DNA from: Niabella beijingensis
GTDB lineage: Bacteria; Bacteroidota; Bacteroidia; Chitinophagales; Chitinophagaceae
Direction of reading: 5' to 3'
Assembly (NCBI RefSeq): GCF_020034665.1
Contig: NZ_JAIQDI010000002.1
Coordinates: forward strand, 1,302,001-1,366,000
DNA length: 64,000 bases
The notes beneath the pieces are model-generated. The model saw nothing but the letters and a program-made list of their open reading frames with translations, searched no databases and was not told the origin of the DNA. Positions 1 to 64,000 of the stretch are shown one piece after another (positions within the stretch are counted from its first letter, which is position 1; every line of letters starts with the position of its first letter). The position numbers were made by a program, and so were the translations under genes.

Positions 1-441
1 TCCCAGGGTACCGGCATCGGTAAAATCACTGTTGGAATAAAGGATATACACACTTAATTGAGTGCCGCTGTTAAAAACTGTGCGGTTATTATTCTCGATC
101 TCCTTGATCTGGCTCAGCGACAGCGTTGTTTTACCGGGGTCCGCAATGATCGTTGTGGTAATGGTAATTCCCCCCGGCTTATGGAGCCGGTTGGCGAGGA
201 ATTGTTTTAACTGATCCAGCGCCGCTCCGTCAGGGGCATAGCCCCGGATGTATTGTATCTCTACAATGAGGGAACTGAAAGGAGTACTGGTCAACAGATC
301 CTTTGACGCAGCTCCAACCGGTTTGGTATAGGCGGCAGCATCTGCATCAGGATTGTTGTTAAAAGGAGTGTCCTTTTTAGAGCAGCCACAAACGGCAAGC
401 ACAGCAGTGATCCATACGATCGGGGCAATAATTCGTTTCAT
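1..441 (-). CDS. Partial lipoprotein, membrane-metalloprotease-like (3' end cut by window)
   Basis: A minus-strand frame is open from the ATG at 439-441 to the window edge, giving 147 codons without a stop. The N-terminus is a short basic-hydrophobic signal with a Gly-Cys junction (Cys20), followed by a charged and Asn/Asp-rich linker, so it should be an outer-membrane or periplasmic lipoprotein. The central part has the pattern of a secreted domain seen in Bacteroidota lipoproteins often annotated 'membrane metalloprotease' (an LIVEIQYxxGYAP stretch followed by FLxxRxxKPGG). That family assignment is from memory of the pattern. The catalytic region, if any, would lie outside the window, so function stays open. 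A TATTTTTG box lies just upstream. Confidence 0.6.
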   Translation of the reverse strand, partial: MKRIIAPIVWITAVLAVCGCSKKDTPFNNNPDADAAAYTKPVGAASKDLLTSTPFSSLIVEIQYIRGYAPDGAALDQLKQFLANRLHKPGGITITTTIIADPGKTTLSLSQIKEIENNNRTVFNSGTQLSVYILYSNSDFTDAGTLG

Positions 442-463
442 ACCGGCGGATTAAACTTGGTCT

Positions 464-471
464 CAAAAATA
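464..471 (-). promoter_or_regulatory. Bacteroidota -7 box for the left-edge lipoprotein gene
   Basis: On the minus strand this reads TATTTTTG, an exact match to the TAnnTTTG consensus of the primary Bacteroidota sigma factor. It lies 23 bases before the ATG at 441, implying a short leader. No clear -33 TTG is visible at the right distance. Confidence 0.5.
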
Positions 472-517
472 GGGTTTTTGTGCGGTATGCAGCAGTTCTG
501 TCAGCAACAGTAACAGG

Positions 518-967
518 CTACCCGCGTTCTTTCAGCAGGTCGGCGGCAATCTTATCAATCGGCAAGGTCATTACATCGGCCGAGAAGTGAGCCCAGTCTA
601 CAAAGCGGAAGTTTTCCGTGATGAGGGCCGGATAGACGGGCTGGCCGTTATTCACCGGAAAAGACAGGGGTTCCAGCGGACGTACGATATAATAGATAGA
701 GATCAGCTGGTGCGCATCATTAAATGCCGATTGCTGGAAGAAATCGGTGGTATACAGATGATCCACCACTGCTACCTCCACATTCATTTCCTCCTTACAT
801 TCCCGTATGATACAGTCGCGCGTACCTTCACCAAGTTCCAGTCCTCCGCCGGGGAACTTGGTGACCTCCCGGTTGTTGAAATAAATACGTTCATCGCTTA
901 CCAGTACCTGTTTCCGGTCATTCACCAAAATACCGTATACCCGGATATTAAAAGAAGTTAAGGTCAT
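518..967 (-). CDS. Nudix hydrolase
   Basis: A 149-residue single-domain Nudix protein that should hydrolyse a nucleoside diphosphate linked to another moiety; the substrate cannot be told from sequence. The Nudix box sits near residues 39-62, with the pattern G-x5-E-x7-RE-x2-EE intact. The usual Gly after EEx is Asn (EEMNV). The start overlaps the corA stop by four bases (ATGA arrangement), so it is translationally coupled as the last gene of a dapF-corA-Nudix operon. No signal peptide is seen, so it is cytoplasmic. The next gene downstream has its own promoter. Confidence 0.9.
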   Translation of the reverse strand: MTLTSFNIRVYGILVNDRKQVLVSDERIYFNNREVTKFPGGGLELGEGTRDCIIRECKEEMNVEVAVVDHLYTTDFFQQSAFNDAHQLISIYYIVRPLEPLSFPVNNGQPVYPALITENFRFVDWAHFSADVMTLPIDKIAADLLKERG

Positions 968-1905
968 TCCAGTATTTTTTTTCTGAAGGCCAGCACACCG
1001 AGTATCACGGCCAGCAGCAGCGAAAGGATGGCTACTATATAAAATGCGTAAGGAGAATGTTCAAACCCGCTCGGTACATTCATGCCAAAGATACTGGCGA
1101 TCAGTACAGGGAAACTCAGTACGATGGTGGCAATGGCCAGTCGTTTTAACACCTGGTTCTGGTTATTGGCGATAATACTGGCAAAGGTATCCATCGTGCT
1201 GCTGAGGATATTGGTATAAATATTTGCCATTTCGAGGGCCTGGGAATTGTCTACCATAAGGTCTTCCAGAAGCTCCGATTCGGTTTCTGTAAGCTGAAGG
1301 AACCGGGTGCGTTGTATCTTGGCCAGTAACAGCTCATTGGAGCGCAGGGCGGTTACGAAATATACCAGGCTCTTCTGGATCTTCATCAGTTCCAGCAGGT
1401 GCTCATTTTTATTGGCATCATAGAGCTTTTGCTCGATCACATTCCGTTTTTGATTGATCTCCTTCAGGTACTCCATAAAGTTCTGGATGATCTTTTCTAT
1501 GATCTTGATCACCATCATATTCTTTTTGTCCGGCTGGCGGTTCTGAAAGGTGTTCAGGAATTTTTTTATGGCGGCGTTTTCGAACGAGTTTACGGTAACG
1601 ATATGATTGTGGGTGAGGATAATGACGATAGGAATGGTGATGTAATAGGCATCGCTTTCGTTGAATGAATTATTTTCGGTGGGCGTTTTAATAACAATGA
1701 GCTTTACATTGTCGTCTTCATCATAACGGCTGCGCTCATCGATATCCAGCGAGTCGGTCAGGAAGTCGATCGGGATCTCCAGCTGATCGGATAATTCATC
1801 AAATTCCTCCTGTTTCAGCGGTGGAACTACATTTACCCAGCTGTCGTTTTCCGGCTCGGAAATTTCGACGATATGGTGATCGAGATTTTTAAAGTATTTG
1901 ATCAT
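964..1905 (-). CDS. corA: CorA family divalent cation transporter
   Basis: A 313-residue protein of the CorA/MIT family, which forms pentameric inner-membrane channels for Mg2+ and sometimes Co2+ or Ni2+. Residues 1 to about 245 form the soluble, highly charged funnel domain. Two hydrophobic segments near residues 253-273 and 284-305 form the pore, with the signature GMN (in SIFGMNVP) at the end of the first. Length is normal for the family. Its start overlaps the dapF stop by four bases and its stop overlaps the Nudix gene start, so the three genes form one transcript. Nothing in the operon explains the grouping with dapF. Confidence 0.95.
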   Translation of the reverse strand: MIKYFKNLDHHIVEISEPENDSWVNVVPPLKQEEFDELSDQLEIPIDFLTDSLDIDERSRYDEDDNVKLIVIKTPTENNSFNESDAYYITIPIVIILTHNHIVTVNSFENAAIKKFLNTFQNRQPDKKNMMVIKIIEKIIQNFMEYLKEINQKRNVIEQKLYDANKNEHLLELMKIQKSLVYFVTALRSNELLLAKIQRTRFLQLTETESELLEDLMVDNSQALEMANIYTNILSSTMDTFASIIANNQNQVLKRLAIATIVLSFPVLIASIFGMNVPSGFEHSPYAFYIVAILSLLLAVILGVLAFRKKILE

Positions 1906-2690
1906 AGCGTTTCTGTGCTTATGCTGCCTTCGAAAACCTGTACTGCAGGGCCTTTCAGCCAGATGCTGTTAAAGCTGCCGTCCGGCTCCCGGCGGTATCG
2001 CACGGTAAGCTTTCCACCAAGGGTTTCTATGTTGACTGCGTTAAACCCGTTTTCGTTGTGATGAAAAACCAGCGCGGCTGCAGTAACACCTGTTCCGCAG
2101 GAATAGGTCTCATTTTCCACACCCCGTTCATAGGTACGTACGATCAGGGTGTCTGGTTCCTTTACCTGAACAAAATTGACATTGATACCTTCGTCGGAGA
2201 AATCCCTGCTATACCTTATTTTTCTTCCTTCTTTAAAAACATCGAGCTGCATCACATCCGGTTCCAGCTGTACATAGTGCGGCGATCCTGTGTTCAGGAT
2301 AGCGTCGGTCTTATACTCCCTGATGCCATCCACGTCTTTCATTTTTAATGCGATCTCGCCATCTTCGATGGTTGCATCATGCGGCCCGTCCGTGGCGATA
2401 AAATGATAAGTGCTTTTCTTGATGCCCCTGTCGTGGGCAAACTGTACGATACAGCGGCCGCCGTTTCCACACATGGAACCTTCCCGTCCGTCGGCATTGA
2501 AATAAACCATCTCAAAATCATAACCCTCTTTTTCATTGAGCAGCATAAAACCGTCTGCACCGATACCAAAGCGCCGGTCGCACATATTTTTTATCACCGC
2601 CTCGGTAAGCCCGGAGTAGGCGCCTTCCCGGTTGTCTACAAGTATAAAATCATTTCCGGTACCCTGGTATTTATAAAAAGATAAGTTCAT
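1902..2690 (-). CDS. dapF: Diaminopimelate epimerase
   Basis: Converts LL- to meso-diaminopimelate for lysine and peptidoglycan synthesis, as a PLP-independent two-cysteine racemase in the cytoplasm. The 262 residues show the N-terminal motif KYQGTGNDF. The first catalytic Cys is at about residue 74 in CGNGGRC and the second at about residue 198 in SCGTGVTAAA. Length fits the family. It is the first gene of the operon with corA and the Nudix gene. A second lysine-pathway gene, dapA, lies 56 kb away near 59.1 kb. Confidence 0.97.
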   Translation of the reverse strand: MNLSFYKYQGTGNDFILVDNREGAYSGLTEAVIKNMCDRRFGIGADGFMLLNEKEGYDFEMVYFNADGREGSMCGNGGRCIVQFAHDRGIKKSTYHFIATDGPHDATIEDGEIALKMKDVDGIREYKTDAILNTGSPHYVQLEPDVMQLDVFKEGRKIRYSRDFSDEGINVNFVQVKEPDTLIVRTYERGVENETYSCGTGVTAAALVFHHNENGFNAVNIETLGGKLTVRYRREPDGSFNSIWLKGPAVQVFEGSISTETL

Positions 2691-2757
2691 TTTGTTATTA
2701 TAATAAATTCAACGGTTCTGTAAGGTGGTTGGTTATTCAGTTTGTCCGGACGGGGAC

Positions 2758-3633
2758 CTAGAAATTGTTCTTGAATGTTTCGAGGAACTTCCGGATCAAT
2801 TGCTCCACGGCTGCTTTTCCGTCCTTGCTGAACTCTTTTACGATCCGGTTCGCAACAATGGCATTTAATGCCAGACAGTGGTGCCCCAGCAATTTGCCCA
2901 GTCCAAAGATCGCGGAGGTTTCCATTTCAAAGTTGGTGATCCGGTGCTGACCGAAACTGAAATCGGTCAACCGGTCAATAAGCTGCGGATTGCGTACGCC
3001 CAGGCGCAGCACCCTTCCCTGAGGGCCATAAAACCCCGGGCAGGTTACAGTAATGCCCTGGTGAAAATCGGTGACAAAATGCTTGAGAAGGGAAGGAGCA
3101 GCACCTGTTATATAGGGCGTACTCAGTCCCTGCATCTGAACATGGGTAACAAACGAATGCAGCAACTGAATTTCTTCATCGGTTTCCTCCGGACGGTAAA
3201 AGTTTAAAAGATTATCCAGCCCCAGCCCGTGGGTGGATGCCACAAAACTGTCTACAGGAATGTCTGCCTGCAGGGAACCGGAAGTACCCACCCGTATGAT
3301 ATTGAGCGACTTCAGCTCCGGGCGGATCTCCCGTGTTTCAAAATCAATATTTACAAGCGCATCCAGCTCGTTCATCACTATATCTATATTGTCCGGACCG
3401 ATCCCGGAAGACAAAACCGTAAGCCGTTTGCCGCTGACGGTACCGGTATGGGATACAAATTCCCGGTGCTGACGCCTGATCTCTACGGTGTCGAAATATT
3501 TGCTGAATTCAGCCACCCTGTCCGGGTCGCCGACGGTAACCACAGTGCCCGCCAGTTCCTCCGGACGAAGATCCAGGTGGTAAACGGCCCCCCTGTTATT
3601 GATGATCAATTCCGATTCTGCGATCCTGCTCAT
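2758..3633 (-). CDS. Nucleoside phosphorylase (uridine phosphorylase-like)
   Basis: A 291-residue member of the PNP/UDP phosphorylase superfamily that splits a nucleoside with phosphate into ribose-1-phosphate and a free base for salvage. Visible motifs are VGDPDRV near residue 35 (phosphate loop), IRVGTSGS near residue 114, and NFEMETSAIFGLG near residue 235 (the E-M-E ribose-binding segment). These fit the uridine phosphorylase branch better than the purine branch, but base preference is inferred. It is transcribed from its own strong promoter, which faces that of tRNA-Cys. Confidence 0.88.
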   Translation of the reverse strand: MSRIAESELIINNRGAVYHLDLRPEELAGTVVTVGDPDRVAEFSKYFDTVEIRRQHREFVSHTGTVSGKRLTVLSSGIGPDNIDIVMNELDALVNIDFETREIRPELKSLNIIRVGTSGSLQADIPVDSFVASTHGLGLDNLLNFYRPEETDEEIQLLHSFVTHVQMQGLSTPYITGAAPSLLKHFVTDFHQGITVTCPGFYGPQGRVLRLGVRNPQLIDRLTDFSFGQHRITNFEMETSAIFGLGKLLGHHCLALNAIVANRIVKEFSKDGKAAVEQLIRKFLETFKNNF

Positions 3634-3650
3634 AAAAAGGTCTTTAATCT

Positions 3651-3683
3651 TTGCTATTATTTATCAAAAATATCCTATTTTTG
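3651..3683 (+). promoter_or_regulatory. Promoter of tRNA-Cys
   Basis: The -7 element TATTTTTG lies at 3676-3683 and a TTG -33 element at 3651-3653, with 22 bases between them. This is a good Bacteroidota promoter pointing toward tRNA-Cys, with a predicted start near 3690. It overlaps the oppositely directed promoter of the nucleoside phosphorylase gene. Confidence 0.6.
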
Positions 3684-3695
3684 CCAGCCTTCAAA
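3665..3695 (-). promoter_or_regulatory. Promoter of the nucleoside phosphorylase gene
   Basis: On the minus strand TTTG (3692-3695) is followed after 19 bases by TATTTTTG (3665-3672). This is an exact match to both boxes of the Bacteroidota consensus at preferred spacing. The predicted start near 3658 gives a leader of about 25 bases before the ATG at 3633. Confidence 0.65.
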
Positions 3696-3763
3696 GATTA
3701 AATGGTCTGATGAATGTCCGGATCAGGTTTCCGGCATTATAAGATCACTAACCGGCGATAAAT

Positions 3764-3834
3764 GGTCTCGTGGCCGAGTGGCTAGGCAGAGCTCTGCAAA
3801 AGCTCGTACAGCGGTTCGAATCCGCTCGAGACCT
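3764..3834 (+). tRNA. tRNA-Cys (anticodon GCA)
   Basis: A complete cloverleaf can be folded by eye. The acceptor stem GGTCTCG (3764-3770) pairs with CGAGACC (3827-3833). The anticodon stem GAGCT/AGCTC (3789-3793 / 3801-3805) encloses loop CTGCAAA with anticodon GCA. The T stem AGCGG/CCGCT encloses TTCGAAT. The variable loop is four bases, and the discriminator is T at 3834. The CCA end is not encoded. A terminator follows directly. The Cys identity is notable because a Cys-rich leader ORF starts 278 bases downstream. Confidence 0.97.
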
Positions 3835-3839
3835 CTCTT

Positions 3840-3877
3840 AAAAGACCCGTTTTGGTTTTTCCGGACGGGTCTTTTTT
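3840..3877 (+). terminator. Intrinsic terminator after tRNA-Cys
   Basis: GACCCGT (3844-3850) pairs with ACGGGTC (3865-3871) across a 14-base loop, and the stem is extended by flanking A and T runs. A run of six T follows the stem. Confidence 0.85.
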
Positions 3878-4060
3878 CATTCCGGCAATAACCCCGAATC
3901 AGCCCTGGGTTTAATAGGTTTACAAAAGCTTATGTGCTATCCCACTTTGCATATGTGTTATTCCACCTGCTGCTGCCTTAAAAAATATTGAGCCGGGAGG
4001 TGCGGCAACACTTATTTTGTGGGCAGCTTTTCCCATATATTTTTACAAGAATAAAATATA

Positions 4061-4081
4061 AGTCTATAAATTTGGTAGACT
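4061..4081 (+). promoter_or_regulatory. Promoter -7 box inside a perfect palindrome, upstream of the Cys leader and susC operon
   Basis: TAAATTTG (4067-4074) is an exact TAnnTTTG -7 box. It is flanked by AGTCTA (4061-4066) and TAGACT (4076-4081), which are perfect inverted repeats separated by nine bases. A regulator bound to the arms would cover the -7 box and start site, so this is a candidate operator. No good TTG is present near -33 (the region reads TTTTTAC), as expected for a regulated promoter. The predicted start near 4081 lies about 30 bases before the leader ATG. The identity of the regulator is unknown. Confidence 0.6.
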
Positions 4082-4111
4082 AAAAAAATACTGTTAATCT
4101 TGCAGATTATT

Positions 4112-4210
4112 ATGAACTCCTCAACATTCAGTAATAGGATTAATCAAAAACCATCGGTGTTAAACATGGGCGGCCTATTTGCTTTTTTTGTCTGTTGTTG
4201 CAGCTGTTAG
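4112..4210 (+). CDS. Cysteine-rich leader peptide (candidate attenuator)
   Basis: An ATG-to-TAG ORF of 32 codons. The first two thirds are polar, rich in Ser, Asn and Arg. The end is a short hydrophobic stretch (GGLFAFF) followed by VCCCSC and the stop, with Cys codons TGT TGT TGC, then Ser, then TGT. Four Cys in the last five codons, in an otherwise Cys-free peptide placed 208 bases upstream of a TonB transporter/sulfatase operon, is the hallmark of a ribosome-stalling leader that senses charged tRNA-Cys. Cys-rich leader peptides are known before sulfur genes in other phyla. The role here is inferred from composition, place and operon content. It has no Shine-Dalgarno, as usual for the phylum. 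Confidence 0.6.
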   Translation: MNSSTFSNRINQKPSVLNMGGLFAFFVCCCSC

Positions 4211-4216
4211 CCTGAT

Positions 4217-4255
4217 GCCTTTTTTAAGGCGATTTCCTTTTTAACCATTTTTTTT
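4217..4255 (+). promoter_or_regulatory. Candidate attenuator hairpin with T-rich tail
   Basis: Six bases after the leader stop, GCCTT (4217-4221) pairs with AAGGC (4226-4230) around a TTTT loop. It is followed by a pyrimidine-rich tract with runs of five T (4238-4242) and eight T (4248-4255). The placement fits a ribosome-controlled terminator. The T runs are 8 and 18 bases from the stem rather than adjacent, so termination strength is doubtful, and no convincing antiterminator was found by eye. Confidence 0.4.
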
Positions 4256-4305
4256 ACTTAACCGATCTTTTCGCGATGGACGACTCGTAGAAATATCACA
4301 AAAAT

Positions 4306-4383
4306 GCCGGGCCTGTTGGCGCAGATACCCGGCTGCATCATAAAGTGTTTCCCTGTTAAAAGATCCCGTATGCCATTGCATAC
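4306..4383 (+). other. Two further hairpins in the susC leader
   Basis: GCCGGG (4306-4311) pairs with CCCGGC (4328-4333). The loop contains an alternative stem GCC/GGC (4311-4320) that shares a base with it, so the two are mutually exclusive. A second hairpin, GTATGC/GCATAC (4368-4373 / 4378-4383), has a CATT loop and ends 34 bases before the susC ATG. They fill the 207-base gap between leader stop and susC, which has no other visible gene. A regulatory role is inferred only. Confidence 0.4.
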
Positions 4384-4417
4384 AGGCCACCTTATTGTTT
4401 AATGCAAATCAAATGTA

Positions 4418-7400
4418 ATGAAAAAAAAGTTCATCGTTTTTTTATTGCTTACCATCTTGTTTACACCACTGCTGAAAAATGCGTATTCACAGGAACCGCA
4501 TGCTGTTATCAATACCCAATTCAAAGGCTATGTATACGACTCGGCATCAAAGCTGCCTCTTGATGGTGCCACCGTGCTGATAAAAGGTACCACCAACCAG
4601 TCGCGGGCGGATGAAAAAGGCCATTTTAATTTAAGAACAGGGCAGAAGCTGCCTTTTACCATCATTGTATCTTTTGTGGGATACGAAACACGGGAAGTGT
4701 ATGTTACCGATGCCGTTGTTTCGGTTCCGTTGGAACGGCGGAAGAACGACCTCGGAGAAGTTGTGGTAGTTGGCTACGGCACTCAGAAACGAAGCAGCAT
4801 TACAGGAGCTGTGGCCTCCGTATCAAAAACCAGCCTGTCGCAACCTGCCGTAGCATTTGATAACCTGCTCCAGGGCGCCGTCTCCGGGGTGGCCGTTACC
4901 CAATCCTCCGGACAGCCCGGCAGCACCGCTACTATAAGAATCCGCGGCGGAAACTCTATCAATTTCGGAAATGATCCGTTGTATGTGATCGACGGGTTTA
5001 TTGTGTACAATAATAACAGTCTTACCAATACCGGTGCTTCCAGCGGAAGCGGTGTTAATGCACTTTCTACCATCAATCCTTCCGATATAGAATCAATTGA
5101 TATTTTAAAGGATGCAGCAGCCACAGCCATCTATGGCTCTAGGGGAGCGAACGGGGTCGTGATCATTACCACCAAGAAAGGACGAAAGGGTAGGACCGAA
5201 CTGAATTACAGCGGTTATTTCGGTCAGCAGGAAGCTGCCAAAACACACCGGTTGCTGAACGGCGGGCAATGGGCATCACTGATCAATGATATCAATAAAA
5301 GTGATAACCAGCCTGCAACATTTACGCAGGAGCAGATAAATGCATTCGGTGCCGGCGATAACTGGCAGGAGGCCGCACTCCGTCGCGCCGCAACCCAGAA
5401 TCATGAATTATCCATATCCGGGGGGGATGAAAAATCCCGTTTCCTGATCTCCGGAAATTATTTCGATCAGGATGGCGTGATCCGAAACACCGGCTTCCGC
5501 CGCTACTCCGGCCGTATCAACTATGAGCGGGAACTGAACAGTAAATTTACAGTAGCAGCAAATGTATACCTCAGCCGGGCAGGTCAGGACAAGCTTTCCG
5601 GTGCCAACTTTGGCGGTACCGGATTTAACGGGGCGTTTCCAACACTGATTCTTACTCCACCTGTGGTGAAAATAAAGAACGGCGACGGCAGTTATAACAC
5701 GCAGAACCCTTATATCGCTACTCCAACAAATCCGCTCTGGGATATTACGGCCACAGAAAATGGAACGCAGATCAACCGCAGTCTCGCCAACGCTTATGTT
5801 GAATACAGGATCATTGACGGACTGGTACTAAAATCTTCTTTTGGCATCGACCAGCTGACCACCAAGCAGAATTATTATGCTCCGTCCTATACGGCAGCGG
5901 GTTATGCAGCTGGTGGTGTTGCCGCTGTAGGCAATATACAGGGCAGTTCCTGGTTGAACGAGAATACATTAACCTACTCGAAAATCATTCGGGATCGGCA
6001 TGCATTGAATGTACTGCTGGGATATACAACCCAGTACTCAGAAGATGAAAGCACCGTGGCGGGTGCGCAGAAATTTGCTTCAGACCTTACAGAATACAAT
6101 AACCTGTCACTGGGTGGAACAGCAGTGCTGCCTTCATCAGACGCGCATGCGTCGGCTCTTAATTCGTTCCTGGGAAGGATCAATTATACATTTGATGAGA
6201 AATATTCTGTTTCGCTTACACAACGTGCAGATGGCTCGTCCCGGTTAGGAAGGAATAATAAATGGGGCTTTTTCCCTTCGGTGGGTATTTCCTGGAATGC
6301 GGTCAGGGAACGGTTCCTGGAACAGAGTGACGTGATCTCTAATCTTAAGATCAGAGCGTCTTACGGACAAACAGGAAATTCGGAAGTGCCGCCTTACAGC
6401 TCGCTGTCGGTGCTGGCTGCCAGTAATTATTTTTTTAACGGGGCGCTGGTTACCGGTGTGGCGCCATCGCAGCTTGCAAATGCAAACCTGAAATGGGAAA
6501 CCACCACCCAGTGGAACGCGGGTATTGATGCGGGCTTTTTTAAGAACCGGATCAGTATTACGGCCGATGTGTACGGAAAGAAGACCAGTGATCTGCTGCT
6601 GTTTGTGCCCTTTCCATTATATACGGGTTACAACACGGTCTTAAAAAATGCCGGAAGCGTTTCCAACAGCGGTGTCGAGTTCTCATTCAATACAGAGAAT
6701 ATACGGGGACGACGATTTAACTGGAAGTCTTCACTGGTATTTGCTACAAACAGGAATAAAGTACTGAACCTGGGAGATGGGGTGGACTACTATTATCCCG
6801 TAGCACCTACAGGGTTTGTGTCGCCGGTGATCGTAAAAGTAGGATTGCCGGTATCCACCTTCTGGGGATATAAGACGGATGGACTGCTGACCGCAGCGGA
6901 TCTTGCAGCCAATACACCAAAACTGGCCGGTGTATCACAGCAGGAAGGCGACCGGAAATATGTGGACACGAACCATGATGGTGTTATTACCACAGCGGAT
7001 AAAGTAAACCTGGGAAATGCACAGCCGAAATTCAGCTTTGGTATAACCAACAACTTTACCGCCTACGGGTTTGATCTCTCTGTTTTCCTTCAGGGTACTT
7101 ATGGCAATAAGGTATTTAATTTTATCCGCCAAAAACTGGAGCTTCCCACCTTATCATTGAACGCGTCGGCCTCGCTGCTCGATCGCTGGAGCCCCGAACA
7201 TCCGGAAGGAAAAGAGCCCAGGGCTACGAATTCACCGGTACCGCAAGTTATTGATCGTTATATAGAGGATGCCTCTTTTCTGCGGGTAAAGAACATCACA
7301 CTGGGCTATACACTTCCCGCAAACCTGCTTGCCCGGTACAAAATAACAAAACTACGGTTGTATATCACCGGTCAGAATCTTATCACAATTACCCCTTACA

Positions 7401-7516
7401 GCGGTCTTGATCCGGAAGCCAATCTTTACGATGTGGATAATACCAAACAGGGGATCGACTATGGGATCTATCCTTCAACGAAAACGATCCTTGTCGGACT
7501 GAACATTACCATTTAA
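4418..7516 (+). CDS. SusC/RagA family TonB-dependent outer-membrane transporter
   Basis: A 1032-residue importer of the SusC class, which moves ligands captured by its SusD partner across the outer membrane using TonB energy. It starts with a signal peptide (about residues 1-24). A carboxypeptidase-regulatory-like beta domain follows (about 31-110, with SFVGYE). The plug domain has the family segments VVVVGYGTQKR, IRIRGGNSI, PLYVIDGF and ILKDAAATAIYGSRGANGV. The rest is the beta barrel, ending in LVGLNITI. It begins a five-gene operon with susD, an arylsulfatase, a small membrane protein and a sterol-desaturase-like enzyme. The cargo is therefore probably a sulfate ester rather than a glycan for carbon supply (inference). 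Expression probably depends on the upstream palindrome and Cys leader. Confidence 0.96.
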   Translation: MKKKFIVFLLLTILFTPLLKNAYSQEPHAVINTQFKGYVYDSASKLPLDGATVLIKGTTNQSRADEKGHFNLRTGQKLPFTIIVSFVGYETREVYVTDAVVSVPLERRKNDLGEVVVVGYGTQKRSSITGAVASVSKTSLSQPAVAFDNLLQGAVSGVAVTQSSGQPGSTATIRIRGGNSINFGNDPLYVIDGFIVYNNNSLTNTGASSGSGVNALSTINPSDIESIDILKDAAATAIYGSRGANGVVIITTKKGRKGRTELNYSGYFGQQEAAKTHRLLNGGQWASLINDINKSDNQPATFTQEQINAFGAGDNWQEAALRRAATQNHELSISGGDEKSRFLISGNYFDQDGVIRNTGFRRYSGRINYERELNSKFTVAANVYLSRAGQDKLSGANFGGTGFNGAFPTLILTPPVVKIKNGDGSYNTQNPYIATPTNPLWDITATENGTQINRSLANAYVEYRIIDGLVLKSSFGIDQLTTKQNYYAPSYTAAGYAAGGVAAVGNIQGSSWLNENTLTYSKIIRDRHALNVLLGYTTQYSEDESTVAGAQKFASDLTEYNNLSLGGTAVLPSSDAHASALNSFLGRINYTFDEKYSVSLTQRADGSSRLGRNNKWGFFPSVGISWNAVRERFLEQSDVISNLKIRASYGQTGNSEVPPYSSLSVLAASNYFFNGALVTGVAPSQLANANLKWETTTQWNAGIDAGFFKNRISITADVYGKKTSDLLLFVPFPLYTGYNTVLKNAGSVSNSGVEFSFNTENIRGRRFNWKSSLVFATNRNKVLNLGDGVDYYYPVAPTGFVSPVIVKVGLPVSTFWGYKTDGLLTAADLAANTPKLAGVSQQEGDRKYVDTNHDGVITTADKVNLGNAQPKFSFGITNNFTAYGFDLSVFLQGTYGNKVFNFIRQKLELPTLSLNASASLLDRWSPEHPEGKEPRATNSPVPQVIDRYIEDASFLRVKNITLGYTLPANLLARYKITKLRLYITGQNLITITPYSGLDPEANLYDVDNTKQGIDYGIYPSTKTILVGLNITI

Positions 7517-7537
7517 TCATTCAAACAACGATCTATT

Positions 7538-9070
7538 ATGAGCAGTATAATGAAATTCATCCCCCTGTCTGTTAGCTTCATTTTTGCGGTAACTATTACA
7601 GGATGCAATAAGCTAAAGGAACTCCCTGAGTCGGTGATCACGGAAGACCAGTATTATAAGACTGCTTCTGACGCGGTGAGCGCGGTCAATGCGGTCTATG
7701 GCAGTCTCAATGGCGATCCGGCGGGGGACTTTCCAATCTATGGCCGCAACCTGAATATCCTGATCAGCAATGGCTCCGATGAACAGGTATTCAGCCCTTC
7801 CAATACCAATCCGGATGTACGGGCCATTGGCACGATCACCTATGTTGCCGAGAACGACCGGGTACGGAAAATATGGCAGCAGCATTATTATGGAATCAAC
7901 AAGGCGAACATAGCCATCGATAAGATACCGGGCATTGAAATGGATGAAACCCAGAAGAACCGGCTTGTGAATGAGGCCCGTTTTATAAGAGCGCTCCTGT
8001 ATTTTAACCTGGTGCGTTTATTTGGAGGAGTACCCCTCGTGCTTCACAATCCTTCTTCGATTGACATAGAGGCGGTAAAACTGAAAAGAGCGACTGCCGA
8101 AGAAATATATGTCCAGGTCATTGATGATCTGACCGCTGCCACCGCATTACCTGCTTCTTTTTCCGGTGCCGATAAAGGCCGCGCCACATCCGGCGCTGCG
8201 CTTGGTATGCTGGCCAAAGTGTATGTTACCAGGAAAGACTGGGCAACGGCGCGGACAATACTTGAAAAAATACTGACAGCAGGAACGTTTACCGGTGCAA
8301 CAGGTACCTACGGGTATGATCTGTTCCCCGTTTTTAAGGATGTGTTTCAGAAACCTACCAAAAACGGAAAAGAACACCTGTTTTCCGTACAATATGAATC
8401 GAACCTGGGAGCAAGGAACGTGCAGAATTTCCTGAGCGGCTCCAATTTCAATTCCTTTAATCCCAAATCTTTTCCCGGCGATGTACCGGATGAGAACCTG
8501 CCGAAAATCTTTGAAGAGGCAGACACCCGGAAAGCTGCCTCTTTCTTTACAAAGATGCTGAACCCTGCCACCGGGCAGGAAGTGGATTTTTCTCCGGTAA
8601 CACGTTATGCAAAGTTCATTGATTTTAGTCTGAACCCGATCACCAACCAGGCGCAGAGTGGCATCAACTATCCGGTATTGCGTTACGCGGATGTACTGCT
8701 GCTGTATGCGGAAGTACGGAACGAATTACAGGGCCCTTCGGCAGAAGCCTACAAGGCGCTGAACATTGTAAGAGCACGTGCTTATGGTTTGTATGTGGGT
8801 AATGGCAGTTATACCGATCACCGCCGGGATCTTTCAGGTCTGAGCCAGGCAGGCTTCCGGGAGGCCGTTTTTCTGGAGCGGCGGAAAGAACTGGTGCAGG
8901 AGGCTAACCGCTGGTTCGATCTGGTACGTAAAGGCACGCTGGTGGAAGAACTGAAAAAAATCCCTGCCAAAACGAGCAATGTATCTGAAAAAAATTACCT
9001 GTTCCCGATACCGCAGGTGGAACTTGATCTCAATAACCTGCTTACACAAAACCCGGGATGGAGCAGGTAA
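7538..9070 (+). CDS. SusD/RagB family outer-membrane lipoprotein
   Basis: Surface lipoprotein lid of the SusC transporter. The signal ends in an ITGC lipobox with Cys23 as the lipidated residue (counting from the first ATG). An in-frame ATG at 7550 gives a tidier signal beginning MKFIPLS and may be the true start. The body has the SusD features of an N-terminal TPR-like part with RALLYFNLVRLFGGVPLV and a C-terminal region with LRYADVLLLYAEVRNE, FLERRKELVQEANRWFDLVRKG and the closing PIPQVELDLN segment. At 510 residues it is normal length. It begins 21 bases after the susC stop, so it shares the transcript. Confidence 0.96.
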   Translation: MSSIMKFIPLSVSFIFAVTITGCNKLKELPESVITEDQYYKTASDAVSAVNAVYGSLNGDPAGDFPIYGRNLNILISNGSDEQVFSPSNTNPDVRAIGTITYVAENDRVRKIWQQHYYGINKANIAIDKIPGIEMDETQKNRLVNEARFIRALLYFNLVRLFGGVPLVLHNPSSIDIEAVKLKRATAEEIYVQVIDDLTAATALPASFSGADKGRATSGAALGMLAKVYVTRKDWATARTILEKILTAGTFTGATGTYGYDLFPVFKDVFQKPTKNGKEHLFSVQYESNLGARNVQNFLSGSNFNSFNPKSFPGDVPDENLPKIFEEADTRKAASFFTKMLNPATGQEVDFSPVTRYAKFIDFSLNPITNQAQSGINYPVLRYADVLLLYAEVRNELQGPSAEAYKALNIVRARAYGLYVGNGSYTDHRRDLSGLSQAGFREAVFLERRKELVQEANRWFDLVRKGTLVEELKKIPAKTSNVSEKNYLFPIPQVELDLNNLLTQNPGWSR

Positions 9071-9112
9071 TCCCGGAATTTCCAACAATAAACCGTTTTA
9101 AAAAATGAAATT

Positions 9113-10981
9113 ATGAAAATCAGAATTATTGCAGCGCTTGCATTACTGCTCCTGGCCGGTAGCCGGGCAACGGCTCAGCAAAAAGAGCCTTTTCGGGGTA
9201 AAATAGGCAAAACACTGGCTACATCCGAAGAATGGTGGCCGCAACCGGTGACGCCGCCCTCCAACGCACCGAATGTGGTATGGGTGCTGCTGGATGATGT
9301 GGGATACGGAGCCTCCAGCAGTTTTGGAGGACTGATCCAAACGCCGACATTCGACTCGCTGGCCAATAACGGATTGCGGTATACCAATTTTCATACTGCT
9401 GCCATCTGCGCACCAACAAGGTCTGCATTGTTAACCGGCCGTAATTCTCACTACGTGGGCGTAGGCGGATTTTCACATGTGGCGATGTCTGCCGGATTTC
9501 CCGGCTGGAACGGCCGTATCCCTGAAGATAAAGGAACCATTGCCCAGATCCTTCAATCATACGGATATAACACATTTGCCGTAGGGAAGTACGGACTGAC
9601 GCCGGATGAGGAAGCCACGGACGCGGGTCCTTTCGACCGGTGGCCCGGGGGGAAAGGCTTTGAGCAGTTCTTCGGATTCCTGGGATCGCAGACCGATCAG
9701 TATGATCCCGATCTCGTGGAAAATAATGCACATGTTAAAACAGATGGCCGGCATCTGAATGACCAGATAACGGATAAAGCCATTTCCTATATACAGAAGC
9801 AACAGCAGGCGGCGCCCGGTAAACCGTTCTTCCTCTATTATTCGCCCGGTGCAGTGCACGCCCCGCACCAGGTTGCACCGGAATTCACGAACAGGTATAA
9901 GGGGCTCTTTGATGAGGGGTGGGATAAGTACCGGGAAAAAGTACTGGCGAACCAGATCCGGTTGGGAGTAGTGCCAAAGAATGCAAAATTGCCGGACCGC
10001 AACGCGGATATCCCTGCCTGGGATCAGCTGCCCGCCGAAAAGAAAAAATTATATGCCCGCTTTATGGAAGCTTATGCGGGCTATCTTACTTATACGGATT
10101 ATTGTGTGGGCCGGCTGATCCGTTATCTGAAAGAAGCAGACCTGCTGGAAAACACGGTTGTTGTTGTGATGATCGGAGATAATGGAGCCAGCAAAGAAGG
10201 AACTTTCCAGGGCACCTTGCAGCCCCGGAACCAGATCGGCAAACAAACGGAAGAAGAGCAGCTCCGGTACAACCTCTCCCGTATCGATGATATCGGACTT
10301 CCCCAGGGGAAGAATACGAACTATCCGCTCGGCTGGGCGCAGGCCACCAACACACCATTCCGCCAATGGAAGCAGGATGCTAATGCAGAGGGGGGCACAC
10401 ATAATCCGCTGATCATTTTTTATCCCAGGGAAATAAAAGAAAAAGGCGGCATTCGCACACAATACAGTCATGTGATTGATATACTGCCTACAACACTTGA
10501 TCTTGTGGGTGTAAAAGCACCGGCCTCCATACGGAATATTCCGCAGGACAGCATCCAGGGTTATTCCTTATTTAAAACACTGAACAACGCAGCAGCTGTT
10601 GCGGATCACCGGGTGCAGCATTATTATATTTTTGGCGCGCGATCGGTTTATGCCGATGGCTGGAAAGCCGCCACAGCACATCATCCAGACGCAATCGATT
10701 ATGTAAAAACACGCACCACAGGCTGGAAGGGTGACCCCGGCCGGTGGGATAAGGATGAATGGGAATTGTATAACCTGAATGAAGATTTTAACGAAAGAGA
10801 AAACCTTGCAAAGAAATATCCCGAAAAACTGGAAGCCCTGAAAAAGCTGTTTGATCAGCAGGCCGAGAAAAATAACCTGTACCCACTCATCGACTGGGAA
10901 GATGTGTATGAAAAAAGGATCCATAAAAATTATAAACCTGCCGTATATGGTACGCCAGTACCACCGGCAGCGGGAAAATAA
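9113..10981 (+). CDS. Arylsulfatase (Cys-type, AtsA-like)
   Basis: A 622-residue secreted sulfatase that hydrolyses sulfate esters. The signal peptide ends near residue 21 (ATA-Q). The metal-binding pair is Asp61-Asp62 in LLDDVGYG. The modification motif is C99-A-P-T-R103, followed by SALLTGR, so Cys99 should become formylglycine. GKYGLTP, APHQ and MIGDNGA contain further metal and sulfate ligands. The pattern and length resemble Pseudomonas-type AtsA arylsulfatases, a sulfur-starvation class, more than glycan exo-sulfatases. The third gene of the susC operon, it supports sulfur scavenging from an imported or surface-bound organosulfate. No formylglycine-generating enzyme is encoded in the window, so maturation must come from elsewhere. 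Confidence 0.93.
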   Translation: MKIRIIAALALLLLAGSRATAQQKEPFRGKIGKTLATSEEWWPQPVTPPSNAPNVVWVLLDDVGYGASSSFGGLIQTPTFDSLANNGLRYTNFHTAAICAPTRSALLTGRNSHYVGVGGFSHVAMSAGFPGWNGRIPEDKGTIAQILQSYGYNTFAVGKYGLTPDEEATDAGPFDRWPGGKGFEQFFGFLGSQTDQYDPDLVENNAHVKTDGRHLNDQITDKAISYIQKQQQAAPGKPFFLYYSPGAVHAPHQVAPEFTNRYKGLFDEGWDKYREKVLANQIRLGVVPKNAKLPDRNADIPAWDQLPAEKKKLYARFMEAYAGYLTYTDYCVGRLIRYLKEADLLENTVVVVMIGDNGASKEGTFQGTLQPRNQIGKQTEEEQLRYNLSRIDDIGLPQGKNTNYPLGWAQATNTPFRQWKQDANAEGGTHNPLIIFYPREIKEKGGIRTQYSHVIDILPTTLDLVGVKAPASIRNIPQDSIQGYSLFKTLNNAAAVADHRVQHYYIFGARSVYADGWKAATAHHPDAIDYVKTRTTGWKGDPGRWDKDEWELYNLNEDFNERENLAKKYPEKLEALKKLFDQQAEKNNLYPLIDWEDVYEKRIHKNYKPAVYGTPVPPAAGK

Positions 10982-10993
10982 AATCTGCCGGCT

Positions 10994-11110
10994 ATGAATG
11001 ACCTGATCACACTCACAAAAAAAATAATCATCAGTATCGGTATTGTTATCGTGCCACTGGCTTTTATAGCCGGTGGCCTTTACCTGCTGCAATTATTGCT
11101 CACGCATTAA
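10994..11110 (+). CDS. Small single-span membrane protein (38 aa)
   Basis: An ATG ORF of 38 codons fills the gap between the sulfatase stop (10981) and the next ATG (11121). It encodes a short polar start (NDLITLTKK), then about 24 hydrophobic residues rich in Ile, Val, Leu and Gly, and ends LLLTH. It looks like a one-pass inner-membrane peptide. The tight spacing (12 bases before, 10 after) supports it being a real operon member. I do not recognise a family. It could be a helper subunit of the membrane hydroxylase encoded next, but that is a guess. Confidence 0.55.
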   Translation: MNDLITLTKKIIISIGIVIVPLAFIAGGLYLLQLLLTH

Positions 11111-11120
11111 ACTATCGTAT

Positions 11121-12158
11121 ATGAACTATAAAATTGAAAATCCCCGGAAGTTAACAAGAGACCTTCTTGTAAGTCTGGGGTTGTACCTCCTGCCCGTTGT
11201 GCTGATGTTCGGCTATTTTTATATAGTGAATGAAAAACCCTGGCAAAATACCATTGCTGAAAATCTGCATATCGCGCGGGAAAATATACCGTCCTGGTTG
11301 CAGTCGTCTTTTACCCATCTTCGCAAATGGGGACTCATTGTCCTGGCAATTGCGGTGGGTTTTATTGAAGTAATCGCGGGGCTTTATGAGAACCGCCGAT
11401 GGACACGCAATGAAAAGATACTGGACCTCGTATGTTTTGTGGCACCTAAGTTGCTGTTTGTTCCCGTGCTCACCTTTTTCAGCCTTAGGCTGTTACCGGT
11501 ATTGCTGCCATCGGCAAAGGATGCCTTTATATGGGTGCCGTTCTGGTGGGGGGCGCTGATCATTGCTGTGGCGGATGACCTTACCCAGTACTGGTATCAC
11601 CGGCTGCATCATCAGGTGCCGTTCCTGTGGAGGTTTCACCGCACGCACCATTCAGCTCCCTATATGGGCATGTCCATGGCCAGCCGGCAGAATATTATCT
11701 ATACGATCTTCTTCTCACAGATCTATCTTATTGCTATACTTACTTACCTGGGGCTGGGGTTGCCCGCATTATTTGTAGGTGGTATAAAATCGCTGATCAC
11801 ACTTTCGGCACACAGCAGCATCAAATGGGATAAACCTTTTTATACCAACCGGTGGCTGCATCCGGCGGGTTGGGTACTGGAACGGCTGATTTCCACTCCG
11901 GCTACCCATCACGCCCACCACGCAGATACTACGGATGACGGAATAGGGCATTATAAAGGCAATTTTGGAAATATGTTCTTTATCTGGGATATGATCTTTG
12001 GTACCGGCATCATTACCCGGAAATATCCGGAGACCTATGGCGTAAAATCGTACCGGGAGGAGGAATGGTATGCGCAGTTCCTCTGGCCGGTATTTAAATC
12101 AAAAAAACAGGGAAGCGAATTGTCCAGGGGAGGACCTGTTGTTGCTGATGAATCCTAG
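11121..12158 (+). CDS. Sterol desaturase / fatty acid hydroxylase superfamily protein
   Basis: An integral-membrane di-iron oxygenase family member of 345 residues. The metal-binding His clusters are all visible: HRLHH and HRTHH in the middle, then THHAHH followed by the GHYKGNFG segment. Several hydrophobic helices precede and separate them. The frame is open upstream to 11073 with a Cys-rich start, but that part overlaps the 38-codon gene. The ATG at 11121, ten bases after that stop, is the better start. As the last gene of the operon it may hydroxylate a lipid or oxidise the organosulfate-derived alcohol. The substrate is unknown. Confidence 0.88.
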   Translation: MNYKIENPRKLTRDLLVSLGLYLLPVVLMFGYFYIVNEKPWQNTIAENLHIARENIPSWLQSSFTHLRKWGLIVLAIAVGFIEVIAGLYENRRWTRNEKILDLVCFVAPKLLFVPVLTFFSLRLLPVLLPSAKDAFIWVPFWWGALIIAVADDLTQYWYHRLHHQVPFLWRFHRTHHSAPYMGMSMASRQNIIYTIFFSQIYLIAILTYLGLGLPALFVGGIKSLITLSAHSSIKWDKPFYTNRWLHPAGWVLERLISTPATHHAHHADTTDDGIGHYKGNFGNMFFIWDMIFGTGIITRKYPETYGVKSYREEEWYAQFLWPVFKSKKQGSELSRGGPVVADES

Positions 12159-12194
12159 CACCGACGTGATGGTACCGCCCTTTCGGCCGGAGCG

Positions 12195-12214
12195 GAGCAG
12201 CTGTGCGGCTGCTC
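12195..12214. terminator. Hairpin between convergent genes, possible terminator
   Basis: GAGCAGC (12195-12201) pairs with GCTGCTC (12208-12214) with a six-base loop, in the 82-base gap between the desaturase-like gene and the convergent GH31 gene. There is no adjacent T run on the plus strand; a T run appears only about 20 bases later. It may serve as a weak barrier. Confidence 0.35.
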
Positions 12215-12240
12215 TGCCACGGTCGGGGAAGACTTTTTAC

Positions 12241-15200
12241 CTAAAAACTTACCGTATTCAGCCGCTTATCCACCAGGATGCCGTCAGCAAGTTTGAGATC
12301 AACATCGAGGTTGCGTTTGGCTTTTAGTTTTATGATGAAAAGATCCTGTGTACCTTCCAGCGCAGGTTGGTCGCCAATGTTTACAAAAGTTGGATACAAC
12401 ACTTTTTTACCATTGCTGTGGAGCCGGTCATTGGTCATGTTTTCCAGCTCTTTCATATTTAACGGGCTGATGCCTGCAAACTCATAGTCCTGCGTATTAT
12501 AAGGCAGGGCAAAACTCAATGCATTTACGGCTTTCAGGTTGATGCCTTTGACGGTGATTTCGATCACCTCATCTTTTTTATAAGCTTTCTTTGCCGTTAC
12601 GACTTCAATCCGGCCCTGTAATGTATCGGCGTTGCTCAGGTCGGCACCACCTTCAAGACGGGTGGCTACATTGGAAATGTCGTAGGCATCGATCAATCCG
12701 TTCCTGTTGATATCGCCATTGCTGATATACCCTTCAAAATCGCCGTCGCCGGTCCTTAGCCCGGTATAGTTGATATAGGAGGTAAGGTCGTTGTTGTCGA
12801 TGATATGGTCGTTATTGATATCGCCGGGAATATAACTTTCTGAGCCAGGCACTTTAAACACATACAGCTCACGTCCGGATCCGAAATCACCTACAGCTTC
12901 AGTAACAGAGATTTTTATATAACGGGCTGTGGGATGGTTGGGGAAACCGAATGTTTTGGTATCACCGTTCTTTGCCCATTCAAAATTACCCGCCTCTGTC
13001 CAGCCGGATTTGCTGGTACTATAAGCCACACTTCCTTTCAGCAGCACGCCGTTGCCACGGGTGCGGGGCAGGTACTGGATCTTATCCAGCTGGTTTACGG
13101 ATCGCAGATCCAGCACGAGGTCGAACGGCACTGCTTTTGTACCCCATTTGGTATGCCAGAGATTGCTCTCATCAAAATCAACCAGCTGGGCAACCTCACT
13201 GCCTTCCTGATCAGGAGCAGATGCTGTTGCGATCATATCCTTAATAGCAAATTCCAGCGGATTTACTTTTGTTGTTGCCGTAAGGGTCGCCCAGGGAGAC
13301 TGTCCGTCTTTGTTCACAGACCGGAGTTTGAACCGGTAACCGGTCTCCGGAGTCAGCCCGTCAAACAGTAAACTGGTATCTTTTATCGTTGTATAAAGCT
13401 GCCCGTTGAATTCGATCTCATAAAAGTCGGCATTGCGTTGTTTGTTCCAGCTGGGTGTTAAGGTATAGGCCTGGCGGTTGCTGTCGGCGACCTGTGGCTG
13501 TGGCGGTGCTGTCAGCCTGCCCGTTTGTTGGTGCAGGTGATCATCCGGAGCAAAGAAAAATCCATTGACAGTGAGGGTGATGGTATGGGTGGTGATATCG
13601 GTTGCAGCCAGTTTTACCAGCAACTGCGGATTTTTGATAATAGCCGTCCGGGCAAACGGGCTGCCGGCTGTAGCGAAGCGGTTCAGATTGGGAGCTGCAT
13701 TATAATAATAAACGTTTACCTGTTTCCGGAAGTCTTCAAGCGATGAGGCGGCTTTCAGTTTCAGGTTTGTGGCACCTGTTTTCGCAGTAATGCCTGCGGG
13801 TTTCCGGGTTACATTGATCCGGAATTCTGTGGACTTATTTTTCACAAAACCATCATAGCTGCCTTTGGTGGGTTGTATGGTGATCGTTGCGGTATTTTTT
13901 TGAACAGCCGACCGGATCAGTGTAGTGGCGCCGGTGCCTGATTTGTAGGCTTCTGTTACACCATCGTCATCATATTCGGTAAAGGAACTGTTGCCCGCGG
14001 GATAAAGTTCATAGATACGGCTGGTCTTATCGATCTGTGTACTATTATTGTTGGGATGGGTCATGGGAATGATGGCACCGGCTTTTACAAATACGGGAAG
14101 TTTCCAGAGGGGGGCTTCAAAATTGTTCACCACCCGGCCACCCTCATAAACGTCACCGGAAAAATAATCGATCCAGGTACCGGAAGGCAGGTAAATATTA
14201 TTGCGGATATCGTTTCCTTTTTCATCGGCTTTTGTTTCCTGGTAAATGGGAGCCACCAGGAACCAGGGGCCATATAAATACTGGTATTGTGTGGCCTTGC
14301 CATAAGTGAAAGCGTTGGGATATTCCAGGAACAGAGCCCGGATCATGGGGAGTCCGTTCACGGCCTGTTTGGCGATGCTGTAGGTATAAGGTAGCAATTC
14401 TGATTTCAGTTTGAGATAGGTCCGGTTGATGGATGTTACCGGTTCGCCCAGTGCATAGGGATATTTTTCATTGGCACCCCAGCCGTCCATATTGAGCTGC
14501 ATCGGTGTGAATGTTTTCCACTGAAAATCGCGGGTATTTACTTTGGTGTTTTTGCCGCCGAAGATCCCATCCATGTCTGAAGTGATATTGGGCTGCCCCG
14601 AAAGTCCTGATCCGAGGTAGGTAGGAATGTGGAAGCGGATGTACTCCCATACACCGCCCGTTTGATCCCCGCTCCAGATGCCGGCATAGCGCTGCGTTCC
14701 GGCCCATCCGTCCAGGGAAATAATAAAGGGGCGTGCATTATTTCCATATTTTGGTATGATATGACCCACATCCGACACGCCATTCAGACCAAAAGAGTAC
14801 CCGGGTCCAACCCAGGCAACATCGGTCTTTAATACCCGCACACCGGCCACGCCTACTTCTTTGATAATATCCCGCTGCAGTAGGGCGGGGATACTGTCTT
14901 TGGGATGCAGATCGGATTGGGTCCAGAGGCCGATCTGTACGCCGTTGCTGCGGGCATAGTCGCCAAAGGCCTTCAGGTTCTGTATATTGCTGTCCAGGGT
15001 GCCGGTTTGCCCATACCCCGCGCCGTATCCGTCATTGGGAAGGATCCAGCCCAGGGGCAGGTCATGTGCCTTATAGCGGTCGATCACTGCTCTTGCAGAA
15101 AGCTGGTAATTGTTCTTTTCCCCGTTCAGTGATTCTTTGATACCCCCATTGTCTTTCTGACTTTCCTTATAGCGTTTGCCATCTTCGAAAAGTACACCCA

Positions 15201-16101
15201 CTGTATCCGCTTTCCAGTAGTCGCGGTTATAGGCATTCAGGTGCCCTTCATAAAAACCGAATTTGGGCAGCAGCACCGGGTTGCCGGTCAACTGGTAAAA
15301 ATCGTTCAGCAATGCCACCGGCTGTTTATCGATCATAAAGAATACATCCAGGTAATTGGTTTCATGAGAAAGGGTTACTGTGCCTTTTTCCCTGGCTCCA
15401 AAATCGTATTTCCCTTTTTTAAAGGTGTACCACATAAACCCGTATCCGTTTGTAGACCAGTAAAAGGGGGTAGGGGAGGCAACGCCGCCATCCGTCCAGC
15501 TGTTCTGGTTTTCTATAGCAATGATCTTTCCTTTATGAGAGAAGCGGCCGTTCTGCACACCGCCTCCGTAAAAATATTCAGATGGATCTTCTTTCAGCTT
15601 CAGGCTGGTGCCTTTCTTTTCGAACAATGCAGGACTAAGGGTTTGTACGGCTACCTGTCCGCTTTTGTTATTGATGATCTTCAGGCGTGCTGTTGTTTTG
15701 CTGAATTCAATAGTTACAGCAGCTGTAGCAATTACAAGTTGATTGCTGTTGCTTGTTATGTTCAGCTTTGAAACCGTTTTACGTGGGTTGTCTGTAAGAA
15801 TGGATGCCGGTGGGGTAGCTTCCGGTGCCCGAAGCGATCCGCCCGAAGGATCTGCAAACAGGCGAAAGATATTGTCCCCATAAAAATCAAGTAATAACTC
15901 CAGGCGGTTGCTGAACCGGATCTTTACCGTTGTGGGGTTCACCTTTTCTGCACCGGTTATGGTGAGTGTATCAGCGGCTGGTTTTATCAGTGCCGGCTGT
16001 GAAGGGGTTACCTGCGCGGTACCCGTGATGATCGTTGCTGTGGCAAGCAGTGTAGTGATGATTCCTTTTCTGAAGAATGCAATTCCAGACTCCCGGTTCA
16101 T
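12241..16101 (-). CDS. Multimodular GH31 glycoside hydrolase with Fn3, F5/8C, dockerin-like and cohesin-like modules
   Basis: A 1286-residue secreted enzyme with a signal peptide over about residues 1-30. An N-terminal beta-sandwich (to about 230) precedes the GH31 barrel (about 250-600). The expected nucleophile is the Asp in LKTDVAWVGPGY and the acid/base Asp is in WSGDQTGG. Beta domains follow to about 860, then a fibronectin type III module (PSWNKQRNADFYEIEF...GLTPETGYRF), a discoidin/F5/8C module (about 960-1100), two EF-hand-like dockerin repeats (GDINNDHIIDNNDL and GDINRNGLIDAYDI) and a C-terminal cohesin-like beta domain. The architecture and the ILPNDGYG and VAWVGPGYSF segments suggest alpha-galactosidase or alpha-N-acetylgalactosaminidase types (GH31_18-like) rather than a plain alpha-glucosidase. 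Specificity is inferred. Confidence 0.9.
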   Translation of the reverse strand: MNRESGIAFFRKGIITTLLATATIITGTAQVTPSQPALIKPAADTLTITGAEKVNPTTVKIRFSNRLELLLDFYGDNIFRLFADPSGGSLRAPEATPPASILTDNPRKTVSKLNITSNSNQLVIATAAVTIEFSKTTARLKIINNKSGQVAVQTLSPALFEKKGTSLKLKEDPSEYFYGGGVQNGRFSHKGKIIAIENQNSWTDGGVASPTPFYWSTNGYGFMWYTFKKGKYDFGAREKGTVTLSHETNYLDVFFMIDKQPVALLNDFYQLTGNPVLLPKFGFYEGHLNAYNRDYWKADTVGVLFEDGKRYKESQKDNGGIKESLNGEKNNYQLSARAVIDRYKAHDLPLGWILPNDGYGAGYGQTGTLDSNIQNLKAFGDYARSNGVQIGLWTQSDLHPKDSIPALLQRDIIKEVGVAGVRVLKTDVAWVGPGYSFGLNGVSDVGHIIPKYGNNARPFIISLDGWAGTQRYAGIWSGDQTGGVWEYIRFHIPTYLGSGLSGQPNITSDMDGIFGGKNTKVNTRDFQWKTFTPMQLNMDGWGANEKYPYALGEPVTSINRTYLKLKSELLPYTYSIAKQAVNGLPMIRALFLEYPNAFTYGKATQYQYLYGPWFLVAPIYQETKADEKGNDIRNNIYLPSGTWIDYFSGDVYEGGRVVNNFEAPLWKLPVFVKAGAIIPMTHPNNNSTQIDKTSRIYELYPAGNSSFTEYDDDGVTEAYKSGTGATTLIRSAVQKNTATITIQPTKGSYDGFVKNKSTEFRINVTRKPAGITAKTGATNLKLKAASSLEDFRKQVNVYYYNAAPNLNRFATAGSPFARTAIIKNPQLLVKLAATDITTHTITLTVNGFFFAPDDHLHQQTGRLTAPPQPQVADSNRQAYTLTPSWNKQRNADFYEIEFNGQLYTTIKDTSLLFDGLTPETGYRFKLRSVNKDGQSPWATLTATTKVNPLEFAIKDMIATASAPDQEGSEVAQLVDFDESNLWHTKWGTKAVPFDLVLDLRSVNQLDKIQYLPRTRGNGVLLKGSVAYSTSKSGWTEAGNFEWAKNGDTKTFGFPNHPTARYIKISVTEAVGDFGSGRELYVFKVPGSESYIPGDINNDHIIDNNDLTSYINYTGLRTGDGDFEGYISNGDINRNGLIDAYDISNVATRLEGGADLSNADTLQGRIEVVTAKKAYKKDEVIEITVKGINLKAVNALSFALPYNTQDYEFAGISPLNMKELENMTNDRLHSNGKKVLYPTFVNIGDQPALEGTQDLFIIKLKAKRNLDVDLKLADGILVDKRLNTVSF

Positions 16102-16243
16102 TATAGCTGAGTTATGTTAAAAATGATCGTGTAAAAGTAACTAACCCCTGCCGGAAAAAAGCGGTTTATGAAAACGATTGCGCAGCTGTATTCCTGGTTG
16201 TTTTATAAAAGGACAACCGGTTGCATTAAAAAAATGAGTGGTA

Positions 16244-16984
16244 TTAATGGATATAAGAAGTACTGATGCCGATCACCTGTTCAACGATCACGCCGGTAAC
16301 GATCGCAATGCCAAAGCTAAGCAGGGTGCCAATGAGTATGTATTCGGTCAGCTTCCGGTCCTGTCCCACCTTCAGGTCGCTGAAACGGAAAACTGATTTG
16401 GCCGTTACCAGGAACCCGATGGCCACCCATTGCTGGTTGAGGATAAAGATCAGTACCAGTATGCGCTCAATATAGCCGATCATCATACCGGCATGCTGCA
16501 ATGATTTGGTTTCAATAACATCTGTCCTGATTTCTGTAGCCGGCGCCCATTTGGATAAGATCAGTTTGATGATCACAGAAACCGGGGTGGTAAGCAGTAC
16601 CAGGCCGGTGGCAATGATCAGCAATGTGTTTACCTGCGAAGGAGTTACCTGCAATGCAAACGGCTCCATCCACCAGGCAACGCATACGATCACGGTGAGA
16701 TGCAATACCTGGTCCAGTACAAAGAATGTTTTACTTGTTTTTGGTGTTTGTAACTGGAGTTTGGCCAGGTCGATCAGCAGGTGGCTGCCTGCAATAACCG
16801 CGGCCGGGGCCAGGTAACGGGCGTCCATGGTGATCAGCAGGATCAATGCAAAATGAATGAGTACATGCAGGTACAGCTTGGGACTTTTGTATTTTTTGCG
16901 TTCTTTTTCTTCCACCCAGCGTGAGGGCTGCAACACAAAATCGCCCAGTAAATGAGCCAGCAACAGTTTTATCAGTAGTATCAT
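16244..16984 (-). CDS. DUF3307 membrane protein
   Basis: A 246-residue polytopic inner-membrane protein. The N-terminus carries the DUF3307 signature (LLLAHLLGDFVLQP, then SHLLIDLAKLQ) with conserved His and Asp residues inside membrane segments. The C-terminal half adds several more hydrophobic stretches. Its ATG overlaps the stop of the upstream SatD-like gene (16981-16984), so the two are translationally coupled. The biochemical role of DUF3307 is not known to me. Pairing with a SatD-type regulator suggests a sensor or transport function under that regulator's control (inference). Confidence 0.85.
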   Translation of the reverse strand: MILLIKLLLAHLLGDFVLQPSRWVEEKERKKYKSPKLYLHVLIHFALILLITMDARYLAPAAVIAGSHLLIDLAKLQLQTPKTSKTFFVLDQVLHLTVIVCVAWWMEPFALQVTPSQVNTLLIIATGLVLLTTPVSVIIKLILSKWAPATEIRTDVIETKSLQHAGMMIGYIERILVLIFILNQQWVAIGFLVTAKSVFRFSDLKVGQDRKLTEYILIGTLLSFGIAIVTGVIVEQVIGISTSYIH

Positions 16985-17592
16985 GTGGTGTGTCCGGTTA
17001 TTGTTGATTGATAAAATTTATTGAAATCGATCAGGAGATCAAATTGTGCACGTTTACGGCTCTGGCTTACCGCAGACTGGTTGATCTTTAATTTTTCCGC
17101 GACCTGCTGCTGGTTCCATTCGGGCTTTTCCAGGAACAGCTGTACGATCGCCGCTGCAGCCGGACTCCAGTTGTCCATGATCAGCGAAGCAAAACGCGCC
17201 AGAAGGTTCAGGGTGGTATCTGTCTTTTCATCTCCGGTTGCCAGTGCCAGCGTGGTCTTTTCTTCCTTCATGCTGTCAAATTTCCGGCCGGATCGTACAA
17301 ATGCAGTCCCGTTCGACTCTGTAAGCTTTTCCGTTTTATACGAAACGTCCCCCAGCCCGATGCTGAGCCGCACATCCAGGTCTACCTTTTGTTTTATGAT
17401 ACTTTTCAACAGCATGCATTTGAAGAGGGCTTCAGCCGGCGGTAACCTCAGCTGGAAGGCATCGCCGCGGTAGATCTCCCAGTCGCCCGGGGTCTGACCT
17501 TGCTTTTTTAAAAAGTTTTTCAGAAGCGGCATCCACTCTTTGGGATCCACCGTTTCTGAACGGATGATATCTCCGGTAACGATTGCTATCAT
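16981..17592 (-). CDS. SatD family protein with C-terminal helix-turn-helix
   Basis: A 203-residue cytoplasmic protein. The N-terminus (AIVTGDIIRSE) and the middle (RLSIGLGDVSY, GTAFVRSGRKFD) match the SatD family, which has a cyclase-like fold. The last about 50 residues (WNQQQVAEKLKINQSAVSQSRKRAQFDLL) form a clear helix-turn-helix with NQSAVSQSRKRA as recognition helix, so DNA binding is likely. It is the first gene of a two-gene operon with the DUF3307 gene. Directly upstream lie three CTTATAA repeats spaced exactly 28 bp apart, plausible autoregulatory sites. The signal sensed is unknown. Confidence 0.85.
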   Translation of the reverse strand: MIAIVTGDIIRSETVDPKEWMPLLKNFLKKQGQTPGDWEIYRGDAFQLRLPPAEALFKCMLLKSIIKQKVDLDVRLSIGLGDVSYKTEKLTESNGTAFVRSGRKFDSMKEEKTTLALATGDEKTDTTLNLLARFASLIMDNWSPAAAAIVQLFLEKPEWNQQQVAEKLKINQSAVSQSRKRAQFDLLIDFNKFYQSTITGHTT

Positions 17593-17596
17593 ACTT

Positions 17597-17604
17597 CAAA
17601 TATA
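17597..17604 (-). promoter_or_regulatory. -7 box of the SatD/DUF3307 operon
   Basis: Minus-strand TATATTTG matches TAnnTTTG. It lies only five bases before the ATG at 17592, which would give an almost leaderless transcript. A one-mismatch copy at 17607-17614 (TTTATTTG) would allow a short leader instead. Both overlap the first CTTATAA repeat region. Confidence 0.4.
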
Positions 17605-17677
17605 AGCAAATAAACTTATAAATTTAATTATAATCTTAAATGCTTATAAATTTTTTTATTAGTTAAATAGCTTATAA
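17601..17677. repeat. Three CTTATAA repeats phased at 28 bp upstream of satD-like gene
   Basis: CTTATAA begins at 17615, 17643 and 17671, exactly 28 bases apart. The first two share a longer core (CTTATAAATTT) and an inverted TATAAG lies at 17601. The stretch is extremely A+T-rich and fills much of the 297-base gap between satD and the divergent SDR gene. This looks like an iterated operator. Confidence 0.55.
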
Positions 17678-17889
17678 TTAAAGTACAACAGATAGATAAA
17701 AATACTAAAATTATTAGTATTTTTAAAATAATTTATCCACTGCCCGGATGCTTTGATTGCAGGGGGCCGGTTCCTAAAGGCGGTCGTACCCTTATCTTAT
17801 TCAATCTTATACTCCATTTACTCCTCTTTTTTATCATTTATATGGTAAATTAGCCGCGCCATTTTAATTTTAAGCGTATATATTCAATT

Positions 17890-18654
17890 ATGTTTCAACT
17901 AAACAATAAAACCGCTGTGATAACAGGCGGCGGAAGCGGTATCGGGAAGGCCGTAGCGCTTTTATTTGCAAAGGCCGGTGCCCGGGTGGTAGTGGCTGAT
18001 TTTAATAAGGAAGCCGGATTGCAGACAATCGGCGAGATCGAGGCCGCCGGTGGCAAGGCGGAGGGTATTTTTCTGGATGTATCCCGCCAGGAAGAGGTTA
18101 CTGCGGCCTTTGAACAGCTGCAGGTGATTGATATCCTGGTGAACAGTGCCGGTATCTCCCATATAGGAAAGGCGGACACCACTGCTGAAGCAGACTTCGA
18201 CCGGGTTTACAGCGTAAATGTAAAAGGTGTTTATAACATGTTGCATGCGGCGATACCACGAATGAAGAAACAGGGCGGTGGGGTAATCGTCAATATGGCT
18301 TCCATTGCCTCCAGTATCGGATTGCCCGATCGTTTTGCCTATTCGATGAGTAAAGGAGCGGTGCTGGCCATGACCCTGTCGGTTGCCAAGGATTATATCA
18401 GCGATGGCATCCGTTGCAATTGTGTTTCTCCTGCACGGGTACATACGCCCTTTGTGGATGGGTTCCTTGGAAAGACCTATCCCGGCAAGGAAAAAGAGAT
18501 GTTCGATAAATTGTCCAAAACACAACCTATCGGCCGTATGGCCAAACCGGAAGAGATTGCCGCACTGATCCTGTACCTGTGCAGCGACGAGGCCGCATTC
18601 ATCACCGGATGTGATTATCCGATCGACGGGGGATTCATTAAACTGAACAATTAA
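17890..18654 (+). CDS. SDR oxidoreductase, L-fuconate/L-fucose pathway type
   Basis: A classical 254-residue short-chain dehydrogenase with the nucleotide-binding motif GGGSGIGKA near residues 13-21, NSAG near residue 86, the catalytic Ser in MASIAS, and Tyr-x3-Lys in YSMSK near residues 154-158. The segment ARVHTPFVDGF and the closing ITGCDYPIDGG resemble 2-keto-3-deoxy-L-fuconate dehydrogenases. The next gene is a fumarylacetoacetate-hydrolase-family protein, the partner expected for cleaving the diketo product, which supports an L-fucose or L-rhamnose oxidative route. Other pathway genes are not in the window, so the substrate is inferred. Confidence 0.88.
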   Translation: MFQLNNKTAVITGGGSGIGKAVALLFAKAGARVVVADFNKEAGLQTIGEIEAAGGKAEGIFLDVSRQEEVTAAFEQLQVIDILVNSAGISHIGKADTTAEADFDRVYSVNVKGVYNMLHAAIPRMKKQGGGVIVNMASIASSIGLPDRFAYSMSKGAVLAMTLSVAKDYISDGIRCNCVSPARVHTPFVDGFLGKTYPGKEKEMFDKLSKTQPIGRMAKPEEIAALILYLCSDEAAFITGCDYPIDGGFIKLNN

Positions 18655-18728
18655 AGCGTTTTTGATCTATCGATCATGGCTCTTCCCTTAAACAGTAAAA
18701 AGTAAATAATAAAACAATAAATTGGTAT

Positions 18729-19589
18729 ATGAAATTAATAAGATACGGGCAGCCGGGAAAGGAAAAGACAGGTGTGCTGATTGATGATGTACGATATGAT
18801 ACATCGGCATTCGGAGAAGATTACAACGAAGCTTTTTTTGAGAACAATGGTTTGGAGCGACTGCAGCAATTTATAAATAAAAATGCTTCCGCTCTGCCAA
18901 AAGTGGATGATAACGAACGCTGGGGCAGTTGTGTGGCGCGGCCTTCCAAGATCATTTGCATCGGGTTGAACTACGCCCTGCATGCAAAGGAAACCAATGC
19001 TCCTGTTCCCAAAGAACCGGTGATCTTCTTTAAATCCACCACGGCGTTGTGCGGACCTTTTGATGAGGTGATCATTCCGAAGAATTCGGTTAAGACCGAC
19101 TGGGAAGTGGAACTGGCGGTAGTGATCGGAAAAAAAGCATCCTATGTTGAAGAGGCTGAAGCACTGGATTATGTGGCCGGGTATGCCCTGCACAACGATT
19201 ACAGTGAGCGGGAGTTCCAGATCGAACGCGGTGGTCAGTGGGTAAAGGGCAAGAGCTGCGATACGTTTGCACCGCTCGGTCCTTTTATGGCCACAACGGA
19301 TGAAATCGAAAACCCCAATAACCTGAAGCTTTGGTTAAAAGTGAACGGAACCCTGATGCAGGATTCTACTACTTCCGATTTTATCTTTAACATACAACAG
19401 GTGATCAGTCACCTGAGCCAGTTCATGACCCTGCTTCCCGGGGATGTGATCTCTACGGGAACACCGGCTGGTGTGGGTTTGGGACAAAAGCCCGAGCCCT
19501 GGTACCTGAAACCCGGCGATGTGGTGGAGCTGGGTATTGAAGGACTGGGCACCTCCAAACAAACTGCGGTGGTGTATCAACAAGCATAG
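18729..19589 (+). CDS. Fumarylacetoacetate hydrolase family protein (2,4-diketo-3-deoxy-L-fuconate hydrolase-like)
   Basis: A 286-residue cytoplasmic FAH-family enzyme. The N-terminal small domain ends near residue 70. The catalytic domain begins ICIGLNYALHAKE. Metal ligands are expected from the Glu in DWEVELAVVIGK and the Asp in HNDYSERE. The signature KGKSCDTFAPLGP and the ending STGTPAGVG are typical. It lies 74 bases after the SDR gene, and the pair resembles the last two steps of L-fucose or L-rhamnose degradation to pyruvate and lactate. A strong hairpin terminator follows at 19609. Confidence 0.88.
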   Translation: MKLIRYGQPGKEKTGVLIDDVRYDTSAFGEDYNEAFFENNGLERLQQFINKNASALPKVDDNERWGSCVARPSKIICIGLNYALHAKETNAPVPKEPVIFFKSTTALCGPFDEVIIPKNSVKTDWEVELAVVIGKKASYVEEAEALDYVAGYALHNDYSEREFQIERGGQWVKGKSCDTFAPLGPFMATTDEIENPNNLKLWLKVNGTLMQDSTTSDFIFNIQQVISHLSQFMTLLPGDVISTGTPAGVGLGQKPEPWYLKPGDVVELGIEGLGTSKQTAVVYQQA

Positions 19590-19608
19590 ATTTAAATGAT
19601 AGAAGCAG

Positions 19609-19673
19609 GAGCTGTATCAAAAGTTAGTTCTATACAAGGCTGTTCTGAACTGATTTTTGATACAGCTCTTTTT
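19609..19673 (+). terminator. Long perfect inverted repeat, terminator or MITE-like remnant
   Basis: GAGCTGTATCAAAA (19609-19622) is repeated in perfect inverted form as TTTTGATACAGCTC (19655-19668), with a 32-base loop and a T run after it. It sits just after the FAH gene. A 14-bp perfect stem with such a large loop is unusual for a simple terminator and recalls the short inverted-repeat elements found in many copies in Bacteroidota genomes. Confidence 0.6.
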
Positions 19674-19754
19674 ATGTCCTGACGATCATTCAGGGGGCCT
19701 CAAAAGATCCCGGTTCAATGCCATGACCGTTAACTCGAACCTTCTCTTGTATGA

Positions 19755-20120
19755 TCAGGTCTTTGCCTGCGTTGCTTCAGCCCGTTTCTTTTCCCGTTTG
19801 ATCTGTTTGTCGCCCCATTGCTTCAGATGACCGATGAAGGGGATGAGTTCCTTTCCCGTTGCCGTAAGCGAATATTCCACGCGGGGCGGCACTTCATGAA
19901 AAACATTCCTGCTCACCAGATCGTCCTCTTCGAGTTCGCGTAATGTCTGCGTAAGCATCTTGGGCGTAATGTTCTGCACGAGTCGTTTCAGCTCCCCATA
20001 ACGCAACACATTTTTATGTTCATGAAGGTACCATAAAATACGCCCCTTATATTTTCCGCCGACCCTGCGGAACGCATAATCCACAGAGCAGACATAGTCC
20101 GTTGAAATTATTTTTGCCAT
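19755..20120 (-). CDS. HxlR family transcriptional regulator
   Basis: A 121-residue winged-helix regulator. It begins with a conserved Cys region (DYVCSVDYAFRRVGGKYKGRILWYL). The DNA-binding core is RYGELKRLVQNITPKMLTQTLRELEEDDLVSR, with the wing PPRVEYSLTATGKELIPF. HxlR proteins are often dimeric repressors responding to electrophiles or redox change through the N-terminal Cys. It is divergent from an oxidoreductase gene and the shared 122-base gap contains an inverted repeat, so it probably controls both genes. Confidence 0.92.
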   Translation of the reverse strand: MAKIISTDYVCSVDYAFRRVGGKYKGRILWYLHEHKNVLRYGELKRLVQNITPKMLTQTLRELEEDDLVSRNVFHEVPPRVEYSLTATGKELIPFIGHLKQWGDKQIKREKKRAEATQAKT

Positions 20121-20154
20121 TTATGATTTCTTTAAATGTTGATAATTAACAATA

Positions 20155-20192
20155 GTATACTTTTAGTATATAAGTTACTAAAAAGTGCATAC
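20155..20192. promoter_or_regulatory. Probable HxlR operator (inverted repeat)
   Basis: GTATACTTTTAGTA (20155-20168) is matched by an imperfect inverted copy TACTAAAAAGTGCATAC (20176-20192) with seven bases between. The arms lie directly upstream of the -33 box of the oxidoreductase promoter, a typical repressor position. Confidence 0.5.
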
Positions 20193-20223
20193 TTGTTTTA
20201 AAGGTACTATAAAAATAGATTTG
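20193..20223 (+). promoter_or_regulatory. Promoter of the MDR oxidoreductase gene
   Basis: TTG (20193-20195) and TAGATTTG (20216-20223) are separated by 20 bases, a good match to the Bacteroidota promoter. The predicted start lies about 15 bases before the ATG at 20243. Confidence 0.65.
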
Positions 20224-20242
20224 CAGTTAAAATAAACAATCA

Positions 20243-21190
20243 ATGAAAGCAATTTTATTAGAGAAGGCCGGCGGCGTTGAGCAACTGAAGCTGACAGATA
20301 TACCGGAACCGGTCCTGAATGAGAATGAAGTGCTGATACAAACAAAAGCGATCAGCATCAACCCGGTGGATGTAAAGGCAAGGGCGAATGAAAAAACACT
20401 GGACTGGCTTTTTGGTACGCAGCGGCCGGTGATCCTGGGGTGGGATATCTCAGGGGAAGTAGTAGCGGCAGGTTCGGATGTAACAAGGTTCAAAAAAGGA
20501 GATGCCGTATTTGGGATGATCAATTTTCCGGGTAGTGGCAAGGGCTATGCTGAATATGTTGCCGCTCCGGAAGACCAGCTGGCGATGAAACCTTCGGAGA
20601 TCTCCCATGAGGAAGCGGCTGCTACCACGCTGGCGGCCTTAACGGCATGGCAGGCGCTGGTTGCCGCTGATCCTGTTGGCAAAGGCGATAAGGTGCTTAT
20701 TCATGCGGGTGCCGGTGGCGTGGGACATTTCGCTATCCAGATCGCAAAAAACCTCGGGGCCTATGTGGTAGCCACTTCATCCGGGAAGAACCGGGAATTC
20801 ATCCTGTCACTCGGCGCAGACGCACACATCGATTATACAACGGACAATTTTGATGAAGTATTAAACGATATCGATTTTGTACTGGACACCGTTGGAGGTA
20901 ATGTGCTGGAGCGGTCTGTTACCGTAACCAGGCCCGGCGGGCGGATCATTACGTTGCCATCCTCCAGTTTTTCTGAGGAAGCCAAAACGGCGGCTGCTGC
21001 AAAGAATATCGATCTCAAACAGATCATGGTGCAGTCGAGCGGACAGGATATGCAATCCCTGGCGGCATGGCTTCAGGAAGGGCGGTTAAAAGCAAAAGTG
21101 GCGGCCGTTTATCCCTTTGAGGAGCTGGCTAAAGCACATCTTCAGGTAGAAACCGGCAGGACGGTTGGTAAGGTGATCGTTACTTTATAA
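20243..21190 (+). CDS. NAD(P)H quinone oxidoreductase-like MDR protein
   Basis: A 315-residue zinc-free medium-chain reductase of the QOR type, using NADPH to reduce quinones or reactive alkenals. The N-terminal GroES-like domain begins with MKAILLEKAGG and includes GWDISGEVVAAG. The Rossmann fold has VLIHAGAGGVGHFAIQIAK near residues 152-170. The closing segment HLQVETGRTVGKVIV is typical. There are no Cys ligands for structural zinc. Its gene is divergent from hxlR and is the likely regulated target in an electrophile or redox response (inference). Confidence 0.9.
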   Translation: MKAILLEKAGGVEQLKLTDIPEPVLNENEVLIQTKAISINPVDVKARANEKTLDWLFGTQRPVILGWDISGEVVAAGSDVTRFKKGDAVFGMINFPGSGKGYAEYVAAPEDQLAMKPSEISHEEAAATTLAALTAWQALVAADPVGKGDKVLIHAGAGGVGHFAIQIAKNLGAYVVATSSGKNREFILSLGADAHIDYTTDNFDEVLNDIDFVLDTVGGNVLERSVTVTRPGGRIITLPSSSFSEEAKTAAAAKNIDLKQIMVQSSGQDMQSLAAWLQEGRLKAKVAAVYPFEELAKAHLQVETGRTVGKVIVTL

Positions 21191-21234
21191 TGAGGTTATG
21201 CCCGATGGCCGCAACGGTTGACCATCAATCAATA

Positions 21235-21274
21235 AAAAGGAGTGGAGATCACTACAGATCTTTCCACTCCTTTT
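21235..21274. terminator. Bidirectional terminator between oxidoreductase and fabI
   Basis: AAAAGGAGTGGA (21235-21246) pairs with TCCACTCCTTTT (21263-21274). The A run on one side and T run on the other allow it to serve the plus-strand oxidoreductase gene and the convergent fabI gene. Confidence 0.85.
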
Positions 21275-21326
21275 ATCGGGGTCAAAACAATGGGAAATTA
21301 ATATTGCCCGCGCTTGAATGTTTATC

Positions 21327-22139
21327 TTATTGCATAGACTCCAGTACTGCTTCCGTAACTCCGGTAAAGCTGAACCCTCCATCATGAAAGAGATTCTGCA
21401 TGGTCACATACCGGGTGAGGTCACTGAACATAACGGAAATATAATTGGCGCAGTCCTCTGCCGGAGCATTACCCAGCGGACTCATTTTCTCTGCATAACT
21501 GATAAAGTTGTCAAAGCCTTTTACGCCACTGCCGGCAGTTGTTTTTGTAGGCGATTGCGAAATGGTATTGATGCGCACTTTTTTCTTAACGCCATAGTAA
21601 TACCCGAAGGTACGGGTAATGCTTTCCAGCAATGCTTTCGCGTCCGCCATTTCGCTGTAGTCGGGAAATACCCGTTGCGCTGCGATGTAGGTCAGCGCGA
21701 TGACGCTGGCCTGCTCGTTTAAAGCATCCAGGTCCCATGCCGTTTTTAAGATACGGTGCAGGCTCATGGAGGAGATATCGAATGTTTTATGATTCCAGTC
21801 GTAATTTAAATCCGTATATTCCTTTCCTTTGCGAACGTTCAGTCCCATGCCTACAGAGTGCAGGATGAAATCGATCTTCCCCCCGAAATGTGCTATTGAT
21901 TGTTCCAACAGGGCTTTCAGGTCATCCATGCTGGTAACGTCTGCTCCGATCACAGGAGCATTCCCGCATTCCGCTGCCAATTTGTTGATCTCGCCCATGC
22001 GCAATGCCACGGGTGCATTGGTCAGTACCAGTTCGGCCCCTTCACGATAACATTGTTGTGCGGTTTTCCATGCAATGGATTTATCATCCAGCGCACCAAA
22101 GATGATTCCTTTTTTCCCTTTTAAAAGATTATATGCCAT
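21327..22139 (-). CDS. fabI: Enoyl-ACP reductase (NADH)
   Basis: Catalyses the last reduction in each round of fatty acid elongation. The 270 residues begin with the divergent SDR nucleotide motif LKGKKGIIFGALDDKSIAW. The catalytic region LTYIAAQRVFPDYSEMADAKALLES contains the FabI Tyr-x6-Lys signature (YSEMADAK) and the second Tyr. ISQSPTKTTAGSGV is the substrate-binding loop. It is a monocistronic gene in the cytoplasm, ending at a shared terminator. Highly typical of the family. Confidence 0.95.
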   Translation of the reverse strand: MAYNLLKGKKGIIFGALDDKSIAWKTAQQCYREGAELVLTNAPVALRMGEINKLAAECGNAPVIGADVTSMDDLKALLEQSIAHFGGKIDFILHSVGMGLNVRKGKEYTDLNYDWNHKTFDISSMSLHRILKTAWDLDALNEQASVIALTYIAAQRVFPDYSEMADAKALLESITRTFGYYYGVKKKVRINTISQSPTKTTAGSGVKGFDNFISYAEKMSPLGNAPAEDCANYISVMFSDLTRYVTMQNLFHDGGFSFTGVTEAVLESMQ

Positions 22140-22179
22140 ACAGTTGAATTATGAGCGGTAAAAATAAGAATATAATTTC

Positions 22180-24423
22180 TCATTTCTGATTTTTCTCGCG
22201 GCGACTATCAGGGTCGGGTTTATCGCTCCGCGTATCTGATTTTTCTGCTTTTGAAGCGTGCAGGTTCAGATAATGATGAATCCCCTCCATAACGCCTGTG
22301 GCCTGTTTTCCTTTTGCAAAATAAACATGCCGGCTTTTTTTCAGCAACTCCAGTTCGGGGCTGTGATTGGATACCACGATGCCTCGGGTACGGCCGCGCA
22401 GCATGTCGATATCATTCCCTCCGTTTCCTGCTGTGATAAAATGATCAAGCGGCAGCTGCCATTTATAACTCAGGTAACGCACCGCATTTCCTTTTCCCGC
22501 TCTTACGGGCAGGATATCCAGGAACCGGTTGTCGGTCAGTAATATTTTAGCCCTCAGCCTGCGGTCATCCAGGAATTTATAGAGGTCGGCGAGGTCTCCT
22601 TCATTAAAATGGTCATTCACATAATAACTGAGTTTGTATTCCCACTGGGCATCGGCTTCCTGCAAATGCAAGCCCGGATAGTTTTCCAGGGCAGCAACGA
22701 GTTCTTTCCGTTTCCATTGGTGATTGATATGACTTTCCCAGCCGGGGTCGGGAAGGAAATTCCGGGTATAATAGATCTCTGTACCGGCAGAACAGATCAG
22801 GATGTCCGGCTCCGGGAACCGGAACTGCCGGAGTGCCGCACTGGTAAGCGCTTTATTCCGGCCGGAGGCGATCCCGAAAATGACCTTGTTCTTGTTATCG
22901 TCTACCCATTGTTTTATGGTGTCCAGGCCGGAGGCGTCCTTTCCCTCGATCAGCGTTCCATCCAGATCCGAAATAAAAAAAAGATCCGCCTTCATCAGTT
23001 TTTTACCCAGAGGCAGTTCCTGTGTTTCCTTCAGATGCGCCTGGGGCTTATAGATCTCATCGATCGATTTGATATAGTTTTTGACATGCGCTTCCCAGGA
23101 ATAATCTTCCTGTCCGGCCCGTATACCATTTGCAGAATATTTTTCCCATAATGCGGTGTCGGCGATGATCTTTTTTAAGGCATCCGCAATTTCCTTTGTG
23201 TCCTGAACATTTACCAGCATCCCGTTATGGGCCTTTCCGATGATCTCTTTGGGGCCGCCTGTAGGAGATGCAACGATCGGCAGACCGCAGGCGGCGGCTT
23301 CCACGATGGTAAGACCAAAGTTCTCACCGGGGGTGGCATTTACAAATACTCCTTTCCGTTGTGCGGCCAGGCGGTAGATCTCCGGCACTTCAAGCGAAGG
23401 ATCATTTTTCTTGGGGAGTGCCATTTTGCCGTACAGATCGTATTTGTCCATCAGCAGCAGCAGCCGGGTGAGGATCTCCTGTTCATCTTCCGGCATCTGT
23501 GTGATATCCTTCCGCACGCCCGCAAAAATGGCAAGATTGGCCATACTCTGCAGCTCTTTATCCTGCCCGAAGCAGTCGATGATGGTTTCAAAATTTTTGC
23601 GCTTGTCCGCCCGTCCTATAGAAAGGATCAGGGGCTTGCCGGGTGCAAAAAGAAAACGTTCGATCTCCGAACTGACGCGGTACATGGCCTGTTCCTGTTC
23701 CAGCGGCAGCACAAAGGAAGGCATACCGATGCGGTAAAAAGGATAAAAGACTTCGGTATTGATACCGGGAGGAAGGATCCGGAACCGCGCCTTATCCTTG
23801 TTTTGATAAGAACCGTACTGTGTTTCGATCTCATGCTGCGTACTTACAATGATCAGGCTGGCCTGCCGCAGGGTCTTCTCTTCCTCATTCACCCGGCGGA
23901 CCATATTGAATTTCTGGTTGATCGTTTCTTCCGAGAGCCCGTCCTTTAAAAGGATCGTTTTTTTATTCATCCCAAGCGAATGACCGGTAGCTATAAAAGG
24001 GATTTCAAAGATCTTGCTGATCTCCCCGGCGATATAATTCCCATCGGCGTAATGCCCGTGTACGATATCCGGATAGTCGTCCTGTTTTTCAATAAAGCGG
24101 ATGACCTTGTCTACAAATTCATCAAGGTTATCCCACAAACTTTCTTTAGGTTTGTATAAGTGACCACCGCAGGTGATCCGTACAATACGGGCTTTGGAAG
24201 AGATGGTTTCTATTTCGTGACTATATGTTTCCGACACCCGCTTGTCTGCGATCCGCCTGGTGAAAAGATCCACCTTTCTGACCTGCGGATGATGAGACAG
24301 GGCTTCCAGTAATTCCAGTACGTATTTTACCTGTCCGCCCGTGTCCTTATCCCTTCCGATCTCAGGTTTATGATGCCGGATCAATCCGTGTGGGCTAAAG
24401 AGTTGTATGTAGTATTCTTGCAT
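22180..24423 (-). CDS. Fused sucrose-phosphate synthase / sucrose-phosphate phosphatase
   Basis: A 747-residue cytoplasmic bifunctional protein. Residues 1 to about 470 form a GT4 synthase with sucrose-phosphate-synthase features: DTGGQVKYVLELLEAL, HGHYADGNYIAGE, ATGHSLGMNKK, VSTQHEIETQYG, and GENFGLTIVEAAACGLPIVA with GGPKEI. From about residue 490 a HAD phosphatase follows, with DLDGT (nucleophile Asp), a Lys in RAGKGNAVRYLSYKW and GNGGNDIDML, as in sucrose-6-phosphate phosphatase. It should make sucrose from UDP-glucose and fructose-6-phosphate, perhaps as a compatible solute. The divergent neighbour is a GH32-like enzyme that could break sucrose down. The acceptor identity is inferred from family likeness. 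Confidence 0.88.
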   Translation of the reverse strand: MQEYYIQLFSPHGLIRHHKPEIGRDKDTGGQVKYVLELLEALSHHPQVRKVDLFTRRIADKRVSETYSHEIETISSKARIVRITCGGHLYKPKESLWDNLDEFVDKVIRFIEKQDDYPDIVHGHYADGNYIAGEISKIFEIPFIATGHSLGMNKKTILLKDGLSEETINQKFNMVRRVNEEEKTLRQASLIIVSTQHEIETQYGSYQNKDKARFRILPPGINTEVFYPFYRIGMPSFVLPLEQEQAMYRVSSEIERFLFAPGKPLILSIGRADKRKNFETIIDCFGQDKELQSMANLAIFAGVRKDITQMPEDEQEILTRLLLLMDKYDLYGKMALPKKNDPSLEVPEIYRLAAQRKGVFVNATPGENFGLTIVEAAACGLPIVASPTGGPKEIIGKAHNGMLVNVQDTKEIADALKKIIADTALWEKYSANGIRAGQEDYSWEAHVKNYIKSIDEIYKPQAHLKETQELPLGKKLMKADLFFISDLDGTLIEGKDASGLDTIKQWVDDNKNKVIFGIASGRNKALTSAALRQFRFPEPDILICSAGTEIYYTRNFLPDPGWESHINHQWKRKELVAALENYPGLHLQEADAQWEYKLSYYVNDHFNEGDLADLYKFLDDRRLRAKILLTDNRFLDILPVRAGKGNAVRYLSYKWQLPLDHFITAGNGGNDIDMLRGRTRGIVVSNHSPELELLKKSRHVYFAKGKQATGVMEGIHHYLNLHASKAEKSDTRSDKPDPDSRREKNQK

Positions 24424-24581
24424 TGTGTGCTATTTTAGAGGGAACAGCGGGTGCAATTTCCCGGAAGGCGGGTTGCGCCGGATGCAGATCCGGAAAGAAA
24501 TGTGCCTGCTGATTAACTCCCGGCCGTTCTGTTGCGGCAATTGGACTTAAAAACGGACGAAATATAACTAATTTTTTAAAA

Positions 24582-26060
24582 ATGGAGCGGTTAACCGATA
24601 ATTTATATTCAGGCTCGGGATTCAGCGAATGGGAAATAGGCGATGTTACGATGATCCTGCATAAGGAAGTATATCATCTTTTTCACCTGATCATTCCCAA
24701 TCACGACTATATTGCCCATGCAGTTTCGAAAGATGGTATTACATGGCGGCGGGTAAAGAATGCACTGTTTGTAGGCGATCCCGGTGACTGGGATGATGAC
24801 ATGCTCTGGACCATGCAGGTATATGAGGTCAATAACCGGTTCGAGATGTATTATACGGGATTACAGCGTAAAGACAGGGGCGTGGTGTCAAAGATCGGGC
24901 TGGCGGTGTCGGATAATCTTTTCGATTGGGAGAAAGTGAATGATGAAGTATTTCCTTTCGGACCACGTGCACCGTATTATGAAACCTATGAGAACAATCC
25001 GCGTCTCTGGATGAGCTTCAGGGATCCGTTCCGGTATGATTACGAAGGAAAGACCTTCTTTCTGGTTTGTACACGGTCTGCCACAGGACCGGTTTCGCGA
25101 AGGGGCTGTGTAGGTCTGGTACAGCTGATGGATAAGGAACTGATCTTTCATCAGCCGTTGCATTTCCCCCGGATGTACGATGATGTGGAATGCCCCTGCG
25201 TATTTGAATTCAACGGAACGCACTACCTGTTGGGTTCGATCCGAGAGGATATAAAAGTGCGGTACTGGTTTGCCCCGGAGTTCATGGGGGAATACCATTG
25301 TTTTCATAACAATGTATTACTTCCGCAGGGTAACTATGCAGCCCGGATCCAGAAGGACGGGGATTATTTGCTGATCTATAACTTTTTTTATGCAAACGGA
25401 AATGTCAATGCATTACGTATTTTTCCGCCGCCCAAACAGCTGGAAACAGATGACCGGGGAAGGCTGGTACTGAAGAGCTATTATCGCTGGGACCAGATGG
25501 TGATCCATACCATCATTCAGAATGATATGGGAACCATTATTCCGTTGTTTAAAAATCCCACGGCCGTTTTTGAACAGAGCGATGACCGATGGACCTGCGG
25601 ATCCCGCAGCGGATATGAGGTTTTTGTGATACAAAAATCAGCGCCCAGTTTCATCTGGGAAGGGATACTGGCAGTGGAAGGCATGGGAAAGCTGGGACTG
25701 GTATCGGATATTGATGAGGAAGGATCGGGCTATTACTATAGTTTTGATGTGATCAACAGTGTGGTGCATCTTCAAAGCTGGGGTTTTAATGCGGCCAATA
25801 CCCGGGCAAATTTTATTTACAACGTACTCCAGGATAATATCTTTCATGTGAAAGAAGAAAAAGAATTCCATTTTCGGTTGATCCGTTACGGCAATTATAT
25901 TGAGCTTGCCGTTGATGGTATTGTAAAACTGTCGCTGATCGATTACACATATTTCGGGAACGGTATCGGTTTATATTCCGCTTCTTCAACGATCTCCCTC
26001 AGAAGCTCCACATTGAAAAACCTGCCGGTGCCGGAGAGTGAGTACAGCAATGATCATTGA
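24582..26060 (+). CDS. GH32-like glycoside hydrolase (sucrose or fructoside active), cytoplasmic
   Basis: A 492-residue five-bladed propeller protein of the GH32/GH68 clan with a C-terminal beta-sandwich from about residue 340. Visible catalytic motifs are R147-D148-P149 in SFRDPF and E203-C204-P205 in DVECPCVFEF. The nucleophile is probably Asp21 in WEIGDVTM, which replaces the usual WMNDPNG. The segment HLFHL...IAHAVSKDGITW also fits. No signal peptide is present. It is divergent from the sucrose synthesis gene, with 158 bases between the starts, which implies internal sucrose turnover. The unusual first motif means the reaction could instead be a phosphorylase or transferase. Confidence 0.8.
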   Translation: MERLTDNLYSGSGFSEWEIGDVTMILHKEVYHLFHLIIPNHDYIAHAVSKDGITWRRVKNALFVGDPGDWDDDMLWTMQVYEVNNRFEMYYTGLQRKDRGVVSKIGLAVSDNLFDWEKVNDEVFPFGPRAPYYETYENNPRLWMSFRDPFRYDYEGKTFFLVCTRSATGPVSRRGCVGLVQLMDKELIFHQPLHFPRMYDDVECPCVFEFNGTHYLLGSIREDIKVRYWFAPEFMGEYHCFHNNVLLPQGNYAARIQKDGDYLLIYNFFYANGNVNALRIFPPPKQLETDDRGRLVLKSYYRWDQMVIHTIIQNDMGTIIPLFKNPTAVFEQSDDRWTCGSRSGYEVFVIQKSAPSFIWEGILAVEGMGKLGLVSDIDEEGSGYYYSFDVINSVVHLQSWGFNAANTRANFIYNVLQDNIFHVKEEKEFHFRLIRYGNYIELAVDGIVKLSLIDYTYFGNGIGLYSASSTISLRSSTLKNLPVPESEYSNDH

Positions 26061-26740
26061 TCCTTACCGTCACCGGATAATTTGTGCTCCAGATCCAGCA
26101 GCCGGGTCATATATTCTTCCTGGTTGCTGAGCAGCTGGTCCAGTTTTTCGTGCAGGATGCGCACTTCCAGTTCGGATTTCAGGTTGACCATATAATCCAT
26201 TTTTGAGCGGACACGATCTTTCTCCTCCTGCCGGTTCTGACTCATCATAATGATCGGCGCCTGGAGGGCTGCAAGGCAGGACAGCAGCAGGTTCAGCAGG
26301 ATAAACGGGTAGGGATCGAACCCCTTGTTGTGCATCCAGTAGATATTGATAAAGATCCATATCAGCAGGAAAAGGACAAAAGAAATAATAAAGGGCCAGC
26401 TGCCGCCGAAACCCGATACGCGGTCCGCAAGACGCTGCCCGAGACTCGGTTTATTGCTGTCGTCTTCATCGATCATATCCGAGATGACCGTCTGGTTCGT
26501 CATCGATGAAATAACATTGTCTTCCAGTTCAGAAAGCTGGTGAATATCGCGCAACAGGTATTTGGAAATATAGTGCAGTTTGTATTCGTTCAGCTCGTTT
26601 TGTGAGATGCTGTCGGAACGTTTCAGATCCGGGCGCTCCAGTTTAATGTATTCAAACAATGCGGGACGCAGCCGCCTGCAGGGGATTTTTTCATTTCCAT
26701 TGCCGTTGTCTCTGGAACCTGTAAATACAGAATCGTTCAT
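26054..26740 (-). CDS. DUF1003 membrane protein
   Basis: A 228-residue protein with a soluble N-terminal part of about 100 residues. The DUF1003 core follows, with RLADRVSGFGGSWPFI and two membrane helices separated by the loop IYWMHNKGFDPYPFI, then a charged helix (MMSQNRQEEKDRVRSKMDY) and a C-terminal coiled coil. The family is of unknown function. Its tail overlaps the tail of the GH32-like gene by seven bases in convergent orientation. It stands alone as a transcript. Confidence 0.9.
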   Translation of the reverse strand: MNDSVFTGSRDNGNGNEKIPCRRLRPALFEYIKLERPDLKRSDSISQNELNEYKLHYISKYLLRDIHQLSELEDNVISSMTNQTVISDMIDEDDSNKPSLGQRLADRVSGFGGSWPFIISFVLFLLIWIFINIYWMHNKGFDPYPFILLNLLLSCLAALQAPIIMMSQNRQEEKDRVRSKMDYMVNLKSELEVRILHEKLDQLLSNQEEYMTRLLDLEHKLSGDGKDQ

Positions 26741-26792
26741 ATAGGGACTTTAGTATAAAGCTACGCTTTTGGTGGCTGATTTTAAAGTCTTT

Positions 26793-27665
26793 TCAAAGCC
26801 GTTTCACCACGTATACACCATAGTAACCGTTCGAAACTGCCGGAGCAAAAAGCAGTGTGGCGCTATTTTCAGACCGGCGCTTATTGATTATTTTATCATA
26901 GATCCAGTATACCGTAGTGGTCGATGCAATGCCGATGCCCGCGCCGGTGCTTACATCTGCCAGCCAATGCTTGTCTTTTGCCACGCGTAATACAGCTGTA
27001 GCCGTTGCGGCAGTGTAACCGGCAACCGTATACCAGACGGAGCGCTGACCATATTCCCGCCGCAAAAATTCCGCGGATGCAAAGGCCAGGGAACTATGTC
27101 CGGAGGGGAAGGAGTGATCATTACTTTTATCCGGGCGCAATACCCGGGTGTTGTTTTTCAGCGGATAGACGATTGCAGAAGACAGACCGGCCGATAACGC
27201 ATAAAGTAATGCCTGTTCCCCGGGCTTATGTGCTCCCTTTACGCCGAATGCCTGCAACCCCAATACTGCGGCAGCAGGGGCGAGTGCCGTATAATTCTCG
27301 GGTACCAGGAAGGGACTGGTTTCTTTGCCCGCGCTGCCTGGTGAAACAGTGAACGCTTCTTTTTTATTAACCTTTACAATGGTGGCAACAGTGCCATAAC
27401 TTATAAGGGCTGCAGGCAGAATATAAGAACGGCCGGTAACGCGTTTGGGATAAAAAATATGCTTTCTGATAGCCTGATCTCCCTGCCGGCTGATGCTGTC
27501 AGGAGTTTGCGTTGCCGCGATACCCGGTAGCAGGAACAGGAAGGTGATAAAGGCACTGGTCTTTTGGGGAAGAAAGATCAATATGATTGTTTTTATGCGA
27601 TTTTCAGTAGTGGATAATAATTCATTGCAAAATACGGTGTTACCGGATGTATTCCAAACTGTCAC
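26793..27665 (-). CDS. PAP2 family phosphatase
   Basis: A 290-residue type 2 phosphatidic-acid-phosphatase-like protein of the envelope. The three motifs are present: KNNTRVLRP, FPSGHSSLAF and RVAKDKHWLADV. The first ATG gives about 30 residues before a signal-like hydrophobic stretch (AFITFLFLLPGIAATQ). A TTG at 27581, in frame, would start closer to that signal, so the true start is uncertain. It probably dephosphorylates a lipid pyrophosphate or similar substrate on the periplasmic side. Substrate not predictable. Confidence 0.88.
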   Translation of the reverse strand: MTVWNTSGNTVFCNELLSTTENRIKTIILIFLPQKTSAFITFLFLLPGIAATQTPDSISRQGDQAIRKHIFYPKRVTGRSYILPAALISYGTVATIVKVNKKEAFTVSPGSAGKETSPFLVPENYTALAPAAAVLGLQAFGVKGAHKPGEQALLYALSAGLSSAIVYPLKNNTRVLRPDKSNDHSFPSGHSSLAFASAEFLRREYGQRSVWYTVAGYTAATATAVLRVAKDKHWLADVSTGAGIGIASTTTVYWIYDKIINKRRSENSATLLFAPAVSNGYYGVYVVKRL

Positions 27666-27839
27666 GGTGTTGCCGGAATTAATTCCGTATTTTAAGATGT
27701 TGATGTTAAAGGCGCTGAAACGTCCGGGGCGCCTTTCATCTTCTCATCCGTCACCGCGGAATAGGGAAGGGCCGGCCATTTCGGCCAGTGAGCTGTTTTT
27801 TCATTAATCTAGGTTAAGCGCTGCCCGCCGGAAGCGTGC

Positions 27840-27847
27840 TAAATTTG
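27840..27847 (+). promoter_or_regulatory. -7 box of the LLM oxidoreductase gene
   Basis: TAAATTTG is an exact TAnnTTTG match, followed by TAG, and lies 18 bases before the ATG at 27866. The -33 region reads GGTTAAG, a weak match. Confidence 0.5.
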
Positions 27848-27865
27848 TAGTCAAAACTCAAAGAT

Positions 27866-28897
27866 ATGGAACTAGGTATCAGCATGTTTGGAGATCTTCA
27901 CTTCGACCCGGCAACCAATACGGTTCAGGCACCGGGTGAGCGACTGAAAGAGATCATAGAAGAAATAAAATTAATGGATGAAGTGGGGCTGGATTATTTT
28001 GGTATCGGTGAGCACCACCGGCCGGATTATGCGGTCCCCACTCCTGAGATCGTATTGGCAGCGGCAGCAACGGTTACCAAAAGAATAAAGCTGGGAAGTG
28101 CGGTATCCGTTATCAGCTCATCGGATCCGGTGAAGCTGTACCAGAATTTTGCGATGGTGGACCTCCTTTCTGATGGCCGGGCAGAGCTGATGGCCGGCAG
28201 GGGCAGCTTTATCGAATCATTCCCGTTATTCGGTTACGATCTCCGGGATTATGACGCGTTATTTGAAGAAAAGCTGGAATTGTTGCTAAAGATCAATAAA
28301 AATGCGGTGGTCACCTGGAAGGGAAAACACCGGGCACCATTACAGGAGCAAATGGTATTGCCGAGAGCCACCAACAATCACCTGCCTGTCTGGGTAGCTG
28401 TGGGGGGCACCCCTTCATCGGTGGATCGTGCAGGCCGGCTTGGATTGCCACTGATGATCGCGATCATTGGCGGATCCCCCGCGCAGTTCCAGCCTTTTTT
28501 TGAATTGTATAAAAAAACCTATCAACAATATGGTCATCCTGCGGATCAGTACCAGGTGGGCATACATGTGCATGGTTTTTACGGGGAAGACAGCGCTGCT
28601 TTAAGCGAGATGTATTACCCGTTGTATGCCGCCCAGATGGACCGGGTGGGGCGCAGCAGGGGATGGCCGCCTTACAGAAGGAACCAGTTTGATTTTGGAA
28701 AAACGAAGAATGGGGCACTGGTGATCGGCGATGCCAATGAAGCTATTGATAAGATCTTATACCTGCAGGAGCTATTCGGACTGACCCGCTTTGCCACACA
28801 TATGGATACCGGGGCGCCCATGCATAAAGATATTATGAAATCCATTGAGATCTACGGAACTAAAATAGCACCAAAGGTCCGTGAGGCACTAAAATAA
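27866..28897 (+). CDS. LLM class flavin-dependent oxidoreductase
   Basis: A 343-residue TIM-barrel flavoprotein of the luciferase-like monooxygenase superfamily. Typical segments are MDEVGLDYFGIGEHHRPDYAVPTPEIVLAAAA near residues 42-75, LGSAVSVISSSDPVKLYQNFAMVDLLSDGRAELMAGRGSF near 85-125, and the C-terminal FGLTRFATHMDTGAPMHKD. It probably uses FMN or F420-like flavin to oxidise a small molecule. The substrate is unknown. It is convergent with the GlxA-type regulator gene, seven bases away. Confidence 0.92.
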   Translation: MELGISMFGDLHFDPATNTVQAPGERLKEIIEEIKLMDEVGLDYFGIGEHHRPDYAVPTPEIVLAAAATVTKRIKLGSAVSVISSSDPVKLYQNFAMVDLLSDGRAELMAGRGSFIESFPLFGYDLRDYDALFEEKLELLLKINKNAVVTWKGKHRAPLQEQMVLPRATNNHLPVWVAVGGTPSSVDRAGRLGLPLMIAIIGGSPAQFQPFFELYKKTYQQYGHPADQYQVGIHVHGFYGEDSAALSEMYYPLYAAQMDRVGRSRGWPPYRRNQFDFGKTKNGALVIGDANEAIDKILYLQELFGLTRFATHMDTGAPMHKDIMKSIEIYGTKIAPKVREALK

Positions 28898-28903
28898 TAA
28901 CCG

Positions 28904-29914
28904 CTACGCCGAAAAGGCATAGCTGGCGGAGGGCATTTCAAGATTGGCTTTGTAATATTTATTCCGGTATTCAATTGGGGTGAGTCCGGTCACTTTTTTA
29001 AACACATCCCTGAAAGCCTTGGTATCCGTATAGCCTACATCATACATCACCTCGTTTATGTTCAGGCGTTTGGATTCAAACTTCCGTTTGGCGGCTTCAA
29101 TACGCACCCGTTGGATGTATTCCAGCACCGTATTGTTGGTTGCCTGTTTGAAGCGGCGTTCAAAGCTTCTCCGGCTTACAGCGATCAATGCGGCCAGCTG
29201 ATCGATGCTGATGCGTTCAGCAATGTTCTTTTCGATAAATTCCTGTGCCTTTATGATGCCTTCATCATTATGATCTTTTTGCCCCTTAAAGATCGAAAAG
29301 GCATTCTGGCTGTTCCGGTCAATATCAATGGCAAAATATTTGGCAAGAAGGATGGCTGTTTCCCGGTTGGTGTATTTTTCCACCAGGTAGAGCAGGAGAT
29401 TCCATATAGAGTTGGCGCCACCGCTGGAATAAACTCCGGCTTCGTCGGTGATCACCGTCCCATCGGTTATTTCCACCTGCGGATAGAGCTGCATGAACTC
29501 GTGGTAATAGGCCCAGTGGGTGGAGCATTTTTTGTTATCCAGTATACCGGTAGCTGCCAGCAGGAAGGCGCCCAGGCAAAGTGATGCTACTTCTGTTCCC
29601 CGGGCATGAATGGCTGTTATAAGCGGCAATGCCGGTTCATTGGAAGCAACGGCCTTGCTCATATCGCCGTGAATCAGCGCGGGAATGATCAGGAGGTCGG
29701 CTTCCGTCACATCCTTCAGTAAGCGGTCTGTAGTGACGGCATATAATCCGTTGGAAAGGGGGATCGTTTTTTTCAATCCCACCAGCTCTACCTGGAACTT
29801 CGCGGGGTAACCATTGGCGATCAGGAATTCATTGGCTGTCTGAAAAATCCTTGCGGCAGGTGTTACGGCTTCTATAACACCATTGATAGGGACATAAATA
29901 CAGATCCTTTTCAT
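28904..29914 (-). CDS. GlxA family transcriptional regulator (DJ-1/AraC)
   Basis: A 336-residue regulator with an N-terminal DJ-1/PfpI-like domain (residues 1 to about 190, with SLCLGAFLLAATGILDNKKCSTHWAYYHEF containing the usual Cys and His region) and a C-terminal AraC pair of helix-turn-helix motifs (RISIDQLAALIAVSRRSFERRFKQ and VMYDVGYTDTKAFRDVFKKVTGLTPIEYR). The gene is divergent from the VOC protein gene and convergent with the LLM gene, so it may control either. The effector is unknown. Confidence 0.93.
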   Translation of the reverse strand: MKRICIYVPINGVIEAVTPAARIFQTANEFLIANGYPAKFQVELVGLKKTIPLSNGLYAVTTDRLLKDVTEADLLIIPALIHGDMSKAVASNEPALPLITAIHARGTEVASLCLGAFLLAATGILDNKKCSTHWAYYHEFMQLYPQVEITDGTVITDEAGVYSSGGANSIWNLLLYLVEKYTNRETAILLAKYFAIDIDRNSQNAFSIFKGQKDHNDEGIIKAQEFIEKNIAERISIDQLAALIAVSRRSFERRFKQATNNTVLEYIQRVRIEAAKRKFESKRLNINEVMYDVGYTDTKAFRDVFKKVTGLTPIEYRNKYYKANLEMPSASYAFSA

Positions 29915-30094
29915 CAGTCGATTTTTTATTTTTTATGGTCTGACGGAACTTTGCAACTAATTATTCTCCGGGACAGGGAAAATTATTATGCTTCGGTTCA
30001 TCTCGAAAATTTTTATAAAGATAACTAATGTATCTGTCGCGAACAACCCCTTTTAATGGCGTATATGCCACCAGTTTTACTACCTCAATTTGAT

Positions 30095-30102
30095 CAATTT
30101 TG
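30095..30102 (+). promoter_or_regulatory. Probable -7 box of the VOC gene
   Basis: CAATTTTG matches TAnnTTTG with one mismatch, with TTTTAC about 20 bases upstream. A start near 30109 would place a possible TTG initiator at 30106 outside the transcript, favouring the GTG at 30121. Confidence 0.4.
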
Positions 30103-30120
30103 TAGTTGAAAGAATCGCCT

Positions 30121-30546
30121 GTGATCCGGATAAAATCATATTTAACATTTAACGGAAATTGCCGGGAGGCAATGATTTTTTATAAAAAATGCCTGGGAGG
30201 AGAACTGCATTTTCAGACATTGGGTGAATCGGTGGGGGCCGAGCTCTTACCCAAAGCGCTGGAAACATATATCCTGCAGGCTTCGCTGCGTTCTCCGCAT
30301 GCAGAGATCATAGCAACCGACCTGGTGCCGGAAGAAGGACTATACCAGGGAAATAATGTTGCATTAATGCTCGAATGCAGAAGTCTGAATGAATTAATGC
30401 AGGTCTATCAACGGCTGGGTAAAGGCGGAACGGCTACCCAGCGGGTGATTCCGACGGCATCCGGAAGTTATTATGCCTCGCTGACCGACCGGTTTGGCAT
30501 CCGGTGGATGCTGAATTTCACACCGGAAGGTGTTACCGGACTGTAA
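30121..30546 (+). CDS. VOC family protein (PhnB-like)
   Basis: A 141-residue vicinal-oxygen-chelate fold protein of the PhnB/3-demethylubiquinone-like type. It begins MIRIKSYLTFNGNCREAMIFYKKCLGGEL and ends with YASLTDRFGIRWMLNF, both typical of this group. I chose the GTG at 30121. An in-frame TTG at 30106 adds five residues, but lies at the predicted transcription start. The catalytic role is unknown; many such proteins bind small hydrophobic ligands or metals. The end overlaps the convergent DUF5715 gene by 14 bases. Confidence 0.85.
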   Translation: MIRIKSYLTFNGNCREAMIFYKKCLGGELHFQTLGESVGAELLPKALETYILQASLRSPHAEIIATDLVPEEGLYQGNNVALMLECRSLNELMQVYQRLGKGGTATQRVIPTASGSYYASLTDRFGIRWMLNFTPEGVTGL

Positions 30547-31096
30547 CGTGAAAGCAGCTCACATAATATTCCTTTATAAACAGGATCTTTCCGCGTGCCT
30601 GGTAATTGGCCAGTATGGTGTGCAGCGCCCGTTCCAGCCGCTTATTAGGCCCTTTGCGGCCGTTGAAGCGGATATAGGAAATATCAAAGGAACTACCGTA
30701 ATTATGAGAGCTGACTCCCGAGGTGGCATTCCCGTTCACCCGTCGCAGCCGGCTTTGCGAATGCAGTGTTCTTGTCAGTGAGGTGATCGTAAAACTGCTC
30801 CTGGTCTGTGCATTAAAAGAACGTGCGATCTGGTTAAGGACGGTCTTGGCCCTTGGGGTGAGGTAGGGGCTGCTGTAATTGAGTTTTTGAACCCGGTAGC
30901 CTTTTCCGGAGCTGACCCGGGTCAGTTTTTTTTTGCTTACATAATTTTTTACCTGGGCGCTGCTTTTCAGCAATGGCACACCATGCTGGCGGGCTACGTT
31001 CAGGTGCGCTTTATAGCGGGCGCTCTGCGCAAAAACCGGATTGTAAGCAATAATCCCCCAACATAGCAACAATGTGTAAAATAGACCTGCCTTCAT
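30533..31096 (-). CDS. DUF5715 secreted protein, M15-like putative peptidase
   Basis: A 187-residue exported protein with a signal peptide cleaved near residue 24 (VFAQS). I start it at the ATG at 31096. The longer frame back to 31126 adds ten polar residues that spoil the signal. The central SLTRTLHSQSRL and SSHNYGSSFDIS, plus the closing CFHVTVR, follow the layout of zinc D,D-carboxypeptidases of the VanY/M15 type, with His131, Asp138 and His183 as metal ligands. A peptidoglycan peptidase role is therefore likely but unproven. Confidence 0.85.
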   Translation of the reverse strand: MKAGLFYTLLLCWGIIAYNPVFAQSARYKAHLNVARQHGVPLLKSSAQVKNYVSKKKLTRVSSGKGYRVQKLNYSSPYLTPRAKTVLNQIARSFNAQTRSSFTITSLTRTLHSQSRLRRVNGNATSGVSSHNYGSSFDISYIRFNGRKGPNKRLERALHTILANYQARGKILFIKEYYVSCFHVTVR

Positions 31097-31152
31097 AAAA
31101 TCACAGTGAAGTGGTGAACGGGGCAAAGATAGGGAATGGCAGCGCTGCTTGT

Positions 31153-31827
31153 TTACTGAATATCCGCAAAAGTTCTTTCCGGAAGATTTTTGAATACTTT
31201 ATGTGGAAGTTTCGTATTCGGACTGATGATTGACCAGGCTGTGAGGAAAATGATCCAGAAATCAACCCGGAGACTTTTATGTTTGTTGTACCACATCTCC
31301 AGTTCCCCTTTATACGGCGCAATTACTCTATTGTAATATTCAACCCGGTCCATTTTGGTATTAGTGAGTAGTTGTTCTTCATCCCTGAAAATGATCGATC
31401 CGATCCCAGTGATTCCCGGAACAGAATCATATACATGCTTCCTGATATCTTCAGGATAAGCATTAAATGTTTTATCGACAAGCGGGCGCGGGCCCACAAT
31501 GCTCATGTCTCCTTTCAGCACATTTAATATCTGTGGAAGTTCATTGATTTTTGTCATTCTTAAAAAGCCTCCGATAGGAAGCAACCGGGGATCATTGCGT
31601 ACAGTGATGAGACCGGTACCCATATTCGGACTGTTTTTCAGCATTGTCGCAAACTTTATAATATTAAAATAGCGATTCTTGTAGCCGATCCGTTTTTGCA
31701 GGTAAAAAACATAGTGTTCCCCTGTCAGCAGCAGAATGATCACAATCGGGATCATGAAAGGCAATATAATGAGGAACACTATCAGTGACACAAGGAGATC
31801 AAAAAGACGCTTGAAAAAAGGGTACAT
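31153..31827 (-). CDS. Initiating sugar-phosphate transferase (monotopic PGT)
   Basis: Transfers a sugar-1-phosphate to undecaprenyl phosphate to begin the polysaccharide repeat. The 224 residues have the re-entrant membrane helix near residues 10-35 and the conserved Arg in QKRIG. FRDEE and MSIVGPRPL are core motifs. The catalytic dyad usually written DELPQ is here NELPQ, with Glu retained; I believe this variant is common in Bacteroidota homologues. It is the last gene of the minus-strand locus. The nearby dehydratase and reductase suggest a 6-deoxy-HexNAc as first sugar. Confidence 0.93.
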   Translation of the reverse strand: MYPFFKRLFDLLVSLIVFLIILPFMIPIVIILLLTGEHYVFYLQKRIGYKNRYFNIIKFATMLKNSPNMGTGLITVRNDPRLLPIGGFLRMTKINELPQILNVLKGDMSIVGPRPLVDKTFNAYPEDIRKHVYDSVPGITGIGSIIFRDEEQLLTNTKMDRVEYYNRVIAPYKGELEMWYNKHKSLRVDFWIIFLTAWSIISPNTKLPHKVFKNLPERTFADIQ

Positions 31828-31893
31828 TATTTAGGGATTAGGATCTAAAAATAAAGTTTTCACTCCGAATAATACCAGCTCCGGCTTAAAAAG

Positions 31894-33105
31894 TTACATT
31901 TTTTGATCGAGATTTATACCTGTTTCAATATGTTCAAACCCTGGTATCATCGAATTCAATGCTGCTATAATGTCTTTCTTTTCAGCTTTTGTATCTTCAA
32001 ACACCTGTTTTAGTGTTTGAATGACTTTATCAAGTTCATCTATTTTCCTTCTTTTTGCATTTTTGACAATGCCAAAGGATCCGAAAGTTTTTAAGTCTAG
32101 CTCTTCTTCATCCGTGTAAAATTCCTCGTACAATTTTTCTCCGCTGGTGTTGCTGGAGAAAAAATAAACAGGATAAATTCCCTTTTTGATGTCTTTTGTC
32201 GCTTCTCTGGCTTCTTCTTCTGAAGCACAGCTTTTTGCATCAAATCCCATTTCCTTCAGAAAGGGTTTTACAACATCGGAGAAATTCACCATACTGGATT
32301 CCTCCAGTTTGGGAAAAAAGATTTCTCCCGATTGCCCAAGGATGCAGGCGCATAAGCAGATCTGCCCTGATTCGTCAGGGGAAACAAAAAAACGCTTTAC
32401 GTCGGAAGGGCAGGAGAGCGGCTGTTGTTTTAATACCCGCTCGATAAACCCGGCAAGAAGACTCCCATTTGAAAAAGCCACATTGGCAAACCGGGCAGTT
32501 GTGATCTTCATTTGTTCCGAATACGCCAGAATGACTTCTTCCATCAGTTTTTTGCTGGCACCCATTACATTCACGGGATTTGCTGCTTTATCAGTTGAAA
32601 CACAGAAAAAATGTTTGGGTGGCTGCTTGGATAATAATTCCAGCAGCTCTTTCGCCCGGGTTACGTTGTTATCGATCATCGCTTCAATGGAGAAGATGTC
32701 TTTCTCGGAGCGTACATGTTTGTGCGCTGCAAAATTGGCAACGATATCAAAAGGCCCTTCGTGTTCAAAGATCTTTCTGAAAGCATTATCGCTGAAATTT
32801 ACCGGATATGTTTTGAAGTCGCTCGGTAACTTCAGATCCGTGCGGCTCCGGCAGTCACGCACCAGTTCGGTAAGGCCGTTCTCGTTAATATCCACTACGA
32901 TCAATTTCCCTGGGTTATAACGCACGAGTGCCCGGATAAATGAAGACCCTATGGTTCCGGCACCGCCGATGATCAGGACCTTTTTATCTTTTATTTCGTC
33001 TTGTAGTCTTTTCGCATGCGCTTCCATATCGGGGAGGAAAAGGCTTTGAGAGCGGTAGGTGATATGTGCTCCGATAAATTGCTCGATGTTGAAGTGTAGA
33101 GGCAT
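31894..33105 (-). CDS. UDP-GlcNAc 4,6-dehydratase-like polysaccharide protein
   Basis: A 403-residue soluble SDR of the CapD/FlaA1/WbpM group. After about 40 extra N-terminal residues comes the nucleotide motif IIGGAGTIGSS. The active region is CVSTDKAANPVNVMGASKK, where Met replaces the usual catalytic Tyr (M-x3-K), as in this group. It lacks the membrane helices of long WbpM forms. It should form a UDP-4-keto-6-deoxy-HexNAc, and the next gene encodes a candidate 4-reductase. Together they would supply QuiNAc or FucNAc. Stereochemistry cannot be read from sequence. Confidence 0.88.
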   Translation of the reverse strand: MPLHFNIEQFIGAHITYRSQSLFLPDMEAHAKRLQDEIKDKKVLIIGGAGTIGSSFIRALVRYNPGKLIVVDINENGLTELVRDCRSRTDLKLPSDFKTYPVNFSDNAFRKIFEHEGPFDIVANFAAHKHVRSEKDIFSIEAMIDNNVTRAKELLELLSKQPPKHFFCVSTDKAANPVNVMGASKKLMEEVILAYSEQMKITTARFANVAFSNGSLLAGFIERVLKQQPLSCPSDVKRFFVSPDESGQICLCACILGQSGEIFFPKLEESSMVNFSDVVKPFLKEMGFDAKSCASEEEAREATKDIKKGIYPVYFFSSNTSGEKLYEEFYTDEEELDLKTFGSFGIVKNAKRRKIDELDKVIQTLKQVFEDTKAEKKDIIAALNSMIPGFEHIETGINLDQKM

Positions 33106-33107
33106 AT

Positions 33108-34019
33108 TTAAATGTTTTGAAAACTTTGGATTGTTTTTTTGAGACCTTCCTCCGATGTAGTCGGAAGCTGCTCTATGTTTAGTTCTTTTTTTATTTTCTG
33201 ATTAGACACGATGTAGCTTTCTGTCAGTTTTTTTAAACGCTCCGAGTTCAACGGTAAAAACCTAAGTGTATCGCCAATTTTGGCTAGACGGCTTACAAAG
33301 CCAGAGGAAATTGCCCAAAGCCGGGGTCGCTTCCCTTCCAGCTTAGCAATTAATGTGATCAGTTCATTTGTTGACAAAGGTATATCATCTGCGAAATTAT
33401 AGATCCCTGACCGGACTTCAGGGTTATTGAGCATTTGTGCCATCAAATAACACAGGTTGTCAATACTCAAAAATGATCTTTTGTTTTCAAACGCCGCCAG
33501 CGGCCAGGGCAACCCTTTTTTTGCAAGTTTATAGAGAAGGTTGAGATTGCCTTTGTTGCCGGGGCCGTGAATCATGCAGGGGCGGATTATAAAAAGTCGT
33601 TTTCCGGGAGGTAACGTTTGTGACAATAAATATTTTTCTGCCTCCTGTTTTGATTTTCCATAGGGTGTCTTTGGATGTGCAGCTACTTCTTCTGTTAAAA
33701 TCTCGTCCACTGTGTCAGCAACAGCTTTTACTGAGCTGAAATAATAGAAATCACGACAACCGGATTGCAAAAATTGGAGGAATAATTTAATGGTAAGGTC
33801 CCGGTTTACGGCAACATATGTACGCTCGTCTGTTGTGTTGGAAGTATCGTGCGCTTTGCCTGCTAAGTGAATAATAGCATCGTATTGATCGGGGAGGTTT
33901 TGCTGCCAATCATTAGTTCGGAGTGATAATGGAAATATTTCATTTCCTTCTTCCTGAAGAAAGGCTATTAAATTTTGACCCACAAAGCCGGAAGCTCCGG
34001 TGATTAATACTGTTTTCAT
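33108..34019 (-). CDS. NAD-dependent epimerase/dehydratase, 4-keto-6-deoxy-sugar reductase-like
   Basis: A 303-residue extended SDR beginning LITGASGFVGQN, with the catalytic Ser in YFSSVKAV and Tyr-x3-Lys in PYGKSK. The family and place (between a WbuB-like transferase and a 4,6-dehydratase) match UDP-4-keto-6-deoxy-HexNAc reductases such as WbpV/WreQ types. It overlaps the upstream glycosyltransferase gene by four bases and precedes the dehydratase gene by two, so the three form a tight unit. Confidence 0.85.
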   Translation of the reverse strand: MKTVLITGASGFVGQNLIAFLQEEGNEIFPLSLRTNDWQQNLPDQYDAIIHLAGKAHDTSNTTDERTYVAVNRDLTIKLFLQFLQSGCRDFYYFSSVKAVADTVDEILTEEVAAHPKTPYGKSKQEAEKYLLSQTLPPGKRLFIIRPCMIHGPGNKGNLNLLYKLAKKGLPWPLAAFENKRSFLSIDNLCYLMAQMLNNPEVRSGIYNFADDIPLSTNELITLIAKLEGKRPRLWAISSGFVSRLAKIGDTLRFLPLNSERLKKLTESYIVSNQKIKKELNIEQLPTTSEEGLKKTIQSFQNI

Positions 34020-35188
34020 AAATACCCCAATATAGATTTAGACATCTCTTTATTTATGGCTTCTCTCTGAAATTTTTCTTTGAAGGAAATTCTCTCTTCC
34101 AGTTTATATATATAAAGATTTAATTGGTCTACCATCGCTTCCGAATCGCCTGGGGGGAAAAGTATTTTATTGGAAATGTTTTTTTCAATAAAATCATACG
34201 CGTGGCCGGCAACTCCTGCGATAATGGGCTTGTCATATGCGCCTAGTTCGAAAATTTTGGAAGGAAGTACCTTTTTAAATGCATCATAGTCATTCAAATG
34301 GATAAACAAGAAGTCTGCTTTGTTATAGATACTTAACAAATCGCTTCGGTTTTGAGGGGGAATAATTTTTACATTATTTATTTTTAATCTTTCCATTTCA
34401 CCTATGAACTTATCTTTTGCTCCTCCATCACCAACAATTAAAAACTGATATGTATTCCCCAATTTTTTTGCTGCTTGAGGTATGATTTTATGTAATCCCT
34501 GACCTTCTCCAATGTTACCGGCATATACAATTCTTTTAACAGGATTTTCAGATGGAACACTTGGAGGAATGTTTAAGAACTCTTGATCAATACCATTAGG
34601 ATAGAAGGAGTAATTAGGCTTTTTAAATTTTTTAAAATAGGGTGCAAATCCTTCTGATATCAAATTGATGTGGGCCGCATAGCTAAACACTTTTTGCTCT
34701 ATGAGCCTAAGAGTCAATAATATACCTGGTTTTAGTATTGATTTTTTTAGAACATCTTCCATAGTGTCGGTAAAAATATCCCGAATGTCCAGATAGAGCG
34801 GGATATGTTTTTTCTTTGCAATGGAATAGCCCAGATAAGCTGTAAACAACCGAGACGAAGATGCCACCACCAAATCGTATTTTTTACCACGGGTTTGTCT
34901 TTTCACCGCATTAAAATATGTTTTAAAGGAGTTGATTTGATCCTGCATTCCGCTTTTATGCTTTGGAATTGAAATCCGGTGTACCTGATAATTCTCAAAT
35001 TCTTCAAAATGAGGCGCTTCTGACTGGAAGGAGCTATATCGGTTAGGGAGCGTTGTAAATACTTCAATAGATGCCTCGTTTTTCGCCTGTCTTGCGAGCT
35101 CTTTTATCAAGGGGCTATTGCGGAAGGAGCCTGCACAAAGATCCGGTTCAAAATAAAAAGTTAGATAGAGTATCTTTTTCTTTGTCAT
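34016..35188 (-). CDS. GT4 glycosyltransferase (WbuB-like)
   Basis: A 390-residue GT-B transferase. The N-terminus YLTFYFEPDLCAGSFRN and ASSSRLFTAYLGY, LYLDIRDIFTDTMEDVL are features of the WbuB-like group that adds an amino-6-deoxyhexose. The C-terminal nucleotide-binding half has VYAGNIGEGQGL and LPSKIFELGAYDKPIIAG. Its gene is coupled to the heparinase-like gene upstream and the reductase gene downstream by four-base overlaps. It probably adds the second sugar, but donor and acceptor are inferred. Confidence 0.88.
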   Translation of the reverse strand: MTKKKILYLTFYFEPDLCAGSFRNSPLIKELARQAKNEASIEVFTTLPNRYSSFQSEAPHFEEFENYQVHRISIPKHKSGMQDQINSFKTYFNAVKRQTRGKKYDLVVASSSRLFTAYLGYSIAKKKHIPLYLDIRDIFTDTMEDVLKKSILKPGILLTLRLIEQKVFSYAAHINLISEGFAPYFKKFKKPNYSFYPNGIDQEFLNIPPSVPSENPVKRIVYAGNIGEGQGLHKIIPQAAKKLGNTYQFLIVGDGGAKDKFIGEMERLKINNVKIIPPQNRSDLLSIYNKADFLFIHLNDYDAFKKVLPSKIFELGAYDKPIIAGVAGHAYDFIEKNISNKILFPPGDSEAMVDQLNLYIYKLEERISFKEKFQREAINKEMSKSILGYL

Positions 35189-36753
35189 ATATTTTTAATA
35201 TGAATAACTGTCGTCAACTGGCTTTTGAAATGCACTTTTAATCTTGTTCCTTCTTTATAGTGATTATATCCTTCTGCCATCTTATATGTTTCGTAAACAA
35301 TATTATCAACATGTTGAAACTCTAGGATGCTTTGTAAAGTTACGGCTTGAAGTGAAATGGAAGGATGCAAATGAAAGTAGGCGACAGCTGATTCCGCAGG
35401 GCCAGTGACTTTATCTTTAATAATAATTTTATCAGGATAAAACTCAAAATGACGATAGTGGATAATTCCCCATCTTTGATAGCCATTGTGGGAGGCTGTT
35501 ATACTATAATTTGTTTCTGATTCAATTTGAATCTTTGCTCTTTCAGCGACTCTGAACCCTCCCCAAACCTGCGATTGGTTGTTATTATTTATTACTACAG
35601 TATTATGGCTTTGTGTACTTCTTTCATGATTTCTTCGTTCACCGATTTGGTAGGTCGAAGTGCCTTGTTCCACAAAGAAAGGCTCTCCATTTTTATATAA
35701 AATGAATGAAAGGGCATCGGAATGTGCATGGCCTGGTTGATAGGAGGCGCCGATAGGTGCCACATCTACACGACATTCATAATTATCATGATTAAATGCG
35801 CGATATCCTGAGTCTTTTAATTTCCATTGGTTTGGCGGTTGAATATTTAATAATTTTCCATATTCAATAAGCCAAGAGGTTGATTGGGCAATACCAATGG
35901 TGCTATCGTTAAAATGTGGTATATCACCATTTTGAAAAGACATTTGCTTCAGCCACGCCAGCATTTTCTCTGCAATATTTTTTACAAAAGAGCCAAAGTC
36001 AGGCTTTCGACCTTCCCAATTGGAATACCAGTCAGAAAGTTCTAATACGCGGAATAAAATGATCTGATGATACATTGGACTTAACTCAAAATGTCCCCCA
36101 TCTACGAGCACTTGTTCCGCCAATTGTTTTTGCAATCCTTTTTCGGCTTTGATTATCCAAGTTTTTTCTGAAAATAATGTTCCTCCCATAAGGAGTGCAA
36201 AATAATTCTCTAACAAGTGATTGGCTAATAAATGAAACTCAAGCCGCTTACTAAGAAAGTCCAGTTCAGCGTGGATATCGGAAAGCATCTTCTCGTCTTT
36301 GTCACCGTTTGCAGAAAGGAAACGAATTGCGTTTATAATGCGGAGTGATGCTGGGTACGGCTCTAATGGCAGTCTGCCTGAATAGAGCCATTCATGAAGT
36401 GAATTCCAAAGGGCCTTTTTTGTTTTAATAGAGAGGTTCTCCTGTAGTAAATAGTTAGCATATTGCAGGTTGTAATTCCATAGGGCCCCATGTTTCTGCA
36501 ATGCCCAATCAATCTCGGTATCAAATTGTTCGATTATATTCAGAAAGCAAAAATTGGTTCCTGTTTCATTAACCATTTGAGGCTGGAAGGGAGGTAAGGA
36601 GAAGAAAGGGATGACCAGTTGGTCAATCCTGTATCGACTGTTGTAGGTGTTTAGAGGAGCTGCTTTCTTCAAACGATACAAGATCTGATATTGCAGTTGT
36701 ACTGCCTTCAGATATTTAGTTGTGTTCAGAAGTAATTTTAATTTACGAAGCAT
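35185..36753 (-). CDS. Heparinase II/III family protein
   Basis: A 522-residue protein of the alginate-lyase/heparinase II-III type. The helical N-terminal part has NYNLQYANYLLQ, PYPASLRIINAIRFL, HLLANHLLENYFALLMGG and ELSPMYHQIILFRVLEL. The C-terminal beta part has the His-rich core YQPGHAHSDALSFILY and RSTQSHNTVVINNNNQSQVWGGF. The ATG at 36753 (MLRKLKLLLN) is preferred over an upstream one at 36780. No clear export signal is present. It should cleave uronic-acid-containing chains by elimination. The locus makes ManNAcA, a plausible target, but why a biosynthetic locus carries a lyase is unclear. Confidence 0.87.
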   Translation of the reverse strand: MLRKLKLLLNTTKYLKAVQLQYQILYRLKKAAPLNTYNSRYRIDQLVIPFFSLPPFQPQMVNETGTNFCFLNIIEQFDTEIDWALQKHGALWNYNLQYANYLLQENLSIKTKKALWNSLHEWLYSGRLPLEPYPASLRIINAIRFLSANGDKDEKMLSDIHAELDFLSKRLEFHLLANHLLENYFALLMGGTLFSEKTWIIKAEKGLQKQLAEQVLVDGGHFELSPMYHQIILFRVLELSDWYSNWEGRKPDFGSFVKNIAEKMLAWLKQMSFQNGDIPHFNDSTIGIAQSTSWLIEYGKLLNIQPPNQWKLKDSGYRAFNHDNYECRVDVAPIGASYQPGHAHSDALSFILYKNGEPFFVEQGTSTYQIGERRNHERSTQSHNTVVINNNNQSQVWGGFRVAERAKIQIESETNYSITASHNGYQRWGIIHYRHFEFYPDKIIIKDKVTGPAESAVAYFHLHPSISLQAVTLQSILEFQHVDNIVYETYKMAEGYNHYKEGTRLKVHFKSQLTTVIHIKNI

Positions 36754-37003
36754 GAATATTATATAGTTGTATACAAACATTCAATAATATGTTTCCTTCA
36801 GTTAACTCACTTCGCCTTCGATTTACCTCTAATGGCTCAAAGAATTTTAAATTCATTTTTTATTATAATGTCATATAAATAGATTAGGTCGCTTTTTTGA
36901 TCAAGACTTTACTGTCGCCTTTTTCTATCTTGTTAATAATAGCTACTATTTTTATAAAACACGGTCGAACCCTAACTGTAATGCGTATTTTTGTTTTTAT
37001 GGG

Positions 37004-39115
37004 TTAACCAACTTTAATCCATCCGCCTGTTCGCAAGCTTTCAATGGCTGCGAAGCTAGCTTTGGTTGTATTTACCAGATCTTCAAAAGGGATTAATGAA
37101 GCCCCACCGTATTTAACTCGTTCACATAATAACCGGAATTGAGCCGCATGTCCTTTATCAATTGCTGTTTTGAGTTTTGAAAACCCCTTGAACCCATAAG
37201 CTTCTGTTAAGCGAAAATTGTTTACCACTGCAGTCCGCTCCTGTGAAAACACTTCAATACGCTCTTTTGGATAGGCTTTGGAGCCGTTACTGAAGTAATT
37301 GATAACTCCGGTGCTGCCATTTTCGTAATGTAATAAAATGGAGGCATTGTCAGTGTTCTCCTGTGGCTGGGTTCCCATGGCGTTCATACACACCGAAGTT
37401 ACTTTACTTCCGGCTAAAAAGCTGATTAGGTCTATATAATGGCAGGCTTCACCAATAATACGACCACCTCCCACTTCAAGATCATGTACCCAAACATCAG
37501 GTGGAATATGACCCGCGTTCATTGTGGCTATCACATTTACGGGAGATTGCCCTAATAACGATTTTAATTTTTGAATATGTGGAGAGTACCTTCGGTTAAA
37601 ACCAACGGTAAGTGTTTTGCTGCCATTATAGGTGGCAATAATAGCATCCAATTCCGTATTGTTTAATGCTAATGGTTTTTCTACAAAGACATGCTTACCT
37701 GCTTTCAATGCTTCAATCACCATTGGAGCATGCAAGTTGTGACGAGTCATGATCATGACCAGGTCCACGGTAGGATCCATCAGTATTTCCTGGTTAGATG
37801 TCGTGCTTTTTTGAATGCCATATTTTTTTGCTAAAACGGTAGCTGATACTCCTCCCTTGCTGGCAATGGATACTAGAGGGGCCTGGACTTTTTTTAAAAC
37901 TGGCAACATTGTCATTTGCGTAAAGTTGCCGGCTCCGATGATGCCAATACCACCTGCTCCATTGGTAAAACGGGCTGTTGGAGTAGTAACAACAACATGG
38001 CTGTCGTTGCTTTGTTCTGGATATATTAAAAGAGAGGCAATAGAACCTCCATTCATATTATTGTATATTTTCCCGAACTCTTCTAGGGGCACCCTTTCTG
38101 TAACCAGGGGAGCTATATCGAGTTTGTGTGTAGCAATAGCAGTCAAAACAGCTTCAAAATTTCGCTTTTCGGTCCAACGAACAAAGGGGAGGGGATAGTC
38201 CATTCCTTTTTGTTCATAGTCTTCGTCATAGCGGCCTGGTCCATAGGAGCAGGACACCTGAAAGGTAAGCTCTTTTTCATAAAAATCTGACCGGTTAAGA
38301 CCCAGACCAATAACGCCAACTAATATAATACGCCCACGTTTACGACTCATCTGAGCCGCTTGAGCAATGATATCATTGGTTTTGGCTGAGGCAGTAATTA
38401 TTACTCCGTCAGCGCCAGCTTCTAATGTTTGTTCCTTTACAAACTTAACCACGTCACCATCGCCCCTCGGATTAAAAGTGACGATTCCTTTTTGCCGTGC
38501 AATCTCCAGTTTCCGGTCATCTAGATCCACACCAATAACCTTACATCCGCTGGCTATCAGCAGTTCTGCGGTGATTAGTCCTATGAGGCCCAGCCCCATA
38601 ACTACTATAATTTCACCCAGCGTGGGATTACAGAGGCGGATACCCTGTAACCCAATGGCTCCTATAACAGTAAAAGTGGCGGCTTCATCCGAAACAGAAT
38701 CCGGTATTTTGGCTACCAGATTTTTAGGGACACATACATACTCGGCATGATTGCCATTGGATGCCACGCGGTCACCAATCTTAAATTCGCTAACATTTCT
38801 GCCTACTGCCACCACTTTGCCAACATTGCAATAGCCGAGAGGGATAGGCGTTCCTAATTTATTAAATACTGCTTCAAGGGTAGGCATCAACCCCTCTGTT
38901 TTTATTTTATCCAGGACTTGCTTTACTTTGTCAGGTTGTTGCCGGGCTTTTTGGAGTAGGTTAGCTTTTCCAAACTCTACCAACATGCGTTCGGTACCAA
39001 GAGACACCAAGCTACAGGTGGTTTTTATTAAAACAGTTCCGGAACTAACTTCTGGAGCAGGAATCTCTTCTAGGATTGTTTCGCCCGTTTTAAAGGATTG
39101 TATTATTTGCCTCAT
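37004..39115 (-). CDS. Bi-domain oxidoreductase (zinc-ADH fused to Gfo/Idh/MocA)
   Basis: A 703-residue fusion. Residues 1 to about 350 form a medium-chain alcohol-dehydrogenase fold with GDRVASNGNHAEYVCVP and the nucleotide motif VVMGLGLIGLITAELL. Residues from about 388 form a Gfo/Idh/MocA fold with GIGIIGAGNFT and the sugar-binding signature VFVEKPLALNN near residue 480. Such fusions recur next to heparinase-like genes in exopolysaccharide loci. The reaction is not established. It probably oxidises or epimerises a nucleotide sugar or polymer end. A 223-base gap without visible gene separates it from the heparinase-like gene. Confidence 0.9.
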   Translation of the reverse strand: MRQIIQSFKTGETILEEIPAPEVSSGTVLIKTTCSLVSLGTERMLVEFGKANLLQKARQQPDKVKQVLDKIKTEGLMPTLEAVFNKLGTPIPLGYCNVGKVVAVGRNVSEFKIGDRVASNGNHAEYVCVPKNLVAKIPDSVSDEAATFTVIGAIGLQGIRLCNPTLGEIIVVMGLGLIGLITAELLIASGCKVIGVDLDDRKLEIARQKGIVTFNPRGDGDVVKFVKEQTLEAGADGVIITASAKTNDIIAQAAQMSRKRGRIILVGVIGLGLNRSDFYEKELTFQVSCSYGPGRYDEDYEQKGMDYPLPFVRWTEKRNFEAVLTAIATHKLDIAPLVTERVPLEEFGKIYNNMNGGSIASLLIYPEQSNDSHVVVTTPTARFTNGAGGIGIIGAGNFTQMTMLPVLKKVQAPLVSIASKGGVSATVLAKKYGIQKSTTSNQEILMDPTVDLVMIMTRHNLHAPMVIEALKAGKHVFVEKPLALNNTELDAIIATYNGSKTLTVGFNRRYSPHIQKLKSLLGQSPVNVIATMNAGHIPPDVWVHDLEVGGGRIIGEACHYIDLISFLAGSKVTSVCMNAMGTQPQENTDNASILLHYENGSTGVINYFSNGSKAYPKERIEVFSQERTAVVNNFRLTEAYGFKGFSKLKTAIDKGHAAQFRLLCERVKYGGASLIPFEDLVNTTKASFAAIESLRTGGWIKVG

Positions 39116-39122
39116 TTATTGT

Positions 39123-39653
39123 CTATTTTCTTTTTTTAATTTCCTTTGATGGCACGCCCGCAACAATGGTAAAAGGGGCAACATCTTTTGTAACGACGCT
39201 GCCGGCAGCAACTATGGCGCCATCGCCAATAGTTACACCTGGTAAAATGATGCATGATGCTCCAATCCAAACATCTTTTCCAATGGTTACTTTCTTATTA
39301 TCATGCCCTGAATGAAAAATCTGTCCGCAATTAGGTGGAATTTTGTGATTCCTTGAAAAAATCATTGTTCTGTAGCCGACAAGTGAACGATCACCAATTT
39401 CTACTCCGCCTGCGGTAGTTATGAGAACGCCCCAGGCTAAATCTACATTATCTCCTATTGTCAGGTTCCGACCTGGACTTAGCCTTATTCCAGGATAAAA
39501 AGTGACCCAGGAACCTACTTTTGCACCAACTGACGCCAAAAAGATCTTTTTTATAGGGTTAAAGATTTTATGTCTTGGTAATGCAAATACCAGATAAGAA
39601 AACATTTCAAATGATGAAATGAAAAAATCTTTACTTAATTGTTTTAGATTCAT
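39123..39653 (-). CDS. Hexapeptide-repeat acetyltransferase (WcaF-like)
   Basis: A 176-residue left-handed beta-helix acyltransferase. Repeats of the [LIV]-G-x4 type run from about residue 50 to 165 ([63 protein letters not shown]). The catalytic His lies in the FSRNHKIP stretch. It should transfer an acetyl group to a sugar of the repeat unit. It overlaps the GT4 gene upstream by 23 bases, so they are co-translated. Confidence 0.9.
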
Positions 39654-40779
39654 AAATCTTTTTAATAAACCTTAACTGCTCCTTTACTTTTTGCTCGGGT
39701 GAAGGAAAGTTCGTCAGTTTTTTTAAACCATTCATAATGAGCCGCTCCGATTTCTGGGGATTTCTTGTCAGATCAATTATTTTATTTGAAATATCCTGGG
39801 GATCGTTTCTCGATACATAAATTGCAGCATCATCACAAATTGACGTAGCCCATTCTAAATTTGATATTAGTAATGGTTTTTTATAATACCATGCCTCAAT
39901 AATATTATTTGAGAAACTTTCCAATAAGCTGAGCAAAATTACAGCATCTATTTGTGAGAAAAGGTTTTCTGTTTCCTCTGGGGGTATCGGACCTATAAAT
40001 ATTATATTTTCTGATACACCAAGTTTCTCCGCATGATTAAATAGAGCGATAGACGATGGATGATCTTTTGAAACTGTTATTACAAAATTAACATCAAAGA
40101 TGCCTCTCTTCTTTAATTCCAAAATGATAAAGGGTGTTAACTCAATATTTTTATTTTTATGCCATCCAGAAAAAAATAAAACATTATACCCCGATGAGCG
40201 AACATATTGGTTTTTGTTAATAGAATTATTTTTAGTAAAGGAATAGGCAGAAATTGAAGGAGGGATATAACATGTATTTTCGAGCGGGTATCCATATAAC
40301 TCGTGGGCTCTTGTCTGCATACTCAAGTTTTCAAAAATAATCCCGTCTGCGGAAAGTGTTTTTTTTAACCTGATTTTGTCAATAAGTTTAAATTTTGCTC
40401 GTTTGAGCCAATTATGGCTGCCCCAAAAAGGAATTTCGGGATAAAATATATTGGAATATGCACAACCAACAACGGTTGTACAATTGCTTCTCAATAAACT
40501 AGGCCCAAACATTGTATAAACTACATCAATGTTATTTTTTCTTATGATTCTAGCCACATCAATAGTTTCGAATTTAAGCCTAGCTATGATTGATGGGTTG
40601 ACTCTAATTACATTTTTCAAGTTAGCGTTCGCTAATATAAAATCGACATGCGTGTCTTTTGTAACGATAAAATAAGAATTGTTAAGTAAATCCTTAGATA
40701 TCATAATATTTAAAAAATTAGTAGCAACCTGCTGACCACCGCCACTCTTTATTGGAAGAAAATTAAAAAGAGTAATCAT
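39631..40779 (-). CDS. Glycosyltransferase (GT4-like)
   Basis: A 382-residue GT-B enzyme. It starts [23 protein letters not shown] with the acceptor-side glycine loop. The C-terminal half has [65 protein letters not shown] with the EX7E-type Glu pair, and [15 protein letters not shown]. It lies in the A+T-rich centre of the locus. Donor unknown. Confidence 0.85.
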
Positions 40780-40933
40780 TTTTAGTTATTGCAAATTAAA
40801 CTTTTTGATAAACAATATTGGCATCACTTAATTTATTAAGTGAATGATATTTTGCTTCTTTTTTCGATTGAACCATTTAGGATAATTGGCGTGATTAATT
40901 TTTATATTATTTAGTGTATACATTTAGGTTTGA

Positions 40934-43213
40934 TTAGTTTGAAGAATTACTCTTTGCTAATTTGATATTTTGCAGAATTACTTCAGGCTGCCCTTCATTT
41001 TTAAAGTTAATTTGTAATGTTATATTCTCCACAGAGGCCATTTTGTCTTGCGGCTCCATTTTAAATTGACAAGTGAGTTGATTTGTTGTTAACTTATTTA
41101 AATCGATATGATAGATTGTTGGAAATTTATTTTTAATAACCGTCTTATTCTGCGTTGAAATTTTCAACTCAACTTCAATTGTGCCACTGGTATACTGAAT
41201 CCGATTGAAATTGAAGGAAACTATATAAACACCATTGCCGCTATATGGCATCAATTGATATATTGCTCCAGACTTCATATTGGTTACATTTACGCCATTT
41301 TTGGAGAGCTTAATACTTCCAGTGCTATTATTGCTTTTCCATGTAAACCATTTATAATGTATGGGATTCCCGCTGATAGAACCTTTTGAATCCAATAAAT
41401 TGTTTGCCTTAGAGATATTACTCGCTTTCTGAATTTGAGATTCAAAAGAATATAGATCTAAGCTATTCATATATTTCAAATAGATGGAATTAAAATTTCC
41501 AAGCAAATTATTTTTTGCTTGCATAATTTCGTTTTGAGAAACTCTTTTTGTCTTCATAATTTCATTGTCTATATCTAAGCTTGTTCTTGGATTTTGCCGT
41601 ATATACATATAATTCAGTTTAGTGAAATTCCAAAATTTAAGTAATTCAGCTGCTCTTTTTTTGTGGATATCATTATCTGCGTTTGATAAGACCTTATTTA
41701 ACAATTCATCAGAATTTTTTACATAAGCATATGGAATTTCGTAGATATAGGAATAATCAAAAAAATTGAGGTAAGTACCATTAGTATTCCACCAACGTGT
41801 ATTTTGTATATCTTTTGTCCAAAATTTTCCCCAGATATCATAGAATTGTTTTAAATGAATTGCTGAGTTTTTGCCCACGGCTCTTTCGTACCATGTATTT
41901 AGTAATTGTTTAAAATCCTGGTGTGGGTTCCAAAGTAATTTTGTGATAAACCAAATTTTTGGTCCCTCCAAAATATTGGGATATGATTCGGCAACATAAT
42001 GCCGTACCCCCATTTCTCGAGCTGACTTAAGATAGGTGGCAATCAATTCAAAATCTGTTCTGGGAGTTAAATATGTTCGACCGTAAACGTAATCATACCA
42101 TCCAATTTGCTTTGATGTTTTCAGCCATTTCTTGGTGTTACTGATATCATAATTTTTACTTTTATTATCAATCCATTTAAGTCGTTCGAAGGTTAGAAAT
42201 GGAATGATATTATCTTTTAAGTTGAAGCCTGGCGGTGTGGCAGTGTTATAATGAGCGATAAGGCCATAACTTTTATTCGAAAAGCTTCTGTTTAGAATTT
42301 CAACTGTTGCGTTTACCCATCGGTAATACGTATCTGAATAGTTATTGTACCCCATTTCATTTTTATTGCCCTTAAAATAACTGGTGTCGAAGTTTTGTGA
42401 GTCATTTGTTCCAAATGAATAGGTTGTTACATTGGGGTTTTGCGTAAAAAAGTCTTTTATTTTCTGAGCCGCATATTTTTCACTGCCTTTTGCCGTGAAG
42501 TTGGGTTGCCAGGCCTGATCGTTATCATCTTTCGGAATATATTTTTTACCATTAAAAGCAGGGAAAAACTCTAAGTTTGATTCTTTTTTTAATGAAGACG
42601 GTCTAAATAATTTATACATATTATGCGAGTACTCAACTCTTTTTCTTATGTAGTTCTTTTTCGCCCATTCTGATAGGTCATAATTATCATATAAATACGC
42701 CGGTGATAAATAGCGGGTCAAAAACTCAGGGTTTTCAATCACATTTGTTTCATTTATCACAAGATTTGCCTGTTTGGGGATATCTGTCCATAAGCTGCCA
42801 GGGCTTAGCCACAATATACCCAAGAATCTTTCCAGGAATTGATAGACTCCGTATTCGATGCCTGTTTTAGTGTTGCCAGAGATAACAACCTTGTCGTTTC
42901 TGACTATTATAACAAAACCATCTTCATCCAAATTACTATAATTAAAGAACTTTTGATCCTCTCCATATCTGATGCCAATTACTATTTGATTCTTATAATT
43001 TGCCGGTGCTGTCAACACATTTAGTTGAGCAAAGGTGCTTTGGAAAATATACTTAGAAAGTGTATCAGCAATGTCACGTAAATTGCTGTAATCTTCCTTT
43101 TTTAATATAATTTCAGCATTGGGCCGACCATCTTTTACAATAACAATTGGGTTTGCATTGCCAAACATTGCCAATAGCACTATAAAAGCTAGTATTTTAA
43201 TTTTCTTATACAT
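40934..43213 (-). CDS. Secreted DUF4838 protein (glucuronidase-like fold)
   Basis: A 759-residue exported protein with a signal peptide over residues 1-20 (MYKKIKILAFIVLLAMFGNA). Residues to about 150 match the N-terminal domain seen before alpha-glucuronidase-like barrels (GVYQFLERFLGILWLSPGSLW). The DUF4838 barrel spans about 170-480, with FFPAFNGK, YSFGTNDSQNFD and LIAHYN. The last about 150 residues form a beta domain, possibly carbohydrate binding. A secreted hydrolase-like protein between two glycosyltransferase genes of a Wzy-type locus is unusual. It may trim or modify the polymer. Activity is unproven for the family as far as I know. Confidence 0.82.
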   Translation of the reverse strand: MYKKIKILAFIVLLAMFGNANPIVIVKDGRPNAEIILKKEDYSNLRDIADTLSKYIFQSTFAQLNVLTAPANYKNQIVIGIRYGEDQKFFNYSNLDEDGFVIIVRNDKVVISGNTKTGIEYGVYQFLERFLGILWLSPGSLWTDIPKQANLVINETNVIENPEFLTRYLSPAYLYDNYDLSEWAKKNYIRKRVEYSHNMYKLFRPSSLKKESNLEFFPAFNGKKYIPKDDNDQAWQPNFTAKGSEKYAAQKIKDFFTQNPNVTTYSFGTNDSQNFDTSYFKGNKNEMGYNNYSDTYYRWVNATVEILNRSFSNKSYGLIAHYNTATPPGFNLKDNIIPFLTFERLKWIDNKSKNYDISNTKKWLKTSKQIGWYDYVYGRTYLTPRTDFELIATYLKSAREMGVRHYVAESYPNILEGPKIWFITKLLWNPHQDFKQLLNTWYERAVGKNSAIHLKQFYDIWGKFWTKDIQNTRWWNTNGTYLNFFDYSYIYEIPYAYVKNSDELLNKVLSNADNDIHKKRAAELLKFWNFTKLNYMYIRQNPRTSLDIDNEIMKTKRVSQNEIMQAKNNLLGNFNSIYLKYMNSLDLYSFESQIQKASNISKANNLLDSKGSISGNPIHYKWFTWKSNNSTGSIKLSKNGVNVTNMKSGAIYQLMPYSGNGVYIVSFNFNRIQYTSGTIEVELKISTQNKTVIKNKFPTIYHIDLNKLTTNQLTCQFKMEPQDKMASVENITLQINFKNEGQPEVILQNIKLAKSNSSN

Positions 43214-43215
43214 TA

Positions 43216-44319
43216 TTAAAATATTTGTTCAAATTGAGTTGTTATATTTCTAATGTCATAATCCTCTATATTTATGTTGCTTTGGTATGAAGAAAAATCA
43301 TAATGAAGAAATTGATCCAATAGGTTAATATTAAGTTGATCCTGATTGAAATTAAATATAGGTCTTCCTGTTAACAAGTAATCAATAAGCTTGCTTGGGC
43401 TTTGAACAGAATTAAAGTTGTCCTGGTTAATCAAGAAATCCATCGAACTCAATTCGGGAATTAAATCTTGTCTGTTAATGGGGGGCCTGATTTCGATTTT
43501 GCTCCCCAATTTATCCACGTAGTTATTGAGAAGAAGAAGATTATCCTGAGTGTTTTTTATGTATAATATAAACTTAAAATCAGATTGTTCTAATTTACAA
43601 AGATAGTCGAAAAGTATCTTTGGGTCTCTGATATTTTGATAGAAATTGCCGGCAAAAGCAAAGGTGGGGATCTTATTCTTCCTATATTCTTTTAATTTTA
43701 TTTTAGAGAAATCGAATCCTTGGGGAATAATTCTTATTTTTTCTTTATCCTTCAGCCAAAGATATGCAGGTAGGCTTTTGATTGTAGGTATTGTTATAAA
43801 ATCGAATTTATTCATGATCTTTTTTTCGATCCATCTAAAGTACGGAGCAACAATAGATGTTTTATTAAATTTCGAGAACGGGTCACCATAGTCCGCAATA
43901 TATCTTTCTGCTATATTATTGCTTTTAATTTGTCTTCCAACCGCCCAATGAATATGAAATGGTAATCCAATGGAGATCAAAACATTATATTTTTTTTTGA
44001 AGATTAATTTAGCTTTCAGTTTAATAAACAAACTGAAAAGAGTACCAGTTGTAAAATAAAATACACATTTCTTTAAAAATGATTTTAACGGGTTTGCGTT
44101 AGCGGACTTTCGCGGCTGTGTTTCTGCAATATGCCAGGCATTTAGATAAAATACATTCAAATTTTTTTCTTGAAAAATTGTATCAAAATTCTGGGTTGCT
44201 GAATAAACGTCAACATGGTAGCCTCTCCTGGATAACTCTAAACTTAATTCCGTAGCTCTAAAAGCACGAGGTGTTTGCAACGGGTGATAATATCCTGTGA
44301 CTATTGCAATTCTTTTCAT
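43216..44319 (-). CDS. Glycosyltransferase (GT4-like)
   Basis: A 367-residue GT-B enzyme. It begins with RIAIVTGYYHPLQTPRAFRATELSLELSRRGYHVDVYSA, typical of GT4 N-terminal domains. The C-terminal half has IPTFAFAGNFYQNIRDPKILFDYL, IRPPINRQDLIPELSSMDFLIN and SKLIDYLLTGRPIF. The usual EX7E motif is not obvious. It overlaps the polymerase-like gene by four bases. Donor and linkage unknown. Confidence 0.8.
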   Translation of the reverse strand: MKRIAIVTGYYHPLQTPRAFRATELSLELSRRGYHVDVYSATQNFDTIFQEKNLNVFYLNAWHIAETQPRKSANANPLKSFLKKCVFYFTTGTLFSLFIKLKAKLIFKKKYNVLISIGLPFHIHWAVGRQIKSNNIAERYIADYGDPFSKFNKTSIVAPYFRWIEKKIMNKFDFITIPTIKSLPAYLWLKDKEKIRIIPQGFDFSKIKLKEYRKNKIPTFAFAGNFYQNIRDPKILFDYLCKLEQSDFKFILYIKNTQDNLLLLNNYVDKLGSKIEIRPPINRQDLIPELSSMDFLINQDNFNSVQSPSKLIDYLLTGRPIFNFNQDQLNINLLDQFLHYDFSSYQSNINIEDYDIRNITTQFEQIF

Positions 44320-45542
44320 TGTTTTTTAATAGTGAATTGAGATCTATTTTGATTGACAAAATAAATGTAGTATAAAATAGTTATAAACAGAATAGTATTA
44401 TGCCTGTAAAGGGCGTCTATATTTAGCGATGCCAAAAGAAAGATCATCATTAAGAATCTAAAGCCTTTATGTAGTGTTTTGTCTAAAAAATAGGTTTTAA
44501 AAATAATAGCAACAATAATAAATGGCAGAATGCCGCATCTGAAGATAATATTAACAAAGGACGTATCTGTGTATTTCATTGGAGTTCCGCTTTTCCAGTG
44601 GTATGTAAAAATTCCCAAATCATAAGGGATTCCTATTATCCAGTATCCTTGAATAAAGCGATTATAAATTCCTTCATAAATGACATCTCTATTCCCTTTA
44701 ATTGTACTTTTATAAATAGTATTGTCACCTATAAAAATAGAGAGAATTCTTTTATCCATCTGTTTTTGAACGAAAGGGAAGGTCGCATAAATTTGAAATA
44801 TAATAAGAATGGCAAGAAGGATAAAGAAAGACATATAAAAAATTTTCTTTATTGACATATCACGTGTAAGATTGTAAATAATTACTACAAACAATATAAA
44901 TAGGTAAGTTCGGTTAAATGCTGTGATGAGTGCTGCTATGCTGATCGCAAAAATCATTTTTTGCCAGAACTTACTATTATACCAAGATTTTCTTTTCTCG
45001 GTTAATAAGTAAGCACCAATAATACCAAAAGAAACATTATCATTAAAAAGCCTTCCGGAATATTCGAATGAGCTCATGACGATATCGCTATCTGTCTGAT
45101 TTGCAGAATGTAGAAAAGGAAGAGGAATAATTGTATTAATAACTGACAGTAATATAGAGATAAGGACTGAATATAAGAGCGCCTTCCATGTTGACTGCAG
45201 GTCAATTCTGAAACCTGTATGTAAGAAAAGAAGTGCACAAAATAACGGTATTCCTAACCGAAAAGACTTTGTACTGTCTGAAAATGATTGCAAATAAAAT
45301 ATAGGTTTTAGCAAAAATTCATTGAATAATGTAACAATAAAGAAACAAATAATGAGAGGCCTGAATTTATTTTTTAGAGGGTATCTAGTTGGGCCAAAAA
45401 AATTTAAAATCGTTAATATTAATATGGTTATCTCCCCGATAGATAGATTTAGTTGCCCAAAATTAATGAAGAAACTCCTATTCGTCGGTGACGAAAATCC
45501 TATGAATAATATGATACAGAATAAATAGTTAATTAACTTCAT
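44316..45542 (-). CDS. Wzy-like O-antigen polymerase
   Basis: A 408-residue polytopic inner-membrane protein, with many hydrophobic segments and a large periplasmic loop between the last helices (about residues 255-335, with GDNTIYKSTIKGNRDVIYEGIYNRF). This layout, and its place next to a Wzx flippase gene, fit the polymerase that joins repeat units. Wzy proteins have little sequence conservation, so the call rests on topology and context. Confidence 0.75.
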   Translation of the reverse strand: MKLINYLFCIILFIGFSSPTNRSFFINFGQLNLSIGEITILILTILNFFGPTRYPLKNKFRPLIICFFIVTLFNEFLLKPIFYLQSFSDSTKSFRLGIPLFCALLFLHTGFRIDLQSTWKALLYSVLISILLSVINTIIPLPFLHSANQTDSDIVMSSFEYSGRLFNDNVSFGIIGAYLLTEKRKSWYNSKFWQKMIFAISIAALITAFNRTYLFILFVVIIYNLTRDMSIKKIFYMSFFILLAILIIFQIYATFPFVQKQMDKRILSIFIGDNTIYKSTIKGNRDVIYEGIYNRFIQGYWIIGIPYDLGIFTYHWKSGTPMKYTDTSFVNIIFRCGILPFIIVAIIFKTYFLDKTLHKGFRFLMMIFLLASLNIDALYRHNTILFITILYYIYFVNQNRSQFTIKKQ

Positions 45543-46816
45543 ATCTTAAAATTAAAGTTAATTCGAAAACTAGCCTTAATGTATTCTGTTAATGTAATTG
45601 TTGTTAGTCTCTTTATTAAAAACCACCAACTTGGTACATAAAGGAGTATCTGTGTAATTGTTAATGAAGTACAAATTCCAATGGTGCCCCAAAAAGAGCC
45701 AATATATACCGACAATGGGGTAATAAAAAGCGTAAATAAATTCCATTTGAATTCTAAATCTGTTCTTCCCGTAGCAACGACTAAGCTACCCACGGGATTT
45801 CCGATGGCCCTAAAAATCATATAGACGGATAATACTCTTACTAAAATTGTAATATTGTCATAACCATTCCCGTAAAGAATGCCAACGACAAAATGAGCAA
45901 AAACAATTATTCCTACATATACTGTAACATTAACAGTTGATATAGAATTCAAAAGTTTAAGGTAGTTGTGCTTCAGTAAATCTTTATTATCCTGCATTTT
46001 TGCCAGTACCGGACCTGCCACTTTCATTACTATCGGGTTGATGAATTGAAAAGGCCTGAACACGAGTTGCTTAGCCAAACTATAACCACCTAATATATCT
46101 GTTGAAAATAGTTTACCAATTATTAATATATCGAGATCTCTATTAAAGTAGTTAGCAATTTGTCCTCCCACTTGATACATGCCAACATTAATGAATGGTT
46201 TTGTGATAGTATAATTGAAATAGAAGGTGGGAAGTCTTTTCTTTGCAAAGCCTATAAAAATATAGATGAAATTCGATACAAAATATTGCAGAACTGTTGA
46301 TAAGACGAGGGCATATATTCCAAAGTTAAAATATGCAAGTACTATAGCTAGAGTAATGGAACAAATAGCAGAAAATATTTCAGTAAAACTTACTATTTTG
46401 AAATTAAGATTTTTTTGCTCTACAACTTTGAATTGTCTTCCCAATCCATTGAACAGGATAATCAGGCCGGTTATGGGGATTAACTCCTTAAGTATTTCTA
46501 AATTGTAAAATTTAACAATGAGAGGACTTAAGAGTAATAATAGTGCATATAGCGCACTACTGAAGATTAGATTTAGCCAATAAAGACTGGAATATTCCTT
46601 TTTATTCATCTCTTGCTTATGGAGAATGGCTGTTGAAATGCCCATATCGTTGAATAGCTCCAAAAAGTTAATGATAAATGTTAAAATCGCAATAATTCCA
46701 AACATATCTTTCGATAAAAAGCGAGTTAAAATCGAGACCCTTAAAATGGCAACAACAGCCAGTATTATAGAACTGATTGTTGTCCATTTTAGTCCTTTCA
46801 TCACCTGTTTCTTCAT
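45539..46816 (-). CDS. Wzx-like polysaccharide flippase (MOP superfamily)
   Basis: A 425-residue multi-pass protein of the PST/MOP family that flips undecaprenyl-linked repeat units. It begins KGLKWTTISSIILAVVAILRVSILTRFLSKDMFGIIAI, with GISTAILHKQEM nearby, the classical N-terminus of the family. About twelve hydrophobic segments can be counted. It overlaps its neighbours on both sides by four bases (polymerase downstream, WecF-like gene upstream). Confidence 0.9.
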   Translation of the reverse strand: MKKQVMKGLKWTTISSIILAVVAILRVSILTRFLSKDMFGIIAILTFIINFLELFNDMGISTAILHKQEMNKKEYSSLYWLNLIFSSALYALLLLLSPLIVKFYNLEILKELIPITGLIILFNGLGRQFKVVEQKNLNFKIVSFTEIFSAICSITLAIVLAYFNFGIYALVLSTVLQYFVSNFIYIFIGFAKKRLPTFYFNYTITKPFINVGMYQVGGQIANYFNRDLDILIIGKLFSTDILGGYSLAKQLVFRPFQFINPIVMKVAGPVLAKMQDNKDLLKHNYLKLLNSISTVNVTVYVGIIVFAHFVVGILYGNGYDNITILVRVLSVYMIFRAIGNPVGSLVVATGRTDLEFKWNLFTLFITPLSVYIGSFWGTIGICTSLTITQILLYVPSWWFLIKRLTTITLTEYIKASFRINFNFKI

Positions 46817-47946
46817 GATAAGAGATTTAATAAATTCGCCAGATCTTCTTTTACAGCTTTTTCATTGAAGATTCGGTTTAGAATTTTCTGGTTGGAGAGC
46901 ACTTCGGTTTTTGCCAATTTCTCATTACCATACTTGATAAAATCCCGCTCTAAATCGAATACAAAAATTCCAATCCTTCGTAAAAATTGATATGCAGGAT
47001 TTAGAGGAGATAGATAGATCCGGGCCCCCATATAAAGCATAGGAATTATATTTCCCATTGCTTGTTGTCTATAATGATAAAAAACGCCGGTACTACAAGT
47101 TTGGAGCAATTCTACATAAACGGAACGTTGTATAAATTCTAGCAGAGGGTGAAAGTTTGCAAATAGCGCTTTCCCCTGTTCAATAATTTGTTTCTTGTAG
47201 AAATCGTTTTGTCCGTAATTCAGAGGTATGATTATTTTAGCTATTTGAGAAACAGGGTTTAAGTTTAAAATTTCAAAAGCATCCAAATGATTGCATTCAT
47301 AGGTGTTAGAATTTCCAACTAATATATTTGTAGCATTGTGATTTAGTTGTATATTTTTAAACCCGGCAAGATATTGATCCAGTGAGCTAAAAGATGTCTG
47401 AAGGAATTGCATCCTATTGGGATAGTATTTAGCTAAATAATCCACATCTTCTTTTATATAAGTACAGATGTAGTCAATCTTGTCTAAATTCCTTTTAATA
47501 TTGTTGCTTTTAGTGAAAATATTTTTTATTATTTTTTTATATTCTACTGCGTTAAACTGATGAAAAAGGCGTCGTGCATATAGAGATTTGGTAAGAGGGG
47601 CTAGCAAATGCCCTTTTATCTTTTTTAAATTATAAATGTCAAACCCCCAAGGGATCCAGGCGATTTTGACATCAGTTTTTTCAATGTTGTGTAACAGTCT
47701 AAAGGCCTCTGATGAAATCGCATGAAATATTATGCCATGTGCATTAAACTTCTGTATCAAGTTATTTAATGATTCCCCTGCATATTTGAAAATATTATCT
47801 GAGTTCGCCCGGACATGGTAGTACCTTTTATCCTTTGAGTTTGTAAAAACAACGAATATCTGTCTGTCGAAAGAACTAAAGTTTTCGATTATATTATCTG
47901 TTATCTTTTCGTCATTAATAAAGTGTAAATAGCTACCCTTTGACAT
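46813..47946 (-). CDS. WecF-like Fuc4NAc transferase (GT56)
   Basis: A 377-residue protein resembling TDP-Fuc4NAc:lipid II transferase of enterobacterial common antigen synthesis. Supporting segments are AWIPWGFDIYNL, ILVGNSNTYECNHLDAFEIL (nucleotide-binding region), IIIPLNYGQNDFYKKQI, and CSTGVFYHYRQQAMGNIIPMLYMGARIYLSPLNP. The four enzymes that make the donor (RfbA, RfbB, WecE, WecD types) are encoded just upstream. It overlaps the WecE gene by 14 bases. The acceptor here is probably different from enterobacterial lipid II, because the first sugar differs. Confidence 0.83.
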   Translation of the reverse strand: MSKGSYLHFINDEKITDNIIENFSSFDRQIFVVFTNSKDKRYYHVRANSDNIFKYAGESLNNLIQKFNAHGIIFHAISSEAFRLLHNIEKTDVKIAWIPWGFDIYNLKKIKGHLLAPLTKSLYARRLFHQFNAVEYKKIIKNIFTKSNNIKRNLDKIDYICTYIKEDVDYLAKYYPNRMQFLQTSFSSLDQYLAGFKNIQLNHNATNILVGNSNTYECNHLDAFEILNLNPVSQIAKIIIPLNYGQNDFYKKQIIEQGKALFANFHPLLEFIQRSVYVELLQTCSTGVFYHYRQQAMGNIIPMLYMGARIYLSPLNPAYQFLRRIGIFVFDLERDFIKYGNEKLAKTEVLSNQKILNRIFNEKAVKEDLANLLNLLS

Positions 47947-49072
47947 CTGTAATAATTTTAATTATTTCACTTATTTGTTGCGGGGTAAGTTCATAATATA
48001 GAGGAAGTCTTAAAAGATTGTTTGAGAACCGATCGCTTTGAAGAAGATCTCTTCCATCGTGCTTTTTTTGATAATAGGGGCTTTTGTGGAGACTTAAATA
48101 ATGAAAAACTGCATGAATGTCATGGTCTTTTAATTGTTGAATAATTTCAGAGCGTTGTTCCATTGATTTGCAAACTATATAGAACATATGTGCATTGTTC
48201 GTGGCGAAAGAAGGGATGTTGGGCAATTGTACACAATATTGTTCCGCCCAGTTCTTCAAGCCATCATAGTACATTTGCCAATGCTGTTTTCGACGATCCT
48301 GAATGTCTTCAAGATTCTCTAACTGCGCCCATAGAAATGCCGCAATTGTTTCGGAAGGCAAAAAGGAAGAACCAATATCGACCCATCCATATTTATCAAC
48401 TTCTCCGCGAAAAAAAGCTGAACGATTAGTTCCCTTTTCCCAAATAATTTCAGAGCGTTTAATAAAACGTTCATCATTGACGGCTAATAATCCTCCTTCT
48501 CCAGATATAATATTTTTAGTTTCATGAAAGGAAAAGGCTGCTAGATGCCCGATGGATCCAAGCGCTTTACGTGAACCATCGCTAAAGGTATAATAACTAT
48601 CGATAGCCTGTGCGGCATCTTCTACTACAAGCAAATTGTGTTTTGAAGCAATATTCATTATTTTTTCCATATCACAAGCAACACCAGCGTAATGTACGGG
48701 AACAATAGCCTTTGTATTTTTATTAATCAATGCCTCAATGGCATCTTCGTCCAAGCCAGGTTGATCACTCTTACTGTCAATAAAACGAATTACAGCTCCC
48801 CGCAGTACAAAGGCATTCGACGTAGACACAAATGTATAGGAAGGCATAATGACTTCGTCTCCCGGTTCAATATTTGCTAATATAGCTGCCATTTCTAAAG
48901 CATCTGTGCAAGAGGTAGTCAATAAGCATTTTTTGAATCCATATTCATCTTCGAAAAATTGCTGACACAGTTTAGTATATTTGCCGTTGCCGGATAATTT
49001 TCCGGTATGAACGGCGTCGTACATATAGTGCGCTTCTTTTCCTGTTAAATAAGGTTTATTAAACGGTATCAT
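47933..49072 (-). CDS. wecE: dTDP-4-amino-4,6-dideoxygalactose transaminase
   Basis: A 379-residue PLP-dependent aminotransferase of the DegT/DnrJ/EryC1 family. It starts MIPFNKPYLTGKEAHYMYDAV, a WecE/RffA signature. PLP contacts lie in TTSCTDALEMAA and the Asp in LLVVEDAAQAID. The Schiff-base Lys is in FHETKNIISGEGGLL. It aminates the 4-keto product of RfbB to give dTDP-Fuc4N. Placed between the WecD-like and WecF-like genes, in pathway context. Confidence 0.92.
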   Translation of the reverse strand: MIPFNKPYLTGKEAHYMYDAVHTGKLSGNGKYTKLCQQFFEDEYGFKKCLLTTSCTDALEMAAILANIEPGDEVIMPSYTFVSTSNAFVLRGAVIRFIDSKSDQPGLDEDAIEALINKNTKAIVPVHYAGVACDMEKIMNIASKHNLLVVEDAAQAIDSYYTFSDGSRKALGSIGHLAAFSFHETKNIISGEGGLLAVNDERFIKRSEIIWEKGTNRSAFFRGEVDKYGWVDIGSSFLPSETIAAFLWAQLENLEDIQDRRKQHWQMYYDGLKNWAEQYCVQLPNIPSFATNNAHMFYIVCKSMEQRSEIIQQLKDHDIHAVFHYLSLHKSPYYQKKHDGRDLLQSDRFSNNLLRLPLYYELTPQQISEIIKIITDVKG

Positions 49073-49757
49073 AATTCCAAATGTGATAAATATATGTCAA
49101 ATTGTGTAATATAAAATTGTTTGATTCATATAATTTTGTAGCTGGTGTATTGTCTAGTTGAGTAATCACCTGCATTTTTTGAAAGCCCATATCTATGGCT
49201 TTTTGCTTTACAAAATTAATCAAATTAGTAGCTACTTTTTTACCTCGGGCAGAAGCTCCAACAGCCAATAACCCAATTTCTGACACTTCCCGGCTTTTCC
49301 GGCCTAATGTTATAAACCCGATTATTTGATTATTTTCTATTGCAATGAATACTCCTAAGGGGGCCTCATCTTTTAGAGAATTCTCTATCCATTTAGTATA
49401 AAGTCTTTCAAACTCACGGTCTCTAAAATTCTTATCAAGAAAAAACCTGGAGTATGTCCCACTTTCCAGAGTTAGTTGCAGAAGTGTTGAATAATTGTGA
49501 GCGTTGGCATCAAAAGGAAGAATCTGGTATTTATTATTTTCTATCGTTTCTGGCTTGTTGTTTAAAAGAGTGACATAGCAGGCCTTTTTGTCAACAAGCT
49601 TATTGCTTATCTCATTTATTGGTTGCTCAGAAAAAACGTAAATTAATCTGAACTCTGAGGGAAGTATTGAAATAGCAGCCCCCTCATTATAGTCAATCCT
49701 TCCGACTTTATAACCGAAGAATTCAGTATCCCATTCCAAAACTTCAATGCGGCTCAT
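49059..49757 (-). CDS. WecD-like dTDP-Fuc4N acetyltransferase (GNAT)
   Basis: A 232-residue two-part protein. The N-terminal part begins VLEWDTEFFGYKVGRI, typical of WecD/RffC. The C-terminal GNAT domain (from about residue 100) has GFITLGRKSREVSEIGLLAVGASARGKKVATNLINFV, containing the acetyl-CoA loop, and QLDNTPATKLYESNNF. It should N-acetylate dTDP-Fuc4N. It overlaps wecE by 14 bases and starts one base away from the rfbA stop. Confidence 0.87.
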   Translation of the reverse strand: MSRIEVLEWDTEFFGYKVGRIDYNEGAAISILPSEFRLIYVFSEQPINEISNKLVDKKACYVTLLNNKPETIENNKYQILPFDANAHNYSTLLQLTLESGTYSRFFLDKNFRDREFERLYTKWIENSLKDEAPLGVFIAIENNQIIGFITLGRKSREVSEIGLLAVGASARGKKVATNLINFVKQKAIDMGFQKMQVITQLDNTPATKLYESNNFILHNLTYIYHIWNYDTV

Positions 49758-49758
49758 G

Positions 49759-50637
49759 TTATTTCAAGTTTAATACTTTTCTTTTTATATAATCATAATA
49801 ATCGCCTTTCATGGAATGCACCTGTTTTTGTAAAGTCTCAGATGTGATCCAATTGTATCTTACTGCGATTTCCTCAACACAGCCTATTTTTAAGCCAGTT
49901 CTTTTTTCAACAGCTTTAACAAATTCTGTAGCTTCTGTTAGTGACTCATGTGTGCCCGTATCTAACCAAGCAAAACCCCTGCTCAGGGTTTTTAATTTTA
50001 GTTGCCCTGAAATTAGGTAGTGTTGGTTTACTGTAGTGATTTCTAACTCTCCACGCGCGGAGGGGTTTATGTTCTTTGCGACTTCTACAACAGAATTGGG
50101 ATAGAAATATAATCCTACTACTGCATGATTGGATTTAGGATGTGTTGGCTTTTCTTCGATAGACAGCACAGTACCATTGTTATCAAATTCAGCTACACCA
50201 TAACGTTCGGGATCTTCAACATAATATCCGAACACGACGGCATTTGTATGCTGTTGTACGCCTATTACAGATTCCGCCAATAATTTTTGAAATCCCGCGC
50301 CATAGAAAATATTATCTCCTAAAATCAGACATACATCGTCCTGCCCAATAAATTTTTCTCCAATAATAAAAGCTTGTGCCAATCCATCCGGACTGGGTTG
50401 TTCAGCATAATGAAGTTGCACACCCAATCTGGAGCCATCTCCTAGGAGCTTTTTAAAGTTGGGCAGGTCATCAGGTGTTGAAATCACTAATATTTCTCGG
50501 ATTCCAGCCAGCATGAGCACTGATAATGGGTAATATATCATTGGCTTATCATACACGGGAAGTAGTTGTTTTGACACCGCTATGGTTAAAGGGTGCAGCC
50601 GGGTTCCGGAACCTCCCGCTAATATAATTCCTTTCAT
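49759..50637 (-). CDS. rfbA: Glucose-1-phosphate thymidylyltransferase
   Basis: Makes dTDP-glucose from dTTP and glucose-1-phosphate. The 292 residues begin [18 protein letters not shown], with the metal Asp in [10 protein letters not shown] and the sugar-binding [21 protein letters not shown]. Length is standard for RfbA/RmlA. With rfbB upstream and no rfbC or rfbD in the window, its product is routed to Fuc4NAc rather than rhamnose, at least from this locus. Confidence 0.96.
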
Positions 50638-50650
50638 AACTCTAGATCAA

Positions 50651-51700
50651 TTAGACAGTATACTGCATTTTATAATATTGCTGATAATCTCCTGAGGTGA
50701 TGTCGTTCAACCATTCCTGGTTTGATAAATACCAGTCAATAGTTTCGCTCAAACCTTGCTCAAATGTAACGGAAGGACTGTAACCAAGCTCCCGGTTTAT
50801 TTTCGTAGCATCAATAGCATACCGAATGTCGTGCCCCGGGCGGTCTTTCACAAACGTAATAAGCTGTTCTGAAGTGCGCTCCGGCCTACCCAGTTTCTCA
50901 TCCATTTGCTTACAGAGTTCTTTTACCAAATTAATATTCTGCCATTCATTAAATCCTCCTACATTGTAAGATTCGCCATTCTTCCCTTTATGATAAACCA
51001 AGTCAATAGCTCGGGCGTGATCAATTACAAATAGCCAATCTCTGGTAAATTTACCATCACCGTAGATTGGAAGTGGCTTATTATGAAGAATATTGTGGAT
51101 GCAAAGTGGAATCAATTTCTCTGGGAAATGATTCGGCCCGTAATTGTTGGAACAGTTTGTCAAAACAACTGGCAACCCGAATGTATCATGATAGGCGCGC
51201 ACAAAATGATCCGAAGACGCTTTTGACGCGGAATACGGTGAATGAGGATCATACCTGCTAGTCTCTGTAAATAGACCAATCTCACCCAATGAACCATAAA
51301 CCTCGTCTGTAGATACATGGAGGAAACGCTTTTCGTAATAATGATCTTCCCATATTTCTTTTGCAGCATTTAGTAAATTAACGGTACCAATCACATTTGT
51401 CATTACAAACGCCACCGGGTTTGTTATCGACCGGTCTACATGAGACTCTGCGGCCAAGTGAATCACCCCATCCGGTTGGTGTTCTTTAAAAATCTCAACA
51501 ATCTTATTAGCATCTGTAATATCAGCCTTAACAAATTTGTAATTAGAACGCTCTTCTATATCCCTTAGATTTCCCAGATTTCCGGCATAAGTTAAAGCGT
51601 CCAGATTGATAATTTGATATTCTGGATATTTATTTACAAATGTCCTGGTTACATGGGAACCAATAAATCCTGCACCACCTGTTATGATAATTGATTTCAT
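50651..51700 (-). CDS. rfbB: dTDP-glucose 4,6-dehydratase
   Basis: Converts dTDP-glucose to dTDP-4-keto-6-deoxyglucose. The 349-residue extended SDR begins IIITGGAGFIGSHVTR. It has HLAAESHVDRSI, the catalytic HVSTDEVYGSLG (Thr-Asp-Glu) and YSASKASSDH (Tyr-x3-Lys), then NNYGPNHFPEKLIP. All active-site elements are intact. It lies 13 bases before rfbA and after wecC in the same transcript. Confidence 0.96.
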   Translation of the reverse strand: MKSIIITGGAGFIGSHVTRTFVNKYPEYQIINLDALTYAGNLGNLRDIEERSNYKFVKADITDANKIVEIFKEHQPDGVIHLAAESHVDRSITNPVAFVMTNVIGTVNLLNAAKEIWEDHYYEKRFLHVSTDEVYGSLGEIGLFTETSRYDPHSPYSASKASSDHFVRAYHDTFGLPVVLTNCSNNYGPNHFPEKLIPLCIHNILHNKPLPIYGDGKFTRDWLFVIDHARAIDLVYHKGKNGESYNVGGFNEWQNINLVKELCKQMDEKLGRPERTSEQLITFVKDRPGHDIRYAIDATKINRELGYSPSVTFEQGLSETIDWYLSNQEWLNDITSGDYQQYYKMQYTV

Positions 51701-51703
51701 TGT

Positions 51704-52915
51704 TTATTTATTTGTAACACCACAAAAGTCGAGTATGATTTTTTCGGCTGGAATATTCAGATTTTTAAATTCTTTGTGCGCTACTAGAAAGACCACTATA
51801 TCTGCATTATTGAGGGCCTCTACATAATTTGTTAATTTAAATAAATTATGCTCTGAAATATTAGGCTCAACTACAAAATATTCTTCGTCGTTGGCATCCT
51901 GCAAAATACGCTGTACAATATATTTGGCAGGTGATTCACGTAAATCATCAATATTTGGCTTAAAGGCCATGCCCATTAATGCGATTTTGGGTTCTTGGTT
52001 GTTTTTTAGCTGATACTCCTTTCGGGCTTCTTTTACTTTTTCTGCACACCAAAATGCCTTGTGATTATTGATTTCTCTGGCTTTCCCAATAATGCGAGAC
52101 TCTAATGGGAACTCCGATACGATAAAATAAGGGTCCACAGCTATGCAGTGCCCACCAACCCCGCAACCAGGCTGTAAAATATTCACCCGGGGATGTTTAT
52201 TGGCCAGGCGAATTAGTTCCCAAACATTAATGCCGGCTTTGTCACAAATCAATGATAATTCATTGGCAAAAGCTATTTGTACATCTCGGGAAGAGTTTTC
52301 AGTTAATTTACACATTTCGGCAGTACGTGCATTTGTAGAGTGTAGTTCTCCTTTTACGAACTGGCCGTAAAAAGCCTTCGCCTTTTGTGTCGAATCATCA
52401 TTTACTCCGCCTATAACTCTGTCATTGTGTACCAATTCATACATTACGTTCCCTGGTAATACCCGCTCGGGGCAGTAAGCAACATAAATTTTATCCTGGA
52501 GTTCAGGACGTTTTGCAAAAATGAGGGCCATCATTTTTTCTGTAGTTCCTACAGGTGAAGTAGATTCTATAATATAGAGATCACCTTCTTTCAATAAGGG
52601 CAATATCGCTTCAGTAGCCGCCTGAACATAGGAAATGTCGGGTTCATGATCTCCTTTGAATGGAGTAGGAACTACAATTAAATATGTATTTGCCTGTACT
52701 GGCCGCGTGCCTGCTTTTAAAAATCCTTCCTGAACTGCTTTTGCAACTGCTTTATCCAGCTCGGGCTCCACAATATGAATTTTTCCGGCATTAATAGTTT
52801 CCACTACATGTTGTGAAATATCTACTCCATGCACTGGTATACCACTATTAGCAATGAGTGCTGAAGTTGGTAGACCAATATATCCCAATCCTACAGTAAC
52901 AACTTTTGCTTGCAT
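51704..52915 (-). CDS. wecC: UDP-N-acetyl-D-mannosamine dehydrogenase
   Basis: Oxidises UDP-ManNAc twice to UDP-ManNAcA. The 403-residue UDP-sugar dehydrogenase begins VVTVGLGYIGLPTSALIA. It has VPTPFKGDHEPDISYV, STSPVGTTEKM, and the catalytic Cys in GCGVGGHCIAVDPYF (about residue 255). The C-terminal domain has ALMGMAFKPNIDDLRESPA. The GHCIAVDPYFIV form is that of WecC rather than UDP-glucose dehydrogenases. It pairs with wecB, five bases upstream. Confidence 0.94.
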   Translation of the reverse strand: MQAKVVTVGLGYIGLPTSALIANSGIPVHGVDISQHVVETINAGKIHIVEPELDKAVAKAVQEGFLKAGTRPVQANTYLIVVPTPFKGDHEPDISYVQAATEAILPLLKEGDLYIIESTSPVGTTEKMMALIFAKRPELQDKIYVAYCPERVLPGNVMYELVHNDRVIGGVNDDSTQKAKAFYGQFVKGELHSTNARTAEMCKLTENSSRDVQIAFANELSLICDKAGINVWELIRLANKHPRVNILQPGCGVGGHCIAVDPYFIVSEFPLESRIIGKAREINNHKAFWCAEKVKEARKEYQLKNNQEPKIALMGMAFKPNIDDLRESPAKYIVQRILQDANDEEYFVVEPNISEHNLFKLTNYVEALNNADIVVFLVAHKEFKNLNIPAEKIILDFCGVTNK

Positions 52916-52920
52916 TTCTT

Positions 52921-54042
52921 TTATTTTAATTTTTTAATAAAGTTGACAATTCGCTCACAGGCCTTCCCGTCACCATAGGGATTATGAAGCGCCGACATCT
53001 GTTCGTATCGTTCTTTACTATCCAATAATGACTGTGTTTGGAAAATAATTTTTTGTTTGTCAGTGCCTACTAAAATTACAGTACCAGCCTCCACGGCTTC
53101 CGGCCGTTCTGTTGTATCCCGCATTACCAGTACCGGTTTCCCCAGACTGGGAGCCTCTTCCTGTACACCTCCTGAGTCCGTAATAATGATGTAGGCTTGG
53201 TTCATCAACCAAACAAACGCCGGGTACGCTAAGGGCTCTATTAATTTTATATTATTGATACCGGACAGAATCTCGTATACCGGACCTTTTACATTAGGAT
53301 TCAGGTGGACGGGGTAGATAATCTGCACATCAGGATTGGCTGTAGCAATTTGTTTCAATGCTTCACAAATATTGATAAATCCCTGACCATGATTTTCCCT
53401 GCGATGCCCGGTCACCAGTATGAGTCTTTTATCCGGATTGACTATATCTTTTAATTGGCTGATATCTGCGTTATTTAATTGTTGTACCCGGGCCGAGCTA
53501 TCGAACAATGCATCAATAACTGTATTTCCAGTAATTAAAATAGCCTGCGGCGATATATTTTCTTGTATGAGATTTTCTTTTGAAGTATGGGTTGGGGCAA
53601 AATGGAAATCACAAATTCTGCCAGTTACCTGCCTATTTATTTCTTCCGGAAACGGAGAGCGTTTATTGTGAGTTCTAAGCCCCGCTTCTACATGACAGAT
53701 CTTTGCTCCCGAATAAAAAGCTGCTATACTTGCTGCCATGGTAGTAGTAGTGTCTCCATGGACATAGACAAAATCCGGTTTAAACGCTTCAAGTACAGGC
53801 TTTAAACCTGTAAGAATGTCAGCGGTCAGTGTATACAGATTTTGGTTGGGTTTCATTAAATCCAAGTCAAAATCTGGTGTAATCTCAAAAAAATCCAATA
53901 CCTGATCTAGCATTTCCCGATGCTGTGCTGTTACACAAACTTTGGTATCGAATTGATCGGGGTGTTTTAAAAACTCTTTTACCAAAGGCGCCATTTTAAT
54001 AGCCTCAGGGCGTGTTCCAAAAACAATTAAATTTTTTTTCAT
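52921..54042 (-). CDS. wecB: UDP-N-acetylglucosamine 2-epimerase (non-hydrolysing)
   Basis: Interconverts UDP-GlcNAc and UDP-ManNAc. The 373 residues start LIVFGTRPEAIKMAPLV. VHGDTTTTMAASIAAFYSGAKICHVEAGLRT, VTGHRRENHGQG and SGGVQEEAPSLGKPVLVMRDTTERPEA are the family hallmarks. It begins the nucleotide-sugar block of the locus. Upstream, a 500-base gap separates it from wzc. Confidence 0.96.
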   Translation of the reverse strand: MKKNLIVFGTRPEAIKMAPLVKEFLKHPDQFDTKVCVTAQHREMLDQVLDFFEITPDFDLDLMKPNQNLYTLTADILTGLKPVLEAFKPDFVYVHGDTTTTMAASIAAFYSGAKICHVEAGLRTHNKRSPFPEEINRQVTGRICDFHFAPTHTSKENLIQENISPQAILITGNTVIDALFDSSARVQQLNNADISQLKDIVNPDKRLILVTGHRRENHGQGFINICEALKQIATANPDVQIIYPVHLNPNVKGPVYEILSGINNIKLIEPLAYPAFVWLMNQAYIIITDSGGVQEEAPSLGKPVLVMRDTTERPEAVEAGTVILVGTDKQKIIFQTQSLLDSKERYEQMSALHNPYGDGKACERIVNFIKKLK

Positions 54043-54123
54043 AAATAGAGTTATAATAGAGCGTCAATTTTATCGGCAATAGATCCTTTAGTTATAGTAT
54101 CATTACCTCTAGTATAATTGCTT

Positions 54124-54131
54124 CAAATTTA
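54124..54131 (-). promoter_or_regulatory. Possible -7 box for wecB and downstream genes
   Basis: Minus-strand TAAATTTG matches TAnnTTTG exactly, 82 bases before the wecB ATG. No TTG is found at the -33 position, so this is tentative. Confidence 0.35.
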
Positions 54132-54459
54132 ACAGAGGACGGTTCTGTCTGGTTTTTGTATCTGTATTGTGAGGCAAATAAACAAGCCCGGCTTATCTTA
54201 GAAAACAACCTCGATAACAGTTTATCCAAGAGTATTTATCCAATTCTGTTTTTTATCTCAGATTGTTCTGCCACAAAGAGCTAACTCGCATACTTGGTAG
54301 TTTTGCAAGGAGAGGAGGACCTGTTATATCTTCTGCCCTAAAATATGACTAAGTTCCCTTGATCGAAGTGTTGTTGGTATATACAAACAACACACACTCG
54401 TATTATGATTTGCCAACGGCTTATTTTGAGAGACAGGGAATGTTGATAATGATAGAGTC

Positions 54460-54486
54460 TTTGATCGGTCTTCGCGACCGGTCAAA
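54460..54486. repeat. Near-perfect hairpin downstream of wzc-like gene
   Basis: TTTGA-CGGTC (54460-54470, with one unpaired base) faces GACCG-TCAAA (54476-54486) around a TTCGC loop, giving an 11-position stem with one mismatch. It sits 57 bases past the wzc stop. There is no adjacent T run in the minus direction, so it may pause RNA polymerase or stabilise the 3' end rather than terminate. Confidence 0.45.
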
Positions 54487-54542
54487 CAGTATTCATTATC
54501 ATTTGATTTTTGCCCATCTAATGTTCAAATATCCTATTCCTA

Positions 54543-56927
54543 TTATTTAAAAAGGCTTCTTATCATTTTACCCAGACTTCTTTTCGTTTTTACATCATTG
54601 TCTCCATAACCATACCCATAACCATAGCCATAACCATAACCGTAAGAGTTTTGGGGTTTGGCATCATTCAGTACTATCATCAAATGATTAAGCTTCTTAT
54701 TGCTATAAATGTCCTGTACAATATTCAACTGCTCCTTAAAGGTGTAGTTATAGCGTACGACATAGGCGCTGATATTAGCAAAATTACCCAACGTGAAGGC
54801 ATCCGATACCTGGCCCACTGGCGGACAGTCTATAATAATATGATCATACTCTTGTTTCAGGAAATTAAAGAGTTCGACTATTCGTTCGCTCAACAAAAGC
54901 TCTGAAGGGTTTGGTGGAATGGGTCCTGATCCAATTACATACATTCCTTTCAATTCCCGTACAGGCTGAACTAGATCGGCAGGGCTAAGGCTTCGATCTA
55001 TTACAAAATTGGAAATACCTCTGGATGAAGGTATCCCTAAGCCTTTTAATAATTTGGGTTTGCGCAGGTCAAATTCTAACAATACCACCTTCTTCCCACT
55101 CAAAACCAAACTGGCCCCCAGATTGGTACAGAAAAAGGTCTTTCCTTCTCCGCTCATACTGGATGTGGTTAAAATTACTTTATCTTCTTCCCCTGAAGTA
55201 GCAAATTTCAGATTGCTGCGGATTAAACGGAACATTTCCGAGATAGGAGAGCGCGTATTTTCCTTAACCACTAATTCTTCATCTGATTGAGCATGCATGA
55301 TCTCTCCGAGAATGGGAATGTTAGTACGGATTAGGATGTCCTTTTGCAAACGTACTTTGTCATTTAAGAGATCTCGTATGTACATGATAGCAAAAGGAAT
55401 CAAAATGCCAGCTATTATTGCGCCAAGATAGATCAGCATTTTCTTGGGAGAAACTGGTTTATTGTCTGCTGCAGTATCATCAATGATCCGGGAATTAGAT
55501 ACCGTTGCTGCCAAGGAGATCAAGGACTCTTCTTTTTTTTGCAACAAATACTGATAGATGGTTTGTTTAATACCTTGTTCCCGTTGGATTTCCAGCAATT
55601 GCCGTTCCACCGCCGGTACAGTTTTTATTTTGGACTGAAACTGCCCATAGTCTTTGTCAATGAGCCCCTGAGTTACATTTACTCCCTTTTGCAGGTTGCG
55701 GATATTTTCGGAAATGCTTTTGCGCACCGTGCTGATACTTTTATCAATGTTCTGTACCAGTATATTGTCTGGTTCTACTGTTGTCAGCGTCTGCTGCCGT
55801 TTTAATTGCAAGTCATTAAAACTCTGGATCAAGCCATTAAGGGTAGGGTCCTGGATTCCTAGAGAAGTAGGTACTAAGGTATGCTCATTTCCCGGTTTGC
55901 TGATATATGTCTGAAGAGAAGTAAGAATGGATGCCTGTAGTTTGGCATCTTCCATTTTTTGATAAAGCCCCTGAGTCTGAGTCATGTATTGGTTAATATC
56001 CGAGGTCACATCAGTGATCTGATTTTTTTCTTTAAATTCGGATACCTTTTTTTCCACCCCAGAGAGCTCACCCACCAAAGTACGCAGACGATCATCAATA
56101 AAAGCCACGGTATTCCGGGAAACGATATTCTTATCATCGACCGCATCCTGGTTATAAACTTCGATAAGTTTATTGATAATGTCTATGGCTTTTTGAGAAA
56201 CAGGGTCCTTAACTGTAATTATAATAGTGCTTGTCTGTTGATCACTTACGTCAATCGATAAGTTTTTTGCATAAGCTGCTGCGTATTCTTTAATGTTATT
56301 GAAACGAAGCAGGATCTTATCGTCTGAAAACCGATAGTTTGGGTTGGGGTTGATGCTAAAAGTTCCGAAAGGCATTTGTATTTTTTGCCCGAAACGGAAG
56401 GTCTTTGAGCTACCGGCATCTTCTGTCAAGATAAATTCCGAACGAGGCTTATTTACTGAAATTGAATAATTCCCAATCCCTCTTTTTAAAAGGGAATCTT
56501 CGTAAAGTGTATCAATGTTGATGATAAAAGGCCTGTTTCTCCCGTAAGCTTCAGAAGTGCGTATGTTCCCCTGCACAAATTGGGTGGGTTGTAAGTCCGG
56601 CAACTGCCGGAGAGTTCTCTGTAAGAGGCTTTTACTCTTAAGTACGCGTACTTCATTGTCTACGCTTTTAGTTGTATTAAATATGTCAAGGTCCTGAAAC
56701 ATTTGCATCGCATCAGTGCCTCCGCCCCCTTTTTTATCATCCTTTACTAACAGCTCCGCGCTTGTTTGATAGACTGGCGTAGTGTAACGTAGATAAAAAA
56801 AAGCGAGGACCAGACATGTAACTATCCCAAGTACAAACCAGTACCAGTTGCGTGTGTAACGGGTGATCTCCGCACGTAAATTGATTTCCTTGGGTTGTTC
56901 AACAGATACTACAGATTCTTCGTTCAT
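54543..56927 (-). CDS. Wzc-like polysaccharide co-polymerase / BY-kinase
   Basis: A 794-residue inner-membrane protein controlling chain length and export. It has an N-terminal Wzz domain with a first helix near residues 31-50, a long periplasmic coiled region (about 70-490), and a second helix near residues 498-518 (preceded by KPVSPKKMLIYLG). The cytoplasmic BY-kinase has Walker A in MSGEGKTFFCTNLG, Walker A' in LLEFDLRKPKL and Walker B in HIIIDCPPVGQ. The C-terminus carries seven YG dipeptides, the autophosphorylation cluster. It follows the wza-like gene by 40 bases. It should work with that protein and the Wzx/Wzy pair. Confidence 0.94.
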   Translation of the reverse strand: MNEESVVSVEQPKEINLRAEITRYTRNWYWFVLGIVTCLVLAFFYLRYTTPVYQTSAELLVKDDKKGGGGTDAMQMFQDLDIFNTTKSVDNEVRVLKSKSLLQRTLRQLPDLQPTQFVQGNIRTSEAYGRNRPFIINIDTLYEDSLLKRGIGNYSISVNKPRSEFILTEDAGSSKTFRFGQKIQMPFGTFSINPNPNYRFSDDKILLRFNNIKEYAAAYAKNLSIDVSDQQTSTIIITVKDPVSQKAIDIINKLIEVYNQDAVDDKNIVSRNTVAFIDDRLRTLVGELSGVEKKVSEFKEKNQITDVTSDINQYMTQTQGLYQKMEDAKLQASILTSLQTYISKPGNEHTLVPTSLGIQDPTLNGLIQSFNDLQLKRQQTLTTVEPDNILVQNIDKSISTVRKSISENIRNLQKGVNVTQGLIDKDYGQFQSKIKTVPAVERQLLEIQREQGIKQTIYQYLLQKKEESLISLAATVSNSRIIDDTAADNKPVSPKKMLIYLGAIIAGILIPFAIMYIRDLLNDKVRLQKDILIRTNIPILGEIMHAQSDEELVVKENTRSPISEMFRLIRSNLKFATSGEEDKVILTTSSMSGEGKTFFCTNLGASLVLSGKKVVLLEFDLRKPKLLKGLGIPSSRGISNFVIDRSLSPADLVQPVRELKGMYVIGSGPIPPNPSELLLSERIVELFNFLKQEYDHIIIDCPPVGQVSDAFTLGNFANISAYVVRYNYTFKEQLNIVQDIYSNKKLNHLMIVLNDAKPQNSYGYGYGYGYGYGYGDNDVKTKRSLGKMIRSLFK
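54603..54644 (-). repeat. Hexanucleotide array coding seven Tyr-Gly pairs
   Basis: Seven tandem hexamers (consensus TATGGT on the minus strand, with third-position changes) encode the tyrosine cluster at the end of the Wzc-like kinase. Slippage by whole units would keep frame and change the number of phosphorylatable tyrosines. Confidence 0.75.
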
Positions 56928-56967
56928 TAGAAAGCGTAAATTATTGTTATAATTGCAAGATCTTTAA

Positions 56968-57819
56968 TTAGCGCAACAGTGAAGCCAGGATCACAGCGAT
57001 CGCTGAAATACCTGCTGTGGCAATAGGGACCCAGCGATAATTGCTGGCATCTACCTGCTTAGCTTTAAGGTTATTCTCCGGTTGCACATATACCACATCG
57101 TTCTGCTGAAGGTAGAAGTAGGGAGAGGTAAATACATTTTTGTCAGTCAGGTTAATGCGCTGCATGGTCCTGGTGCCATCTTTTTCCCGGATCACCAATA
57201 TATTTTCCCGGATGGCATAGGGCGTAAGGTCCCCTGCCATTCCCAAAGCTTCTAATACATTCACCCGCTCATCAGGAACTGTAAATGATCCAGGGCGTGC
57301 TACCTCTCCGATCACCGTCACTTTATAATTAAGAAACTTTAGATTTACAATTGGATCCTTGGCTGTTTTGGCTACTTCGGCTGTTATCTTGTCCTGAGCT
57401 TCTTTGCGGGTGAGTCCGGCAATATCTATTTTCCCAAGTACCGGAAGATTTACCTGACCTTTTTCGTCCACAAGATATCCGCTTCGTGTCGCATCAAAGC
57501 TATTTGTATTATAAGTATTAACAGTAGTATTTGCTGCGCTGCTCTGAGTTGTAACCAGTGATTGCGGGGGTGCTCCAGAACTGAAAAGCTGATTGTATTC
57601 AGGACTTAGAGTGGTAATATTAATGCCCAAGATGTCCCCTTTTTCGATCTTTGCAGCCATCTTATTGACAATCTGCGTGGTATCGCCTTCCGGCGGGAGG
57701 TTGTTAAAATACACAAGATTCCTGTTAGTACGGCAGGATGTCATCGCCAGTACGGTGAAAGCAAGTATAACACACACTCCTTCCCATGTTTTAAAGGGGG
57801 CGTTTTCACGTATTTTCAT
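56968..57819 (-). CDS. Wza-like polysaccharide export lipoprotein
   Basis: An outer-membrane export protein of about 283 residues. I start it at the ATG at 57819 because the -7 box at 57850-57857 places transcription start near 57842, downstream of an alternative ATG at 57852. The signal ends LAMTSC with Cys29 lipidated. The polysaccharide-export domain (about 40-150, with IEKGDILGINI and YLVDEKGQVNLPVLGKIDIAGLTRKEAQDKI) is followed by an SLBB domain (KVTVIGEVARPGSFTVPDERVNVLEALGMAGDLT) and a C-terminal membrane helix (WVPIATAGISAIAVILASLL). It heads the minus-strand locus. Confidence 0.92.
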   Translation of the reverse strand: MKIRENAPFKTWEGVCVILAFTVLAMTSCRTNRNLVYFNNLPPEGDTTQIVNKMAAKIEKGDILGINITTLSPEYNQLFSSGAPPQSLVTTQSSAANTTVNTYNTNSFDATRSGYLVDEKGQVNLPVLGKIDIAGLTRKEAQDKITAEVAKTAKDPIVNLKFLNYKVTVIGEVARPGSFTVPDERVNVLEALGMAGDLTPYAIRENILVIREKDGTRTMQRINLTDKNVFTSPYFYLQQNDVVYVQPENNLKAKQVDASNYRWVPIATAGISAIAVILASLLR

Positions 57820-57849
57820 AAAATAACGAGGTTTCAAATGAATAGTTTG

Positions 57850-57857
57850 CAAATATA
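57850..57857 (-). promoter_or_regulatory. -7 box of the polysaccharide locus
   Basis: Minus-strand TATATTTG is an exact TAnnTTTG match 30 bases before the chosen wza ATG at 57819. A TTTC lies 16 bases upstream as a weak -33. The divergent accA gene starts 177 bases away. Confidence 0.5.
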
Positions 57858-57977
57858 AACGGTGAGGGGATAAGAAACGGATTTTTAAAAAAGTTTTATT
57901 TAGACACTATTACATATGTATGTTAACATGATATTATCATTAAACGGATTACTTATTGTTAATGTTTTTAGCGAAAA

Positions 57978-58010
57978 TTTCGACTTATCCTTCAGAAATT
58001 CTTAATTTCG
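57978..58010 (+). promoter_or_regulatory. Possible promoter of accA
   Basis: TTTCG (57978-57982) and TAATTTCG (58003-58010) are separated by 20 bases. Each differs by one base from the TTTG and TAnnTTTG consensus. The ATG follows 23 bases later. Confidence 0.4.
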
Positions 58011-58033
58011 ACGCGTAATAAGAAGAAAAAATT

Positions 58034-59008
58034 ATGCCACAAGATCAGGTTAGACAATTTTTGGATTTTGAAAAGCCGATTAAGGACCTTTTAGACGAGA
58101 TTCAGCTGACAAAGGAACGTACTGAAAAGACAAAAATCGATCTTTCTGACCAGGTGGTTCAATTGGAACATAAGGTAGCGGAAACGCGCAGGAGTATCAC
58201 CCAGAACCTTACTGACTGGCAACGTGTTCAGCTGAGCCGGCATCCGGATCGTCCCTATACACATAAGTATATAGAATTGATGACGGAAAACTATGTGGAA
58301 TTATACGGTGACCGCAATATTAAAGACGATAAAGCAATGGTCGGAGGCTTCGCAACCATTGATGGTCATACAGTTATGATCATCGGGCAGCAGAAAGGTT
58401 CAAATACGAAGAAACGACAGCTCCGCAACTTTGGAATGGCAAATCCTGAAGGCTACCGGAAAGCATTGCGACTGATGAAACTGGCGGAAAAATTTAACAA
58501 ACCGATAATAACGCTGATCGACACCCCGGGCGCATTTCCCGGACTGGAAGCAGAGGAGCGGGGCCAGGGTGAAGCAATTGCCCGGAATATTTATGAAATG
58601 ATGCGCCTGAAAGTACCGGTGATCTGTGTAATCATTGGCGAAGGTGCCAGCGGCGGTGCCCTGGGTATTGGCGTCGGAGACCGGGTTTTTATGATGGAAA
58701 ATACCTGGTATACGGTGATTTCTCCCGAAAACTGCTCTACCATCTTATGGAGAAGCTGGGATTTTAAAGTAAAAGCAGCCGAACAACTGAAGCTGACCTC
58801 CTCAAAAATGAAAGCGTTCGGACTGATCGACGGCATTGTGCCGGAACCGGATGGAGGGGCACACTGGGATTATGCAATCGCTGCTCAAAACCTTAAAAAG
58901 CAATTGATTGCGTCTTTGGATGAGTTGAGACCGATCGATCCGCAGCAGCGGATCAATGAACGGATCGATAAGTTCTCCAAAATGGGTTTCTGGGAAGAGT
59001 ATAAATAA
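58034..59008 (+). CDS. accA: Acetyl-CoA carboxylase carboxyltransferase subunit alpha
   Basis: One half of the carboxyltransferase that makes malonyl-CoA for fatty acid synthesis. The 324 residues have the helical N-terminus ([15 protein letters not shown]) and the crotonase-like core with [54 protein letters not shown], and [31 protein letters not shown]. Standard length. No accD gene is visible in the window. dapA follows after 80 bases, perhaps on the same transcript. Confidence 0.97.
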
Positions 59009-59088
59009 AGGTCCCGCCGAACCATAACTACCATTAAATTTCAAATTCAAAATCTAAGATCCGTAGCCCGGATCTCAAATCTAAATAA

Positions 59089-59979
59089 ATGTCACTACAG
59101 GAAAAATTTACAGGAACCGGCATCGCCATTGTTACGCCATTTAATGACGACCGATCGATCGACTGGGCAAGTTTCGAAAAACTGATCAATTTTTGGATCG
59201 AAAATAAGGTGGAATACCTGGTTGCAGTTGGAACTACCGGAGAAAGTGCCACTCAAACCCGCGAAGAAGAACAGGAGGTGTTTGACTTTGTAAAAAAAAT
59301 AACAGGGGGAAGGGTGCCGCTTGTTGCAGGGGTTGGCGGCAATGATACCCGTGAAGTACTGGAAGCTTTCGGGAATATGAAGCTGGATGGCTATGACGCG
59401 ATACTTTCCGTATCTCCTTACTACAATAAACCCCGCCAGGAAGGGATCTATCAGCATTATAAGGCATTGAATGATGCGGCACCGTTGCCGATAATTATGT
59501 ATAATGTACCGGGACGTACAGGAATGAGCGTTTCCGTAGAAACCACATTGCGTATTGCCCATGACTGCAAAAATATCTTTGCTACCAAGGAAGCCTCCGG
59601 CAGTTTTGAACAGGTGAACCAGATCATGAAAGCAAAGCCTGCAAACTTTATGGTGATCAGCGGGGATGATGCGATTACCCTGCCAATGATCGCCTGTGGC
59701 GCAAAAGGCCTGATCTCTGTAGTGGCCAATGCTTATCCCAAAGAGTATTCGGATATGGTACGGCTTTGCCTGGCAGGAAAATTTGAGGCAGCACTTCCCC
59801 TGCATTTAAAATATTTAGATATGGTGGATGCCCTGTTTAAAGAAGGCAGTCCTTCAGGAGTAAAGTATGCGCTGCATAAAATGGGGTACTGTAAAAATAC
59901 CATGCGGCTCCCTGTTGTTCCTGTAAGTAAAAATCACGAAGAACGTATTGATCAACTGATGGCAGTGATCGCAAATTAG
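59089..59979 (+). CDS. dapA: 4-hydroxy-tetrahydrodipicolinate synthase
   Basis: First committed step of lysine and diaminopimelate synthesis, condensing pyruvate with aspartate semialdehyde. The 296-residue TIM barrel has GTTGESATQT near residues 48-57, Tyr138 in MYNVPGRTG, and Schiff-base Lys167 in FATKEASGS. ISGDDAITLPMIACGAKGLISV is the usual late motif. It ends before a bidirectional terminator. Confidence 0.97.
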   Translation: MSLQEKFTGTGIAIVTPFNDDRSIDWASFEKLINFWIENKVEYLVAVGTTGESATQTREEEQEVFDFVKKITGGRVPLVAGVGGNDTREVLEAFGNMKLDGYDAILSVSPYYNKPRQEGIYQHYKALNDAAPLPIIMYNVPGRTGMSVSVETTLRIAHDCKNIFATKEASGSFEQVNQIMKAKPANFMVISGDDAITLPMIACGAKGLISVVANAYPKEYSDMVRLCLAGKFEAALPLHLKYLDMVDALFKEGSPSGVKYALHKMGYCKNTMRLPVVPVSKNHEERIDQLMAVIAN

Positions 59980-60000
59980 CAGTCAATAACAGAGCTATAA

Positions 60001-60036
60001 AGTAAAAGGCCTTCCTGATTGGAGGGCTTTTACTTT
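60001..60036. terminator. Bidirectional terminator after dapA
   Basis: AGTAAAAG (60001-60008) and CTTTTACT (60027-60034) close a stem that continues through GCCTTCC/GGAGGGC with a mismatch. A and T runs on the two sides serve dapA and the convergent saccharopine-dehydrogenase-like gene. Confidence 0.75.
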
Positions 60037-60050
60037 ATATGTTATCACCT

Positions 60051-61394
60051 TTACAAGAGTTCTTCTTTTTCATAAAACCGGATCCCGTTCTGCTCCAGCT
60101 CCCGGAGCAGGGGATCATAGATCTCTTTTCCCGTAGGTATACACAATCCTTTTGCCCGTATATGCCCGGTCAGGATCAGTTTGGTTGCAATACCCAGCGG
60201 AAGCCCCACGGTTTTTGCCATGGCCGTATGTACGGCGTCTTCTCCTTTTACGATAAGCGAACTGATCGTTTTTTGGTGTACCCCCTGCATCTGGTATTCG
60301 ACCTCATGGATCATAATGATCATATCCCGGTCTCCCGGGGACAGGGTGAGTCTTGTTTCCAGCAGGTATTGGAGGATGTCAGCCGAAACCGTTGTATGCC
60401 GGGGCAGGGGCCCGTCGCTCATCAATCCCAGGTAACGGAATAAATGATCCACCAGTTCCTGTTCTGCAGCGGGCACATATCGATTCAGGAAATCTGCAAA
60501 AGTCTCCGCCCGCGTATAAAAATTCAAGCAGGCCGTGAACCAGTCGGCAATGGATTTATCCCGATAGCTGTTTATCAACTCTGCATCCGTAAGCGTAGAT
60601 AACCCGGCCTTTACAATATAGTTCCAGGCGGTACAAAAATCGGGATGCCGCAGAGTGGAGCGGACAACGGTTGTAGCGCTGTCGAGCTGGTAAACGGGAA
60701 TATAGGTCAGTGAATTCCGGTTGGGGTAGCAGGCCCATTTGCCCGAACCGGGTACCTCAATTACCGGACAATTTTCAAAAACTTCCTGATAGGGGACTTC
60801 TTTTAATTGCCCGTCAGTTTTATAAACAGCCCCCGCATAGCCCGCCAGTGCGATATTTCTGGGATTCCAGCTGATTTTATAATGCCAGGGATTGTTGTCG
60901 CTTTCCGGAGCTATCAATCCGCCGCAATGAGATTTAAAGCCGGATATCGTACCACCGGCGCTCCGGATCCGGTCAAAAAGCTGCATGGCACTCATATGAT
61001 CAATACCAGGGTCCAGCCCTGTTTCGCAAAGAAATAAGAGGTCATTGGCTTCGATTGCATCTTTTAACAACAGCAGTTCCTCATCGATATAGGAGGCTGT
61101 TAAAAGGTCTCGTTTTAGTTCCAGACAATCGCGGGCGACAAGGATGTGCAGGGCCGGGGGGAGCATGGAAATGACGATATCCGATTCCGTGATCAGTGTT
61201 TTCCTGAGCAATACATCATCTGCCATCAGCGCAACAGCTGTTCCTCTGGGGTGGCCGTTCAATTTGCTTTTTGCCAGTTCCGGATTTGCTTCGGCAACCG
61301 TAAGCTGCCAGTTCTCCTGCGCTGCCTGATCCAGCAGGTACCGGATCAATACCGTAGCAGATTTGCCGGCTCCAAACAGAAGGATCTTTTTCAT
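60051..61394 (-). CDS. Saccharopine dehydrogenase-like protein (LYS9 type)
   Basis: A 447-residue protein with an N-terminal Rossmann motif KKILLFGAGKSATVLIRYL and MLPPALHILVARDCLE. The C-terminal saccharopine reductase domain begins near residue 130 (CETGLDPGIDHMSAMQLFDRI, FKSHCGGLIAPESDNNPWHYKISWNPRNI), as in fungal and animal saccharopine reductases. In a bacterium that makes lysine through DapA and DapF this is more likely a lysine-degrading or polyamine-related enzyme. It is convergent with dapA. Confidence 0.88.
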   Translation of the reverse strand: MKKILLFGAGKSATVLIRYLLDQAAQENWQLTVAEANPELAKSKLNGHPRGTAVALMADDVLLRKTLITESDIVISMLPPALHILVARDCLELKRDLLTASYIDEELLLLKDAIEANDLLFLCETGLDPGIDHMSAMQLFDRIRSAGGTISGFKSHCGGLIAPESDNNPWHYKISWNPRNIALAGYAGAVYKTDGQLKEVPYQEVFENCPVIEVPGSGKWACYPNRNSLTYIPVYQLDSATTVVRSTLRHPDFCTAWNYIVKAGLSTLTDAELINSYRDKSIADWFTACLNFYTRAETFADFLNRYVPAAEQELVDHLFRYLGLMSDGPLPRHTTVSADILQYLLETRLTLSPGDRDMIIMIHEVEYQMQGVHQKTISSLIVKGEDAVHTAMAKTVGLPLGIATKLILTGHIRAKGLCIPTGKEIYDPLLRELEQNGIRFYEKEELL

Positions 61395-61475
61395 TTCAAT
61401 ACAAGTTAATCAATTCCCGCCAATACCAGGCGAACTGCTACAGTTCTGACGGGTCGTGCATCAAGATGCAGGGGA

Positions 61476-61505
61476 ATAAAAAAGGCTGCACCATTGCAGC
61501 CTTTC
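61476..61505 (-). terminator. Intrinsic terminator of sodC
   Basis: On the minus strand AAAGGCTGCA pairs with TGCAGCCTTT around a small loop and runs into six T (61478-61483). It lies 22 bases after the sodC stop. Confidence 0.8.
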
Positions 61506-61526
61506 AGAAAATTTAAACCGATCGTA

Positions 61527-62135
61527 TCAGGGCTTTGTGATAACACCGCAGCCGATGCGGGGACCACTGTTGCCGGTGGGTTGTGTTTTATAATCATCGG
61601 TACCGCCATGTACGATAATGGCGCGGCCAATGATCTCTTTTTCGCCCGGATCCACGCTCCACAGATCAGTCGTTACACTTTTTGTTGCATGCCCTGAAGC
61701 ATCTAATTTGATATTGCCGATATCGCCGGAGTGGAAGGCGGCAGAGCCCCACTCACCGTGATTGGATTTTGTAGGATTCCAGTGCCCGTGTGAGTTTTCT
61801 CCCTTCATGCCGCAATCGCCGTGCTCATGAAAGTGTACCGCCACATTACTGTCTGCCCGCTCTTTCAGATCGATCTCAAGGTCCAGCCGGATCTTTCCAT
61901 CTGTAAGTTTGTAGAACTTGGCTGTTCCAATGTGCTTGGTGCTGTCGGCAGTTAATTGCAGGTTTGCAACCGCCACCTGTGTGCCTTCCGGCGCTGGTGC
62001 GGTGGATGTTGAAGCACCGGTATCTACCGGTGCCATGCCCGTGGAGTCTGTTGTTTTTGTGTCCGAAGCGCTATTTCCGCAGGAGGCCAGGATCATGAGG
62101 GCCACGGTGCCCACAGCAAAGAAGGATTTTTTCAT
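61527..62135 (-). CDS. sodC: Cu/Zn superoxide dismutase lipoprotein
   Basis: A 202-residue envelope protein that dismutates superoxide. The signal ends LMILASC, with Cys19 lipidated if the second ATG (62135) is used; an ATG two codons upstream (62141) is also possible. A Ser/Thr/Ala-rich linker runs to about residue 55. The SOD domain has metal ligands in VHFHEHGDC, SHGHWNP, FHSGD and IVHGG, and ends GPRIGCGVI, with the disulfide cysteines in GDC and GCG. It stands alone with its own promoter and terminator. Confidence 0.94.
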   Translation of the reverse strand: MKKSFFAVGTVALMILASCGNSASDTKTTDSTGMAPVDTGASTSTAPAPEGTQVAVANLQLTADSTKHIGTAKFYKLTDGKIRLDLEIDLKERADSNVAVHFHEHGDCGMKGENSHGHWNPTKSNHGEWGSAAFHSGDIGNIKLDASGHATKSVTTDLWSVDPGEKEIIGRAIIVHGGTDDYKTQPTGNSGPRIGCGVITKP

Positions 62136-62176
62136 AATCATTATTTTAAAGTGTTAAGTTGCTTATTCTTAATACG

Positions 62177-62184
62177 CAAAGCTA
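62177..62184 (-). promoter_or_regulatory. -7 box of sodC
   Basis: Minus-strand TAGCTTTG matches TAnnTTTG exactly, 36-42 bases before the two possible ATGs. No clear TTG at -33. Confidence 0.45.
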
Positions 62185-62353
62185 ACTGAATTATTGTTAT
62201 AAGCCGGAGTTCTTGATGAACGGTTCTTCGATGGAAATACCGGCCGGGGACTGCCGGTTGCTGAAAATGAGATGCTGCGGTGTTTTTCCGGCACATAGGT
62301 TACAATAAATTGTGGAACAATAATTGTTAACTTTATCATTCAAAAACTGATAA

Positions 62354-62917
62354 ATGACAACGACGGTAAATCCATGGAAGATATTGGGAAAACAGGAGGT
62401 ATATGACAATCCCTGGATCAATGTGACGGCTTATGATGTGATCAATCCGCGGGGTGGCAAAGGTATTTATGGAAAAGTGCATTTTAAAAATATAGCAATC
62501 GGGGTCCTTGTATTAGACGAGCAGTTGAATACCTACCTGATCGGACAATACCGTTTTGCGATTGATGTGTATACCTGGGAAATTCCCGAAGGTGGCTGCC
62601 CGGAAGGAACGGATCCGCTTGAAAGTGCCAGGAGGGAATTGCTGGAAGAGGCCGGGCTGGAAGCGCTGCACTGGAAGGAACTGTTGCGGATGCATTTGTC
62701 CAATTCCGTTTCTGACGAACTGGCCATTGTATACCTGGCGACAGGACTGATACAGAAAAGCCCTCAGCCGGAGGAGACCGAACAGCTTACGATCCGGAAA
62801 CTTCCCCTGGAAACTGCTTTTGCCATGGTAGAAGACGGACTGATCACGGATGCTATCTCTGTGGCGGCATTTCAAAAGGCGGCACTGATGCAGCACAAAG
62901 GAACCCGCCTGGTGTAA
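62354..62917 (+). CDS. Nudix hydrolase (ADP-ribose pyrophosphatase-like)
   Basis: A 187-residue Nudix protein of the ADP-sugar pyrophosphatase type: YDNPWINVTAYDVINPRGGKGIYGKVHFKN at the start and YRFAIDVYTWEIPEGG before the box. The Nudix box near residues 79-101 reads GGCPEGT-x7-RELLEEAGL. The Glu usually found at the seventh position is Thr, while the catalytic RExxEE is intact. Substrate probably ADP-ribose or a similar nucleotide. The DUF4112 gene follows. Confidence 0.9.
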   Translation: MTTTVNPWKILGKQEVYDNPWINVTAYDVINPRGGKGIYGKVHFKNIAIGVLVLDEQLNTYLIGQYRFAIDVYTWEIPEGGCPEGTDPLESARRELLEEAGLEALHWKELLRMHLSNSVSDELAIVYLATGLIQKSPQPEETEQLTIRKLPLETAFAMVEDGLITDAISVAAFQKAALMQHKGTRLV

Positions 62918-62962
62918 GTGAAAAATCAGCCGCCTGCTGCCAGGGTATCTTATATTGAAACG

Positions 62963-63472
62963 ATGAAGTATAAAAACCGGCAATTGACAACAGCGGACCC
63001 GTCTGCAGATCCCCGTTTGAGAACGGTGAGGAGGATCAGCAGGCTGATGGATGAACAGTTCTCCATTGGTGGGTTTAAATTTGGCCTGGATCCGATTCTG
63101 AATTTTATACCGGTACTCGGCGATGTGGGTGGCTACCTGATGTCGATCGGGTTGATCATCACTATGGCCCAGCATGGTGCCTCGGGGAAACTGGTGGCAA
63201 AAATGGTGGTCAATGCCACACTGGATGCATTTGTAGGGGCCATTCCTGTGCTCGGATGGATCTTTGATTTTGCTTATAAGGCAAACACCCGTAACCTGAA
63301 ACTACTTACGGAGCATTACACCGAAGGAAAACACAGGGGGAGCGCCCGTTCGGTTATTCTAATGATACTGATCATTACCGGAATTTTCCTGGTGCTCCTG
63401 GTCATTCTTGCCGTCCGGTTCCTTCAATGGATCATTGAATGGGATGAAAAATCAGGCGGATTTAAATTTTAA
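62963..63472 (+). CDS. DUF4112 membrane protein
   Basis: A 169-residue protein with the DUF4112 signature: RRISRLMDEQFSIGGFKFGLDPILNFIPVLGDVGGYLMS, then MVVNATLDAFVGAIPVLGWIFDFAYKANTRNLKLL. Two hairpin-like hydrophobic regions lie in the core and a single strong helix at the C-terminus (ILMILIITGIFLVLLVILAV). I chose the ATG at 62963. A GTG at 62918, right after the Nudix stop, would add 15 residues. Function unknown. Confidence 0.85.
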   Translation: MKYKNRQLTTADPSADPRLRTVRRISRLMDEQFSIGGFKFGLDPILNFIPVLGDVGGYLMSIGLIITMAQHGASGKLVAKMVVNATLDAFVGAIPVLGWIFDFAYKANTRNLKLLTEHYTEGKHRGSARSVILMILIITGIFLVLLVILAVRFLQWIIEWDEKSGGFKF

Positions 63473-63496
63473 CGTGGGTTTCCTTTTCTTTGCGGT

Positions 63497-64000
63497 GTGA
63501 AAGATTTCAGAAAAAAACAACAACGTCCCAGAAAGTCCAGTCTTGTCTATGGCAGGGAGGCCGTACGTCAGGCGCTGCAGGATGGTAATTCCTTTGACCG
63601 GATCTATGTAGATCAGCAGGCCAAAGATCCGCTGCTGGGGGAGATCCGGCGACTGGCCACCGCCAGCCAGGTGCCGGTGAATTATGTTCCCAGGGTGAAG
63701 CTGGACTATTTCAATGTAGGCGATCATGAAGGCGTTATTGCCCAAAAGTCCCGTATCACGTATCAGAACCTGCAGGATGTGATCTCTTTTGTGACAGAAA
63801 GCGGCCAGGTGCCTTTGTTCCTGATCCTGGACGGCATCACCGATATACGCAATATCGGCGGTATTGCCCGCACGGCCTGGTGCTGCGGTATTCATGCCAT
63901 TATCATCCCGGATAAGGGGGTGGGGGCATTAAACGAAGATGCGATCCTTACCTCTGCAGGTGCGTTGGAGAAGATCCCGGTTTGCCGGGTGAACAGTCTG
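63497..64000 (+). CDS. rlmB: TrmH/SpoU family rRNA 2'-O-methyltransferase, partial
   Basis: An open frame of 168 codons runs off the right edge from the GTG at 63497. The N-terminal substrate-binding domain begins LVYGREAVRQALQDG with PVNYVPRVKLDYFN and HEGVIAQKS. The SPOUT domain starts LFLILDGITDIRNIGGIARTAWCCGIHAIIIP, which is SpoU motif 1 (Asn-x3-Ile-x-Arg). This layout is that of 23S rRNA guanosine-2251 2'-O-methyltransferase, but other TrmH members cannot be excluded. The C-terminal knot motifs lie outside the window. The start could be a little different since no ATG is near. Confidence 0.85.
   Translation, partial: MKDFRKKQQRPRKSSLVYGREAVRQALQDGNSFDRIYVDQQAKDPLLGEIRRLATASQVPVNYVPRVKLDYFNVGDHEGVIAQKSRITYQNLQDVISFVTESGQVPLFLILDGITDIRNIGGIARTAWCCGIHAIIIPDKGVGALNEDAILTSAGALEKIPVCRVNSL

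Follow-up and report, generated by a model that had tools for sequence, protein, structure and literature searches.

The window analyzed here, a 64,000-nt stretch of Niabella beijingensis DNA, carries on its plus strand an operon that opens with the genes for a SusC/RagA TonB-linked outer membrane protein (1032 aa, 4418..7516; TIGR04056, 858 bits) and a SusD lipoprotein (510 aa, 7538..9070; PF07980 and PF14322), the pair that characterizes a glycan utilisation locus. It continues with a Cys-type sulfatase (622 aa, 9113..10981), a 38-residue hydrophobic peptide without a family match (10994..11110), and an FA_hydroxylase/sterol-desaturase family enzyme (345 aa, 11121..12158; PF04116) with the His boxes HRLHH, HRTHH, and HHAHH. 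Family models and motifs confirmed this gene order, which had been proposed in an initial annotation. The sulfatase has both the PF00884 domain and, as C99-A-P-T-R, the C-x-P-x-R motif of Cys-type (S1) sulfatases, and its best-scoring solved structures include the arylsulfatases 7ALL, 4CXS, and 1HDH (E about 1e-58). The AtsA-type arylsulfatase of Pseudomonas is a sulfur-starvation enzyme; the window sulfatase resembles it in being of the Cys type with arylsulfatase structures among its best matches, but differs in being encoded with SusCD. The 38-residue peptide is kept in the Niabella loci L065 and L066, a similar one occurs in Puia (L070), and none was found by script in L069 or L125. A GH31 gene adjoins the operon at 12241-16101, on the opposite strand and convergent with it.

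In front of the operon lies a leader ORF, MNSSTFSNRINQKPSVLNMGGLFAFFVCCCSC* (4112..4210, plus strand; 32 codons plus stop), whose sequence reads exactly as first claimed, ending in VCCCSC and a stop. The putative regulatory codons, Cys-Cys-Cys-Ser-Cys, occupy 4193..4207 on the same strand, immediately 5′ of the stop, and the Cys-rich end is kept in relatives. An alternative TTG start at 4100 would give a leader of 36 aa. About 275 nt 5′ of the leader ATG there is a tRNA-Cys gene (anticodon GCA; 3764..3835, plus strand), as there is upstream of the leader in L066; this neighbor is perhaps context only. The Cys run by itself would be no evidence, since TGYTGYTGY is common in the genome (TGYTGYTGYNNNTGY gave 133 matches, the reversed control 14) and was found 20 times within the window vs. 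3.5 expected. In the same genome TGYTGYTGYTRA matched 100 times; among the 30 matches examined (the 70 left out include two leaders found otherwise), one lay outside longer ORFs, and no recognised sulfur gene was found behind it.

A comparison of SusC relatives, from which 2 of 80 loci were dropped because the upstream sequence was too short, showed a short upstream ORF ending in Cys codons at 14 of 17 close relatives vs. 4 of 61 distant ones (Fisher 1.7e-9), with the near group cut at about 44% identity after the leader ends of the relatives had been seen. Further inspection added L130 and L076 (a CCCCC leader before a hydroxylase gene), giving 16 of the 17 near loci. The frequency of TGYTGYTGY would favor a chance ORF with a Cys-rich end, yet dinucleotide shuffling of the 17 upstream regions (200 rounds) yielded such an ORF at a mean of 0.2 loci and at most 2, against 14 observed, and among all 20 amino acids compared over the 17 loci Cys reached 14 and the next, Lys, 4; these comparisons ruled out chance, whose probability is negligible. 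The SusC-SusD-sulfatase-hydroxylase operon is kept in L065, L066, L069, L070, L071, L075, L100, L110, and L125, in a different order in two of them, and all nine loci also carry the leader.

Further, the initial annotation had proposed checking homologous loci for a Cys-ending leader and for random substitution at the Cys codons. The leader was present as counted above, and three Niabella leader pairs had 12, 11, and 4 amino-acid-changing differences in codons 1-27 and none in codons 28-33. At the level of sequence, comparison thus establishes the leader and the selection on its Cys codons. Both Cys codons are used in 48 leader ends (TGT 157, TGC 69), which were picked by hand from those found, leaving out the near-duplicates L074 and L089. 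Between the last Cys and the stop there are 0-7 residues (none in 22 of the 48), a spacing that is biased because the leaders were found by Cys near the stop; at L263, a second ORF continues well beyond its last Cys. Cys clusters are able to bind metals, and the peptide itself could be the product, a metal or thiol binder rather than a sensor. This is very improbable, as the cluster has no fixed spacing or length (ends CCC, CCCSC, CCCCMCC, CCTCCCC, and CICCMCC) and the N-terminal parts show no apparent relation from one genus to another and vary freely in Niabella, while the Cys-rich ends are kept. A cysteine-sensing leader is the preferred reading.

The promoter is overlapped by a candidate operator, the inverted repeat AGTCTA-N9-TAGACT (4061..4081). 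Inside it, a -7 box was recognized by eye, TAAATTTG (4067..4074, plus strand), which we take to fit the Bacteroidota -7 consensus TAnnTTTG. The initial annotation saw a perfect palindrome enclosing this box; the 6-base arms are indeed perfect and enclose it, but over the whole 21 bases complementarity extends to only 8 of the 10 position pairs. Exact operator sites numbered 19, in 14 of 147 genomes, vs. 0 for the reversed control, and close copies lie 5′ of other sulfur-type operons, so that comparison shows the operator to be shared; 13 of the 19 exact sites had no clear Cys leader nearby. Looser copies precede a TauE-type gene, prx-cysH-cysD-cysN, and cobA-cysJ-cysI, the two cys-island sites having emerged when the search was relaxed in a region chosen because it contains cys genes. 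At 3 mismatches the genome had fewer matches to the pattern than to the reversed control (40 vs. 83), so only close matches count. A palindrome was also found at 2 of the 4 far SusC loci with a leader (L093, L103). In a genome of the same genus (G022, L161), one SusC gene has the operator, and the ORF that follows this operator contains two Cys altogether and has MMRRCPA as its end.

CymR, a member of the Rrf2 family, is the cysteine regulator of Firmicutes. The palindrome may be the operator of a CymR-like repressor, for which L146:12407-12814 is a candidate. Like CymR (see PMC2869319), it is of the Rrf2 family, and it matches the CymR structures 2Y75 and 3T8R; in contrast, IscR-type and other Rrf2 structures score equal to or above CymR. 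Its orthologues (≥59% identity) have prx, cysH, or cysD within ~1.5 kb in 8 of 24 genomes; the other 16 have none of these genes in that range, among them the window's own genome, where the candidate lies ~10 kb away from the cys operon. At L312, a palindrome sits between the Rrf2 gene and cysH.

Cys leaders were also found before other sulfur genes. The window genome has one between a SAM riboswitch and metY, one before PhyH-SDR, and one, together with a SAM riboswitch, before SusCD-thioredoxin. Behind 59 SAM riboswitches of the family, the leader occurred at 9 of 13 metY vs. 0 of 29 metB-like loci (Fisher 1.6e-6), the latter lacking it partly because room is lacking, as their riboswitch-gene stretch (240-387 nt) is shorter than at most metY loci. 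A class survey found it at 14 of 19 metY loci with ≥70% identity (shuffles mean 0.38, at most 3). The same test was also positive for 3 genes, each of them a doubtful case, among 11 of lower similarity, and Leu reached 8 vs. 14 for Cys over the 19 loci. The script found no leader at 4 of 13 family and 5 of 19 class metY loci. Cys leaders were found before metY in no fewer than 11 families and, within the window's family, before cysH in one genome (L258); in that family they also precede PhyH dioxygenases and TonB/SusC receptors, and in Sphingobacteriaceae they precede SusCD operons. The genes behind them match the pathway expected of a cysteine attenuator, by family models for metY and cysH, and presumably for the window operon, as judged from operator and sulfatase. 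The shared operator and the association of Cys leaders with metY and cysH, seen by comparison, lend independent support to the sulfur role first claimed for the operon.

With its SusC (TIGR04056), SusD (PF07980, PF14322), and sulfatase, the operon resembles polysaccharide utilisation loci, and sulfated-glycan loci usually combine SusCD with a sulfatase. An ordinary locus of that kind, regulated by carbon source and only incidentally linked to sulfur, would also agree with the GH31 gene next door, but it is an unlikely explanation. Unlike polysaccharide utilisation loci, the operon contains no carbohydrate-active enzyme, neither glycoside hydrolase nor lyase, having besides SusCD only the sulfatase and the FA_hydroxylase, and its regulation appears to be of a sulfur type; the GH31 gene is convergent on the other strand, operator copies precede TauE-type and other sulfur-type genes, with looser ones in the cys island, and the Cys leader is common to metY and cysH.

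Judged from sequence, the locus is very probably a SusCD operon for sulfur scavenging, controlled by two successive sulfur gates, a sulfur operator and a cysteine-sensing leader, and would most likely be switched on when cysteine runs short. In the mechanism that we infer, an Rrf2/CymR-like repressor would, under ample sulfur, occupy the palindrome that overlaps the promoter. At the second gate, with Cys-tRNA charged, the ribosome would complete the leader fast and the downstream message would be aborted or left untranslated, while in cysteine shortage the ribosome would pause at the Cys codons adjoining the stop, allowing expression of the operon. SusCD would then import a sulfate ester, from which the sulfatase would free sulfate, and the diiron-type hydroxylase may act either on the substrate or on what is left of it after desulfation.

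For the output of the second gate, the RNA behind the leader stop was analyzed. Of the hairpins and T runs claimed there, a 5-bp hairpin, GCCUU-UUUU-AAGGC (4217..4230, plus strand; -6.5 kcal/mol), was recovered with U-rich sequence after it; it is terminator-like but weak, and L065 and L066 have similar hairpins (-4.9 and -5.2 kcal/mol). However, the fold of the leader region as a whole (4085-4420) is not better than that of shuffled sequences (z -0.65; as good in 22 of 100). Intrinsic terminators behind the 48 leaders were not enriched (4 of 48 vs. 4 of 59 controls) by a script whose minimum hairpin length missed L229 and whose list lacks L263 and L276; a general terminator is thus not supported, and there is no firm case for plain terminator-type attenuation at the window locus. 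Many relatives have, in the stretch from leader to SusC, a hairpin with a conserved loop, the loop occurring in both orientations. At gathering scores, Rfam gave nothing in the window but the tRNA, and four weaker matches (L093, L103, L125) were taken as chance.

The same cysteine sensor may instead act through Rho or translation, with no intrinsic terminator, a version to which we give an even chance and which is a sub-case of the explanation above, so that the two confidences overlap. Either Rho would load, tnaC-like, on the C-rich, G-poor RNA behind the leader stop after termination there, or SusC translation would be held back, with the ribosome paused on the last codons masking the stretch. 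C exceeds G 3′ of the stop in 42 of 48 leaders vs. 32 of 59 control stretches, taken upstream of other SusC genes and not matched for position (p 3e-7). The absence of a general terminator among the 48 leaders points the same way, and Rho was suggested for Actinobacteria Cys-run leaders near a stop without terminators (PMC1262725). On the other side, the window has its weak terminator-like hairpin, and strong terminator hairpins behind the leader in L263, L276, L281, and L282, with a shorter one in L229, suggest that some lineages use intrinsic termination.

Among the known systems close to the two-gate operon proposed here are the Actinobacteria Cys-run leaders, reported in PMC1262725 for the cys operons of Mycobacterium and Propionibacterium and the cbs of Bifidobacterium; the mycobacterial ones are cysteine-responsive according to Canestrari et al. 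(2020), as cited in PMC9031893 and PMC13236596. Both kinds are short ORFs that have Cys codons close to their stop and precede sulfur genes, and neither has a general terminator. The likeness is one of description, to leaders of another phylum. In contrast to those, the window mRNA is probably not of the leaderless kind, the ATG lying about 30 nt beyond the palindrome; the regulated genes here include SusCD transporters, and the leader is accompanied by a palindromic operator, with a SAM riboswitch as well at some loci. In Flavobacterium psychrophilum, leader-peptide attenuation lies upstream of amino-acid operons, cysteine not being named in the part of PMC9723704 available. Searches of the open-licence literature turned up no description of Cys leaders from Bacteroidota, subscription papers lying mostly outside this scope.

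It is rather likely, on balance, that Bacteroidota own a widespread and so far unreported cysteine-attenuation regulon, comprising the leaders before metY, cysH, PhyH dioxygenases, TonB/SusC receptors, and SusCD operons described above, in which leader, CymR-like operator, and, at some loci, SAM riboswitch would form multi-input sulfur gates; SusCD pairs would thus be sulfur-nutrition importers and not glycan-only ones. Amino-acid attenuation by cysteine would be extended to a second large phylum, and transcripts with DNA operator, SAM riboswitch, and cysteine leader would be natural constructs uniting these controls. A Cys-run leader with the palindrome may serve as a signature of sulfur-nutrition function in SusCD systems, which are as a rule interpreted as glycan importers.

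Re-reading of the sequence and gene families bore out the coordinates and the reading that the initial annotation gave for the window locus of the 6.59 Mb N. beijingensis genome (Chitinophagaceae). The palindrome AGTCTA-N9-TAGACT (4061-4081) overlaps the -7 box, and a 32-codon leader ORF ending in VCCCSC and stop (4112-4210) lies 30 nt 3′ of it. SusC starts 207 nt after the leader stop. Next in the operon come SusD and a Cys-type sulfatase with the motif C99APTR, then a hydrophobic peptide of 38 residues and a member of the FA_hydroxylase family that carries three His boxes. The palindrome, described as perfect, is so in its arms but not beyond them, and the hairpins reported after the leader are present but weak. 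The gene at 12241-16101, convergent with the operon, encodes a GH31 protein that also has F5/8 and fn3 domains and one dockerin-type match. The closest named relatives at this locus are the Niabella loci L065 and L066 (L numbers denote loci fetched for comparison), with 90-91% SusC identity.

Cys-ending leaders with conserved Cys codons had been predicted upstream of related SusC genes, and they were found. From one scan of named genome contigs, 80 SusC relatives were obtained; 78 of them had upstream sequence of 500 nt or more and were searched for an ORF with at least three Cys in its last eight residues, no more than 700 nt upstream of SusC. Such ORFs preceded 14 of 17 close vs. 4 of 61 distant relatives, the boundary of the near group (about 44% identity) having been chosen after the leader ends had been inspected. 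Shuffled upstream sequences gave a mean of 0.2 loci per 17 (maximum 2), and when all 20 amino acids were run on the near group, Cys scored 14 and no other above 4 (Lys). Among the near loci, L130, missed by the search, carries its leader farther upstream; L076, also missed, has a CCCCC leader 5′ of the hydroxylase gene, which there precedes SusC; and L068 has no leader near SusC. Two of the four distant loci with such an ORF (L093 and L103) carry a palindrome as well. The SusC-SusD-sulfatase-hydroxylase operon recurs in nine relatives, all with a leader, and leader-bearing near relatives include Niabella and Sphingobacteriaceae (Pedobacter, Mucilaginibacter). Leader ends vary around Cys (CCCCMCC, CCCCC, CCCGC, YSCCC, CCTCCCC, CCASTCICC). 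Pairwise among the window, L065 and L066, codons 1-27 differ by 12, 11 and 4 amino-acid-changing substitutions, and codons 28-33 by none, with 2, 1 and 1 silent. Judged from sequence, the target of selection looks to be the cysteine codons, not the peptide.

A second short Cys-rich ORF, MCYPTLHMCYSTCCCLKKY, lies 5′ of the palindrome (3932-3991); the same script found no counterpart in L066 or in L065, which has only 715 nt upstream of SusC. A hairpin stands between leader and SusC in L069, L093, L100, L103, L110, L125, L068, L072-L074, L089 and L130, with an 18-nt loop containing AACGCCAATCAC in some relatives (one change in L100) and approximately its reverse complement in others. Searches of L093, L103, L110 and L125 gave no Rfam match at the gathering score.

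The strongest evidence for a sulfur link came from SAM riboswitch loci. Three riboswitches were found in the N. beijingensis genome: one before a metB-like gene without a leader, one before metY (TIGR01326) with a leader ...VMCCCICCMP-stop between riboswitch and gene, and a third, upstream of SusC-SusD-thioredoxin, with a palindrome on one side and a leader ending in CCCC on the other. Across the 59 riboswitch loci read from 60 genomes of the family, Cys leaders occurred at 9/13 metY, 1/2 susC-type and 0/29 metB-like loci, the last having a shorter riboswitch-to-gene stretch with less room for a leader; of the 15 loci with other or unassigned genes, only L258 had a clear one, ahead of cysH. 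Script matches in L213 and L221, without an assigned gene, were discarded as coding or chance sequence. All nine metY leaders end 91-100 nt before the gene, and a palindrome-like site was seen by eye directly 5′ of four (L206, L231, L240, L250).

In the class survey (119 genomes), the script detected a Cys-ending ORF in 14 of 19 metY loci of at least 70% identity (Cys ranked first, ahead of Leu with 8 and Lys with 6), shuffles of these loci giving a mean of 0.38 and a maximum of 3. Eleven less similar loci yielded three doubtful matches (L283, L288, L290). When the last ten residues were allowed for, L281 and L282 also matched; their Cys-Met-rich ORFs and terminators are taken as real, and script-found metY leaders occur in eleven families with these two loci or ten without. 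L263 and L276, missed by the script, carry tandem Cys-rich ORFs upstream of metY with a strong terminator-type hairpin after each ORF, possibly a double attenuator.

With at most one mismatch, the palindrome has four sites in the N. beijingensis genome, about 0.15 being the estimate under uniform base composition: in the window, 5′ of a PhyH dioxygenase gene with an SDR gene, between divergent SusC and sulfatase genes, and 5′ of a 92-aa ORF with a second FA_hydroxylase gene. At two to three mismatches, a class dominated by chance (40 sites vs. 83 for the reversed pattern), some of the sites followed up precede a TauE sulfite-exporter-type gene, the SusC-SusD-thioredoxin operon and a TonB receptor, others showing no sulfur gene. 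A looser search of the cys island found copies 5′ of prx-cysH-cysD-cysN and cobA-cysJ-cysI (names other than cysH and cysD assigned from domains and gene order). The strict palindrome occurs at 19 sites in 14 of 147 genomes of the family, the reversed control at none, and a Cys leader follows at six: before PhyH (L152, L155, L160), TonB-plug receptors (L153, L158) and the window's SusC (L169).

PhyH genes 3′ of palindrome and Cys leader (L149 8040-9811, L152, L155; SDR gene next in the own genome) possibly encode organosulfur-releasing enzymes. FA_hydroxylase-like genes also recur 3′ of the palindrome, in L150 (8256-9755; own genome, where the accompanying 92-aa ORF belongs to no known family) and, by resemblance of reading only, in L154 and L167. 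Some 10 kb away from the genome's cys operon lies an Rrf2 gene; 8 of the 24 genomes compared have its orthologue close to prx, cysH or cysD. CymR is among the nearer solved structures for the Rrf2 protein, which is the best candidate, and no more, for the operator-binding protein. tRNA-Cys genes precede the Cys leader both in the window (3764-3835) and in Niabella BIN29 (L066 6814-6886), and an exact palindrome stands 38 nt before one in genome G145 (L156 1559-1630); these positions hint that cysteine tRNA supply may belong to the same regulon.

The ribosome would pause at the Cys codons beside the stop when Cys-tRNA is scarce; Cys codons adjoining the stop fit such pausing, their nearness being biased by how leaders were found. 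Strong terminator-type hairpins follow the leader in L263, L276, L281 and L282, with a shorter one in L229, and terminators were not enriched behind 48 leaders relative to controls. C exceeded G in the RNA 3′ of the stop in 42/48 leaders vs. 32/59 controls, as expected of Rho loading; the excess is no more than suggestive, since the controls differ in locus and position. In nine family metY leaders (L201, L204, L206, L229, L231, L233, L240, L245, L250), the final codons fold into a small hairpin, weak in L206, mostly with the stop in its short loop (GUAUGCC-GUAA-GGCAUAC and variants; loops GUAA, CUAG and similar), the loops of L229 (GCAA) and L204 (UUUC) lacking a stop. The output step either varies between lineages or is not visible.

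Mycobacterial Cys-run leaders were reportedly found cysteine-responsive by Canestrari in 2020. In Actinobacteria, such leaders were predicted before cys operons, their Cys codons lying close to the stop and no terminator following (PMC1262725). The Bacteroidota leaders would work in the same way but belong to a different phylum and would control SusCD importers among others; no report of Cys-run leaders in Bacteroidota was found in the literature searched. The window operon has the proteins that define a SusCD utilisation locus but encodes no carbohydrate-active enzyme. From the arylsulfatase match and the hydroxylase, we would guess an aryl, alkyl or steryl sulfate as substrate. The window locus would combine a cysteine attenuator with an operator (and, at some other loci, the combination includes a SAM riboswitch), both acting on a SusCD system that most likely serves sulfur supply.
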